Source: Ceraceosorus guamensis (Eukaryota; Basidiomycota; Exobasidiomycetes; Ceraceosorales; Ceraceosoraceae). Taken from it: a DNA stretch of 64,000 nt. The notes under the pieces are model-generated. The model ran no database searches and had not been told where the DNA came from. It saw only the letters and a list, made by a program, of their open reading frames with translations. The DNA lies in NCBI RefSeq assembly GCF_003144195.1, contig NW_020290010.1, positions 124,001 through 188,000 on the forward strand. Reading direction: 5' to 3'. This document shows, piece after piece, positions 1 through 64,000 of this stretch; the first letter of the stretch is position 1, and each line of letters starts with the position of its first letter. Position numbers and translations under genes: made by a program.

Positions 1-787
1 ACCGTACTCGTGCTGGGTGTGGGTATGCGTATATACGCTTGCAAGGCATGAGCAAGCATCACCTGCACGGCACGTGCTCTACACCTTTCCATGCTGGTGA
101 CTGCAGTGACTGCATCGAAGCGCTTTTGATCCCGCATTGCTTGTCCCGCGTGCACACCTGCACCAGTGATGATGCTGCTCATCAGGTCGGCCTCTGAAAG
201 CGGAGCTCAAACGCTGCGCAAAGGCAATGAATGCATCGCTTTGCCGCGAGAGCAGATGCACGACCGATGCAGCCCCGCACCCAAACACACAAGTGATCTT
301 GCACCACTTGAAAGACGAAAGTGCTCTTTGCCGGGTTGCTAATGACCACCTAGCGCATCGATCGGCAACGAGGCAAGTCATCAACTACTTCGATCACTCG
401 TGACTTTACCACGCGATCAAGGACTTGACATTCTGGATGCCAAATTTGCCAACGATGACTTTCACGCTCTGCGTTGCTTTCACGCAGCTTGAGCACGCAG
501 CAAACGCAAACGCCCATCTTTTCTATCTCCCACCTCTTTGGCAGGCTCGCCCCCGCGTCAGCTATCATCTATTTGAATTCCCTCGCGTCGAGAGTGCGGT
601 GCAGTGGCGTGCCAGAGAAGGGATGAACTCTGTGTGTGTGGCGAGCGTGTCGAACAGGGCGATCAGAAATGAGGGCTTGCATACACGCAGACTCCGAAGA
701 GGATAGATTCGGTAGGTCAGTCTCTGCGCTCGGTAAACTATGTCAGACTGAGGTACGATCGAGGAAGGAGCAAGTACGTAAATTCTT
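1..787. other. Left flank, no gene recognised
   Basis: This stretch lies beyond the 3' end of the TFIIB gene. It holds only short open frames on both strands that lack an ATG start or any recognisable motif. An ATCACTCGTGACT sequence near 393-405 belongs to the motif family that recurs in other spacers of the window. Confidence 0.5.
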
Positions 788-2144
788 TCAGTTGGAAGAA
801 GACAGGTTCGCCGGGTCAGCTTCTTTGTGCTTGGCAAGCATGCTAGACTGTGCATGTTTGGCGACGTGAAAAGACGTATCTGTTTCAGTTCGATTGCTCC
901 GAGTGATGAACGACGCAACAACGACAGACTTACAGTCAGAATCTTGTTCTTGTGCTCAACGAGGTTTCTGAACGACGTGCGGATCGTCACGTCGCTCACG
1001 CCTGCCGCGTTCGAGATGGCCTTTGCACTGATCTCCTTGCCCATCACTGTCGTGGCAAAGAAGATGCAAGCAGCAGCAATGGTGATGGGACTTCTACCAG
1101 CGAGAAGACCTTCGCTCCTAACTTGCTCAGCCACATCCCTGACGCATCTACTGGTAGGCTGGTCCAGCGCCAGATGATTCGAAAAGCGATTGATGAGGTC
1201 CACGGCATTCGTTGGTCCGACCCCTCCGCCAGATCCTTCGGCTGCTGCTGCTGCCATCGGTTGCCTCAGTCCGAACACTTTCTGAATCTCAGTGTAGCAC
1301 TGCCCGATGAGTTTCTTCGACACCTTCGTCAAGCCACAAATTTCCACAAAGGTTCTCGGAACATTGGCCATCTTGCACGCGATGAAGATGGTAGCAGCGA
1401 TGATCGCGTCCGTCTTTTTACCCCTCAAGATGCGCTCCATTTCCACCCTCTTGTACAGCTGCTTGGCTATCTCGCTCACTTGCCTGTTGAGGTGAATGGA
1501 ATCGCACTTGCGCTGAATGTCCTCAAAGGCATCCAGTATGTTTTGATGCTGAGTACCATTGACTCTGTTCATGGCCCTTTGAAGCGTGGCGCCAGCGCTG
1601 CCGTCGAAGGCGATACGAGTGCCCAGCGTCTCGGTCAGACCGTCCATGAGCGGATTGTCGGCTTGACCTACACGCGAAGGATCATCTCCTTCCTCATTCG
1701 CAAACGTTCTCCCTAGCGACGGAAGCACGTGCAAGTGCAGCAGTGAGCTCAGCGAAGAGCCGGCCAGTGCGCATACCCATCGCCAAAGCGGGTCATGCAA
1801 GGCTACTCACACTCGCTTCTCGTATCGACGATCCTATCACCGAGAATCAAACCACATTCTCCGCAAACCAGATCCCCGCTCGCAAACTCCTCCATGATAT
1901 TGGGCGGGTCAGCATGACAGTTGCTGCAAATCAGCTTGACTGAAAGATCGTGCGCAAAGGGTGTAGGCTGAGGAGAAGGATCCGAGGTGCCATTGGCTGC
2001 TGCTGCAGATTGCCTCTCCTGCTTGTACTGCTCCGACAGTGCAAAAGGCTGAGCATACGGCGATGGACCGGCCGAAGATCTCTGCTTGCCGTTCGATTGA
2101 GACGAGCCGTTGGCTGATGGGGTACCGATGGTAGCGCTTGCCAT
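788..2144 (-). CDS. SUA7: Transcription initiation factor TFIIB
   Basis: General RNA polymerase II factor that bridges TBP on promoter DNA and the polymerase in the nucleus. Three exons are inferred: 2144-1811, 1712-934 and 847-788, giving about 390 residues. The zinc ribbon has Cys73, Cys76, Cys94 and Cys97 and is followed by the B-reader region (DTRSEWRTF); its Trp codon is split by the first intron. Two cyclin-like repeats follow (RKCDSIHLN onward, then NHLALDQPTSRCVRDVAEQV onward). The short last exon supplies a typical C-terminal tail (LAKHKEADP). The family is usually 310-350 residues; the excess is a Ser/Gln/Ala-rich N-terminal extension of about 65 residues. The open frame reaches slightly further upstream, but only with a GTG, so the ATG at 2144 was chosen. 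Family assignment is secure; the last exon is inferred from splice signals. Confidence 0.95.
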
Positions 2145-2883
2145 CTTTGCCACCCCAGAAGCGTTACCTGGTCAACGAGCCGAGATGCTCAAGACAAGAT
2201 CACTTCTTGAAGTCAAGCTTGGGGGTTTCCAGCAGCTTGGGCGCCCGAGACGCCCGGCAGTGCTGTCCAGCGATGCAAGAGCAGAGACTATGGTGTCTTG
2301 GCGACGGTTGGGCCGATCTCTACTCCGATCCGCTCCATCAATCGACACCCTATACGCAATGTCCTGTTGACAATTGGGTTAGGCAGTCACGAACAGCCTA
2401 AATAACCGACGAACTCGACTCGCAAAGATTTGCGAGGTCAGGAACGTAGGTGTATGTGGTGACCATCCGCAGGATGATGGTGGACAATTGGCAGAGTTGG
2501 ATCGCCTCCCAGTCTTAGCATTCACGCATTTAGATTCACGATTCAAAAAAAGGCTGGGAACGGGGCTGGGGTGCGACGATCGAGCGGATCAGCGGATGGC
2601 TGCTGGGTATCACGTGATATGCTTATTTCGGTACGCGCGCGGCGCACGCTGCCTGGCGCGCATAATTGACGTGGAAACGCGGCATCAGGCACCGCGGCCG
2701 TGCGGGGTTTGAGGGTGGAGCACCCGAAGCTGCGTAACCACGCCGTTGGTAATCAATCAAAATCTGATCCATTCATCCATCATCTCACCATGCTCTGCTT
2801 ATAAGTCCGCTGGCTTGTCAATTTTGATATTAGACTGATCTCTAAATCTGCTCGACTGGAACGCTGCAATCGCTGCTCCTACG
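2145..2883. promoter_or_regulatory. Divergent promoter region, TFIIB / secreted protein
   Basis: Spacer between two genes that run away from each other. It contains a perfect palindrome ATCACGTGAT at 2609-2618, which is an E-box core (CACGTG) of the type bound by basic helix-loop-helix factors, and a TATA-like element close to the + strand gene. No open frame of note. Function of the E-box is inferred only. Confidence 0.45.
2798..2805 (+). promoter_or_regulatory. TATA-like box of the 2884 gene
   Basis: The sequence CTTATAAG lies about 80 bases upstream of the start codon at 2884, a usual spacing for a fungal TATA box with a short 5' leader. Confidence 0.45.
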
Positions 2884-4165
2884 ATGCGATCGTCAGGAGC
2901 CCTCGCGGCGGCACTTCTGGCATGCACTTTGCTGTGCTCCACCTCGCCACTCTTGCTCGTTCAAGGCCGAGCTATCAGCGCGCTCTCGGATCTGCAATCA
3001 CAAGAGTCGTGCTCGCAGCGCTCCCGCGGACTGCAAGGCTTCGATAAAGAAAGCGTGTACAGATCAGCGCCTGCTCAGGCCCTCGGTCATGATGATGGCA
3101 GGGGAGGACTGGACGTAGGCTGGGTCGATCCAAGGGTCGGTGGAGGTAGCTGTCTCGATGTGAGTTGCGCAAGCGCCTCTTCATATGCGCGAGCTAATTC
3201 ATTGATCCATACATCCTTGCGCGTCTACAGCTGGTCGGCAATGGCTTGCGAGAACCCATCAATGCCATCATCTCAGGCAAATCGGATGCGGCGGTGTTGA
3301 GCGATGCAGGTTTGCGAGACTATGTTCGGTGCGTCGTAAAAGCATTCGATTAACGCAGTATTCGTCCAGAGCGCTCATTGCTTCTCTTGCACTACCACCA
3401 CAGCACGATTGGCTTCTCTTTCGAATGCTTGGATCTGCATCTTGGTGGTTTGCAGAGGGCAGATCTCGGCGATGGGCAAGGTTGGCAGACGGAGCTGTTC
3501 GAGTTCAGGCAGACACAGCTTCCTGGTGCGCCCGGCAGATGGGTAGGAGCTTGCTGGGAGAGCTTGTACGGAGGCAACCACTTCAGAGCTTGGAAGCAGA
3601 ACGGAACGCTGGCTGATTCGGGCGCTTGGTTTTTGGCTGTATCCAAAGAGAAGGTGAGCCAGAAAAGCTGCCGAGGCACCTTTCACTCTCGCAGGCCCGT
3701 GTGCTCAGCGTCTGGCCTTTGTTCTCTCGATTCGCAGAATCTCAAGTTTCATCATACAATCGACAAGGATGGATACAATGCGGGCAGGGACATGCTGGTC
3801 GAAGCTGCACTCAAGGGGGGCAAATGGAAGATTTGGAAGTGGAGAGGGCAGGTAGAGTGGGTAGAAGGTCTCTTGGACGCAGGGCGACACGGTGAGTACT
3901 TCGTCGCATAGAATCTCGCCTCGAGTCCAGCGCTAATCTTTAGTATCCCTTTTGCCCTGTCGCTATAGGTATCAACCACAACGTGTCTCAGGATGGAAGG
4001 GTAGCTGTGATTACGGTGGATAGAGTCATCGACATTGGCTTTGGCATCCATCCGAGCTTGTCACTTCAACTGCAGAGCTCGAGTCCGCTGTACGGTCTGC
4101 TCGAGTCTGTCTACTACGTGCTGGATCGCGCCATCTACCGAGTCGTAGGCTCGGTGTTGAACTGA
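2884..4165 (+). CDS. Secreted protein of unknown function
   Basis: Not recognised by function. Five exons are inferred: 2884-3159, 3231-3328, 3404-3653, 3738-3891 and 3969-4165, giving about 324 residues. The N-terminus is a clear signal peptide (MRSSGALAAALLACTLLCS, then a small-residue region ending near VQG), so the product should enter the secretory pathway. The mature part has no hydrophobic segment long enough for a membrane anchor, contains a few Cys residues, and is rich in Gly and Trp in the middle (LVGNGLREPINAI, LHLGGLQRADLGDGQGW, WKQNGTLADSGAWF). All five exons join in frame at GT...AG borders, which supports a real gene. A TATA-like box lies 80 bases upstream. It neighbours TFIIB divergently and Hsp78 convergently, which says nothing about its job. 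I believe similar proteins exist in other basidiomycetes, but I cannot name a family. Confidence 0.75.
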
Positions 4166-4640
4166 GCGACCAAAGCGTGTAATCCTTTGCATCTCAAACA
4201 ACGCCAACTCGGCCACATTGTAGAGTCTTACTTTTGCTCATTCGTGCCACACTTTGCTTCCTCACCCATGTACAAGTACTGTTAGTCTCGGACCGCCCAT
4301 TGTGCAATGGATCTCACATCATGAATGCGCCCACACCGGCTGCCTATTCTCGCCTACGGCTGCACACGGTCTCTGGCTCTCTCGCGCCACACGCCTTCAT
4401 TTCCTTTGTGTCTTGGACACTGAGATGAGTGGTGATTTATCAATGAGCAAAGATGCAAAGGACTACAGGCGGGTGACATGATGTTGCGTGGGGCGTTTCT
4501 TGGTATGTTGCATTCAGGAAAGCTTTGATGGTTGCGCAGATTGCTCTGCAACGTCATGCGGGACGGTAGCCTCAACAAAGGAGGTAAAGCCAAGGCTCAA
4601 CGAAGTGGTGCCACCCTCGTGCTCATGCTATCAAGTGGCA
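4166..4640. other. Convergent spacer, no gene
   Basis: 3' flanks of the secreted-protein gene (+) and Hsp78 (-). Only short overlapping open frames; nothing supported. Confidence 0.5.
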
Positions 4641-7274
4641 TCAGTTCGACGGCCTGCGTCTGGGTGCGACCGGTTCGCCATCAACGATTTCCGGCGATGT
4701 GCGCGAAGATTTGTCATCCGTTGCCGTTTGACCCTCTTGCAAATCGATGGGCGACTGAGCTGACGCAGCTTCGGGTCCACTCGCAAGTATCGCAGCTCCA
4801 ATGAAGAGCTCCGACCCTGAAACTCCAATAGGCACGATGCAACCAGGTGGGATATCGCCCTTGATGAGCGTTTTGGAGAGCGGGCTCAACAGGTATCTCT
4901 GAATCGTCCTGTTGAGCGGTCGTGCACCATAAGCTGGATCGTAGCCTTTTTGCGCTAACCATTCCTTGGCCGCCTCGTCCACCTCGAGAGTGATGCGCTT
5001 GGGAGAAAGCCTCTTTTGAATCTCTTCCAGTCGAACATCTACGATGCCACGTAGACTACTGCGTGAGAGTCGATTGAAGATGAGCTGATCATCAAGCCTA
5101 TTGATTAGCTCTGGAGGTAGCGCATTGGCGATGGCCCTCAACACTCCAGAACGAGCAGTTTCAGTGATTTGTCCAGTCGCGGCATCGACAGAATTGGGTT
5201 CGTACAGCACTTCTGCACCAAGATTGGAAGTGAGCACAATGATGGTGTTTCTGAAATCCACTTTTCGTCCTTGAGAGTCGGTCAGACTTCCTTCCTCGAG
5301 CGCTTGAAGCAGCAGCATTTGCACGGGTCGCGAAGCCTTTTCGATCTCGTCGAAGAGGACAAGCGAGTAGGGGTGACGACGGACCGCCTCAGTCAATTGG
5401 CCAGCTTCCTCGTGGCCGACGTAGCCAGGAGGTGCGCCGATCAATCGGGCACCGCTGTGTTGTTCTCCTAGCTCCGAGCAATTGATTTGGATGACCCGAT
5501 CAGCATCGTCGAAGAGGTACGAGGCGAGCGCGCGACATGTCTCGGTCTGTAAAATGGAGACGGTGTCAGCGGTGCGAGCAAGCGGAGAGACCATCACTAG
5601 ACTCACCTTTCCTGTACCCGTCGAACCAGCAAAAAGGAAGCTGGCAAGCGGTCTCCTTTCGTTTTGCAAGCCCGCTCTTGATAATCTGACCGCTTCTCCA
5701 ATGGCATTGAGCGCCTCGTCTTGACCCAAGATGCGCTTTCTCAATTCATCTTCGAGTCGCAGCAGTCTTTCTCGTTCGCCCTTGAGCAGGCTTCTCAGAG
5801 GCACGCCCGTCATCCTGGCAACTACATTTGCGATGTCGTCCGCTTCTACGCGCTCGTGAACAGCCAAGTCAGCTTCTTCTTCTTCCGCCCTCGAAGTCAC
5901 TCCACTGTGTGCATTGCGACGTTCCTCCTCTGCCGCCTCAAATTCGGCCAATTGTCTTTGCAGGTCCGGAAGTCTAGCGAAGCGCAACTTGGCGCTGCGC
6001 TCGTAGTCCCCGGCCCGCATAGCTTGCTCGAGCTCGATCTTGGCCTCTTCGATGTCCGCCTTTGTCCGCTTTATCGCGTCCAGCCTCTCCCTTGCTACTT
6101 TCCACTTGTTTGTCAAACGTTCCGCCTCGGCCCTCACTTCTTCCAGCTCCCTCGTCAACTTCTCCCTCCTCTCTCGACTGAACGCGTCCGTCTCTCTTTT
6201 CAAAGACTCGAGCTCGATTTCCAAACTGAGCACTTGACGATCGAGCTTCTCTATCGCCTCTGGTTTGCTTTCCTGCATCAAGCGCAATGCAGAGCTAGCC
6301 TCGTCTATAAGGTCGATGGCCGAGTCTGGTAGTTTGCGCTCTCCCAAGTATCGATGGGCCAGTTGGGCTGCGCTTACCAGAGCAGCATCAGACAAGCTGA
6401 CGCCGTGGTGTGCCTCGTACCGGCTACGCAGACCTCGAAGGATAGAGATGGCCTCTGGCACTGACGGCTCGTTGACGTGCACCGGTTGAAATCGACGAGC
6501 CAGTGCCGCATCTTTCTCGATGGATTGTCTGTACTCGTTGAAAGTAGTCGCACCAGCAAGCTGCACCGATCCGCGGGCAAGAGCAGGCTTGAGGATGTTG
6601 GCCGCGTCCAAAGCACCTTCTGCTTTGCCTAGACCGAGGAGCATGTGAAGCTCATCGACAAAGAGGATGATCTTTCCTTGCTCGTGCTCCACATCTGCAA
6701 GAACGCCTTTGAGCCTCTCTTCAAATGCGCCGCGATAGCTTGCGCCTGCAAGGAGCGCAGCTAGATCCAAAGCGAGCACTCTTTTGCCCTGCAAAGATTC
6801 GGGAACATCCTTGTTCACCAACCTCTGAGCCAATCCTTCTGCTACGGCCGTTTTTCCAACACCGGCCGGCCCTAGCAGTACAGGATTGCTCTTTGTCCTT
6901 CGACTCAGGATCTCAATGGTGCGTCTGATCTCGGCATCTCTACCAATGACGGGGTCCAGACTGCCTTGACGTGCCAGCTCGGTAAGGTCTTGACTGTACT
7001 GCTTTAGCGTTTCGCCAGGTTGAGGCGCTTGCTGACCTTGCATTCGCATGCCGGGAAAGCCTCCGCCTCCGCCACCGCCAGGCCCGCCAGGTCCTTGAGC
7101 ATTGCGCCGCGCAGAAGTGTGAAGGCGATAGGCATGAGGCGGCGAGTGTGGATCTGAAAGCTGTGCTGCGAGGGCGAGTCTGTTCAATTGTGGTACCGTG
7201 ATGCCCCGCACTGGCTGCAGAAGAGATGCTGAGGGTAGCGCACTGCTATGCCGAGCAACAGCCCGTCGCAGCAT
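4641..7274 (-). CDS. HSP78: Mitochondrial ClpB-type disaggregase Hsp78
   Basis: AAA+ chaperone of the mitochondrial matrix that pulls apart aggregated proteins together with mtHsp70. One intron (5606-5547, 60 nt) is inferred; the spliced product is about 857 residues. The N-terminus is Arg/Ser/Ala-rich without acid residues, as in a mitochondrial targeting sequence, and a Gly-rich linker follows. As in other Hsp78 proteins the ClpB N-domain is absent. AAA1 carries Walker A (GPAGVGKT) and Walker B (ILFVDELH); a long charged coiled-coil middle domain follows; AAA2 carries Walker A (GSTGTGKT) and Walker B ([10 protein letters not shown]). The C-terminal small domain ends in an Asp/Glu/Ser-rich tail. 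The intron interrupts the AAA2 Walker A exactly between Lys and Thr, is a multiple of three and has no stop, so unspliced RNA would still be fully open. Cytosolic Hsp104 is the alternative, but the leader and missing N-domain argue for Hsp78. Confidence 0.95.
5547..5606 (-). other. In-frame 60-nt intron in the second Walker A of Hsp78
   Basis: Donor GTGAGT and acceptor TTACAG on the minus strand. The 20 codons it would add lack a stop and resemble nothing in the ClpB family, so it is treated as an intron. Retention would place 20 residues inside the nucleotide-binding loop. Confidence 0.85.
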
Positions 7275-8241
7275 GATGGCCAGGTGCTAGCTGCGGGTGC
7301 TTCAGGTGTCGTGGGGAGCTTGAGTTATCGAGAGTATGCGCTAGGCCCTGCAAAGGCTTGTCGGGTCGAGCAGCCGCGCAGCGCCAGTGGCAATTGGATG
7401 CCTCCACTCGAAATGCCTGACGAGACGGTAGCAATCACCGGTCAGAGGCGACGCAAGTGTTGATACCTCTCGGACGCTTCCAACGTGATCACTGAAGACG
7501 CTTGAAGAGGCCTGTAAGAACCGGGCATGAAGCAATGTTAAGACTACGACGAGATGCAAAGCGAAGCAACCTTCAGCCACGTTATATGTTGAGGATAGAG
7601 TGGATGCTTAGCCATGTTGAAGCCACGAAGCGGTCTGTCTCGAGAGCTCCGCGGATTTCCGCCGGCATCTAGAAGCCACCAGAAACGCGCAGCGAGCGCG
7701 CGTCCGTGCAGCTGCGTGGAGGCGCTGCAACAGCCCGTCACGTGAGGAGTGCTGCAGGGACAAATGAAAAGTTCATGGTCTTAACCACGATTTGCAATTT
7801 TGAATTGATAGTCAGAGTCGAGCTGAGTCTCTCGAAAGGTCTGATTCGTTCCCCAGTCCCCTGGCATGATCACATCGAAAACGAGCCATGTTTCAGCATC
7901 CCACCTCTCAAGATCGCGTAGTACAGCGCTGCAGCGGATGGATCAATGGTATTAAGAAATTCGACAGCATACAAGCGAGCTGCACGTAGCCGTGGGAAGA
8001 AGAAGTGGGAGGGGCGGAGCGAAATTCGAGCTGGGCAGGAGAGATAAAAGTCGAGGGTGCGTCAACGGTGGACACCGAGTGATACCGAGTAGGAAGGCTG
8101 TGGGTCGCTTCCGACCTCGTTCTTGATTGCGAGTCTTTTAGGAGGCTTGAGGCTTGTCTGTGAAGGGGAGCTGCGAGGGTTGCGGTATGCGACGTAATAG
8201 ACGCATGAGACGGCACGTGCGTTGGCGGGAAGTGCCGAAAT
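7275..8241. other. Spacer upstream of HSP78, downstream of oxalate decarboxylase
   Basis: Holds the HSP78 promoter and the 3' flank of the oxalate decarboxylase gene. I searched by eye for regular nGAAn/nTTCn heat-shock repeats and found only imperfect ones, so none is claimed. No supported open frame. Confidence 0.4.
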
Positions 8242-10512
8242 CTAGCGACGAGCAGCGACGACGACTTGCTTCTCCTTCTTGAGCTCTTTGATCAGAGATA
8301 CGGAGACGTTCAGAGATTGAGCAGCAACCTCAGGTGGGGTCAAGCTGAGCCACTGGGTCAGGCTAAAGTCGGTGAACTTGATCTTGTCGCCAAAGTTTGA
8401 TCCACGGAAAATCTCGATGAACTCCAGAGGCTCATCGCCAACATTTTGAATGTAGTGGCCGAAGTTGGTCGGGAAGACCCAAGACTGCAGTTTCCAGATA
8501 TCACGTGTCAGTCGAGTCGTTCGATCAGGAGCGTCAGTACGAGAACGCCGATTGATGCTCACATCACCTGCTTGAAGCTCAAAAGTGCGTGCGGTGGCAC
8601 CTCCAGCGAAGGCAGTGGCGCGTCCCTTGCCCTTGACAATGTAGCTAAGTGCGAGGATGATGATCTTGCGTCAACATTGCCTTTCGAAAGTCCGATCAGG
8701 ATCACGTCAAAAGCAGACTCACCCCCACTCAGCGCCGGCGTGCCAATGAAGCTCGCGAAGGCCGCCTTTCTCGACGTGAACGTATGCGGAGGCCAAAGTA
8801 GGACTAGCTGGGAATTGACGGTAGTCGGTGATCTTCACCCAGCCGCCGCCGCCTGGTGCCTGCGTAGGTTCCTGCTTAGACAGGGCATAGACGTAAGGAG
8901 ATTCGACCTCGCCAGCAGGGTTCTGCTCTACGACAGCCTTTGCCTCCTCAAGACTTGGCCATTCTGGAGTCTTGAAAATGTACTGATCTTGAGCGGGAAC
9001 AGTGTCGAAAGCGCTTTGATTCCAGCCGAAGTTTTCGGCAAGGACGTCTCGAGGGGTGTGAGCGACCCAGTCATCGAGCATGAACGTCGTTCCCGAAGCG
9101 TCAAAATTGCCGTCGTCGAAGACTAGAAGGTATTGAGCACCTTCTGGGCCAGCCTGCAGACTGTGAGGGATGCCTGCGAGCAAGTCATGGTGGCAAGAGG
9201 GGAGGGATCAGCACGGGTTTCGCGTGTCTTCAGATGTGGCAGAATTGTTACGAACCCGTGGGGAAACTCCACAAGTCTCCTGCCGAGGCCTCCCCAACGT
9301 AGTTTTTGCCATCCTCGTCGCTTCCGGTGATGCGCACTGTGCCTTTAATGACAAATGCCCACTCCGCCACTCGATGCCAGTGTAGCTACAGTCGATCGGT
9401 TGAGAGAGGCAGTGAGAAGCAAGAGCATGATGGCGATTTGACAAGGGAACAGTGTCGAGGTGCGCGACCAGGAGAAGGCGAGTCACCAGTGCCGAAAAGG
9501 AAGAATGGGCAAGTCAGACTCAAGAAGTTGGTCATGCAGTCATCAGTGTCGAGTCAAGTCGTGAGTGCTGCTGCATCATCCGCATCACCGCGACGGCGCG
9601 TCAAGAGCGGTCGTGCGAGGCGCGTCACCTGGTACCGGTACATGGACGCTGCACGGTTGGATGCCGCAAGATCATCCATAGCATCCTACCCACCGTAAAT
9701 GCGTCCATCCAGCTTCTTTTCATCGTACACCTTCTGTCCACATTCGAAGCGGCCTGTCACACATCACCTCGACCTATACAGCTCAACGCACCTGTCTGAT
9801 CGCGTATGGAGCTAGCCTCTGCTCTGCTGCAGCCACGTCTGTTGCGGAGGTGCCGCATCAATCGAGTCTTTTTGTCAGCATATGCGTACGCAGCGAAATT
9901 CCAAGTCCTAAGCCTGCCACGACCGACATGCCTCACCTTTAGAAACGGGGAGGTCAGTGACGACCTGCTCGCGAACCCAGCCACCTTTCAAGAGGCGCGT
10001 CTTGGACAGAGAGAACGACCACTTGAGGTTGGGAATCACGCCGTTGTCGGTAGCCGGTGGGCTGAGGTAGTCGATGTTCTGCTTGTCGATGGCGGCTAAG
10101 ATCGGAGCAGCGGGATTGTACGGTCAGCATCCACCGAGCACAGTGAAAGTGCAGACGCGCACAATCCAATGCACTCACTGTTGGACTCGCCCAAGAAAGG
10201 CAGACCCTTTTCGCCACGGACAGGTTCGGGATCCTTGCCCTTGAAGTCGGTGATGCCGCCAAGGTCGGTGACGGGACCGAGGGTCTGCCTGCGTCGAATG
10301 TCGCTCCACGTCTCGGGACGAATGTGACGAGCGACACGGTTGTGCAAGACGCTCTTGGCCGCTTCGGAGCGGGGCAAGGGTACCTCGTGCTCTTGCATAG
10401 AAGCCGAGACGTCCCGCTTGGCGTACGGTGCATTCTCCAAGCGCACCACACGGGCGTCGACCGCTGCCGCAGCGAGCAGGGCGAGGGAGATGAGAGGGGC
10501 GGAAAGCTTCAT
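8242..10512 (-). CDS. Secreted bicupin oxalate decarboxylase
   Basis: Manganese enzyme that converts oxalate to formate and CO2, here with a signal peptide (MKLSAPLISLALLAAAAVDA). Seven exons are inferred: 10512-10179, 10095-9937, 9838-9792, 9385-9256, 9173-8723, 8644-8563 and 8484-8242, giving about 481 residues. A Lys-Arg Kex2-type site (YAKRD) follows the signal peptide. Cupin 1 shows the metal motif LHWHRVAEW and later a His in GIPHS; cupin 2 shows ELHWHAGAEW and a His in NFGHY, so both metal sites look complete. The third exon is only 47 nt; it supplies the strand before the first HWH and was recognised only by joining frames. A pyrimidine-rich leader precedes the ATG. Oxalate oxidase-type bicupins are the alternative; the fungal decarboxylase order and spacing (PPATDNG, SKTRLLKGGW) favour decarboxylase. 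Confidence 0.92.
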
Positions 10513-12240
10513 GGTAAGGATTGTTGGGGGGAAAAGAGGATGATGGAAGTTGATGATGAGCGTGAGCGTCGAGAAGGAACAGGAGGGGGGACTTGTGGCG
10601 AGGATGGCTGGTTCAGCGATCTGACAGATCACTTTTGAGGGCGGACGCAAGAGTGCTGTATAGCGCACCAGTGCCGCCACGCTGCTATTCTATCGGCTGC
10701 CAGATGTCAAACGTGAGATATGCGAGGTGGGTCAACCTGAGTGCCTCTCACCATCGTGCGCAAACACTACTCAGCACTGCACGTTGGCGCCTTCCTTACC
10801 AAGGTATACGTTCACGATCTGCTTGTGGTGCCCTAGGCTTGCGATTGCGTCAGCGTCGCTTTCCGTCGATGCTGCTCACGCGCAAGCAGCACAGGAAGCA
10901 TGCAAATCAGCCAAATCGAGTGGGCAATACATATGCGCGCAAACGGCTCTGACTACAATCACGAATGTCGACATTCACAGTGATCATTCGATCAGCTCGT
11001 CACGTCCACATCTGCTTTGATTTCGCTGCTGAAGATGTTCTCGCAAACCAGACTGATCGGCACTAACGGTCCAGTGCCGCATTTGCGGGCACTCTGCGGC
11101 ATCAGCCGGCGGGAAGGCGGAGTCTGTGTTTGTGCTGATCAATTTGGAGCAGACGCGTCGTGAGCATGGCTCGACAAATGAGCTCCGCTTCAAGCCCCTC
11201 TGTTTCTCGCTGACACTCTTGACTTGTGACTTGTTACTAGTCGGCGCGCAAGGTCTGACCAGATGCCTCTCATGGTGAGGACATCGAGGCTATTTGCGGG
11301 CAATAATGGTGCAATGCGCACAAGAAATGTTAGGTTGGAACATGTGTGCAAGCGCGAGCTCGAGCAGCTGCTTGCAGTTGCTTCTGACCAGCTTTCTTGG
11401 CGCGTGGACTAGCGCAAACATGCGAGCCCTGCATACATCGTGCATGCGCTCTCCCCGCCTGTTGTCATGCTGCGCGTGGGCAATCAATCAGCTGGAGATC
11501 TAGCTGCTGTGATCAAAGTTGATCAAGCGATGCGATGCGCGCGCTCTTAGCCGACAAGACGCCATCGACGCGTGCTATGGCGATACCCGCACTGACCCAC
11601 CAACCACCATTCGGATTCGCGTCGTCAGCTTTGCGCGCTCTGCTCAGTCTGCGTTTTGCCCTCTCTGTAGCTGTCTAGATTGATCTTCTCTCGACACGAT
11701 CAGGATTCTTGGGAACATCTGGGAATCCCGGCGCGACCATCCATTGCCGCCTTCACACCTGATGCGGTGAATGCGGACATGGTCATTCTTTCCCTAGTCG
11801 GCTGGAAAGAGCACGGGCCGTGCTCGCAACATAGCGGCCGGTCCAAGCCATCATCCGCCAATGCCTGGCGCGTTGCAATCGGATTGTCACATCAAGCTAT
11901 GCTTGAGCGGCCGTAGCGAAGTGTGTCTAGCAAACGACGGCTGGAGAGCGCAATTGCTCACTCATCGAGCAAGAGGACTACTCGCAGCGAAAGGCAAAAG
12001 GGGGTGTCCACCCCGACGAACAAAGTCACGCGGCGTTCAGGCTGCAGAGCAAAGATGCATTCACGATGGTTGTACAAGGCAAAGTAGCATAAGGAGGCAG
12101 CGAATTGTGGTCAAAAGGCTCATGAATTGCAGCGAGCCGCAAGAGGTGGGAATGCGAAGAGGCTCGAGCACACAAGTCTCATGGCTAGGAATTAGGTATG
12201 CTACGGGATCAGCTGTCACACAAAGTCAATGCGACGAAGT
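10513..12240. other. Long spacer, no gene recognised
   Basis: Promoter side of the oxalate decarboxylase gene and 3' side of the small secreted gene. It contains one AATCACGAATG motif (10957-10967) of the recurring intergenic type and only short unsupported open frames. Confidence 0.45.
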
Positions 12241-12743
12241 CTAGTGGTTTCCGACGTTGAGACCGAGAGACTTGAGGAGGGGCAGCAGCTCAGGGACGAT
12301 CTGTAGGCGGACATAGCAATGTGAATCAGTGGTGATCTCTCCTCGCTATGGACTTCCTCAAATGACTCACGCTGAGGATGGTGTCCTGCAGGTTGAGCTC
12401 GGGAGGGTCTTGAGGGCCACCGCTCTGGTCAGAGTCACCGCCTGGCAGGTCTGCGCGGCGTTGACGTCCGCTCAAGGCCTGAGTGAGCTTCTCGACAGAT
12501 CCTTGGAGGACTTCGAGGAGCTTGTTGAGTCCCTCAAGGTCGGGAGTGTGGGTAACACCTCCGTACTGACGTTCAGAAAGCACTTTGGCATCAGCTTCAA
12601 ATTTTCAACAGCGCAACAGCACTCTTGGCAAAGGCGGCAACACTCACGTCCTGTTGAGGAAGAGGGTTTCCGTTGGCGGACATGGTGACCGCGGAGCCAG
12701 CCACGAGGGCGATGGCAGCAAGCTTTGTGAATGTGAAACGCAT
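12241..12743 (-). CDS. Small secreted protein, candidate effector
   Basis: Three exons are inferred: 12743-12648, 12565-12371 and 12300-12241, giving 116 residues. The first exon is a signal peptide (MRFTFTKLAAIALVAGSAV) and the mature protein is short, acidic in the middle and lacks Cys. A Kex2-type dibasic site (GRQRRADL) lies near residue 67, so the precursor may be cut into two parts. The C-terminus is Leu-rich (IVPELLPLLKSLG) and could form an amphipathic helix. No known family recognised. It sits between two other secretory genes, the oxalate decarboxylase and the SBP56-like protein. All exons join in frame with consensus borders, which is the main evidence that a gene this short is real. 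A cell-wall or host-directed role is inference only. Confidence 0.72.
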
Positions 12744-14608
12744 TGTGAGAGGGTATGGAGCGGTTCAGGAAGGCTGCGTGGGAGGGAAAGATTTGAGGAG
12801 GAGAGTATGGAACAGAGACAAGAGATGGAGTTCTGCTGGCAGTTTCCTTTTCAATGATTTTCGACTACCAGCGGCAAGGGCGCTTGGTATCTTGCAACGG
12901 ACGGACACAAACGCGCTACTTTTGCTCAACGAAACCAAGTGTCTGCGAGTAGCACGAGCAAAAAGGGCGCAGGTAGTAGACGTACACTGGACCACTAGGG
13001 CGCGGCGGGGTATGCTTGCGATCATTGCGTGACGGACAACACCTTTCACCATCTGGGTGTGGATTTGACGACATCGCCGGCCCAGATGACGACCTTTGGG
13101 CTCTTTGCTGGCGCCTGGCTACAAGGAAGACCAGAAGCAACCCATGAAAGTGAACTGCATGCAGCGTTGGATTCCAGAAGGAGGTGGTGCACCATGCTAC
13201 GTGCTAGCGACCGGTCGCACACGCGGTGAGTGCTCACTAGCTCCATCAGATTTACGAGGAGTGTGCGATGGGTCACTTGAACCGCCGCTCGTTAGGTATT
13301 CTCGAGGAGAAAGAAAGCACCTTTGCGTGCTTTTTGCTCCCCGTGCGGTGGTGTCTGACGAAGCTGACCGATGGACCTTGCGCTCATTGCCAAGGAATGG
13401 TGACACCTCTTTAGCGCGGAAAGAAGCGTGATGTGGACGTGGGCTATCAAACTTAGCTGGGCTAAGTCTGTACCGCTTTGTTTGACCGCTTTGGGTGCCT
13501 GCAGGCAGCGAGCTGGCTCTGAGCCCACGACGGTCTGGGACTCAGCTCGCAGACCCGGGCGAGTTGGAGCGAAATGATCTACCACAGCAAGGTTGATCAG
13601 ATGAATGAACGCAGGGGGCCCCATTAGCGTTCGGAAGATTTCTCCAAAGCTGCTAATCATGCGGGTTGGAGCAGTCTGTGGGAGGCAAAAATCGCGCACA
13701 CAGCTGACGGGCGAGCTCAAGTGGCGTCCAAAAGGCCAAGAGCTGACCGACGATGAATATCCGAAAGCGGACTTATAACGCCATCGCTGCGCGCAATGCG
13801 ACTTACACTAGCGCGCTTTTGCGACGCGTCCGCAGCAAGCATCGTCAAAGCGCATGGCCGTCACCAACAGAACGTCGCTCTCTACGCAGGCCTGGCGAGC
13901 ACCATGGTTCACACCCTTTTGACATCCAAAAGCTGCCAACATTCTTTCGACAATGTTCTTGACTGCTGCATCACAGGACACTACGCTAAAGGGCGCTAAG
14001 ACAATTCCGCCAAGAACAAGCGTGATTCGGGACAACAACAGCGCTTTATTCGCTCAATTAGGGTCAGGGACCACTGATTATCAAGGTGGACGGCGCTCAT
14101 CGACCCATCCGAACGACCTGCAATGTCAAAGCTGGTTGGGTATGGCGTGCTGAGGTCGGCGAATGACTGCCAATGACTAGCTTCGCCTTCGCGAGACATG
14201 GGAAGCAATAAGGTACTGAACGTTGCCATCCTGGACCGTCGCCAGATCGCACCTATCCGCCGCAAGAGGTGGTCCGAGCATCTACGGTGCGAGTTTGGCG
14301 ACCTGAATGGCGCCATTCGCTCATACCGCACAGTTGTTGCTCATTGAGCGCATTTCGCTCGAAGCGATTCGTTCGTTGGAGTCCTTTTTGCTCGCTGCTG
14401 ACGCCAAGACTCGTCTTGAGCAAATTTCGCTTGATGAAACGACCGTAGAGCGTTACACGGTACGTTCGCGCGAACGAGCAAAGCGTTCATAAGTCGAGCA
14501 GTCCAACCTTGAAAGGCTGATACTATTTCCTCACTCAGCATCGCCATTCTCTCCTCTGCCCTTCCCCACTCTCTCTTCCCCTCACCCCTCCCTACTCACA
14601 CATCCAAG
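12744..14608. other. Long divergent spacer, no gene recognised
   Basis: Lies between the starts of two secretory genes that point away from each other, so it carries both promoters. The last 80 bases before the + strand ATG are strongly pyrimidine-rich (about 14530-14605), a common leader feature of highly expressed fungal genes. No open frame with coding character was seen. Confidence 0.45.
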
Positions 14609-16167
14609 ATGCGTTCTCAATTTGTTGCCCTTGGCGCCATGGTCTCGGCCGCCATGACTTTGGCTGTGCCAACGACCCGCGAGGTTGCCGCCGAAAAGCG
14701 TCAGCTCTCTATTCCTGACTCTTTGATTCCTGGAATCAACGACAACATCACTTCGATTCTGCAAAACATTCTGGGACCACTTCCCATCCTCCAGGCGCCC
14801 ACCCCTGCCCTGAGCTCGCCGCCATTCAAGCAGCTGAGCATCAAGCCAAAGAAGGTCGGCTACTATTGGACTGGTGCTGAGGACAGGAAGCACAAAGACT
14901 TCCTCGCTGTCGTGTCTCACGACGATGACACTTTCGGTCAATTCGTCAACATTGCCGAGGTTCCCACCTCTGGTAACGAGCCTCACCACATCGGTGCGAG
15001 TGCCGACGGCAAGACCCTCGTCGGTGGTGGTCTGCTCTCTCTACTCAAGACTCAAGACACCGCCTTCTACTTTGACATCTCTGACCCATACGCACCCAAA
15101 TTCAAGAAGGTGAGAGTCGCTTCGATTCGATGCTCCTGATGGTGACCAAGGGCGGCTGTGCTAGGAGTTTGAGCTGACAGAATGCCCTTTCACTCTCGCT
15201 TATCCTTCAGAGCAACAGAGCTTTGCTGGCATCAATCACCGATGAGATCCGTGCCAAGCCCGACGGTGGTTTCTTCATCACCTACATGGGCTCCGCTGCC
15301 GGTACCTCCCCAGGTCGTCTCGTCGAGACCAACGCCGACTTTGACATCATCGGTCAATGGCCTCAATCTCTTGACTCCATCAACGCTCTTACTCAGCAGT
15401 TCAGCCCTCATGGTCTGTCCATCGACTGGAAGAACAACTGGATCCTGACTTCCGACTACGTCGTTCCCCTCTCCGTCCTCAAGCCTTCCACTGGTATTCA
15501 GCGTGCCAACACCCTTCGTCTCTGGACCCTCCACAACCGTGAGATCGTCAACACCATCACGATCCCCCGCGGAGGTGGAATTCAGGACGTCAAGTTCATC
15601 CCCAACAACCCCGATGGTGCAGCTATTGCCACTGCTGTCCACCTCGGTCAGATCTGGATCATCTACCCCAACCGTAAGGATGCCAACGGCAAGCAGGGCA
15701 CCGCCGAGCTGCTCTTCGACCTCGGCCCCCGCGCTCGTGACAGCACTGCCATCTACACTGCTGTTTCCAACGACGGCAAGTTCCTGTACGGCTCCATCAC
15801 CACCGGCAACCACGTCTTTGCCTTGGACATCAGCGACTTGAAGAACATTAAGCGTCTGGACAACCCCGACGAGCAACAGAAGTCAGCTGGTGGCGTTCCC
15901 GTTCTCGGACCTCACTTCTTGTCTCTGTCCCCAGACCAAAAGACGCTGACCGTCACCGACTACTTTGTCCGCACCGGCGACATTGGTATCCTCAACACAC
16001 CAGGAAACTACTTTTCTCACGTCATCGACATTCTCCCCAACGGTGGATTGAGCTTCAACCGTACCATCGACTTTGCTGGCCGTTTCCCTGACCGCGGTGG
16101 TGCTCGTCCTCACTCCAGCACCGTCTTTGACTTCACCGACCCAGAGAACCCCAAGTGGTCTTACTAA
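14609..16167 (+). CDS. Secreted SBP56 / methanethiol-oxidase-like beta-propeller protein
   Basis: Two exons are inferred: 14609-15109 and 15211-16167, giving about 485 residues. A signal peptide (MRSQFVALGAMVSAAMTLA) is followed by a Lys-Arg Kex2 site (AAEKRQL), suggesting a cleaved propeptide. The body has the repeated strand pattern of the selenium-binding protein family: EPHHIGASADGKTLVGGG, QFSPHGLSIDWKNNWIL, GGGIQDVKFIPNNPDGAA, HVFALDISDLKNIKRL and LGPHFLSLSPDQKTLTVTDY match the usual blade positions in order. Known SBP56 members are cytosolic or periplasmic and act on methanethiol or bind selenium and copper; whether this secreted form has that activity cannot be told. Codon use is strongly biased to C-ending codons, more than in neighbours, hinting at high expression. 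The 485-residue length is close to the family norm. Confidence 0.75.
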
Positions 16168-16971
16168 GCAAGCTCTTCGCATATACACCTCCCTTCTTAT
16201 CCATACTTTCGCTTTCTGAACGAGCTCTTACGACACTTGTCTTTTAGTCGTTTGCGCAGCGCCAACTCGTGTGCGCACCATGAAGTGAAGTACGACTCAC
16301 CCGACCACACCTAATCACGATACCGCATCCTCCATCCTGAATTTATGATCCGCCGCATTTCCCTTGCCTGGCTAGTCGCGCAAAAGGTCATTTCGACTGT
16401 TGTAGCAATGTGATCGCAGTTTCGCCGCAGTCGGATGTCCAAACTCGAGCATGTGAAGTAGTCCTGAGTAAGCTGGTACGCTCGCAAGCCATTACGTCGG
16501 GCTTTCCCTGTCACAGAAGGCGAATGTTCGCAAACATAACAAGAGATGAAAGGATTGGATTGAATGCTTGTGAGTATAATTCAGAACAGAGAGGAATTCG
16601 ATCGGCTTTGTGATTGATGAACTTCTGGGCGAAGGGGGAAAAGGAATTCAAGCGCGGTATGGATCACGTGAATCGTGATGCAGGGCTGCGTGCGCGTGTA
16701 CACCTGTCGATTCAAGTTGGCTTGTCAATCGAGGTGCGTGAATCTAGAACGCGCCCCTTGCACAAGCGCCATCATCCACCCACTCATCCCGGACCCTGCC
16801 GCAAGAGCATCACGGCCAGGTCACTGTCAAGATCTCCAAATGATTGGGATAGGCGCAGGCACCTCTGCCCAGGAAGCGTCGCTAGCGGCGGCGACCGCCG
16901 GGAGAAGGGATGATTGGAAGGGTTGGATGAAGGCGAGGGGCTGAGTGAGGCTTGCTTCCAGATCAAGCCGA
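16168..16971. other. 3' spacer, no gene
   Basis: 3' flank of the SBP56-like gene. Contains a TCACGTGA palindrome near 16665 followed by AATCGTGAT, of the recurrent intergenic motif type. No supported open frame. Confidence 0.4.
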
Positions 16972-17259
16972 TCACGCACGACGAAGTGCGAGGCCAGCCG
17001 TGTCTTTCGCTACGACTGAGCGACGAGCAGGCGGAGGTGGCGGTCCCGGGTCGACGACTTGCTTGCTCGAAGGAACGAAAGGCAGAGCCGCTCTCAGCAG
17101 TCTGCCCACCTCGTTCGAGTACTGCGCTCCATATTTCTGAATCTCAGCAGGCAGTGTTCCTTCCGCCAGGTACTGCTGCAGAGCTGGAGCCATGTTCGCC
17201 GCAATTTGCTTCGAACGAGGGTCGTCGACGCTGCGTGCAGGAGTGCGGGCATTGAGCAT
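16972..17259 (-). other. Orphan open frame just behind the glucanase gene
   Basis: About 95 codons from an ATG at 17259 with coding-like composition (RSVDDPRSKQIAANMAP, QKYGAQYSNEVGRLL, then a Pro run). It starts about 35 bases past the second in-frame stop of the glucanase gene and is in another frame. It could be a C-terminal exon of that gene, a small separate gene or chance. A 38-nt intron joining it to the glucanase frame is possible on paper but shorter than any other intron here, so I do not claim it. Confidence 0.25.
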
Positions 17260-17447
17260 CCTAAAGTCCTCATGGAACCGACACATTCAACTCACTACAT
17301 GCCTTCCATGTCGGCCTTGTTCTCAACGACTGTCGTGGTCAGATCATCGTGCGCGACACACTGAAAGAGTGGAGGCGATCCGGCAGGCAAGACCTTGAAG
17401 CGCACCTCGGTGGGATTCTTCGTGATCCATCCAGCATCGAGAGATGC

Positions 17448-19218
17448 TTAGTAGGACCAAGCAGCAGCAGAATCGGTCTTCCAGTTCCACATGATCATGC
17501 CCATGGTCTTTCCATAGGCAGCTCGCTGAGCCTCGTAGAACCTTTTGGCAAACAGCACTTGCTCTGGAGCTGACAGTGTCTTCAGATCATCTTTGATGGT
17601 GAGACCTTGGCAGCTGTGGTAAGAGGGGACGGTGGGATTGACGCATCGGACGGTGATGCCCAAGCTATACTCCCCTACGAGCGTCGGGATCTTGGCATTC
17701 TGCGCTTCAAGGGAAGCCGTCTTGTTGCAAGCACGCGCAATGTGGTCGTCGTGGAGCAGAAGACCGTCCCAAGCCTGGTATTGATGGGTGTCGAGGAAGA
17801 AGGTGCCATTCTGGAAAGCGTCGGAAAGGAAGAAAGTGTTCCAACCAGACTCGCCATCCCAATTCAGACCTCCAGGCTCGTCAAGATTCACGGGGCTTTG
17901 GAAGATGTTGAAGACGACATAAGGCGTGACTGGCGCAGATGAGTTGACCGTCGAACGAATCGCATTGTACGACTCGCTGAAGAACAAAGCCAACAGAGAG
18001 ATGGGGATGGCGTCCTTGCCTATTCTTAGGGTGAACCGTCAGCGTGCGCGCGGTCTATCAGACAGACCTATGACGCACCAGTGTGAGGCTCGTTCATCAC
18101 CTCGATCGCCTTGACAATGCCGCCAAACTCTTCCGTGTTCACCACTTCTTCCGTCAAGGTTTTGAGAGCAGACAAAGTGCGCAAGAAATTCGTCGAGTTG
18201 CGGTGCCACTCTATGATTGACTGGCCGAGGTTGCCGTTGGATCCTTTGCCGCTATTGTCGTACTAACACGTCAGGTCGTTGGAGGCTCGCGTGAGTGAAT
18301 GCGATCCGACTCGCCGACCCTTCCCTGCCAAGAAAGACTTACACCATTCTGGCTTCCTGGAGCAGTATGGAGGTCGATCATGACGGAAAGATTATACTTC
18401 TGGGCCCACTTGAGGCCCTGCTTCAGGAATGGCAGCTGGATGCCTCCGATGTATGGCTCCGTGTCGGAGGCGTTCAGCATCCAGTGGCTGACAGGAATGC
18501 GGACCATGTTCAATCCGGCAGCTTTGATTTGCTTAAAGTCGTCCTCCGTGTACCGCGTGGCGTACCACTCCTTCAGACGCTTGGCGCCCTCTTCCTTTCC
18601 AACAGCGATGCTCCAAGAATATTCGTCTGTCAGTGTCTGATCGACGAGGTCGAGCGTGAGGAAAATCGAGTTGCCCTGCCAATTCTCAAGAACGAACCTG
18701 CAACATGGAAGACAACCCAAGATTAGTGCGACTTCTTCCTGGCGCCAACCAAGCGCACTGGCTCACCAAGCTCCGAGGTTGACGCCAAAGATCTTCTCGG
18801 GTAGCTTTGCCATGGGAGGCAACTTGCCCTTCGGAGCGACGGACTTCTCGTCAGGCTGGGCATCGGTGCGTGTGCCGTCGTCTGCGCTCTGCAGACTCAA
18901 GCTTTTCTTGGGCTCGCCATTGCCACCTTTGCCTTTGCACAGTACAGCATGTCAGCGGTCGCCAGACGCGGACTGGGCGGCATGCCACTCACCCTTGATC
19001 TCGTGGCTTACATTGTCGTCTCCACCAAAGATGAGACTATGCTTGGCCGTTTCGGGGTCGGCAAAACGCTCATAATCCGGCGTCAACGTGGCTTCATCAC
19101 GAGTACGGAGCAAGTGACGCGCATTCAGGCTTTGGCTTTTGTATGCCTGGTGAGAAGCCGTGACGTGCAGAGCCAGGGTAGAAAGCGCGACAAGCGCGGA
19201 CAGAGCGGTCAAACGCAT
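17448..19218 (-). CDS. GH5 exo-1,3-beta-glucanase, C-terminus cut by a stop
   Basis: Secreted glycoside hydrolase family 5 enzyme of the EXG1 type, which trims beta-1,3-glucan in the cell wall. Five exons are inferred: 19218-18993, 18932-18767, 18697-18343, 18262-18079 and 18019-17448, giving about 500 residues (exon 2 could start 6 nt later). A signal peptide (MRLTALSALVALSTLALHV) leads. Family motifs in order: FGVNLGAWF, RIPVSHWML, DLHTAPGSQNG, the acid/base Glu in VMNEPH, and the nucleophile Glu in TLVGEYSLG, then MIMWNWKTD. The frame stops at TAA (17450-17448) right after AAWSY. The same frame then continues for 50 codons with typical family sequence (ASLDAGWITKNPTEVRF) to a TAG at 17297-17295. 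Relatives have Gln at this place, so one C-to-T change from CAA would explain it. Both catalytic Glu precede the stop, so a shortened enzyme may still fold; a sequencing error or decaying gene is equally possible. Confidence 0.88.
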
Positions 19219-20802
19219 CGTGCTCAGGGGGGAAGGGGGGAGGGTGAGAGGGTGGACGAAGGGGGTGTGGGAGGATCTACGGCGTGCTTGGGCAGAACTC
19301 TGCTTATATACCATCGACGGACTGGTCTCCCAACGTTGCATGCAACCGAACACGCACAAACACCGACTGCTCAGATTGCACGGTCCATTCTCTCCGTGAT
19401 GAGAGCGAGAGAAGCAATATGAGCAGGCACAGAAGACAGCACCCACACTACCCGCGGACCTCGCGCAGAGCCGCAGATTGACAGAGGCGGCTTCAACGAC
19501 GAGCAAATCGGCGTCGAAGTGCGTTGGGAAGGACACGCAGCCTCGATCAGCTACTGTACGCAGACATTGGGATCCCTTCTTTGATTCCTTCAACGAGGCA
19601 CAGAAACGGCTCACTGAAGTTTCAAGGCAACTTCATGGGGAGCTGCGCGGTGGCGACGGCGGCGGTAAGTGCACTTCCGTCGCCGCGCAGACTGATTTGA
19701 GCATTGGAGCGTGCTGAGCGTTGACTGCGCAACGTACTCCATTCGCTACCTGCGTTACGCTACACCACCACTCGTTTCGGTATAAGGCGGCAGCCACCTA
19801 GCGTAGCATTGGCGCAGAGGCTCTATCGCAGCGAGCTGCCTATCTACCCTTCTCTGCCGCAACTCGCGATGCGCCCCTCACCAGCGGCAACAGATGACGC
19901 CGTTGTACCCTCGGTGCTTTAAAAGTCCCATCCCGATGCTTCGAGGTCGATCTGAAGGGTAAAGATGGGACCGAGATGAGGACACGGGTGCCTGCTTGCA
20001 TCGGAGCCGAGTTGATGGACCATAACGACGAACTTTGGCGCTCGAGGAATGAATATTTCGCGATATCCCCAAAATCATAGGTACGAATTCTAAGCTAGTG
20101 TCTGAAGAGGTCAAAGCGGTCTCGTCGTCCACGAGTGCCTCACGAGAAGCCGGCAGGTGACAAGGGCCTGCCTTTCCGGCTGAACGTCCGTCTGAACCCG
20201 TACGAAAAGCTATGCAGGCAGTACGAGGAGGATGCCTCAAGAGGAGACCTCGAGTCACTCACATTTCGTTCGAAAGCTTAGGTCTCTCTGATCCATCGGT
20301 CTACCGCCATCGCCATCGCATCGGCAAGCGCAAAAATAGACGCGCGCTGCCCATCAGCTCAACCAAACGAATCGTCTGGTCGGGCATAATGTAGACCAAT
20401 GTGCAAGTCCTGCAATCCAGCAAAACAAGCAGAGAATGCAGCAAAGATCAAGCCAGTCGTGGCAGTGAAGAGCTCTGCGTAGCGCAACGCGCGATCGCAA
20501 GCCTGACCAGACGGTCCTCCTGCTCTGAGTGACATCCGCACAAACCTAGATGGCGGCACTCAAGGGGCGCAAGGACAACGAGAATGATTGGTAATGATTA
20601 CTTTGGGCGATGCGCTCTTTGTCCGAGAGAACAGGCATGCAAGTGACGTAAGAGGTTGCAAATTTGGGCGCGAAGGTACGCATCCGCAACCATGTTCTTT
20701 TCAGCGGCAGAGCGCAGAGATGGAGAGAGAGAGAGAAGTGCTCAATGAACCTTGAGAGTCGCAGCCTTTCAGGTATGAGCCGCGACTCTTGCGAGAGACC
20801 GC
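19219..20802. other. Long spacer, no gene recognised
   Basis: Promoter side of the glucanase gene and 3' side of ERG4. Contains the glucanase TATA box and otherwise only open frames without recognisable features. Confidence 0.45.
19303..19310 (-). promoter_or_regulatory. TATA box of the glucanase gene
   Basis: TATATAAG on the minus strand, about 85 bases upstream of the glucanase ATG at 19218. Confidence 0.6.
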
Positions 20803-22676
20803 CTAATAGACGTAGGGAATGAACCTGCAGCGGAAGCGGGTCTATGCAGATGAGCAGCAAGATCGCATGTCGACGCTCGCCGGCACACTCACCTATAAGG
20901 AATGATCTTGCAGTACTTTTCCCAATCCTTGCCGTACTTGCGTTCGCACCGCTCAAAGTCACGTCCGCAACGATGCGTGAGCACGGCAAAGAAAAAGATC
21001 GAGTAGTAATAAGGAATGATGGAGCCGAATCCAGCAGCGACGCACCACGTGGTGGCCTGGATCCAATCTGCCGAGTAGTTGATCTTGCGGGCAAATTGCC
21101 ACCACCCATCGACGAGCAGTGCATTGCCGTGCTCGGTCTGTAAGTATCGCGGGTCCTTGAGTGTGGACCAAGGCATTTGTGGGAAAGTCCAGCGCACGAC
21201 AAAGGTTCCTTGGAGCTGCATGCGGAAGCGAGACTTTTGCGCCATGGAAGAGTCAAAGATCCAATATGCCGTGAGGAGCGTTGTGTAGAGTGCGACGTAG
21301 CCAAGCGTGCTAAACTTGTACACGTGAGGAGGATGCGTGGCAATGTAGACGCACGAGTAGCTGTAGGTGAACGGCACGCCGGCGAAGTTCCAAAAAATTA
21401 AAAGCCAACCAAACTTCTCGTGAAACATATCCCAGGTCTGAGGAATGCACTCTTCGCCCTTTGCGCAGGCGTTGATGTAGAGCCCAGTCGCGAGGACCAT
21501 GAAGGCCATGTTGGGGGTGACGTATCCGTATGTTTCGTACTGCTTGCAAGCTCCGCTGACGCTGATGAGGAAGAGCAGCACCCAAGGAATGCGTACTTCG
21601 GCCCACATCTTGAGGTCGACGGGACCAATGCGGGGGTTGAGGGCGGCGCCCATAAAGTAGTCGTAAAGAAGGTTACCGCTCATACGCTGCGCCGTGCCGG
21701 TCAGGACTGCGTGGAGGTAGATGGCGATGGCGAGCAGAAAGCCGGAGATCATGGCGACGGTCATGTACTCTCCAAAGTGCTCGATGATCTCGGTGAGCCT
21801 GTAGATGCCAGTGACGTGCAAAACGGCGGATACGATAAGCGTGGCGTAAAAGGATGAGAGGGCGTTGCACTTGTACATGAGCGTCTTGTAGTTCAACGAT
21901 GGCACAGGCAGACCTTCTTGCATCCATCCGGGCATCACCCAAGCGAGCGCGAACTCGAACACCATTAGACCGCCGTAGCCAATGATGGCGCGAGGAGTAG
22001 GGAAGGCGTCCTGCGCGAGAGAGTATGAGTGAGTCAGCGGCTCGCACTGAGAGGCACATGCAATGCACGCATCGACGGCGCTCACCTCGTAGACGTGTTG
22101 ACCCATGCGTTGCAAGAAGGGGACGATGTCATCCACACCGTTTGGAATGACGAGCCTGCCGTCATAGAACCAGAGACAGATCCAGAGGTAGTACATCATG
22201 TTGGGAAAGAAGACCATCATGAACGCCGTTCCGATGGGACCGCCAAATTCCCATCTGTGGGCAGCGCACGTAGCGCTCATCCTCAGCTCGTGCAGCTCAT
22301 GCTCAAGAAGCAGCCCTGCTTGCGCAACTCACGACTCGTGAGTGTCTACGCGCTTGTCCGTCTCGCGTCCCTTTTCGGTGATGACGATTCCCGGATTGTA
22401 ATGCGTCAATGCTCTCTCTTTTCCACCTCCAATGATCTGATCATCCCTCGTGTCCACTTTTCTATATCCATGCTCGAAATGAGTGTTTTGCGCCTTGACG
22501 ATCTTGTCGTGCGCTTCCTTTGCAGCTGCTACCTGGGCAGCCGATGGCGCACCCGTGGAACTGCTGCTCCCCCCATTCGTCCCGTTTTGCAGCTCTTGCT
22601 GTGCTGCTCTTTGCGCGTTCGCTTTGCGCAACTCGTCTGCTCGAGCGCGCAGACCGGACGTATCTCCCTGTGCCAT
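20803..22676 (-). CDS. ERG4: Delta(24(24(1)))-sterol reductase
   Basis: Last enzyme of ergosterol synthesis; it reduces the C24(28) double bond with NADPH in the ER membrane. Four exons are inferred: 22676-22333, 22254-22086, 22010-20893 and 20824-20803, giving about 550 residues. A hydrophilic Ala/Gln/Ser-rich N-terminus of about 110 residues precedes the reductase domain, which starts with WEFGGP. Multiple hydrophobic segments follow, then family signatures LLVDGWWQFARKINYSADW, IPYYYSIFFFAVLTHRCGRD and CERKYGKDWEKYC. The last exon is only 22 nt and supplies the conserved C-terminal end RFIPYVY, which confirms the splice. The long open frame extends upstream of the chosen ATG, but the MAQGD start sits at the beginning of family-like sequence. 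ERG24 (C14 reductase) is the alternative; the C-terminal motif and overall order fit ERG4 better. Confidence 0.94.
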
Positions 22677-25213
22677 GCTGAAAGAGTGTGCGTGTGATGA
22701 TGGGATGGTAGGAGGATGGTGGAAGTCGAGTGGAGAGTAGCAGTGCTTTGGGCACATGCAACTGCGGTCGCGCTGCTTGTGCGTCTGTTCGGCGTGAAGA
22801 AGCACGAATGTGACGAGTAACAGCAGTAACAAGTGAACCTTGAATTGCAATTGAGACACAATCACGAATCACAAACACGAATCACAAACACGAATGGTGA
22901 ATCTTGAATGAGCGAGAAGAACGATGAGCGCACGCGCACGCGCACGCAAATGAGCTGACGCGCGCTAAGACAACGTCGATCGAATCTCGTGGATCGTGCT
23001 TTGCTTGAATTGCTCGGCATCCAGCATCATGGTAAGCTCGTAGCCGACGTGCATGAGTCATGTCATGTCGCCTTAGAACCTTCAATCCGGAATATCACCG
23101 CCGACACAGGCCCAAATCGTCTCATCAGACATAGAACACGCCTATAGCGCGGCGTTTTCGGCCGAGATTACGGAAAAGAACCAACAAGAATACCACGTGA
23201 CCGTTGTGTTCCAGAGTGGGAATGGCGGTTGCGCATTCAAATTCAAGATTCTGGATCTCAATTCTTGATTGATTTGATACTTTAGCTGCAATGGCCAGAC
23301 TCGAGGCTTCACGTATTGGAGAGGGCATTGTTCGTTATAGAGACATCAGACAGAGACACCCTGAGCATTGAAGTGTCTCGTGACCACCGCTGGAGGCACG
23401 AAATACGGAGTGGAGCGCTGGGGCATGGCGCGTATCGTCCCATCGACGCAGCAGAGACACGCCCACGCGACATACGTCTAGCTTGCCTTCTAGCTCTCGC
23501 ATGGCTGCTGATGTATGACCTAGATGCTGTACGCGAGGCAACATGAACAGTAGCCTGGCTGTGTGAGTATTCATCGTCATTATTCGCTGCAATTTGAATG
23601 ATGTTCTTCTGACTCCACTCCAATCAAATGACCAGATTCTCTTCTAATTAAGTGAGCAGCGCTTCAAATCAAGAATTCAGATTCCAGACGGCTTGAGTGG
23701 ATAGGGTGCTCACCGCGTGAGGACCTGCGGGATTGCGCCTAGCTCACGTCCGCCGCATATATCCTGCATGTGCACCGTCCGCGCAAGATGTGAGCTAGGC
23801 TTGCGAGCGCCCCATACGCAAGTCATGCAAGCGATTCAAAATGTGAATGGTGAATCAAGAATGTAAGGCATGTCGTATGATTATTATCATTATCAATGCT
23901 GCCTCTTCAAATTTCATGATCTTCAATTGCGACTGCTCCTGAGCCAGCATCAGCTCGCGGTTGCGCTGTGTACCGTGCTGCGCGCGCGTGTGCTGCATGT
24001 TGGGTGCTCCGACGACCATAATAATCTTGAATAGCTATAGCATGCAGTGCTTAACAGGCCTGATGCAAGATGCCCGCGCGTCTATAAACTCATGAACCAA
24101 GGCTCAGCGTCACAAGGCAGCTCATGCATGCATGCTTCGCAAGGCTAAGCGCATCACCAGCAGCGGCAGTTAGACGCACGAGGAGAGGACGCTCTACACG
24201 CGTTTGACTCGCGACTTGACTTTCGTCAAATTTTGAATTCAAAGTGCGGCAGATGCACCCCTTTCGAGCTTGACATTCAAGATGTTCGATTTGCATGCGA
24301 TTCATTCGCGCTGCTCGCGCGCGTGCGGTGCAAAAGGCATGCATCAAGCCATCAGCAGGCAGGCAGGGGCAACTGCATCGTGATTTGTGCTACAGCTGCT
24401 GCTGATAACTGCCTCAGCATCATACAGCAGCAGCTCGTGACTTTGGCTGGCCTTGAGCCAATCCAATTACCTACCTGTCGCCGCACCCTCCGCCCGCACG
24501 CCCGCGCCCACACCGCGCCACTCATCACTGCCACGCTGCGACGGCTCACGCGCGCGCGCAGCTCTGGGGCGTTCGGTTTCAAAATCACGTTTGAACTTGC
24601 TTGATCCACGCTCAAGCAAGACGAATCGCAAACCCAAAGCGAGCAGGAGCGTCATATCGAGCGGTCTGTCGTCGTCGTCGTCGTTTCGAACGCTATTCAC
24701 GTTCACATCCATACCCACTTCCACATCGCTCACCTTGCACCTTAGCATCCATTCCGAGATTGTCTACGACGAGCGCACACTACGTCCTCCTGACAGCACG
24801 CATCATCAGCAAAATTGACGCTGCTACTCCGAGTGAGTCGCGATGGGACCTTGGCGCTCTATCAATGCGCGGTAGCGTGCCCACGAAAGGTAGACAAGAG
24901 AAGGCAAGGTTGATTGGTAATTTCGAGGGCAGATCAACCGATTCGGTGGGATAAGATGCAGCCGGAGGCTGCCGCGATGGCTCTGTCTATGTACCAGTCA
25001 GCACATCCACTCGCCTCACAGATCTGGGGTATCTGGTCTCACCACAAGTGTCGCCCTCCTTTGCTGGGTGACTGCAACCGTCTCACAAGCGAGATAATTG
25101 GCGCTGACTCGTGAAGGTCTTTTCTTCGCGTACATTCAACTTTCCTTGCCGATAGCAGGACTTTCCGTACAGCAACACCAGCGAAAGCAACACACTCCAT
25201 CTAGGCACTCAAG
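22677..25213. other. Long divergent spacer with repeated short motifs
   Basis: Carries the promoters of ERG4 (-) and the Rho gene (+). It is rich in A/T-containing words such as ACGAAT, GTGAATC and TCAAGAAT, includes a CGCACG alternating tract (about 22930-22948), a (GTC)n tract at 24669-24684, and the direct repeat listed separately. No open frame begins with ATG and looks coding. Confidence 0.5.
22863..22897. repeat. Tandem 13-nt direct repeat
   Basis: The unit CACGAATCACAAA is repeated about 2.6 times. The core ACGAAT is the same word that recurs in other spacers of the window. Confidence 0.75.
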
Positions 25214-26447
25214 ATGGTGTGTATGCGAGACTCTAAGCTTGGCCTTGACTGCGCACACTGATCGCGCGTTCTTCTTTGCACGTCCACGCACACAGAGCTC
25301 TGGCGACTCCCTCCGACGCAAGCTCGTCATTGTAGGCGATGGTGCCTGCGGTAAGGTAAGTTGTGGCGCGTTGCTCCACTTTGAGTCATCGAGCTGGCAG
25401 AGAGGCATGTCAGCACACTAGTCATCCCTGATCGCATCTCGCTGACTCTCGAACTCTTACTCAACTATGCCTATCAGACCTGCTTGTTGATCGTCTTCAG
25501 CCGTGGAACGTTCCCAGAGGTGAGCAGAATGTTTGGGCGATCGCGTAGGGAGCTGTAGGGGCGATGGCATCAGTCGCAAGCGGGTCGACACCTTCGAAGG
25601 ATTCACATCAAAGGCGCCCGAGCGGAAGGCGGAGCGCTCGGCCATCTGTGGCATCATGACCTCCCTCGGGCTGTCACTCGCGATCAGCTCCAACTGGAAA
25701 GATGCTCTCTTGCTCGCGCGACTGCTGCCATCACCCTGGTGCAGGCTTCTCTTTCGGATGCGCTTCGACAGCTCGCGGGTCTCCAGCTCTTACACCCTCT
25801 TCCGCATCTTTCAGGTCTACGTTCCCACTGTCTTTGAGAACTACGTTGCGGATGTCGAAGTGGATGGCAAGCACGTCGAGCTGGCCCTTTGGGATACCGC
25901 TGGTCAAGAAGACTACGATCGTCTGCGTCCTCTCAGCTACCCCGACTCGCACGTCATCCTGATCTGCTTTGCTGTTGACAGTCCCGACTCTTTGGACAAC
26001 GTTCAAGAGAAGGCGAGTTTTCAGTCACACTGTCCGTGTTGAGAGCACTATGACTGACGCCACAAATCATCACTGATCATTCTGCAGTGGATCTCTGAAG
26101 TTTTGCACTTTTGCCAAAACCTGCCCATCATCCTCGTCGGATGCAAAAAGGATCTGCGTCGTGATCCCAAGATCATCGAGGAGCTCCGCAAGACTAGTCA
26201 GCGACCAGTCAGCCCAGAGGAGGTGCGTAGTGCGCTGCGCACAAGTCGTCTCTTTTGGTCTTTTGGCTGACGAATCTTCGTCTCTGCGCAGGGTATGGCT
26301 GTGGCACAAAAAATTGGAGCTGCCCGTTACCTCGAGTGCAGTGCCAAGTCGGGAGAGGGTGTGCGGGAAGTCTTTGAGCATGCTACTCGCGCTGCGCTCC
26401 TAAGCAAGAGAAGCGGCTCAAAGAAGACCAAGTGCGCCATCCTCTGA
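25214..26447 (+). CDS. RHO1: Rho1-type small GTPase
   Basis: Membrane-anchored switch that controls polarity, cell-wall glucan synthesis and actin. Six coding exons are inferred: 25214-25216, 25296-25355, 25478-25519, 25815-26012, 26088-26222 and 26292-26447, giving 197 residues. The first coding exon is the ATG alone, followed at once by a GTGTGT donor. Motifs: P-loop GDGACGKT, effector [39 protein letters not shown] in the NKxD position, [10 protein letters not shown], the [10 protein letters not shown] block typical of Rho1/RhoA, a basic tail and the prenylation box CAIL (a Leu end predicts geranylgeranylation). The intron after codon QEK begins with GC rather than GT (GCGAGT), a known minor donor type. 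The second intron interrupts the P-loop between Lys and Thr. Rho-family membership is certain; Rho1 rather than another Rho is likely from the insert region. Confidence 0.95.
26013..26087 (+). other. GC-AG intron in the Rho gene
   Basis: Donor reads AAG|GCGAGT and acceptor CTGCAG. Joining here restores the Rho reading frame (NVQEK then WISEV). Other donors I placed in the window begin with GT. Confidence 0.85.
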
Positions 26448-27292
26448 ATGGCAGAAGGAAGGGGGCCAGGTTGGCTACTTTCTTGGGAGCGTAGAGGGGC
26501 ATCTGAGCAAGGTCAGCTGGAGTGGTGCGGGCGGTTGCGCCTGTGTCGGGGAGGAACGTGGCCAGAATAAAGGACGGAGGTGCTAGTGAAGCATGATTGC
26601 TAGAGCGACGTCAGTCTCCCAATCGGATCAGTCTGGCAAACACGAGCTGCAGTCGAGTCACCAGTCGCAAACATCTCCGTCACCCGGCGACGACCTTGAT
26701 CACTGGCCGCTCGGGCACGCCTTTACTCTCCAAAATCTTGGTCTTCTTCACGCCTTGACGACGCGGCACGATCCTCTCTTACCATTGCACACAGCCATCC
26801 CAACATCACGCTCCTATTGACGACCTTGGCTCTCCCTTTACCATCCCTGCTCCTCCTCCTCACCCATTCCCAAAGTGCATTCCCCCCCCCCCCCTCGCTC
26901 CCAATCAGCCCTGGCTCTTGACAAGGCTTCGAAACGCACCAAATCCCAAGTCCGACTTCCATGTCCATTCCACACGAAATCTCTTTGTTTGACCTCCCCT
27001 TTTCAGCCCCACCTTTTTTTCTCTCTCTGACAAACTACATCGAGAATCTTGGCTTTGCACCGATACGCTCTGCGTGCGTTGCTTTAATGAGCAGGACACG
27101 ACGAGGGACGATGAATGGGTGCTGTCAAGGCGAGTTTGGATTACGCACTTTTGCGCGAGCCTATGAGTCAGGCAGCGATGCCGAAAACACGGGTCTCTAG
27201 GCGCGCGTGGACGCTGCTTGATTGAAAGAGGGGGCAGAAAAGGGAAATGCTACGGTACACGTGCGTGCCAAAGGTATGCGTTGATCATCTGT
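26448..27292. other. Convergent spacer, no gene
   Basis: 3' flanks of the Rho gene and DNA polymerase delta. Pyrimidine-rich, with a run of 13 C at 26882-26894. No supported gene. Confidence 0.5.
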
Positions 27293-30200
27293 CTACCAAG
27301 AAATGTCGAACCTAGCCATGACCTTAGAAGCCTCCTCTACATCCTTTTGCGCTCTTCTTCTCGAGTAGAAAGCAGGACAATCTGTCAAATGCAGAGAGCG
27401 CCAAGACATCAGATATCAGTGTGCGAGTCGGACGGTGGGAACGAGAATGACAGGACAAGGATATGGAGGGGTGCATTTTTCTTGCTCACCAGAATTGCTG
27501 CACAGGACGTCCTGCGTCACTGTGCCACTGCAACGTTGACAGCATGTCCAAAGTCGAGAGAACTCTTCTTCGAGGGATGACTGCCTCGCGAGCTGGGAGA
27601 TGTGGGTGCGAAAGGGGGGCAGGGCAAGGGGATCGATCAGCTCTCGGACCGAACTGACTACGCAGGCTCGGACCAGCCTCACCTTTTCAGCATATATCTC
27701 GGGCAATCGAGGTCTGCAACGTTCGCAGACCGGGGCATCTTTACCGGAAGACAAGACGATAGCAAAAAGAATCTTCAGGGAAGATATTGCAACAGCTGCA
27801 GAGCACCTCTAGACTCACCCCCGAGCTTTGCAGGCAGAGGAGTCCTGCATCCGAGACATTGTGCAGTCTTGACTGCGAACTTCATCAACGAGCCTACGGT
27901 AGAGGTGGCCACTTGCACGGTGCGCGTATGAGACCCATTGACTGCGCAAAGCAAGCGGCCCGAGTGAGAATTTGGCGCTGCTTCACGCTCAAGTTGACAA
28001 TGAACACTCACGCAGCTTCTGTGCACCTGCACCAGAGATGGGTTCAAAGATTCGCATCAAGGGTTTTGCCAGCTGATCGGTTGGGCCAAAGGCGGCGTGT
28101 CAGCGGATGGATCACGAGCACGACAGGACGATCGCAAAGCAGCTCACCTGATTGTCCAAGTAATACCTCGTATCGATGGGAATGTTGTGTTCGAGCACGT
28201 ACAGGGGATCTTCTGACTTTTCGTACGCAGCAGCGCCCTTTGTGCCCTTGACGATGACGTAGGCGACACGGTCGCCGAGCGCCGGCGCAGACCCAGCATC
28301 CCTCTTTCGCATCCTCTCTGCCAACTCTACGTGAGCTTGCTTGGCTGCGTAGTCCGCCTTGGCAAGCGCCTTGGTGATCACTAGCTGAGACAGGTCGATC
28401 TTGTTCTGCAGCAAATCGGAAATCACTTGCTTGACGAAGCTGATGTTCCAGACAGCGTGTGCCAGGATAGGTATAAGTCACGACGCAACACGGCCGCCGG
28501 CCAACGCGCTGCACTTACTCTTCTGCTCCCCTGACGTCGCGGTCGATGAGCATCTTGCGCAGACAAGTATCAATGACCATGCGCACCAAGCGACAATTAT
28601 CTCTGCGGACGGTCTGGGGAGCGCCAACAAGAGGAATGCGTAAATGCGCGTCCAACGAGCGGCAGGAGGCGTTGGTGTAGACTCACCTCGATGCCCTTCG
28701 TGTCCATCTTGTCCCACTTGTCCGGATTGGTCCAGTACAGACCTGCATACCTCTTCTTGGAGATGAGCAGATAAGGAAAGTAGACTTTCTCGAATTCCAA
28801 CTTGATGGGCTTAGTAAACGTGGTGGATACTCTTGCAGCCGCATCCGCTCCCAGCTCCATGGCCCTCTTCAAGTCTGGCGTGCCAAACTTGACCATGACC
28901 GAGTCGGTATCACCATAGACGACTTCTGCATCGTGCTCGAAGCCATTGGCGATGGAGTAGTGCGACTCTACCTGCGTCTTGGTCTGCTCAATCATCTGCC
29001 TACCGTACGCCGTGACGCTCATGCTGATCTCCAAGCATGGCAGTTTGCCCACCGTTGCACCTGTGAAACCATAGACAGAGTTGGCGCTAATTTTGAGTGC
29101 CAGCTGCCTTCCGTCCAGCACGGCACGTTTGAAGGGATCCGTCTCCTTTTTCAGATCCGCTTTGGCTCGCTTACGAGCGGCCAACAGGTCCTCCAGCACA
29201 GTGGGCAAAAGCCCCTTTCGAACATCTGGCTTGACAAACGTGTTATTGTTGGGCGTCAGCACGTAATCCTTGTCCTTGACAAGCTTCAATCGCTCGATCG
29301 TCGTTCGGGTGAGCAGCGTAGTGTAGCACAAGTTGTGCGCCATCATGATGGAAGGATAAAGCGAGGCAAAATCCAAAGTGGTGATAGGCGAATCGTAGTA
29401 ACCTTGCTTGGGCTCCAGCACGGTCGCTCCCTCGTACTGATCGTCTGTACCTTCAGACTTCAGCGAAGGCACCAAGTAATTGTCTTCGCGGGCCTTTCTG
29501 AACAGCTGCGAGACCACCTTGATCTGTTGACCTCTTGCCAAGAGGTAGTTGAAGGGCACGCCCGTTACGCGAGACATCTCAATATAGTTGATAAAGCACA
29601 TAAGCTTGTCCATAAGTCGTTGCGGCAGATAAGCGTCTTTCAAGCAGTATACTGCTAATCTTCGACGAGCCTCAGGCCCTCCATTTTGAAGCTCCGTAAT
29701 GAGCGAAAAGTGTACATCCTCCTTTTGTTCTCCCAGGAACTCAAACGAGACGGAATTGAGCGAGTAGGAGCGCAGCTTGTAGTCTCGCTGCATGACCTGA
29801 AGCATGTCCAACTGAAGCCTGCCTTGCAACTCTGTATTCTTTGAATCTCGGGTGCCGTAAGCTTTGGATGAAAAGTGCGTGTCCTTGGCCTCGGTACGTG
29901 TCACTGTGGCAGTGGTGGTGCACCGCGATTTGGATGAGCAGAAGAACATTTTTGACAGCGTGCACAGAACTCACACCGCTCTCTGCCCAGATAAGGAAAC
30001 TTCGTAGCTTTGAGCGCTTTGGCTCGATCGAGGAGATAGGGAAAGTCAAAGTTGGCAATGTTGTACCCAATGACGACGTCCGGATCGACGACCTGCACAA
30101 AGTCCGCCCAAGCTTCCAGCATGTCCTTTTCGCTTTGAAAGTCCTTGACGTGCGTGCCCACGATGGGGGAGCAAGTGTTGAGGGTAAAGACGTTCTTGAT

Positions 30201-31178
30201 AAAGGGCGCCGTCTCGCCTTGACGGGTGACCATGCTGGCAATCTGGATCACCGGGTCGACCTCGGCTTCCGGAAAGACGCCTTTTCTTCCTGCGCACTCA
30301 ATGTCGAAGCTGAGGATGCGCAGCGGGGCGATGTCCGCCCACTCGTCGTCTGGTGCATGCGAAACTAAGCTTTCGGAGGAGCAATTGACCTCGATCTGAC
30401 AGCGGGACAGCTTGTCATTGTCTGATCGGACCGTGTAGCCTTCGGGTTGAATGGTCAACCAGTTCATGCCCACAATCTTGTGATCGATCATGAAGCGCAG
30501 CGAGTAAGCGATGTTTTCGTAGCTGACCTGCGCATCCCCCGACGACATCAGATCCCTGAACGACACTTCTCCCCGCTCCAGACTTCCCCTGACTTTGCCG
30601 AGATTGCGAATATCGCCAGTGGTGATCTTGAGAAAGGCGACGTCTTGATCGCCCAAATAGTTCATCAGACTCTTTTTCGCCACCATCTCCACACGCGTCA
30701 CGCTCCTTGCGCCAAAGAGCGAGTTGAGGTGATTGGCGAAGGAGCTGCAATCGCTCTGTTGAAAACCCCGCGGTGCGTGGATGTAAAAGTAAGGCAGGAA
30801 TCCGGATACGTGAGCGAGGACCGAGTGGCCAGCAGCAGTGACTCCATAGATTCGGATGAGGGGAGCCTGATTGGGCGCTTGATACTCTTCAATGTCGATC
30901 TGCTGAAATGTTATGCCATCCCTCTTGGTATCCAGCGGCTGCAAAGCTGGTCGAGCCCACTTGTCCTCCTCCGATCCCGCCTCTTCCATCGCCACCTGTT
31001 CCGCTTCATCACGCAGCTTCTCTAAGGTCTCTACAAAGGATTTCGCACCTGACTTGGCTCCTCCTGCGCCCTTTTTGTTCACCACCATCGCACCAGCAGC
31101 GCCTTCCACTCTTCGACGCTTGTGCTGCGCGGCGGGAGAAGGAGGCAATGCAGCCCGAGTTGTCGCTACAGAGGCCAT
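27293..31178 (-). CDS. POL3: DNA polymerase delta catalytic subunit
   Basis: B-family replicative polymerase with proofreading exonuclease, nuclear. Nine exons are inferred: 31178-29975, 29903-28687, 28613-28519, 28439-28148, 28072-28012, 27941-27819, 27738-27683, 27592-27490 and 27381-27293, giving about 1079 residues, the family size. Exonuclease motif I is FDIEC (291-295), motif II lies in [10 protein letters not shown] and motif III is YCLKDAYLP. Polymerase motif A is DFASLYPSI (579-587), motif B NSVYGFTG (676-683) and motif C YGDTDS (731-736). The C-terminal metal domain is spread over small exons: CysA in CLGC...CERC, and CysB in CCQRC...LCSN...DCP, the latter known to bind an iron-sulfur cluster in this family. 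Catalytic and Cys residues all look intact. The ATG at 31178 is inside a longer open frame and starts a Lys/Arg-rich N-terminus (KRRRVEG) that could be a nuclear signal. Confidence 0.97.
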
Positions 31179-31474
31179 CGCGAAGGTGGAAGCTGGACGA
31201 ATTGACCAACGAGTGGAGATGCTGTTTGCGCGCGCGGCACTCGCTAGTGACGGAGGTGAGAGTGTAGTCTGAGCGGAAGCAAGTCGCGGAGAGTGCGAGC
31301 TTGTCAGGGTGCGATAAGTCCAATGACAATGGTGAATGTGCAATCCGCGCCGCGCCGCGCTTGCCTTCTCGATTGACTGTTGTGCCTGTGATTGGAGCGG
31401 ATGCGTGCCCAGGAGAGGGTCCTACCTAGCGTGCGCGTGTGCCCAACTGCTGTGCGTGTGCTTTGCAACGATTT

Positions 31475-31480
31475 ACGCGT
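31475..31480. promoter_or_regulatory. MluI cell-cycle box (MCB) 1 upstream of POL3
   Basis: Perfect ACGCGT about 300 bases upstream of the POL3 ATG and 17 bases from a second copy. In ascomycete yeasts MBF binds this element to switch on replication genes at G1/S; the same role here is inferred. Confidence 0.55.
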
Positions 31481-31491
31481 CGCTCAGCCCG

Positions 31492-31497
31492 ACGCGT
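31492..31497. promoter_or_regulatory. MluI cell-cycle box (MCB) 2 upstream of POL3
   Basis: Second perfect ACGCGT, paired with the copy at 31475-31480. Single copies of this hexamer occur elsewhere in the window, but I noticed no other pair this close. Confidence 0.55.
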
Positions 31498-31616
31498 CTT
31501 GCTTCACCACCAGCGCGGCAAGAGAAGCTCCGCGTCGAGCCACGTGGTGTCGTGCATGCCGATGATGGTTGCACGCACCCCGGATTCACGCACACTCAAG
31601 CCCGCACGGCACGCCA

Positions 31617-31640
31617 GCACGCACGCACGCACGCACGCAC
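31617..31640. repeat. (GCAC)6 microsatellite
   Basis: Six perfect tandem GCAC units in the POL3/ALG6 divergent spacer. Confidence 0.85.
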
Positions 31641-32044
31641 GGGCACCCGACACACGCACTCGATCGCGTTTGACAGAAATCACGAATGCATCGCGAGCAA
31701 GACTTTCGGACTTCTCCGCACACGGATCGGAAATCGGTCTCTTCCAATTCGCGGCTGAGGTTGAGCGAAATGAGGGTCATCACTCACACTGCACTCGGAG
31801 CAGCAAGCATGGAGTAGCGTACTTCATCCCCGCAAGCTCTCACTACACTCACCTTCGCACTTGTTATGGCTAGCAGCCAGAGTGTGCGTGGCACATTCGA
31901 AGCAAACAAGAGCTTGTTGGGACAAACGCTGATCCCACCCAACATTCACACGCACGGCTTTGACTGCACGCGCATCACGCTCCTCAGCGCCGAGTGATAC
32001 AGCCACCTCGCTTCGACAGACACCCATCTCGGTCGCCGCTGATC

Positions 32045-35000
32045 ATGGATCGTTTTCCGACTGAAGAAGCAGCGATGCAGAGGTCCACCTCACCAACAAC
32101 GCTGCATCGTCTGAGCCAACGCGGATCAGCCGAAGGTGCAACACGCAGCACACCTCCAGGTCATCGCAGGTCGGGCTCCGACGCTCTGGCTCGCGATGGA
32201 CGTTCAGTCTCACCCATTCAAGCACGAGATAGAAATTCGCGACATCGGCCTCAGCGATCCACAGCGACGGCAGGCGATCCAACGAGCTTGAGCTTCCCTG
32301 CCAATCACAGCTCAAGCAGCGGTGGACGAGGGCGCGATAGCGGCCTGCCTGTTCATCCGCTTGATCGTGTTGCGGACTCTCACAGAGCAGCAGCAGCAGC
32401 AGCACCGCGGTACGAGGTGGAAGACGATGCGGATGCTTTGGCTCCTTTGCCGCCCGCCAATCGTAGAAGATACGATAGCGTGTCGAGCGTGGGCAGCAGC
32501 GTTGCTCCTGGTGCCTTGCCCAATCTGAACGGATCTGGTTTCACTAGCAAGAATCGATCGAGCAGCAAGAGGCGAGGTGCAGCGTACGTCGGCGGATCTG
32601 GAACGGGTGGGAACACAAGGGATGCCATAGCAGGTCACTCGGGTCCTCAACATACAGCAGATGATCCATTCGCTTTGCCCTCGCCCGTCTCGCCCGTTGC
32701 GCCTGCATCGGGAGGCTTGGAAACTTGGCTACGATCCCAAGCAGTGCATGCCCCATCGTCTTCCGGCGCTGGCGAACACTTATCGGGCGCTCCTGCAGGT
32801 CGCATCACCCGCAGAGGTCCCTCATCCGATGCGGGCTCGGATGCAGCGTACAGTGTTGGCGCTTGGTCCTCTGGCGCTCGAGGTCAAGGCAGCGGAGCTC
32901 GTCGAAGAGCAAAGCAGAATGAGGGCACCAGGCGACTGCCCGATTGGGAAGAGGCGGACCTCGACGTTCAGCCCGGGAAAGAGGCAGAAGGAGAAGGAGA
33001 AAAGACGCCCAAACCTCCCCGAAGGAGGGAAGATAGCCATGATGGCAGGAGCACTGGCAGTCGGTCTGTGGGTCGAGAATATCCGCGCAGGAAAGAATCG
33101 GCAGTGGCTCTGGACACGTTGGCTGGCACGGGCATCACGCCCAGCTCTAGCGCGATTCTCAGAACCCCCTCAACCGCTGCCGACTTGACACCGGCCAAAT
33201 CATCCACCTCGCGCACCAGTTTCGCTCCTCTCCCGATGGGCAGCTCTGCGCCAAATCGAAGAAGTGCGGGTCTGCACAAAATTGGTAGCAGCTCGAAGTC
33301 GGCAAAGGACAACGATAGTCCGCTCCGGAGGTGGGTCAGGTGGATGGCTAGGGAGAGCGAGGGCATTTCTGCAGGCGCGGGAGAAAGAGGTACTTGGATC
33401 GTCGTGCTCTTGTCGGCTGTGTGGATTCGCTGGGCTGTGGGCCTCGCAGGTTGGAGCGGTGAGCTGTGGTCGGGTTCCCAAGTATGTCGGCGCACGGACA
33501 CCAACGAGGCTGACTTTTGCTCGACTCGCAGGCAAAGGGATCAGTCCCATGTACGGCGACTTGGAAGCTCAGAGACACTGGATGGAACTCACTTTGCACG
33601 TGCCTGTGCACAAGTGGTACGAGTACGACTTGCAGTACTGGGGCTTGGACTATCCTCCGCTGACTGCGTACGTCAGTCTGGTGTGCGGCTGGATGTGAGT
33701 GTCGAGAGCGCACGCTCTCCTTGCGTTGTGCCGAGGCTGACACCGTAGTGCCACTCTATAGCGGATCTCGCATCCCTGGCCTTTCGCAGTGCTTTGCCTT
33801 TGTGACCTCGCGAGGCGCGGAAAATCGAAGCCTGGTCACGTACCTGAGAGCCACCGTGCTCTTCTTTGACGCGCTCGTATATATTCCAGCTGTGCTCTTC
33901 TTCCTGTCCAGGCGGCTGCACGGACGAGGCAGGCGCACGCGTTCCATCGCGGCGATGACTATTCTGCTGCAGCCTAGTCTGGTTCTCATCGACCATGGGC
34001 ACTTCCAATACAACAGCGTTATGCTGGGCTTTTGCGTAGGCGCCTTTTCTCTGCTCTACTCCAGCCTGCCGAATCCGGACCTGCCGTTCTTTTCCGCACC
34101 CGTCGCCTCAGCGTCTGACCCGAGCACCGAGACAGCCCTGGCGCAACAGACGGAGTGGCAAACGAGGACGCGCAATTTAAGCCGCAGAGTCAGCTACGAT
34201 TATGTGCTCGCTGCCTTCTTCTTTACCTTGGCTCTGTGCTTCAAGCAGATGGCACTCTACTTTGCGCCTGCCGTCTTCGCCATCATGCTCGGGCGTTGCG
34301 CTGGACTTGCGCGCGTTGGCTTTGAGAGGGGGTGAGTGATCGTCAGTGTCGTGCGAATGCCCACTTTCAGGAGATTTATTATTCATTGCTCGCCACTCTA
34401 GCCTGATCTGCTTTACCGGCATCGGCGCCGTGACCCTAATCACCACTCTGGTGCTGTTCTCACCATGGCTCTACAGTCCCTCGGCGCTTTTCCAAGTCAT
34501 TCATCGCATTTTCCCACTAGCACGGGGCATCTTTGAGGACAAGGTCAGCAACGTCTGGTGCTTCTTGAGCGTGCTGCCTCTTCCCCAGCGATACAAGCTC
34601 CGCAACCTCTTTGAAGTATCCAGCTTGGCCAAGGTCAGCCTCATCGCGACGCTACTGGCAATCTTGGCTCCATGCGCCCACTTGTACGTCGCCGCCAGCC
34701 AGACTGTGACCATCGAGATGTTTCTCAACGAAGGAAAAGGGGCGAAAGCTGCAAGGGAAAAATTGGCTAGGCAGAGAGGAGAGGGGTCGGTGATGGGACG
34801 CAGCGCAGGTGGAAGGAGCGCGGGCCGTTCGGAACGCAGGGACAGGACAAGATCCATACTGAGCGTGCCGGGTGCTCCTGCTCGATCTGAAGCGGGAGCC
34901 TCCGAAGGTGGTGTCGCTCCCAGCATATCTGGCGCCATGAGCAATACGGGCAGCCTGTTTGGAAGCTCGAAACTGACGACTGTGGGCGATCAAGAAGTGG

Positions 35001-35656
35001 CGAGCAACACGCCTTCGCCAGCAGCTAGCGTTTTGCCCTACGCCCTCCTCAACACTTCCTTGGCCTTCTTTCTGCTTGGCTTTCAGACGCACGAAAAGAG
35101 CATCCTTTTGCCTCTTGTGCCGCTTTCGCTGCTCATCACCGTCAAGGGCGATGAGTGGGGCGGCGGAGGTGGCAAGACGGACTTTGAGTGGGCCATGCTG
35201 GGGAACAACGTGGCAGTGTTTAGCATGTGGCCCCTCTTGCAAAGGGATGGATTGACGCTCCAATACCTCGTCCTCAACTTTTTGTGGAATTGGTCCGCGG
35301 GCTACAATCCCTTTTTGGCCTTGCAAAGCCGACGCAAATCACTTGTCGGGTGGACGAGCGCTATGGCTCATGCTGCTATCCTCGCTTTGCACCTCGTCGA
35401 AGTGTTGCTACCTGCACTTGCGCCAGGCTTGGCTGCGCACGTCTATGATAGGTATCCTGACATTCATCCGGTCCTCAACGTGCTCCTCTGCACACCCCTC
35501 TTTGGACTCATCTGGGTTTGGGCCGTCGCGCGCCAGGTAGAAGTCGGCGTGGGATGCGGGATTGATCCGACGGCGTTCTTGCGACGAAGTTCGAAAAAGA
35601 GAGCAACGAGCCACATGGCCACCAACAGGAGGCAAGAGCTCGCCAAGCAAGAGTAG
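32045..35656 (+). CDS. ALG6: ALG6-type dolichyl-P-Glc alpha-1,3-glucosyltransferase with long N-terminal extension
   Basis: ER enzyme (GT57) that adds the first glucose to the lipid-linked Man9GlcNAc2 glycan before N-glycosylation. Four exons are inferred: 32045-33458, 33532-33694, 33762-34331 and 34402-35656, giving about 1133 residues, roughly twice the usual 500-550. The first 440 residues are a low-complexity Ser/Arg/Pro/Gly-rich extension with a poly-Ala stretch encoded by CAG repeats. The enzyme part starts at [14 protein letters not shown] and shows the lumenal acidic motif [44 protein letters not shown] and FALCFKQM-like KQMALYFAP, then further membrane spans to [15 protein letters not shown] second low-complexity insert of about 100 residues lies in a loop near 34715-35040. 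The upstream open frame begins only with GTG, so the ATG at 32045 was chosen. ALG8 is the alternative; the [11 protein letters not shown]-like motif favours ALG6. Confidence 0.9.
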
Positions 35657-35956
35657 AACATCGAGCCTTGTCAAGGGCTTGGATACGATCCAATACAATA
35701 TGCCCACACTTCATCAATCGATACCACCTTACGCGCTCAAACCGACCTGCGTGCGATGGCACACTGTCTGAATGCACAGGGACATTGTCTCTACAAGTTC
35801 GAGCGTGAGAGCGCCACGGACCACACAACACTCGATTGTCAAGCAAAAGGCTCGTTCCATTGCCGTCGCAGTCGTTAGGGATTGCTCGTGGCTCGTGCCT
35901 GCGAGCACACGAAAGAGTCTCTCATCTCTATGGCCTGAAGGAGGGGGACAATCATC
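35657..35956. other. Convergent spacer, no gene
   Basis: 3' flanks of the ALG6-type gene and the repeat-precursor gene. Nothing supported. Confidence 0.5.
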
Positions 35957-37199
35957 TTACTCGAGCTGTTGGCGACGAGCAGCGAGCTGAGTCGATTCGC
36001 CCGCATCTTCGCCCTTGTCTACATTCGCACCATCATTAGTGACCGTCTCGGAGTGATTGGTTGTCTGGTCGTGGTTGCTGACGTGAACTGTGTCCTTGAT
36101 GTTGGATTTGACTTTCTTCTTGGGCGTCGTCGTGTCGGCGGCGTTTGTAGAGGGAGGAGGTGGAGGAGGTGTAGAGGGAGGAGGCGCGCTCGCGCCGGTA
36201 GGTCCAGTTCTGTGATCCTCTGCAGGCTCGACGCGGTCCGGTCCATCGATCTGCACCACCTTGCCTTCGTGCACCGTGCCATCAGCATCGATCACTGGGC
36301 CTTTGACCAATGTGCCTCTTCGCTGAGCAGCTTCGTGTTGAACATGGTCCTCGGCACCCACCACTTCATCGTGGTCCAGACCATTCTCTCCCACTTGGCC
36401 TGCCTCGATCGAACCGTCGGCGTGCACTTTGGGTCCGACTACGCTGGTGCCGCGGCGATACTGACCAGGTACGGGCGCGCCAGCAGCAGCATTCTCTTGC
36501 ATCTCGTTTTTGCTATCAATCACGTCGTCGTGGTCGAGACCGTTCTCTTCGATCTTGCCATCTTCAATGGATCCGTCGGCGTGGACCTTGGGTCCGACCA
36601 CGCTGGTGCCGCGGCGGTAATGGGTGCTTACAGGCGAGCCAGCAGCCGCACTCTGTTCGTTTTTGCTGCCAATGACGTTGTCGTGATCGAGACCATTGTC
36701 GACGATCTTGCCCTCTTCAACAGATCCATCCGCATTGACTTTGGCGCCGACGACGTCGATACCGCGGCCTTGCACGCTGTAGGAGCTTCTGCGCTCGTAC
36801 ATGATGTACGCTTGCTCCGCTACGCTGCGCGGACGATGAATTGATTCGCGAGTGCGGTCGCCGTGAAAGGGCATGTATTCACGAGCGTTGATGACCTGGC
36901 CTTGAGCGCCAGTCAAGTCGTTGGAAGCGCCGACAATGGCAGTCTTGTCGGACTTGGTGATGGTGCCATCGTGAGTCTTGCCTTGTGCTGCGAGCGAAAC
37001 GACATGCAGATCGTCAGCATCGCCTGTATCACATCCACCCGTTACTCATGCAGAACTCACCATCCACCGTAGGACCGGAAACGAGAACGTTGTTGTTGGA
37101 TGCATTGTCGGATGCACGTCGACCGTAACCAGGAATGGGCGCTGCGACAGCGTTGGTGGCAATGAGAACCACGGTGAGGAGAGGCAGAGTGAACTTCAT
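35957..37199 (-). CDS. Secreted tandem-repeat precursor with Kex2 sites
   Basis: Two exons are inferred, 37199-37061 and about 36987-35957, giving about 389 residues. A signal peptide (MKFTLPLLTVVLIATNAVA) leads. The body consists of imperfect repeats, each with a core like VVGPKVHADGSIEDGKIEEN followed by GLDHDDVID, separated by Arg-Arg sites at residues 27-28, 112-113, 171-172, 224-225, 269-270 and near the C-terminus. Units 2 and 3 are 53 and 45 residues long; the first and last are degenerate. A Pro-rich stretch and a Lys-rich stretch follow the repeats. This layout is that of fungal precursors cut by kexin into several peptides, such as the Ustilago repellent precursor Rep1 and the class called kexin-processed peptides. 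The repeats here are acidic and have no Cys. Whether the products are surface repellents, signals or effectors cannot be told. A TATA box lies 320 bases upstream. Confidence 0.85.
36230..36769 (-). repeat. Coding tandem repeats of the Kex2-precursor gene
   Basis: Four units of about 135-160 nt. The two central units share long near-identical blocks at the DNA level, for example around 36411-36457 and 36569-36616, suggesting recent duplication or gene conversion. Confidence 0.8.
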
Positions 37200-39700
37200 G
37201 ATGTGAATGGTCAGGTCGAGGGGGTCGTTGTCGGGAATGGATGCGGTGTACCGTCAAGGTAGCAGAATGGATAAGACAAGCGGACGGATGAGATGAGTAG
37301 GGACGAGAACGCAAGAGTCGTGAAAGCTGGATGCTATGTGAGCGTGGTGACGATGCTGTGCTGTAGTGAGAACGCTCCTGGCGTTTGAATGTACGAGAGT
37401 AGAGACTTGACTGCGGGAGCGGGGTCACTGCGATGCCGGATCGGACCAGAATGAAACGAGACAATGCGAGGCGGAAGGTGAAGAGGAGAGTTCCGGGATG
37501 CAGTCTACTTGGGTGCTCCTTATATATTTCGCAGCTTCCTTTCATGCTTCCCTCGGTCGATGACAGACCACTGCCTCGTCTCGCACTCTGCCATTGCTTG
37601 ATCTATGGCGGGTCCGGCGTTCCAGCGACAGAAAGCGTGAGAAAGTAAAGAGCGCATCGGCGCTGCTGTCATCGATGCACGAAGACGCCAATAGTGAATG
37701 CCGCATAAGCCTGTCCCAGAAATAGCTTAGTCAATCTTGTATGACTTTGCGTCTGTCCGCCATGATGTCACAGCTTGGTGGAATAGGGAGCAGTGTGAGT
37801 AATGGGCATTCATGATCGACCAGCAGGCGTTCTCAAGAATGTATGCATACGTGCTGCTGAGCCTTTCCAACAGCCCATAGCTTGCAGCTGCTGGGCGTCA
37901 GGCGCCAAGGACTTGTCGCGCAAGGGTGCCTGGCGTATATGCAGGTCCAGAACCTTGTACCTCGTAGCACCTCACTTGAAAAATTTTGCTCTCGCTGACG
38001 GCGAGGCGAGCATTACGAAGAAAGCAATTTGCGATTACAATCAGGTATGTGGGCATCATCAGAGAAGCATGAGCAGGGCTCGTCGGAAGTGCGCGCCTGT
38101 CCAAAGCGCGGATGTAAAATAGCACGCGTCGGTGTTTAACCATCGCGTCCTCTCATGCTGTTGGGCGCATTTCGGACGCGCTAAGGTGGCTGAATGCGCC
38201 AACTGCAGCAAGGCGCCGAATGACAGCACGCAACGCCCGGTCCACGCTTGGGTCACTCCAATCGATGTGGCATGCGAATCTTGAATCACTCGCTCTTTGG
38301 CGATTGAGCTCAACACTTACGACTCGACGATTCCTTTCATCCGCAGAGGCTCTGGATCGGGTGAGATCTCCGCAAGGGTCAGCCTAATCGAGATGTGCGA
38401 GACAGAACTAGAGTCAACGCTCCCACTCACACTCGAGTTCAAATTCTGCATGGCGCAAAGATGGGCCAACATCATTACATGCACAGTCGAATAGAGTTGG
38501 TAAAATCGTGTGTATAGAGGCTTCGTAAGGCTCGCATGCTGCGCCCGCAGTATACATGTAACCACCGAGGGGCCGAGCAAGGCGTAGCGACCGCTCTTCG
38601 GGGATATGTTCCAATCCCCATCCAGCAATTAGATGCGGGATTATGTGTGATAGCCGACTCTTGCATTTTCGGGTGCTCGCTCGCAAAAACGTGAGCGCGG
38701 TACGTTTCTTGATGGTCACGTATAGGTCTTGAGTGCAGGTCAAGGCGAGTCACGGGTCACGAGTGTGAGCGGACTACGCAAGTTGCAACCAAGCGTTCGT
38801 GACCGCTGTTGAGGACGGGCAGGCTGATGTCTGCTTCAGATAATATAACGTATACTGACTGCCAGGTGGACGTACTCTAGCCGTGGCATGCCCCAATCGC
38901 CCAAGCAGCAAGCACCCGCTCAGGGCCGCCTTGCTGACTATCGAATTGAAAGATATGCTGCACCACTGCATCGCAGCGAGCTTCGCAGAGCACAGTGAGT
39001 CGTAAGGAAGTCTCGACGAGATTACGCAACTTTTGCGACACGACTTGCTGACTAGGAGCATGCATGTAGACACGCTGTGCTTGACGCCCTAGACTCACGA
39101 CTGCAGCTCCGTCGCAAAGTCGCATCAATCGTGCTTTTGGCGCTCATGGAACGTGCGATCGTTGGCCAGCCCCAGAGCTGCTAGCGGCAGGCAAGCTGGC
39201 GTTCGCATCCTCATTGAAGCAAGCGACAGGTGTACAGACACAAATGTTGACTGAGTCTGGAGGGAAGTATTGCTGCGCAGTAAGGACAGCTTCATCGAGC
39301 GGAACAAAGACGCCTTCGTACAGGTCGCGAGAATCCCAGGCAATCAATGCAAGAGCATTGTTAAAGATGCCGTGGGCGGTGAGCCCATCTTGTCGCTTTC
39401 AGACTTCTCCCTTGAGAGACCTCGGGTAGCTGGTTCCTGCAGATAATGGGCGGGCGCCTAACCCGATTTGAAGGGTGGCGAGTGTACGTGATACAATCAC
39501 AATTCGCAGACGCGGCCTCGCTCAAGCTGGCAGAAAGACGAGATCGGGCAGCAGAGAAATCGAACTCACGACTACGCGATGCGACACGAGACGCGACCGG
39601 AACCGTGACGATGTGGAGCGTGAGGTCGCTCTCTTCGAACATCAGCGTGCGAACAAGCAACCTAGGAAGCATCAGATTACTTGATTGGACCAATGTGACC
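37200..39700. other. Long spacer, no gene recognised
   Basis: Promoter side of the repeat-precursor gene and 3' side of the YjbQ gene. Motif words such as CTTGAATCACTCG (38280-38292) and GAGTCACGGGTCACGAGT (38748-38765) occur. A short frame on the minus strand near 39144-39405 looks mildly coding but has no ATG. Confidence 0.4.
37519..37526 (-). promoter_or_regulatory. TATA box upstream of the Kex2-precursor gene
   Basis: TATATAAG on the minus strand, 320 bases from the ATG at 37199, implying a long 5' leader if it is used. Confidence 0.45.
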
Positions 39701-40650
39701 TCATGGAATGATGGTAGCCACAATGTTTCTGCTGTGCTTTGCAGCTCTGAACTCCATTAGATAGATGCCCTGCCAAGTACCCGTGGCAAGCTTGCCGTGC
39801 GAGATCGGAATGGAGATGCTGCTACCTGCAAGAACCGACTGACTGTGCGATTGCGAGTCATCCGGTCCCTCGTCAGTGTGCCTGTACGGCAAGGATTGGG
39901 GCACAAGGTGGTCCTGAAGTCGAAAATGGAAGCGCTTGCCAGCCTTGAGCCTTGAGCCACAAGTGACTGAGCACAAAGAGGTGTTGGTTACTCACAAACA
40001 CCATCTCCATGTCCTTTCGAACGTCTGAATCAAAGTTCTCGTTCAGAGACAAGCCGGCAGAAGTGTGCTGGATGCTGTAAAGACGGGAAAGCGAAGCGAT
40101 GCATCAGGACCAAGTCTTGTTGCATTCGTGGAGCGACAACAGCATTCTGTAGGATCATCCCTTGACCCCCTGACTTGATTCTTCCTTACCCAGAGCCGGC
40201 TACCACCGCTCGTGTGAAGGTCCTTTCATGATCGATGGTTGGCGCTCTGGCGGCTGTTGGCGGCGCTGCAAGCACGCGCCGAAGCGCCCCTCTCCCCCTA
40301 TACACCTCCCCCACCCCCTCTTCCTAAGCAGGCTGGTCTGCCTGCCTTCGGAGTCCGCCCGCATATGTGATTCTCATCCGAGCCCTTTCACTTGGAACAT
40401 CCGCTCCAGGAGGACCGCTGGAAGCCTGGTCCCTCAAGCTCTAAAGTGTGCCTTTGACTACTACCTGTAGTTCTTGCCATTTGACATCCTGCTTCCTCAT
40501 GCTTTCTCGCTGCGCCAACACTCACAACAAATTCAAGATCCCTACGTCCGTCTTCCTGAGACCCTCATCGATCTGTTTGACCACCTCCGAGGTGACCAAG
40601 TGGCAGCCTTTGCCTCTTGAAGCGAGCGTAAAAGTCTTTTGCCAAGGCAT
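39701..40650 (-). CDS. YjbQ / UPF0047 family protein
   Basis: Small conserved protein found in bacteria, archaea and fungi; bacterial YjbQ has been linked to thiamine phosphate synthase activity, but the fungal role is not settled. Three exons are inferred: 40650-40526, 40074-39996 and 39913-39701, giving 138 residues, the exact family size. Motifs in order: FTLASRGKGCHLVTSEV, FIQHTSAGLSLNENFDSDVR, DMEMVF, YRHTDEGPDDS, ISIPISHGKLATGTWQGIYL and the C-terminal NIVATIIP. The conserved His in QHTSA and in YRHTDEG, and the Asp/Glu cluster, are all present. No targeting signal is seen, so a cytosolic location is likely. The first intron is 451 nt, much longer than most in this window. Confidence 0.93.
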
Positions 40651-43446
40651 CTTCAATGAGTCGTTCGAGGGTGCTGTTGGAAATGGAAGGTGTCGTCAAT
40701 TGGGTCGTGTGTCGGATCGCGAATGCGTGATGAAAGTAATGTAAGTCAAGAGCTGTTCCTGTCGCACGACAAGCTCAAGGGAGGGGGGAAGCTCCTTTGC
40801 CTGCCTTGCTGGTTTGATCTGGCTGCATCAAACGCTTGCGTGGGTGACGTCAACGCGCGCACATGCTGTGAGTGGAGGGCCCAACTCATGCACAGATCAA
40901 TATCACGTGAGGCAAGCCGCAGGGTAATTCTGGATCTTCGCAAGCAGCGCCTGCGATCCTAAGTGTGACTGACATGGAATCACGAATGGCGCATGGCGAA
41001 AGTGGTAAACACATCATCATTGCCATATTTCGATTCCTCGATACCGTCATCAGTCCCAACTGAAGTCACTCGTGACTTAGTGGTCGACCTGGCCTGGCGG
41101 CCAACTGAATGGCTTTCGGCTCTCGGATATGCGCAACACGAGGTGCCGGCGCTTCGCAGCTGTGGATCAACCAAGTCATCAACGCCAATGTAGCTCTTGC
41201 AATTAAAATCCCTACTGACTATTTGCAAATCTCCAAACTGTTTCTCGTTCACGTCACTGCTGACATGCTTGAACTCTCGCACAGCAAGCAGAGCTCCTTG
41301 GTTCGCTCCCCAACTTGTTCGGCCATACACCTCGACCGCTCCTCGCAATAAGCAGCGATAGCTGCAACACTCAACTGCGATTGATCCAAGGTATCTGGTT
41401 CTCGAGAGCTGACCCGCGCGGGTCGCACAGATGAGGGACCTTCTCGATTTTCAAGCTTGGTCTTCCATCATCAGAAGACCCGTATGATACACAATCAGTG
41501 AATGGACTTTCTTAGTCTTCGTAGAGTCCAATCGGATGAGCTCCGAGCCGCACCGACACGGTTCGGCCAGCGCAACCCGCGGTTCGCGCGTACTATACTC
41601 CGATACTGGCTCCACTACACGGGTCAGGAAGTAGAGTCAGCTTGGATGGCTGCATGCAGTCACGAGTCTTGTGTACCTAGAAATTGTCATCACAACCACG
41701 AATGCTGTGAAACACGAATGTGATCCGAAATGAGAGCATGGGTGCTCGGTCAAGCAGCCCCGCGATGCACAATCGAGACTCCACATGCAGCATCTGCAGC
41801 AACACGTACGTTTGTATAGGCTTGATTGGGGGAGCTCACAGCAGCATCTGGTCGAATTAAGAACATTCGTGATTCAAGATTTGATTCACGCCTACTCTAT
41901 TTCTCGAGTCAAGCTCCGATTGTCGTTGTGGCTTGCTATTGCGCAGAGCTGCGCATGTGCTGCATATACCATGATGATGTGCCGCTCAATGCCACTGATG
42001 CATGACAGGCGCGCAATCCAAGTGACGTCGACGCGATCGAGCTGCGCGGCGGTGGCGCGTGCGTGGCTGCGAAGGTGAGATGTGCGAGCGCGCAGGCCAG
42101 CAACATGTATGCTTGTGATATGGGTGGCTGGCTTCTGCAAACTTCTCGAGACTGGTCCCCGCGCTCGGAAAGGACTGATGAGATTGCCGTATATCAGCAC
42201 CACCATCATCAAGCAAGCACCTTGATCAATTACGAGACAACAGGCCGTCTCGCCCCATCGTCCCTTCACCATCGACACTCGTGATTCGTCACCAAGACCC
42301 GCGGCTCTTCGCATCATCGCGAGGAAGCACGGCAATATAGTCAACTCAGTCGCGGCCAAACGTCTCACGAGCAAAAAAGCTTCCAACTCTCCGTTCTAGC
42401 TCCGACCGCGCGCCGAGCAATACCAATCGTCTCACCATGACAGACGCCAATGTAAGTGTAGTACTGAGCTGAAACGAATTGGCTCATACACTTGGCGCTT
42501 CGAATGGGGGGGGGGCTTCCTACTTGCTCTGCTCGGTCTAGCTACTGTGAGAGGGTTCAGCGCAGCAAGAGCTGCTCTCACGCTCGCTTGGCGTAGAGAT
42601 TTGGGGTTGGCACGTGGGCTGCACCGCTTGAATGACATGCTCATCAGCGAGGCTGCAGCATGCTTGGTGGACGTGGGCAGCCGAAACAAATGAGCATCAG
42701 GACCTCCAAAACGGCGTCGGATCCGCGGGTAGTCGACCGATGACCGATCCGAGAGCGGCGGCTCTCGATCACTGTTAGGGATCACTCAAAAAGGGGTTTG
42801 CTACTTTGGCGAGATCGAGCTGAGTAGCAGCCTTCGAGACGGGCTTGCTCATGCTGTCGAGCTGCTTCGGACAATGCTAGCTGGATGGCGTCATTTTTGG
42901 ACCAGGAAAGGGGGGCGGGAGGGAGAGAGAGAGAGAAGGAAGGGGAGCTTCAGCTAGGCGACGACGATCGAGGTGGGCGGGTGTTGACCAACGTGCAACA
43001 GATTGCTGCTGCCACCACGTGTGGATTGAGTCAGTGCAATTGACTGCGCATCAGCCCTTTGATGGCTGCGCCTGGGCATGCCATTATTAGAGGATCACCA
43101 CAAACACGTGGCGGAACGAGGGCGCACATCACCATCCCTCGAGCTGCACTACACGATCGTCGTCTGACATGCTTTAGGGCCGAAACGTCGTTGCGCCGCC
43201 CGCTTTTCTTCCGCTTGCTGAGCTTCAGGCGAACACTTGCTGCTCGGGAGGCGCTGCAGGCGCAATGAGGGACCCTCGGCGTTAGGAGTATGGGACTGGC
43301 GTGACCAAGCCTCGCGCCTGACGTCGAGTGATCACGAGCTCTGCATGGCTCGTGCCAGGCTACAAAAGCGGCAATATCTCGAGCACTCGTGTCTTCCTCT
43401 CACCAAGCCTCCAAACAAGACCACCTGACCTCACGTCTTGCCCGAT
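40651..43446. other. Long divergent spacer, no gene recognised
   Basis: Promoter side of both YjbQ (-) and YPD1 (+). Several ACGAAT/TCGTGATT words lie at 40979-40988, 41696-41720, 41874-41893 and 42277-42290. A G10 run is at 42506-42515 and GA-rich tracts near 42905-42945. An ATG with good context and a GTAAGT five codons later (42437) could be a first exon, but no following exon was found. Confidence 0.4.
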
Positions 43447-44082
43447 ATGTCTTCCCCCGCTTCTCAGGCTGCATCCACCTCTTCTCCGCCTTCCTCACCT
43501 CCGGGCGGCGGCGCAGATGTGGGCGACTCAATCAACCCAGAAATCATAGACATGGACATCTTCAGCCAACTGCTCGAGATGGACGACGATGAGGACGATA
43601 GGGAATTCTCTCGGGAAATCGTCTGGAATTACTTTGATCAGGCTGCGGCTACATTTGTCAAGATGGACAAGGCACTGTAAGTCGTCACGATGTAGCTGTT
43701 GTTCAGGTGCCAATGGACAAGCGAAGCGAAGCACGTTACTTCTCGACTCTGATGTGCTGAGACAGCTGACCACTCACCTCTCCTGCTTTGTCTCCCCCGT
43801 AGCGAGGAAAAGAGCCTGCTCGAGCTTTCCACCTTGGGTCACTTCTTGAAGGGATCATCTGCAGCAGTCGGCGTGTCGAAAGTACGCGACTCCTGCGAAA
43901 ACATGCAGCACTATGGCAAGCAAGTTGAGCCTGACGGTGCGACGGAGATTACGGAAGAAGTCGCTTTGGAGAAATTGACTGCTACTCTTAAGGAGGTCAA
44001 AGTGCAGTACAAGGAAGCAGAGGAGGCTTTGAGGGCATTTTACAAGGCCCACGAGGGTGACGATGGCGATGCAGATGAATGA
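43447..44082 (+). CDS. YPD1: Histidine phosphotransfer protein Ypd1
   Basis: Phosphorelay intermediate that carries phosphate from hybrid histidine kinases such as Sln1 to the response regulators Ssk1 and Skn7, acting in osmotic and oxidative stress control. Two exons are inferred, 43447-43676 and 43803-44082, giving 169 residues, the family size. A Ser/Pro/Gly-rich N-terminus is followed by helices (NPEIIDMDIFSQLLEMDDD, FDQAAATFVKMDKAL). The active site is His90 in LGHFLKGSSAAVG, with the conserved Lys and Gly-Ser-Ser after it. CENMQHYGK and a long amphipathic final helix complete the four-helix HPt bundle. The C-terminal tail is acidic. The ATG at 43447 was chosen because the upstream part of the frame starts only with TTG. 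All HPt residues look intact. Confidence 0.95.
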
Positions 44083-45120
44083 GCCTAGAAACTTAACAAA
44101 GGAGTCAACAAGGCTGCCGATCACGCTCAATTTGAGCCCAAGCCGACGGTGGCAAGTACGGCTTCAACGTTGAAAGTCGATGGGCGCACGCACGGCCTTC
44201 ATCAGTACCCGCGACAAAAAGTTCCACGAGCAAATCTACGTTTCGTCCTGCCATAAGCGCTGCGATTTAGCTCGTCGCATTTTTGAGTCAAAGCACGATA
44301 CTCTCTCATCCCCCCTTTCGCTGCCCCCTCCACGAGCTCGAGAGCTCACGATACTCTGCGCAATACGATCTGAGCCTTTCGCTCCTGACTAGCACGTCTG
44401 GGACGCACATGTATGAGAAGCTCTTCTGTAATGCGAGCTGGCCTCACTCGCACGCTTGGCTCTCAGCTGGAGTCCAAGCGGATTCGGACCCACGACCGCC
44501 TGCCTGCCAATGCACAAAATCCGTGCGCCCCGAAAGGCAGGCGAGGGCGAATCACTTCGATGCTAGTCACAGTGTCCTCGGTCAGCGCGCAGCGGCTCGA
44601 TGGTCTCGTGATTAAAAGTGTGCGACTGTTGGTGTAGCTCTGCGGGGCTTCCCGGCTCAGCGATCGCAATAAAGACTCGCGACTGCTGTGTATGTGAACT
44701 TGAGCACAGCTTGCGACGCTCACAGGTACGAGCTACAGCGGTGGGTGCATCGACGGCCCTTCTGGCTTGCGTTAGACGTGCTCAGCATTTACGATCGCAA
44801 TCAGAATCGACGAGTCGATTGTGCCTGCATCAGCAGCGGCGACGCGGTTGCTGTCATGCAGCACGTGCAGCGCCTCACCTCGGGCGTAAGTGCTCACTGT
44901 GCATGTATGCGTGCATTTCTTGGACACTTGTGACTCGAGCTCCGCTAAGCTGCACAGTCACGAGTCAAGATTCAGGTTTGAGAGTCACACAGTTAAGAGT
45001 TGAGTGTGCCGCCCCTTCCTGCTTACGTTGGTGATTACCTTACCAATTTCAACTTGCAACGACAGTCTCGACAGCTATCTGTCCTGCTCGAGGCCGCTGA
45101 AAAGGCCAATCTTAGCCGCT
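44083..45120. other. Spacer, no gene recognised
   Basis: Between YPD1 and the Zn2Cys6 gene, both on +. Contains AGTCACGAGTCAAGATTC (about 44958-44975) of the recurrent motif type and a degenerate tRNA-like box-B sequence on the minus strand near 44480-44492 that could not be folded into a tRNA. Confidence 0.4.
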
Positions 45121-48100
45121 ATGGCTTTTCGACCAGCACCGAATCCAATGCAGGGGTCAGCAGATCCATCCTCATCCTCTTCTGATCCTTCTGGCAGTGT
45201 CATCCGCGCTGATAATGCGCAAACCGGAGCATCTGGCTCCACTAAGCGACCCCATCGAACGTATGCCAGAAGATCGTGTTTATCGTGCAGACAAAAGAAG
45301 ACCAGGTGCGAGTTGCCGGATATTTACGTCGAGAGCAGCAAGGATAAGCCAGTGCCGGCTGCCAAGAGGTGTCACCGATGCAGCGTATTGCAGATCGAGT
45401 GCTTTGTGTGGGATGGCGATCGCAAGCGTGTCCGAAAACTACCAAGCAAGAACGACGGTGAGTCTTTAAAGATGGCAGGCTGGTAAGCAGGTCAAGCTCA
45501 ACGTGCGTGCTTGACGCCATCCTTCACCAGCCAAACGTGGGAGCGTGCAGGAAGATGCCGGCCCGGAGGATGATGAAGTTGCTTCGATTGCGTCGGATGG
45601 CGCCGTCGAAGAAGGGCAAAAAGATAGTAGAGAAGGCGAAGCTATTCAAAATCTCATGTGGCTGCCAGAACCGATTGCTCCAGCTGCAGAGGGCAAACAG
45701 GGCGGAAACGGTCATGCGACGAACGGCGCGGCTGCGCTTGCACCAGGCCCGTCCGACTCGGCTTCTGAGAAGGAGCAACGCGGAGCAGCCCAGGGCACCT
45801 CGGCCAGCACTGTATCAGTGGCGAAGCGCCGACGACGCAAGCCGCACGAGCAGGTAGTGATCAACAGCAGCTTCCATCCATATCTTCTCTTTAGCGAAGT
45901 CTTGAACTCCTACCCAGGCTTTGGGCGCGACATGGGCTCTGGCTTGGCTAGGCCTGCGGATCGGAGAGTCAGGATTCCTCTCGACCCTGCGGACATTGTC
46001 GACGAAGGTCTCAGTCAGCAATTGGAGGAGCAGTGAGTGCGGAGGTCAGTCTAGATTTGACACTCATCACGTACGCTGAGGCATAAGCGGGCCGCCCTCT
46101 CAGCCTGATGGGCCACCGACTCATGTACCCGCATATACCTACGCTGTCTTTCGTGCGCGCTGCGCATCTCGACGATCCCGTGCAAGCCACAGCGCTGCTA
46201 TTAGCCGTGCTATACATTCTTGCGCTGAGGGCTTCAGATTCACCCTCCGCGCCTCGCTCGGATCCCGAGGCGACAAAGCAGCGTCTGTGCGCTTTGGAAG
46301 CGTCGGTACACGCGCACGGCATAGCTGTGCTTTTGAGCAGGCCTTTTTGCCGACACGCGGTCCTCGCACTCGAGCTAATCTCGCAGTATATGCCATTTGT
46401 GCTACTGCCAGCCTCCAGCATGAGTCCTGGCGCATGCGCACCTGAGGGTGGTATTGGCCTTGCGACGCTCGGGGCGACTGCTCGACGCATCGCGGAGTGT
46501 ATCGAGCTCGACAAGGCACCTCAACGCCTGCACATGATGTGTCGACGCATTTATCAACGACGAGAAACGCCAAATCCACGCTTGTTGGCGCCATTGCTGT
46601 GGGACGCTTGCCAATGGTACTCGCTCATTGCGGCTGAGAACGAGCGGGATATCGGCCACGATCCGTGGTCCCCCACCGCTACAAGCGAGGTCGACGACGC
46701 GATGATGGTTCTACTGGGTGGGGATCCCGATTTGGGGACGCCAATACTGGCGACGATGCCGTTCAACGTGCCGGACACAGTGCAAGTGCACGCCGACGGA
46801 TTGTCGCGACAAGCCTGCGCGTCCAACGACGCAGAAGAGATTGCAGCGGCTGCGGAGACGTTCATTCTCAAATTTCCATTCATACCGCCTCTGCTTGGCC
46901 GGTACTCTTTGGCACTCAGATACAAGTGGATGCTCATCCGTCGCGATCGTTGTCGGATCATCATGAAGCCAAAACAAAGTCAGCAGTACCACTATTCTTC
47001 CCTTGAGGAGCACGAGAAAGAAACAGAGATCGCCAAGGACGAAGCCGCACTCGCGAAAGGTGAGTTTTGTCGAGCTCTTCACCTCCTGTATATGCTGATG
47101 CATCGTCTGCATCTGTCGCCCTCGGCTAGCGCGATTGTTGACCTGGTTGCCTGACAATCTGAACACGAACGAGACACACAACACCCTTGCTTTTATGATC
47201 GAAATGCTCAACTTCTACGTTGGAGTGCACGACTCGAATTTGCACAACCTTAGCATGTGGTTCGCCATCTTTGCCGCAAAGGCAGAACTTGAGGCTGAGG
47301 ACCCGTTCATTGGGAAGGACAGATCGTCTCAAGCCAAATCATGCGACGAGGCGACTGGCGGCGAAAAGGAATCTCCAGACGGCGCCACTTCGACGAGCAC
47401 GACGCCCTCCTCGGATGCTCTCGCAGCTAGGCGTCTCAGTAACCGGCCAGTCTCCCAAAAGAAGGGCGAGGACATTATGAGTCTCATCATCGCCGGCATT
47501 TGTAGTCAAGGCCCCATCGGAGAGCTACTGCATCGATTTGGCTTTACCAAAATTGACCGATTCGAAGAAGCCTTGGGCTCCTTTGTGCAGCTCGCTTCGT
47601 CGACGTGTCGCTCGGCTCGTGCCATGCCTCCGGTATTTCTTGTGGCCAACGTCGTCTTCGTCTGCAAGTCCTACACAGAAGATGCAGCTGCACGGCTCAA
47701 GGGGTGGGGCGGAATGCACAAGCGAGCTACCACGCACTTTGTCCTCTTCTCTGAAGTCGCACGCAGACTCGAATCCGTCTGGGCGGTCAATTGCGGCCAG
47801 GCGAACACGGCTCGCGAGGCCAACTTGGGCGCAGCAGGGGCTCATCTCGTGCGCGGTCTCGTTGGAATCATGGAGACTTGGAAGCGCATCGCAGAGAGGC
47901 GTGGGGCACCGCCGACCGGCGAGTACAATCCGAGGTGGTCGACTCAAGCAGGAGTCTTTTCTCGGCCAGGCGAGGCGGCAACGAGCACAGATAACAGTCC
48001 GAGCGTAACGACGCGATCCGACCTATTCGAGCCAGGCGCAACACCCGAATCACTGCTAGCTTTGTCATCTCGGCCAACTACCGCCACTTTGTCTGCTCCG

Positions 48101-48835
48101 TCTTCCACTGCCCCGTCGTATCCTAGTCGCGGTGATCTGTTAGAAGGGCAGTCCACTGCTCTTCAGAACTGGGCGGCGCCGGTCTTGAGCCGGCCCGAGT
48201 CTCAGGGCGAGCTGCTACAGCCAATTCAGGCCGTGGCCGCCGCTGACACCTGGGCTGGCGCTTCCTCGGGCCTCTACACCGCACCGGAGAGAGGAGCCTC
48301 GCCGCCGAGTTCGAGCTTGGGCGTAGGACATCACACCAAACACGGCACGGGTGGTCCTGCAGGCATTGAGCTCCGTCCGGGCGACCTGAGCTTTGCAGAT
48401 CTCTTTCCTGAGTATGCGTCAGCTGCTACCACACCGTTTCCGATCAGCCGAGCGGAGGAAACGAGTGGTCTGTCTCACGCGACTCAGAACCCCCAGGCCT
48501 GGAACGTGTCGACCAACTTTGCTGCGTCCGACAGCGCTTCAGGCGATGCGTTCTGGCCAGCTTCTGCGAACACTGCCGGCGCCCACTTGGCTTCGCAGCA
48601 AAACAGCGGCAACGATGCACTTGACGCTATTCTACAATCACTGGAAGGACCTTCGGACGCTTTTGTGCCTTTTGTGCCTCTGGAGGGTTGGCTGGACCTT
48701 GCTGATCTGGACACCAGTCCCTTTGGAAGTGGCAGCAACTCTTCGCGGCCCTCGGCCGAGGAGACTACCGCGCAGCCTCACCAAAGTCAATCCGGCGCTG
48801 ACGGCTGGGCCAGCTTGATGGCTAGTTTGCGCTAA
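45121..48835 (+). CDS. Zn2Cys6 (binuclear zinc cluster) transcription factor
   Basis: Fungal DNA-binding regulator, nuclear; target unknown. Four exons are inferred: 45121-45457, 45531-46032, 46104-47059 and 47130-48835, giving about 1166 residues. The cluster has Cys53, Cys56, Cys63, Cys84, Cys87 and Cys94 (C-X2-C-X6-C-X20-C-X2-C-X6-C); the middle loop of 20 is longer than the usual 5-12. Basic residues flank it (RRRRKPHEQ is further on). The middle, from FHPYLLFSEVLNSYP through MGHRLMYPHIPTLSF and RYSLALRYKWMLIRRDRC, looks like the regulatory middle-homology region of this class. The last 500 residues are Ser/Ala/Gly/Pro-rich with acidic-hydrophobic motifs near the end (FVPLEGWLDLADLD), which could be an activation domain. 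It lies next to the two acetate-type transporter genes; a regulatory link is possible but only guessed from position. Confidence 0.9.
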
Positions 48836-49082
48836 GCCTGCGACTGTAGTCTGAATCAGGAAGCGTGTACTTTATGGACAATTTCGCAATATTCACTTAA
48901 CTTGAGATCGACCTCGCCGGTCATCATCCGATAGCGCGACGGACGTTGTGACGAGCATTCAATTCGCTGAGAAGGACAACTCAAGCATTGGACGTGTACC
49001 GGCGACAACCACTGCGCTACGACGCGGCCACGACCAGTGCAGAAAGCATAGCCCCGAGATTCGGTTGGCTCGATGAAAAGCA

Positions 49083-50433
49083 TCACTCCTTAACGGCAAG
49101 GCTTCCGAGGGGAAGGGTAAAGTAGCTCGTGGCAGGCGTCAAGAACGAGCCCATTGCCAGGTACTGCGTGGCATGACGCTTGGACTGAGATGAGCGCTCC
49201 AGCAGCACAAGGCACATGGTCAAAGCGATGACTCACATAGGCAACTATGGCCGTCGCGATACCGAAACCACCTCCAGCACGCTCCAATGCAGTATTGCCG
49301 GTGTAGTAGAAGGATCCGAGCAGCAAAAAGGTAATGTCGAGCAGAACAAGCAAGACGATGAGCGTGATCGAGGAGCGCATAGCACCGACTGTGAACACAA
49401 GAGTGACTGAGGTCGGCAAGCAAGGACGGCTTCAGCAATTACTCTTGCGCCATCGATCTCTTTTGTTGACTCACTGCCCAGCCAGATGAATAGGAAAACT
49501 GAGCGCGAACAATCCGCACGCCGGTTGTCAGCGCCACAGCAACATCTAAAGCCCTAGACTTCCCATTTAGACTCACGGCCAATTGCATTCTCTGCCTCGG
49601 CAGCATTTGCGCCGTTCATGGAGTATACTCCAGGAACGCCATCGTACGTTCCCATCTCTCCAAAGAACTGTTTTGCGTCCGATCTGATCAGCCAGGGTCT
49701 TCAGCTCTGGACAAGGAGGGCAGCTCGACTCACCGGAATGAAGATCATTGAGAAACCCCACCAGAACATGCCATAGCAGCAGAACTTTCGAGGCGAGGTC
49801 GTTAAGATGCGCCCGTCAGATCGAACCAGCCTCATGCTCCATAGCCCAGGTCCCTGTCTGTGCGCCGTGTCGCACTCACAATGCTAGCACCGAGCGTGTT
49901 GCCGCTTGCGAATTCCAAAAGCCCAGCGAGGTACTGCACGAACCCTCCGTAAAAGAGACTAAAAGTCAAGACCGCGTTGGGAACGGTGATTCCTTGCACC
50001 CCGGCATTATAGAGCGAGAGAACAAGCGTGGTTGTTGCGAAGGACATTGCGCCTAGGGGTAGAGGATTGGCATATTTGCGGTGCGATGCTCCGATAGCTA
50101 TCAGGTCATCGTTGGCGAAGTGCCCACCCGGCGTAATGTCTGCGAGGGCAGTCAAGCCATCCGCAATCCGAAGCTGTCAGCAAAGAAAGACACAAGAGAG
50201 TAGGAACCTCGACTGTAGATCGAGTTGCGCTCGGATGTGGCTATCGTACTGTCGAGTGCCAACTCTTCTCCTGCCCTACTTTTGGACTCACATCGGTTCA
50301 TGCTCTCTCCACCAGCATACTCCTTGCCATCGCCGTTGGTGGCAGTTCGCGCGCTCATAGGTTGTTGCGCCTCCGTCTCGTGGAGATGCTTCTCCGTGTG
50401 CGAGCTTCCTTCGTTATGCTGAACGACTGACAT
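49083..50433 (-). CDS. GPR1/FUN34/YaaH (acetate-type) transporter, copy 1
   Basis: Plasma-membrane protein of the Ato/SatP family, whose members carry acetate or ammonium. Seven exons are inferred: 50433-50208, 50139-49880, 49784-49734, 49667-49577, 49498-49475, 49388-49237 and 49163-49083, giving about 294 residues. A hydrophilic N-terminus of about 80 residues leads into six membrane spans. The family entry motif reads NPLPLGAMSFATTTLVL, where the canonical form is NPAPLG. Other family blocks: FYGGFVQYLAGLLEFASGNT, YGMFWWGFSMIFIP, FIWLG, and the end SYFTLPLGSLAVKE. Exon 5 is only 24 nt. The first intron has a weak donor (GTTCCT), so the join between residue 75 and DITPGGHFAND is the least certain. 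Its start faces a second family member 1.5 kb away. Confidence 0.9.
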
Positions 50434-51895
50434 CTTGCTGAGTGGGGAGCGGCAGAGTTGCTTGTCAAGTGAGAGCGATGAAATTGAGCTGGAAGCGATG
50501 TGAGAAGGGGAGCGAACGTCTGCAAAAGAGAGGATGTCGAGGCTCACCAATCATAACGATCTCTACCAATAAACAAGACTAGCCTTGCACTGCTCCGCCC
50601 ATTTGGATCTTGTGGGCTTTTTGCATTTAGAGAGAGAGAGTCTTGACTATCGATGCGGCTTGTGCTGAGACCTGACTCGAAGGCCCCTCCCCTGATTGAG
50701 ACGGGCGAGAAACAGGGTCAACTCAGCCGTACTCCCTCTTGCTTGGAAATGAGAGCGAGCGGAGCTACCACGGACCAACCTCGAGTAGCCAAGACGTGGA
50801 TGAGACGAGACAGACGCAGAGCTCATCTCATGGATGCATATAGACTCCACATTATCAGGGACCTCCTCCAAGAAGGTGAAGCCCCACAAAATTGGCCGTT
50901 CTGCGTGCCGGCTTGGCTACCGAACAATTCAATCGCACTGTGAATATTGACTCTCTCTATGGCCATTTTGATCAGCCACACGGAGGGTCAGCCGAGTCAG
51001 GCAACCTATCCGCAGGTCCTCGACGCAACGTAAAAAAAGGGGGAGGAACCGAATAAGCCTCCTCTTGACCCTCAATTGCTCATATCAGCTTCACTTTCCC
51101 ACTCAAACTTTCTGGCAGAGGATGTGCCGTTCGATCGTTGGCATTGCGGCTTTTCCGTATCTCTCTGCATGTTGTGGAGGCATGCCGCCGCCTCGTTGTG
51201 CCCGCATGGGAAAATGTAGCGCGTACGCATGCATCGGAAATGTCGTGTACGGACCCGCTAGCCGTACGAGGCACTGTATCGAGCTTATGTGCCACGCTAA
51301 AGTGCGGGGTAAGTGGGAGGAGAGGGTCCTCCAGCCAGCACCGTAACACCAAGGGGACATGGAGCCGAAGACTCACACTAATCGAGGCGCGAGTGCACGA
51401 GCAGCAGGTCGTGACTGTCACTTGGTGTGGTTCGGAGCAATCTGGGTGTTCAGCCGTACGACTTGAAGGAGATACTACACTGATGAGTCAATGACCCCAC
51501 TAGCTTTCCACACAATCAGAATGTCGCACAGGAGACGGAAATGACGGCGAGGGGGTTTCCGCTGGGCTTCGGTTCTTTCTTGAGCTACTTACTGCCCAAA
51601 TGCCAAGTAGCCAGCAGAGGGTCCCGTTACGAGTGGTTGACCGGCCCGCTCGGCGGTACTCAGACGAAAGCGCAAAATGAAGCAGAGGAAGACTGCCGTA
51701 GGACACATCTTTGCTGCCTTGGGCCAACAGGTGTGTGCTCTTGGAGTTGCTCTCTAGCAACTATCAGTACACAGATTGCAACCACATTGCTGACCCGAGA
51801 CTCGACCATCTCATCTCTCACACACATCCGCGCCGCCTCGCGCCTTTTCCTCTTATCACGATCGACAATCGTTCTCGCTCCTTGCTAAATTCGCA
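50434..51895. promoter_or_regulatory. Divergent promoter region between two Ato-family genes
   Basis: Spacer of 1.46 kb between the ATGs of two paralogous transporter genes pointing away from each other. No supported open frame. A GA repeat lies at about 50630-50641. I see no clear TATA box on either side. Confidence 0.45.
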
Positions 51896-53147
51896 ATGTC
51901 GCGCACGCTAAAGCAACAATGGGGTCTGGAAGCGGACCCTCATGCCGATGAGCATGTTATGGCAGGCTCGACTAGGCTGACCAAGACTACTACCGTTGGT
52001 GGGCACGAAGTCGGCTCCCAGCAGCCCGGTCTGCCTGTCTATCATCGTAGGATCGCCAAGTGAGTACAGCTTGAGCAGAGTCGACAGCGCAGTAGAGCCT
52101 TTGAACCAAGCTTGTGGGCGGGGGACCCTGCGGATCTCGCAAGGCGCGCGCCTTCAAACAGCGGAACCGAGCTAGCCTGCTCACTACACTACAAGGGGCC
52201 CTTTTGTCATTTGCTCTCGAGAAGGCTCAGCATGCAGAGAAGGCTAGGACCAAATTGACTGTCGAGACTGACCACCCTGCACGCCCGCACCCCTTTTCAA
52301 AGCCCTTTCCCTCTGTTTGCGATTGGTATTGGCGCCTCTTTATTGATTCTGGGTCTAGTATTTGTCGGCCATCGAGGTCTAACAAGCCCTCACATCGGAC
52401 TCAATGTCGGTCTTCCACTCGGAGGTATTGGACTGCTGACGGCAATGGTCTTTGCATTTGCCGAGGGCAACACTTTCTTGTGTGTTGCTGCTGGATCTCT
52501 CGGTGGGCTTATCGGAGGTACAAGCTTGGGTGAGCAGGATGCAGGACGAGCGATAGCAGCACGGAAGGTAGCTCGCTCACAATGTTTGTCCCTTCAATTT
52601 GCCAGTAAACCTTCCCTGGACTGGTATTCAGGCTGCTTACGTCATGGAAGCGGAGGGCAATATCCCCCTTGGTACCAAAGAGCTTTACAATGTACGTCTT
52701 CGAATTCTGTAGAAGCGGCCACACGAGCTGACCAGATTTGTTTACGTCACTTATCTCTTGACATTTGATAGGCCTTAGCGGTCGTGTTCATTTGCTCATT
52801 CGTTCCAGTCTTTATCATCTTTCTTGCGTCCTTCAAGACCGCAGCTCCAGTCTCTTCAGCAGCCCTCTTCATCGTCATAGCCCTGATTGTGCTCGGAGTC
52901 GGCTTCAAAGAATTTCCGGCCATCAACCTCATGAAGACCGGAGGTGCTTTGTTCATTCTTGTAGGCGTCACACTGGTGCGTTCGCGTGGCGCACTTGACC
53001 CAATCGAAAAAAAAAAAAAAAAAAGCCAACAGCACTCACAAATGCGCGCGCAACCTCTTCATTCAGTTTTACTCCGCTGCATCGGTTCTTCTGGCTGAGG
53101 AAGGAGTCAAAATCCTGCCTGTCCTCCCTCTGCCGCGCGGAGACTGA
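51896..53147 (+). CDS. GPR1/FUN34/YaaH (acetate-type) transporter, copy 2, divergent
   Basis: Second member of the same family, more diverged. Five exons are inferred: 51896-52059, 52303-52529, 52606-52691, 52772-52975 and 53067-53147, giving about 253 residues. The short N-terminus ends in YHRRIANPFPLFAIGIGASL, where the family motif NPAPLGLxxF is altered. Six hydrophobic segments follow; GNTFLCVAAGSLGGLIGGTS corresponds to the ExASGNTxG region, and YVMEAEGNIPLGTKELYN to the loop that ends AxxLY in relatives. The last exon is ILPVLPLPRGD-like where copy 1 has TLPLGSL. The fourth intron contains an 18-A tract (53007-53024). Altered signature residues suggest a changed substrate, but this is inference. 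Confidence 0.82.
53007..53024 (+). repeat. A18 homopolymer inside an intron
   Basis: Eighteen A in a row in the last intron of the second Ato-family gene. Likely length-variable. Confidence 0.85.
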
Positions 53148-53341
53148 GCTTGACCCTCACTCTCGCCATCAAGGAGCCAAGTTGTGCGCACTCTGTTCCG
53201 TTGAGGGTATTTGCACCTCATGTCGCGTTCCGTTTGAGTCACGTCGTATGTGTGCGCAAATTTCAATGTAATCCATTGCAAACCGTGCCAGTATGAGCAG
53301 ATGCACCTGCCGCGTTCAGTCCAGAGGCGGGCTCTGGCCTA

Positions 53342-56300
53342 TCAGCGATCACTATCATCCAGTGCAGCGTCTGAATCACCATCATCAGTGCTGAGCCGAC
53401 TTGCACCATCAACCTCCACGGCTCTAGGCTGGTAGTCCCGAGCTTGAGCACCGTGCGCCGCTCCTTGATCCGTGATGCCCGGCCCCTGAACTGCATATCC
53501 GCCTCGATCTGGGACGAGTTTATCGTGAAGCTTGTCCAACAGACGCGATTTGCTGAGTACAGGTGCACCTTGATTTTGACGCTCCGAACGCGCGACCTCG
53601 ACGGACCGCTGACCCTGCGGACGCTCGGTAGAGATGGGAAGGACCGCAGATGTCTTCTGCGCCTTGTGACTCCCCGAAAAGACCTTAGCTGGAGGCGGGC
53701 GTGAAGCCTGCTCGGGCTCGTCAGAAGACTCCGAGTCCGCCCCTGTGCTTACCTCTCCGGCTTGTTTCCGTCGAAGCTTACGAATTGCTGGAAGTGCGAG
53801 AAGCGGGAGCCATCGTTTGGAGGCCGGCAGGTCATCAACTTCGTCGACTGCGTCTGCAGCAGGGATCCGGTATGGCAAAGGTGTCTCCCGCGTAGTGCGG
53901 TACATGTCCACATTTCCCTGAAGCGTGAGAGACGACATAGTGCATCAGAACGATACTACAGAGATTCGGAATTCTGCGTGTTTCACTCACGAGATGCTCG
54001 TTCTCCTGTGCGTGGCAGGCCGATAGGGCTGTGTCAGACCGGATCGCCAACGCTCATCGATGCACTTAAGCTCACCAATCTGAACACGTTCCATTGCAGC
54101 CTCCTAAGCGCCTCCAGCAGCGCAATGATGAAGACTTTGAGTGTTGCGGATGCCGGTCCAGGGAAGAGATAAATGGTCCAGCTAAAACGGAGCAAAGTAT
54201 TGGAGATGATGGCAAAATAGTAGAAAGCTGGTGGCCAGGTGATTTCATCACGAAGCATCCAGTGCTTTGCACGAGGTCGCAACACCGACCAATCCATCAG
54301 AAGATCCCACGATCCGGCGTACAGGCTGTATAGAGTAGCAAAGAAACACCAAAAAATAAGGTCGCGCTGCCTGCCGCTGCCGTGATATCTGTAATTTAGG
54401 TAAGACCAATAGAAAATGACCCCCGCTGTGTATTTTGCCGCGTTCACCAGATGAAGATATGCTGTTCTTTTGCTATCCTCAAAACGCCGGATGCATTGCC
54501 CAAGACGAAGTAGAGCAGGCAATGACGAGAGAGCGGCTGTCCAAAAAGTTCCATTGGGATTGCACGTTGGTGGCCGCCAGCTCTTGTTGTACTCGCATCC
54601 AATGACCCATAGATTGGATATTGGCCACGCCAGAGAGTTGAGCTCATCGCCGATGAAGAAGTCCCGGAACTCCACCCCAAATAGCAAGCCTGCCGCGAAG
54701 ACTCTAACCAAGCTCCTGACGAACCATTGCCGGCTGTGGGGAAGATTGATCGGCAACGGATTGAGAAGGACGAGGACGACGATGACAAGCCAGACGAGGG
54801 GCCAGGTCGTTGGAGCGATGGCGCGAGGGAAAGGATTCAAGAAGCTGATCCAAAACGCCACAGCGAGAAGGAGCAGGAGGAAAGCCGGGCTGAAGTGTGC
54901 CGTTGGAAAGTCATTTTGTTCAGCCGTGACACGACGAGAGCAGTGGGTAGAGTCTTGCGAAGCTCACATTTCAAACCATTGTCGATGATCCATCGCGTGC
55001 CTGACGTCAAATTCAAATATGAAGCTGGTGTTTATCCGTGCTCGGTGCCAAGTTGCTAAATTGAGCCCAAATAAAAGCGCAAATAACGTAGGCAAGCTGC
55101 AGAGAGGCGCATTTTAGAGGCCTACTTATGATGGCCGAGGTTGCTTGCCTTCCTACTCACAAGAGTGCCCCATACACCCGCAAAAGCTGATCCCACTGCG
55201 GAATGTCGAATCGCGAACCACCCTGCTTCTCTGCTTCCACGAGACCTGCGACGGCAGCACAGACTGCTACCCCCAAATAAAAGCCTGTTCGAGAGGCGCT
55301 CATGTGATGCGTATGATGTTCTTCACCACCCGTGCCGGCATTTACCCGCAGTCGCTCGACAGCTCGCTTGCGGTTGCCGTGTTCAAAGTATGCACTGTAC
55401 TGTCGATGGAGCGTCACTAATGATGATCAGCGGCCAGGGCGAGCTGAGATTCTAGGACGCTCGCTCACAATTTCCTCGGTGCCTTTAATCAGCCTTTCGA
55501 TGCTGTCCGATGTCACAAGCACACTACGGGACACGTGGACATGATACCACGCGTCGTTGATGCCTGGTACTCCTGTTGCCTTTTCGAACTTCTTGAGGAT
55601 CTTGCGCACGCCGATGGAGTTGACAACGCGATAATTCTTCGAAAATTCAAAGGAGGGTCAGCCTGCAGCCATTTGATCTGCGCTGCCTTCCAGCGCCTCT
55701 CACCTTGAGAAGCTCGAGGCCTCGATAGAACTCTAGCACTGCAGCCTTGAGCTTCTTTCGGGCGGCTGGGATGACTTACCCATGTCAGATAGAGTCTGTC
55801 TTGGCTGACTGCTTGCAACTCACCTGTGTATCGCTGAGGATCGTGGGACATTGCAGCAGCACGATTTTGTTTTCGTAGCTCCTCGTCATTCCAGACGTCC
55901 GAGTCATTGCCAGCGTCCAGAAGCCGCCGCAACGCCAGCGACCGTCTTCGGTCGCCTTCGTCCTGAGACTCACCGGCGTCACCTGCTCGCCGCTTGCCGT
56001 GGTCCACCTTGCCCTCGTTCTTGGCGTTGGGAGAGAGAGCAGTTCCAGCGGCCGGCGGCAAGGAAGAGCGTGGGCTGTCTAGACCCCTTGTCAGACGTTT
56101 AGCAACTGGAATGATCGAGGCCACTCCAATTTTGTCTGCCACTTTGTCCGAGAGGTTGGGCGGATGCATCGCCTTGTACTCTCTTCGATGGTCAGCGAGC
56201 TAGCGGTGACGAATGTCAGCTGGGTAGCGGAATCTTTCCGGCATTCATGATTGGTGCGTCACTTACTTCACGCAATTGCCGTGCCAGTAGCTCGAACTTC

Positions 56301-57402
56301 TTGTGCGCTTCGTTCTCTCTCGCTTCAAAGAAATCGACGATACGCGTGTGCTCAAACTCCAACGCACTGAAAAACTTAGACTCTTGGTTGTCAAAGTTGT
56401 CGGCAATGAGTTGGTCAAGTGACACCCTGTGCTTTTCAGCTGAAGCACGACAGGTGGGCTAATTTGTCAGTCGAACAGCTCTGGTTGCAAAGAAGTCGCG
56501 AGAGATGCGTACATTTCTTGCCTCCCTTCTTGTTGCGAGAGCCTTTTAACTCCTCCTTTCCATTCCCAGCCAACTTGGAGGCGTCTTGCGATGCATTTCG
56601 GGTAGATGCGCCTCCAAGATGTGCTTCAGCAGACGAGCCGAAATGTGCCGGCTCGGGCGTTCTCAGCGAGGCCTCGGCAATGCGTGAGGGACCAGCACTG
56701 GCCAGGGTTGATGCAGTGTTCGGCCTTTGGGCCTCAAGATCACGTTTGTCATATGGGCCCGTCCTCGATCCCTTGAGCTTGCCAGCTTTGGCTGGCTCCA
56801 CACCTACGCGAGTATCATCGCTGTCAGGTCCGAATTCGTCCGCTGCGTTGACATCGCTGGCTGTGCTCTGGCTAGCGATGGCTAATCCGGTCGTGGCGAG
56901 ATTGACCTGAGGGAGCTCTTGCCCGCTGCGCTCGCGCTCGCGTAAAGGGGGTCGAGCAGCACCATCATCTTCCTCTGAAAGCGTATTCCTGGCATCGTAT
57001 GAGACTCCCGAGACTCTGTGGCTGCTCGAACCTTTGCCGAGAGCTCTGCGTCGCAAGCCTTCGAATGCCGAGCCGGTGGACTCGGAAGTGGCAGCTTTTT
57101 GTAGCTCGAGGCTTGTGCGGGTCTGGTGCCGAACAGCAACCTGTTTGACTGTCACGTAACACAAGAAGGTGCGGGGATGAGTCATGCGTCACCGTTGTAG
57201 TCATGTTTCCCGTGCAGCCCGCCTCACTCAGCCGCTTCAGCCCTCGGTAATTAATGTACGCTCTCTTCCATTCCACTACCGCGCTGTCATCTAGATATCG
57301 AGCACTTTGTTGACGTGAGGGACCATCATGGAGGAGCGGTCAGCGGTCTGCAGCAGAATTCCAGCAACTTTTGAATGAGTCCAGTAAGACTCACAATTTC
57401 AT
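53342..57402 (-). CDS. SYG1: SPX-EXS phosphate exporter, SYG1/XPR1 family
   Basis: Membrane protein that senses inositol pyrophosphates with its SPX domain and exports phosphate. Twelve exons are inferred: 57402-57395, 57283-57228, 57148-56513, 56439-56267, 56178-55824, 55765-55704, 55636-55469, 55399-55161, 55096-54968, 54889-54076, 54005-53991 and 53917-53342, giving about 1076 residues. SPX starts MKFAVVEWKRAYINYRGLKRLIK, is interrupted by about 210 low-complexity residues (exon 3), resumes at RVSLDQLIADNFDNQESKFF and ends with KILKKFEKATG. Membrane spans follow, then the EXS domain (WPISNLWVIGCEYNKSW, NAAKYTAGVIFYWSYL, AGSWDLLMDWSVLRP, LEALRRLQWNVFRLENEHL). The C-tail is hydrophilic and acidic. 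Exon 1 codes for only 8 nt and exon 11 for 15 nt (ENEHL). The first SPX residues up to the Lys cluster needed for ligand binding are present. Family membership is secure. Confidence 0.94.
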
Positions 57403-58114
57403 CGTGCCGGTTCGTCGAACGCCAGGTGTTGCGTAAGTCAAAGTGAGGGTCAAGCTGTGGCTTCCTCCTTGTTGTTCGCTCTGAAGTCTACGAAGCGCAG
57501 CAGCTTCATTTGTGGGCAGTGTGCTGGAGTAGCATGTCGCGCTGCCGCCTCCTTGAGGTCTTGAAAGCTCGTCCGCGCGTACTCAGCAAGTCTAAGTGTG
57601 TTTCTACGTCGAAAAGATCAGTCATGAGTCCGGAACAGTGAATCAAAATCAGTGGATGCCCACCTGGCGGCGCTCCGCTTCGTGACGGAAGGGTCACGTT
57701 CGCTGCGCTGCACCTATTATAGCTCTAGTCCTTTGGTGTCGTGATGAGAGCGCTGAGGGGTTCTAAGCAGAGCCACGTGCGTCTGAACAGCGCGCCGGCT
57801 GTAGCCGACGACGCTCCCCAACACTGGAGTGCGCGTGTGCTGGCCGGTGCTGCTGGGGCTGCGCACTCGCGTCACGCCATGCATCTCGTGCCCCGCCTCA
57901 TGCTGCAGCGTGCCTGAAGAAGGCCCTGCCTAGCTAGGACTCGACTGGCCAGGCGCGGGTCTTGAGTTCTTTCAGCGCAAGAAGGAAGGAGAGGCGCAGA
58001 AAACGCTTGGACCACGCGCGTGGCAGCATCAGCTTCCCTTCCCTCTCACCGTCCACCATCGCATTCTTCTGTCCTTGCGCAATCGCAACCTCCCAACCTC
58101 TCAAATTTTCAAAG
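57403..58114. promoter_or_regulatory. Divergent promoter region, SYG1 / VDAC
   Basis: Spacer of about 710 bases between two divergent genes. Pyrimidine-rich just before the VDAC ATG. No supported open frame. Confidence 0.45.
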
Positions 58115-60128
58115 ATGAGCAACGTTCAGACTGTCCCACCTTCCTGGAAGGATCTTGGCAAGCTGGCCAACGACACCCTTGGCAAGGACCTGTGCGTATA
58201 TGCATCAATCAGAATGTGGGAGCACACAGCTGGCAGGGGTTCGGGAGTGTCAATCGAGCGCTGGGTGGCCGAAAGCGTCTGCATGGCATCCTTGATGAGG
58301 CTATTTGGCGCTCCTATAGGCTAGAGGGAGCTTTCCCAGAGTCTGCGGAGGTCGCGGGGTGACTCTCTCACCATTGCAGCGTACACGCACTGCACATGAG
58401 ACCGGCTACGAGATTCGAAAGGGCGCACGAGTGAGGGGCTGACTCTCGATGTTCTTGCTGTGCATCTTCACGACAGGCCCATCCACGGAAGCAACCTTGA
58501 GGTGAAGACAAAGGCACCGAACGGCGTTCAATTCCGAGTGCTTGGTAACCGCGATGCCAAGAGCGGCAACATCAATGGAGACCTCGAGGCTAAGTGGTCC
58601 GACAAGAAGAGCGGCATCACCTTCACCCAAGCTTGGCTCACCAGCAATGTTCTGAGGAACCACGTGGAGTGAGTGCAAAGACGTGGCACTCGTTCACGCC
58701 TTCACAGCTCAAATTTAAGCTGCACCACTCTTTATCACAGATTGGAGAACCAGATCGCCAAGGGTCTCAAGCTTGAGCTGGTTTCCACTCTCATTCCCGA
58801 GAAGCAAGCGAAGAACTTCCTGCTCACCTCGACCTACAAGATGCCAGGTCTGCACACTCGCCAACACTTGGATCTTCTCAAGGTAAGCGCCAGGGCGCGT
58901 CTGAATCTAGATCCCAATGTGGAACGTGGCGACGCCAGGGGACGCAGCGAGACGGGAGCCGAGACGAGAGCGAGAGCTTCCGCTGCATCGGCTTCACACG
59001 AGGCTCCAGCTCCGAACGTATCTCAGAGCGGCGAATCAACTTCCAGTGCAATATACGCAGTACCTTTCCTGCCGCCTCCCTCGCCCCCATTCCCATCGAC
59101 GTCTGGGTACCAGACTCCTGCGTCGCCGTCGCTCCTCTTGAACAGGGACGATGAAGAAGTTGCTTCGCGAACTCTTGCGGCTGCTTCTGTGCCTTTGCCT
59201 CCTTCTCGGCCTGGTTCGCCTACTGGGCCTCGTCGCCCCATGCGGGAATTTGTACCTCCACCCCTCTTCTCCGCACGCTTCAACGGTCGTGCTCGTTGGA
59301 GTGGGGTCGGAACACATCGAGTAAGGTGGCGCTGCACCATCATAGGTGTGGCAGCTTTGGAAGCAGGGGCTAGTGGCGAGGCGAAGCCTGTGCCAGTGAG
59401 TGCAATTGCACTGCAGACACTACGGACACTGCCGCGGCGCGTCATTCGTTCATCTTGGCTGGAAGCTGTCGAGGCTTCCCCATTCCTTTATCTCGCGGTC
59501 TCCTAGCGCTGCGGAATTGCTGCCAATTTTGTTGACGTGACATCAAGCTGACTTTCTAGCTCTATTTTGCGTACTCCTAGGGTCCTCAAGTCACTGCCGA
59601 TGTTGTCCTGGGCCGTGACGGCTTCCTTCTCGGCTCTGAGGCTGCTTACGACGTTCGTGACGGCAAGCTGTCTCGCTACAACCTCGCGGCTGCCTTCCAC
59701 GCTCCAGAGTACGCTGTGACCCTGCACGGTCTTGGTAACCTGAGCACCTACCAAGCCAGCTACTACCACCGTGTGAACCAGGACATCGAGACTAGCGCTC
59801 GTGCCACCTATGATTCCAAGGCCGTTGCTAGCAACGTCAACCTCGAAGTTGGAACAAAGACATACCTCGACAACGCCTCGTTCATCAAGGCCAAGATCAA
59901 CAACTCCGGCATCCTGTGCCTCGGCTACACGCAAGCTCTTGCGTGAGTGTTGAGCTTTTGGTTGCTGCGCACTTCGATGTGTGTTTTGCTGACTCTTGCT
60001 GCTACTATATCCATCACAGCACTGGCGTCAAGGGCAGCGTCGGTCTCGCTCTCGACACCGTCAAGCTCTCTGACAATGGAGGTGCCAACGCACACAAGGC
60101 AGGCTTCTCTCTCGTCTTCGAGGCCTAA
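58115..60128 (+). CDS. POR1: Mitochondrial porin (VDAC)
   Basis: Beta-barrel channel of the mitochondrial outer membrane for ATP, ADP and small anions. Five exons are inferred: 58115-58191, 58477-58668, 58741-58882, 59581-59942 and 60020-60128, giving 293 residues, close to the fungal norm. The N-terminal helix (VPPSWKDLGKLANDTLGKDL) is followed by LEVKTKAPNGVQFRVLG and regular amphipathic strands (GDLEAKW, ITFTQAWLT, LKLELVSTLIP, FLLTSTYKMPGLH, VTADVVLGRDGFLLGSEAAYD). The eukaryotic porin signature region near the C-terminus reads NNSGILCLGYTQAL and TGVKGSVGLALDT. Two introns are unusually long for this window: 285 nt after exon 1 and 698 nt after exon 3; the latter stays open in frame for 207 codons. 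A pyrimidine-rich leader precedes the ATG. Confidence 0.96.
58883..59580 (+). other. 698-nt VDAC intron with a long in-frame open stretch
   Basis: Donor GTAAGC, acceptor TCCTAG. The reading frame of exon 3 runs on to a TAG at 59504-59506. The encoded sequence is Pro/Ser/Ala-rich and unlike any porin. The opposite strand is also open for about 140 codons (59023-59445). Confidence 0.8.
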
Positions 60129-61317
60129 ATGTGACCGTGAAGTCGGTTCAGGTAGATGACACTGTGCTAGATTGGCGACCGAAGAAATGTTGCTTGCCCC
60201 AATCCACGAAATGCACTTTGGTGATGCGCACGTCCGAAGCGCCTGTTGATGAGACAAGCTGCCTGAGTTGCCGAGAGGCTTTTGGCACACATCGTACAAA
60301 TATCGTGTGGCAGTCACGAGACCCAATGGCCGAGCGCAGCTCCTGCTCACTCGGCGGCACCGCGTGATAGACGCGCGCTTCGAGCCGCGGTGCGTGCGTT
60401 CAGGGGCTCATTGCGCGTGCGGGTTCATCACAGCACGGTCCGGCGCAACCTGATGCATGCATTGCGTCGATCCTTGACGGCCGCGCATTGCGTACGTTTG
60501 ACTTCCTTTTAGCGTTGTGATGAGAAGTAGAGCTTGCTGCTCTCCTCAGCTCGCCTGGCCCATTGTGATTTGACTGGGTGGTGACTGCACGATGGTCTGC
60601 GAGTCAGGCCGCTTTTGTGAGAGAACAGCATATCATGCAGCCCTCCACGCTCGCCTCCACGACGATTCGACCGGGCCGAGGTATCGCGGTGCCTACGTGC
60701 CGTTGGCCCATAGCCAGATGGCGCCAGTCATTGCAGGTGTGGTACAGCTCATCCGATTCCGCACACAAGATCCGCACCTGGGTTTGGCTCTTGTCAGCCA
60801 TCAAAGTTGCTGAAGACTACACTTCTCAGTGCCAAAGTTGTGGACAAGCATCGCCCATGGCAGTCATGTGAGGAGCTGTGAGGGAAAGTCTGTCGGGACA
60901 GTTGCACGCAACGCTTCAAGGCACGGCGCAACGACGATCATGAGCTGCAGGCCGTGCAGTGAGTGCAGCCTTGCTTGCATTATATTGCGCTGCGAGCGCG
61001 CGAGCCACGGTGCGTCCCTTGAACGATGCGGTGCACACCTTGCAGCATGCACGCGCGCGAACCCCTTATGAGCGCATACATTCACAACAGGCCTAGGGTG
61101 TCGAATCTCCTCCATGACCAGCTCCGCCCACTAGCAGGTCCACATGGCATCGCGCACCCACCTTCGCCTGCCATGATCTTCTGACTTTCCGACTCGACCG
61201 TTACTTTGGGTCGCCCATACGTGCTCCACGAGAAGCAAAGTTCCAGGTTTGGCTCTGCCCCCAGCAGACGCCTCAGCACTAGTTCTTGCATTCATGTTTT
61301 GCCTCAGCCAATGAGCT
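60129..61317. other. Spacer, no gene recognised
   Basis: 3' flank of VDAC and promoter side of the next + strand gene. Nothing supported. Confidence 0.45.
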
Positions 61318-64000
61318 ATGGTAGCTTCATCTGGCGATCAAGCCGCAGACGTGGCGTCTGGTACCTCAGCCGGCTCAACGCAACCCGCTCGCAAGCCGAG
61401 AACGTCGAGACCGCCTCCCTCGCCGGCCTTTCTTGCCCGACTGGAACGCTTCGAAGCCGAAGCTAGGCAAGATGCAGCTGGCAGACCTGCTCAGGCGTTG
61501 ATGGTACCTGCGCATGCCCAGCGCTTTCGCAGAGTCAGCCTTCCAGCGTCGTCTGACGCTTCAGCAAGTAATGATGGGGCTCAAAGGGCGACCGATCGAT
61601 CGAGACAGGCTACGAGAGGTGTCAGCGCGCAAGTGCGGCGGGAGACAGCACCTCAAACGTCGACTCCAAAGCCGAATGTCGCTGCTGGCCCTGCTACGCG
61701 TGGGCGTCTTGGTGACATGGATTGGCGGCCGCGCGACAGGAGGATCGACGGACTTCCAGAAAACAGCGATCACGCATCCCTGTTTGGTCCGGACAATGCA
61801 CTATCACCTCGGGTGGCGCCCGACAGGAACGAAGCTCCCGTGCGTGCACCCTCATTGGAACAGAATAAGGTTACGCCTTCCAGACCAGTCGCGTCGAGTG
61901 GCAAGCAAGCACATATAGTGCCGACGTCCCGACGGGTACGGCGGCATTCGGACGCCCCCCTGCAGCCAGCGGCGGGTGGTGACAAAGCCAACCATCTAGC
62001 ATTTCTACATCCAACATCCCCAGAACTTGCTCAGCCAAGCGCCAGAGCGGTCCATGCTCGACCGGTGCCTGCGCTTCAGAATATCGCCTTGGAGCTGCCC
62101 ATCAGCGGTCCTTTCTCACGTTTGGCGTCGCCCTCCACATCCCCACATCAGTGTCCCATCCCCTCGCCAGCACGAACCGAAAAGCGCCCGCGGAGTGGCC
62201 AGACTCGGTTAGATATGCCCAGCCGACAAAGGACGCGAGATGAGTCTTCGTCGCGGGATCATCGACCATCTCAACCGAATCAACGAGATCAGTTCCCACA
62301 CCCAAATGACCCCTTGTCGAGGCCGAGCGAAAGCACTGGTGGCCCGGGTCGGTCTTCCACCCCTTCACGTGATACGAGAGCACCTCCACGTGATGCTGAT
62401 GGAATCGTCAAACCGAAGCCGAAGTCTAGCCTGCGGCTGGACCACGGGGGCAGGCCCGAATTTGAGGACTGTCCGTGTCAGTCTCCGGATGCATCCAAGC
62501 CGACCACTCCAACATCAAGCAAATCTCCTGCTGCTGGACTCTCGCCGATACAGTCTCCTGATGGATGTCGTGTTGCCCAGCCAGCAGCCAAGGTGTTCGC
62601 ATTTGATGCCCCGCCGTTGCACCTCCCCGTACTGGACGCCTTCTTGGCGGACCCTGTCCGCTTCAGCGCGCCCAGCTTTACGGAAGCAGACGCAATTGCC
62701 ACCGATGAAGAGAGAGAGCTTTACGGTTATGACAGAAGAAGGGGAAAATTAGGCAGGGGCGACCTGCTTGAGGTTGCGGGCGCCCAACTTTTGGTGCCCA
62801 GTCGAGCTGCAGAGCCCAACACCGGCGTGCGTCGGCGGACGGTGATGCCCAACAACCCAGTCGATGAGGACCAAAAGCTGCTGCGTCAAGAGAATGGAGC
62901 TTCGCCTCCGTCCCCCGCAGATGGAGATGCAGATCTGTCATTGACGCCCAGCACTGGCATCGTTAGCGATACCGTCTCACTGGGAATTTCTTCTTCACTC
63001 TCCTCTGCAAGCAAGCCACAAACAAGGCTGGAGATGTTCCCGCCTTTGATGCTACTGAAAGAGTCTTCGCTCGACGAGCTCAAGTCAAATGCCGTAGGAC
63101 CTCGGAAGCCTCCAGGTGGTTTCTTGGCCAAATTGCCGCCGATGGGAAGCATGATCAGCACCGTTGTCGATTTTATCATTGGTATGGAGGGTAGCGCCTT
63201 TGCTGCGGGCATCTTCCGACTTGAGCTGCTACGAGACTTTGCCCAAATCATGGCTCTGCAGCTGCACTTTGACGTCTCCCCTTCAACGGGCGGGGCAGAG
63301 AAGTGGAGCGCGAGATGGATCATCTTGCATTTCATACCGTCTATACTGGCGCTTGACTTTGTTAGCATTCTCGGCAAAGCGCTCATCTTGTTGCTCATTT
63401 GGATAATCGTCGTTGCCGCTTTGCTCATCAAGTTTTGGAGGATGACTCGCGCTCCAAACCCGAATCGCACGATCGAGGGCTTTGTCTCCCAGCCATGGTT
63501 GTTCACGTCACCGTCCATGGGCACGAAGCTCGTCAACATCCTCACCGTCTTCATCTTGACAACGCTGTACATCCCTCTGTCCAAGCTGGCAGTCGACACC
63601 ATCAGTTGGTCTTCGGACTTCTGGCCGGTCCCCAACCCGTACGCGAACGGCGACAACGTCGGCGATCTTGCACCACTTGGTCCCGCATCGCGTTTTCGAG
63701 ATCCGATGGACTTCTGTTGGACGACCACCATGGCAAAAGACGAGTTCAATTTCGCTTGGCTAGCCGTGCCTATTGCTGTTTTGACAGTGATCATATATAC
63801 TCTGTGGTACCCGTACGCGATGGCGAAGACGATTCGACCGCTACTGCCCCGCGTCAGCGATTTCAACGAGCTTGGAGTGCCGCGCAGTGAAGATGAGAAG
63901 GAGGTAGAGTATCTTCGCCTATTGGAGCGCGATCGATCCCCTCTCAACTTCATGTACAAGGCTTACAGGAGGCGGTGGGGCTTCTGTGAGTGTTCGCTGT
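61318..64000 (+). CDS. Large multi-pass membrane protein of unknown function (partial)
   Basis: Not recognised. One exon of 2668 nt (61318-63985) runs from an ATG just past an in-frame TGA to a GTGAGT donor 15 bases before the window edge, so the gene continues to the right. At least 889 residues are encoded. The first 590 are Ser/Pro/Arg/Asp-rich and probably disordered. Then comes a membrane part: a conserved-looking entry (RKPPGGFLAKLPPMGSMIS) and hydrophobic segments near WIILHFIPSILALDFVSIL (from residue 667), ALILLLIWIIVVAALLIKFW, LVNILTVFILTTLYIPLSKL and FAWLAVPIAVLTVIIYTLWY. A lumenal or extracellular loop between the last two holds DFWPVPNPYANG and FRDPMDFCWTTTM. The absence of introns over 2.7 kb contrasts with its neighbours. 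I have the impression of a conserved basidiomycete family, but I give no name. Confidence 0.8.
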   Translation, partial: MVASSGDQAADVASGTSAGSTQPARKPRTSRPPPSPAFLARLERFEAEARQDAAGRPAQALMVPAHAQRFRRVSLPASSDASASNDGAQRATDRSRQATRGVSAQVRRETAPQTSTPKPNVAAGPATRGRLGDMDWRPRDRRIDGLPENSDHASLFGPDNALSPRVAPDRNEAPVRAPSLEQNKVTPSRPVASSGKQAHIVPTSRRVRRHSDAPLQPAAGGDKANHLAFLHPTSPELAQPSARAVHARPVPALQNIALELPISGPFSRLASPSTSPHQCPIPSPARTEKRPRSGQTRLDMPSRQRTRDESSSRDHRPSQPNQRDQFPHPNDPLSRPSESTGGPGRSSTPSRDTRAPPRDADGIVKPKPKSSLRLDHGGRPEFEDCPCQSPDASKPTTPTSSKSPAAGLSPIQSPDGCRVAQPAAKVFAFDAPPLHLPVLDAFLADPVRFSAPSFTEADAIATDEERELYGYDRRRGKLGRGDLLEVAGAQLLVPSRAAEPNTGVRRRTVMPNNPVDEDQKLLRQENGASPPSPADGDADLSLTPSTGIVSDTVSLGISSSLSSASKPQTRLEMFPPLMLLKESSLDELKSNAVGPRKPPGGFLAKLPPMGSMISTVVDFIIGMEGSAFAAGIFRLELLRDFAQIMALQLHFDVSPSTGGAEKWSARWIILHFIPSILALDFVSILGKALILLLIWIIVVAALLIKFWRMTRAPNPNRTIEGFVSQPWLFTSPSMGTKLVNILTVFILTTLYIPLSKLAVDTISWSSDFWPVPNPYANGDNVGDLAPLGPASRFRDPMDFCWTTTMAKDEFNFAWLAVPIAVLTVIIYTLWYPYAMAKTIRPLLPRVSDFNELGVPRSEDEKEVEYLRLLERDRSPLNFMYKAYRRRWGFCECSL

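What the first reader, a model, noticed from the sequence alone, without database searches (positions are those of the whole stretch)
35957..37199. Secreted repeat precursor likely cut by kexin into several peptides
A signal peptide followed by at least four related units of about 45-53 residues, each bounded by Arg-Arg. The core word GPKVHADGSIEDGKI and the DHD element repeat, and a degenerate copy lies right after the signal peptide. Known precedents are Ustilago Rep1 and the class of kexin-processed fungal peptides. The acidic, Cys-free units here do not match any I know. This is the best candidate in the window for an undescribed peptide system.
Basis: partly seen in the sequence, partly recalled or inferred. 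Interest (0 to 1): 0.8.

Follow-up and report, generated by a model that had tools for sequence, protein, structure and literature searches.

The report
Secreted precursor of repeated fungal peptides
A leaf-dwelling fungus carries a gene for a protein built of related blocks joined by likely cutting sites, so it probably releases several small acidic peptides outside the cell; this way of making peptides is known in fungi, but relatives of these peptides were found only in one sister species and their job is unknown.

Summary
The gene lies on the minus strand (ATG 37199, stop at 35957, one 73-nt intron) and equals the public 389-residue protein IE81DRAFT_53192 of Ceraceosorus guamensis. It has a signal-peptide-like start, no cysteine, six Arg-Arg sites and five related units. 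Only three units (59, 53, 45 residues) lie between two Arg-Arg sites; the first sits in an 85-residue piece and the last heads a 115-residue piece. The units are homologous. Their core is under purifying selection (dN/dS about 0.15 at dS about 1 for two of three pairs), and Arg-Arg persists with changing codons. C. bombacis keeps five units and six sites. The genome encodes a kexin.

[quoted passage not shown] No relative outside the genus was found, no Pfam family and no convincing PDB fold match for one unit. The databank label 'Hypervirulence associated' is not supported. Most likely it yields a small set of distinct acidic linear peptides acting at the cell or leaf surface; cutting and role are inferred. 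New member of a known kind.

The parts
37061..37199 (-). Exon 1: start codon, signal-peptide-like stretch (MKFTLPLLTVVLIATNAVA, AxA-type cut site), short pro-stretch APIPGYG-RR and the start of unit U0
   Evidence: product identical to P0001. Signal peptide judged by eye; no SignalP available.
36988..37060 (-). Intron, 73 nt, GTGAGT...CTGAC branch-point-like...CAG; interrupts unit U0
   Evidence: the deposited protein implies the same junction.
35957..36987 (-). Exon 2: rest of U0, U1-U4, Pro-rich stretch, C-tail, stop
36788..37115 (-). Fragment with degenerate unit U0 (residues 29-113, 85 aa), interrupted by the intron
   Evidence: Core VSGPTVDAQGKTHDGTI; alignment to the other four units, at most 1 of 300 shuffles as good.
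36611..36787 (-). Unit U1 (residues 114-172, 59 aa), Arg-Arg on both sides, pI 4.7 without the arginines
36452..36610 (-). Unit U2 (residues 173-225, 53 aa), Arg-Arg on both sides, pI 4.2 without the arginines
36317..36451 (-). Unit U3 (residues 226-270, 45 aa), Arg-Arg on both sides, pI 4.4 without the arginines
36227..36316 (-). Unit U4 (residues 271-300), Arg-Arg on the N side only
36122..36226 (-). Pro-rich stretch (residues 301-335); inside the 48-residue segment absent from the C. bombacis gene model
35972..36121 (-). C-tail (residues 336-385), ends in the sixth Arg-Arg
37521..37526 (-). TATA-box-like site (TATATA), 327 nt upstream of the start codon; the leader behind it has no ATG and is pyrimidine-rich

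Best explanation
The gene encodes a pre-pro-protein of the Kex2-processed repeat protein (KEP) type. The protein enters the secretory pathway by its signal peptide. Kexin cuts after the Arg-Arg pairs, and a Kex1-type carboxypeptidase trims the two arginines. This frees three linear, Cys-free, acidic peptides of about 57, 51 and 43 residues, plus an 83-residue N-terminal and a 113-residue C-terminal product that each carry one diverged copy of the same core. Each peptide has a short core (VVGPKVHADGSIEDGKI type) that may form a small beta-strand element, followed by a flexible acidic tail. Outside the cell they most likely coat the cell surface or matrix of this leaf-surface fungus rather than act as a pheromone or a modified toxin. 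Shown by computation: gene model, repeats, Arg-Arg sites, purifying selection between units, conservation in C. bombacis, a kexin gene. Inferred: secretion, cutting, trimming (no Kex1 gene was sought), surface role (about 0.35 by itself).
For: The gene model is identical to a deposited protein. Five homologous units occur in each of two species. RR is enriched 6 to 0.97, 0 of 20000 shuffles. RR is kept with five different codon pairs at six sites, and no two of the six four-residue stretches before it are the same. Between-unit NG86 dN/dS is 0.160/1.029 (U1-U2) and 0.163/1.089 (U2-U3) over 34 codons. All six RR and all five units are kept in C. bombacis. The genome has one P-domain match, whose frame matches kexin 2id4 at E 2e-124. 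Published KEP definitions are met as far as applied (read). Yeast-like Basidiomycota are noted for longer KEP peptides (PMC6339444 section 6). A TATA-like site and a pyrimidine-rich leader suggest a real promoter. No UstYa domain in the 16 window ORFs scanned.
Against: No direct evidence of expression, secretion or cutting. Only three units are bounded by RR on both sides, the minimum used in the surveys. With the two species at 92% identity, conservation of RR is weak evidence. Dibasics of any kind are only mildly enriched (8 against 3.8, p 0.025). The five fragments range from 45 to 115 aa, unlike precursors that release near-identical copies. The repeated RR sites partly descend from one another, so the shuffle test overstates independence. 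The surface role has no direct support: the three bounded units are hydrophilic (GRAVY -0.46 to -0.72), unlike the amphipathic Rep1 peptides, and knockouts of six KEPs in Coprinopsis cinerea had no apparent phenotype (PMC9769878 passage).
Confidence: 0.72

Rival explanations
1. A secreted repeat protein that works uncut: the units are domains or spacers of one cell-wall or matrix protein, and the Arg-Arg pairs are cut only at the N-terminal pro-site or not at all.
For: U. maydis has both kinds: of fifteen repeat-containing effectors, seven are not predicted to be cut by Kex2 (PMC5923269 passage). The long Pro-rich and C-terminal part looks like a linker and tail. The U2 model has four short strands in its core; the full-length model draws a similar pattern in the units but at useless confidence.
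Against: RR is the only kind of dibasic pair up to residue 335, and the pairs fall at the unit borders. Its codons change while the pair stays.
Confidence: 0.2
2. A precursor of modified cyclic peptides (ustiloxin/dikaritin-type RiPP).
For: Signal peptide plus repeats between Kex2 sites is the ustiloxin-type precursor architecture (PMC7329392 abstract). Tyr stands directly before RR in U1 and U2.
Against: Units are 45-59 aa with divergent tails and no short identical core. No UstYa (DUF3328) match in the genome (but no control genome rang, so absence is not shown) nor in the 16 window ORFs scanned. Only 103 of 1680 Basidiomycota KEPs have a DUF3328 neighbour (PMC7329392 passage).
Confidence: 0.04
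3. A virulence effector precursor: the peptides are released as in the best explanation, but act on the plant host.
For: The relative C. bombacis is a leaf pathogen of Bombax (PMC11687029 passages). A Hum3/Rsp1 double knockout of U. maydis, both repeat proteins with putative Kex2 sites, stalls soon after penetration (PMC4617103 table). Four of five U. maydis KEPs change expression during infection (PMC6339444 passage).
Against: C. guamensis is known only as a yeast-like epiphyte from a healthy leaf and keeps the gene intact; its pathogenic ability is unknown. The units were not recently amplified or homogenised. Rep1 is not required for virulence of U. maydis.
Confidence: 0.2
4. A protein of the hypervirulence-associated TUDOR (Hva1) family, as the UniRef label (seen cut short) suggests.
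For: UniRef name 'Hypervirulence associated ...'.
Against: No PF11160 match in the protein at E up to 10 (HMMER's filters drop most matches above about 0.1) nor in P0002 or U2 at E up to 1. The genome's two PF11160 matches lie on other contigs, C9 and C74.
Confidence: 0.02

Closest known systems
Kex2-processed repeat proteins (KEPs; PMC6339444, PMC7329392)
   Same: Signal-peptide-like start; three similar fragments of 8-100 aa between dibasic sites; repeats fill well over 15% of the protein; kexin in the genome.
   Different: Repeats at the long end and few in number, diverged from one another (57-69% identical in local alignments); two further diverged copies sit inside long terminal fragments.
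Ustilago maydis Rep1 (repellents)
   Same: Rep1 also gives peptides of 35-53 aa plus one much longer product of 228 aa (PMC4617103 table); both species are Ustilaginomycotina.
   Different: Rep1 has twelve amphipathic repeats, and its peptides form amyloid-like fibrils; here the bounded units are acidic and hydrophilic, and no sequence relation was found. The Rep1 sequence itself was not on hand to compare.
Ustilago maydis Rsp1 and Hum3
   Same: Repeats between putative Kex2 sites; Rsp1 repeats are described as hydrophilic (PMC4617103 table).
   Different: Rsp1: eleven repeats of 18 or 21 aa. Hum3: seventeen amphipathic repeats followed by a hydrophobin domain. Neither layout is seen here.
Ustiloxin-type RiPP precursors
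   Same: Signal-peptide-like start and repeats between Kex2-type sites.
   Different: No short identical core peptide, no UstYa domain in the ORFs scanned.

Membership tests
Kex2-processed repeat proteins (KEPs) | Signal peptide (SignalP in the surveys) | tested here: inconclusive
   Hydrophobic N-terminus with AVA-AP cut site by eye; SignalP was not available.
Kex2-processed repeat proteins (KEPs) | At least three similar fragments between KR/RR/KK/RK sites, of 8-100 aa (PMC7329392 section 13; PMC6339444 section 24) | tested here: met
   U1, U2, U3 of 59, 53, 45 aa; identities 35/51 (U1-U2), 28/42 (U2-U3), 20/35 (U1-U3). The papers' own scripts and scores were not run; if U4's whole 115-aa fragment were counted it would exceed 100 aa.
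Kex2-processed repeat proteins (KEPs) | Repeats occupy at least 15% of the protein | tested here: met
   Smallest repeat times three, 3 x 45 of 389 residues, is 35% (lengths; rule).
Kex2-processed repeat proteins (KEPs) | Kexin present in the organism | tested here: met
   One P-domain match in the genome; its frame matches kexin 2id4 at E 2e-124.
Kex2-processed repeat proteins (KEPs) | Peptides actually released by Kex2 | not testable with these tools
   Needs peptidomics.
Repellents (Rep1) | Sequence homology to Rep1 | tested here: inconclusive
   No protein outside Ceraceosorus at E up to 10 among 2907 candidates, but the search needs shared 5-residue words; Rep1 itself was not on hand.
Repellents (Rep1) | Amphipathic repeats that form surface-active fibrils | tested here: inconclusive
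   Bounded units hydrophilic, GRAVY -0.46 to -0.72; fibril formation not testable.
Ustiloxin-type RiPP precursors | UstYa/DUF3328 gene near the precursor gene | tested here: inconclusive
   None in 16 window ORFs scanned, which are not all genes of the window; none in the genome, but no control rang.
Hva1 TUDOR family | Match to PF11160 | tested here: not met
   No match at E up to 10; the genome's two matches lie elsewhere.

The most novel reading that the evidence does not exclude
One gene delivers a fixed set of distinct, individually conserved acidic peptides, not many copies of one peptide. The units were already different before the two species split (U2 to its counterpart 50/53 identical, U2 to U3 28/42) and were not homogenised since. 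Such a set could be a lineage-specific surface material of Ceraceosorus: an acidic, hydrophilic counterpart of the smut repellents in which a beta-prone core assembles and the acidic tail stays outward.
Probability: 0.2. Interest if true: 0.6.

Novelty: new member of a known kind. Interest (0 to 1): 0.36.

Why it matters
KEPs are widespread in fungi (7878 found in 1345 of 1461 strains, 2560 of them without homologues; PMC7329392 abstract) and their functions are largely unknown (PMC9769878 abstract). This one has a clear layout in a little-studied order, occurs once in the genome at the sensitivity used, and is kept in both a leaf epiphyte and a leaf pathogen. It is therefore a clean case for testing what long acidic KEP peptides do without infection as the only explanation.

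Tried and rejected
Deeper relatives. The whole protein gave 2 proteins (itself and CBOM_06967) at E <= 0.001 among 7996 scored candidates; only those sharing most words were scored. Residues 114-290 gave the same 2 at E <= 10 among 2907. A 120-residue piece from the start of U2 into U4 gave 0 of 73 at E <= 10. Further copies in the genome: one search gave 2 matches, both in this gene. One search gave 4 matches: 2 pieces of this gene and 2 weak ones (E 0.03 and 0.77) to residues 303-344 and 282-330, not examined further. I found no DNA of C. bombacis to use, so no dN/dS between species was made.

The 37-nt intron alternative was rejected: it breaks the U0 repeat and disagrees with the deposited protein. 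The ATG-free leader is not remarkable by shuffling (292 of 2000 dinucleotide shuffles of the leader are also ATG-free). Its pyrimidine content of 0.66 is rarer: 4 of 2160 sampled stretches reach it, 30 of 2160 are ATG-free and 0 of 2160 are both.

Literature. Seven searches. No paper in the library holds the names IE81DRAFT_53192 or CBOM_06967. The supplementary tables of the KEP surveys could not be read (no look-ups allowed), so either protein may be listed there.

Full report
What is there. The window belongs to Ceraceosorus guamensis (Ustilaginomycotina, Exobasidiomycetes, Ceraceosorales), judged by identity of this protein. The gene is on the minus strand: exon 1 37061-37199, intron 36988-37060, exon 2 35957-36987. 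Its 389-aa product is identical to IE81DRAFT_53192. The intron choice matters: the 73-nt intron has a CTGAC branch-point-like site and restores the core of the first repeat (VSGPTVDAQGKTHDGTI), while the 37-nt alternative breaks it.

Anatomy. There is a signal-peptide-like stretch, a short pro-stretch ending in RR at residues 27-28, then five units sharing the core [VI].G[AP].[VI].[AT].G....G.[IV] (in C. bombacis the last position of U4 is K, at the edge of a gap in its gene model). RR starts at residues 27, 112, 171, 224, 269 and 384; the only other dibasics are in a KKK run at 336-338. Cutting at RR gives, after the pro-stretch, fragments of 85, 59, 53, 45 and 115 residues and a last four; the middle three are the bounded repeats. 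Their pI after trimming is 4.7, 4.2 and 4.4 and GRAVY -0.46, -0.72 and -0.52; the protein has no Cys. The first fragment is only mildly acidic (pI 5.9, charge about -2), so 'acidic' fits the middle units best.

More than chance. All 10 unit pairs of C. guamensis score above at least 299 of 300 shuffles. Among the 10 pairs of C. bombacis the weakest are reached by 8 of 300 (V1-V4) and 3 of 300 (V0-V3), the other 8 by none. RR: 6 found, 0.97 expected, 0 of 20000 shuffles reach 6. KR plus RR: 187 of 20000 reach 6; any dibasic: 8 against 3.8, p 0.025. The repeated RR sites descend partly from one another, so the shuffles overstate independence. The better argument is that RR is kept with five different codon pairs at six sites, while no two of the four-residue stretches before it are the same; two of the six sites (171 and 224) do share codons and the residues that follow.

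Selection. Over 34 core codons, NG86 dN and dS are 0.160 and 1.029 for U1-U2 and 0.163 and 1.089 for U2-U3; U1-U3 has saturated dS and gave no ratio. Over 22 codons, U4 against U1, U2 and U3 gives 0.50/1.71, 0.51/2.38 and 0.53/2.83, near saturation. The peptide, not the DNA, is what is kept. Units of the two species match their counterparts (77/85, 54/58, 50/53, 38/45 for U0-U3) better than their neighbours in the same protein (U2-U3 28/42), so the units were distinct before the species split and were not homogenised since; U4 against its counterpart is only 22/37 because of the gap in the C. bombacis model. The first 28 residues are identical in the two species.

Relatives and surroundings. 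The only relative found is CBOM_06967 of C. bombacis: 80% identical over the query, 92% over aligned columns, with all six RR and all five units. Its gene model lacks 48 residues of the Pro-rich part. In C. guamensis that segment (about 36116-36259) is open, a multiple of three and bounded by GT and AG, but holds no CTRAY branch-point-like site, so an annotation artefact is at least as likely as an optional intron. No other protein was found; distant relatives sharing no five-residue words would be missed. Six-frame search of the genome found no second copy of the units. Of 16 window ORFs scanned with Pfam (6, 10; not every gene of the window), matches over the cut-off were ALG6/ALG8, Hpt domain, ClpB-type AAA, ERG4/ERG24, DNA polymerase B (two ORFs) and TFIIB; SBP56 (two ORFs) and Zn_clus were under it; six ORFs had none. 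This does not look like a biosynthetic cluster.

Processing machinery. The genome has one match to the P-domain of proprotein convertases, and that frame matches kexin and furin structures (kexin 2id4, E 2e-124). The next frame carries a membrane-span-like stretch with an acidic tail, read by eye. Kex1 was not sought.

What it works like. Known KEPs give linear peptides (alpha-pheromone, candidalysin, Rep1) or modified cyclic ones (passages of PMC9769878; abstract of PMC7329392). Unit length, lack of UstYa among the ORFs scanned and lack of XA or XP right after the cut sites speak for plain linear peptides and against a pheromone. Rep1 is nearest in layout and taxon: ten peptides of 35-53 aa plus one of 228 aa (PMC4617103 table). 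It differs in being amphipathic. A surface or matrix role is my best guess (about 0.35), an effector role about 0.2, the rest open. Against any easy reading, knockouts of six KEPs in Coprinopsis cinerea showed no apparent phenotype (PMC9769878 passage). C. guamensis is known only from a healthy leaf as a yeast-like form and C. bombacis as a leaf pathogen (PMC11687029 passages), so the gene is not confined to a known pathogen.

Verdict. Observation confirmed with corrections. Interpretation supported as a class assignment. Novelty: apparently a new family within KEPs, found in one genus; proteins without homologues are common in that class. Papers seen: abstracts and outlines of PMC6339444 and PMC7329392, sections 24 and 6 of the first and section 13 of the second, plus passages of both; passages only of PMC4617103, PMC9769878 (and the start of its abstract), PMC5923269 and PMC11687029; the rest only as search listings.

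Noticed in passing
14609-16167 (+): Two ORFs with weak matches to SBP56 (selenium-binding protein; 17.7 and 18.5 bits against a cut-off of 34). The first starts like a secreted protein with a KR site soon after (by eye), so it may be a secreted relative of this family.
   Followed up: partly
37200-37526 (-): TATA-like site followed by a 295-nt leader with no ATG and 66% pyrimidines (4 of 2160 sampled stretches of the window are as pyrimidine-rich). From general knowledge such leaders go with strong fungal promoters.
   Followed up: partly
36116-36259 (-): The C. bombacis gene model drops 48 residues here; in C. guamensis the stretch is open, a multiple of three and bounded by GT and AG, without a CTRAY-like branch point: an optional intron or an annotation artefact.
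   Followed up: partly
43753-44082 (+): Hpt-domain (phosphotransfer) frame, 27.4 bits against a cut-off of 24.6.
   Followed up: no
45004-48835 (+): Possible Zn2Cys6 transcription factor spread over several frames (Zn_clus 18.8 bits in 45004-45486, under the cut-off of 21; the frames 46087-47154 and 47195-48835 had no Pfam match).
   Followed up: no
P0001 record name: UniRef calls the protein 'Hypervirulence associated ...' although no PF11160 match was found; the name looks like an automatic mislabel.
   Followed up: yes
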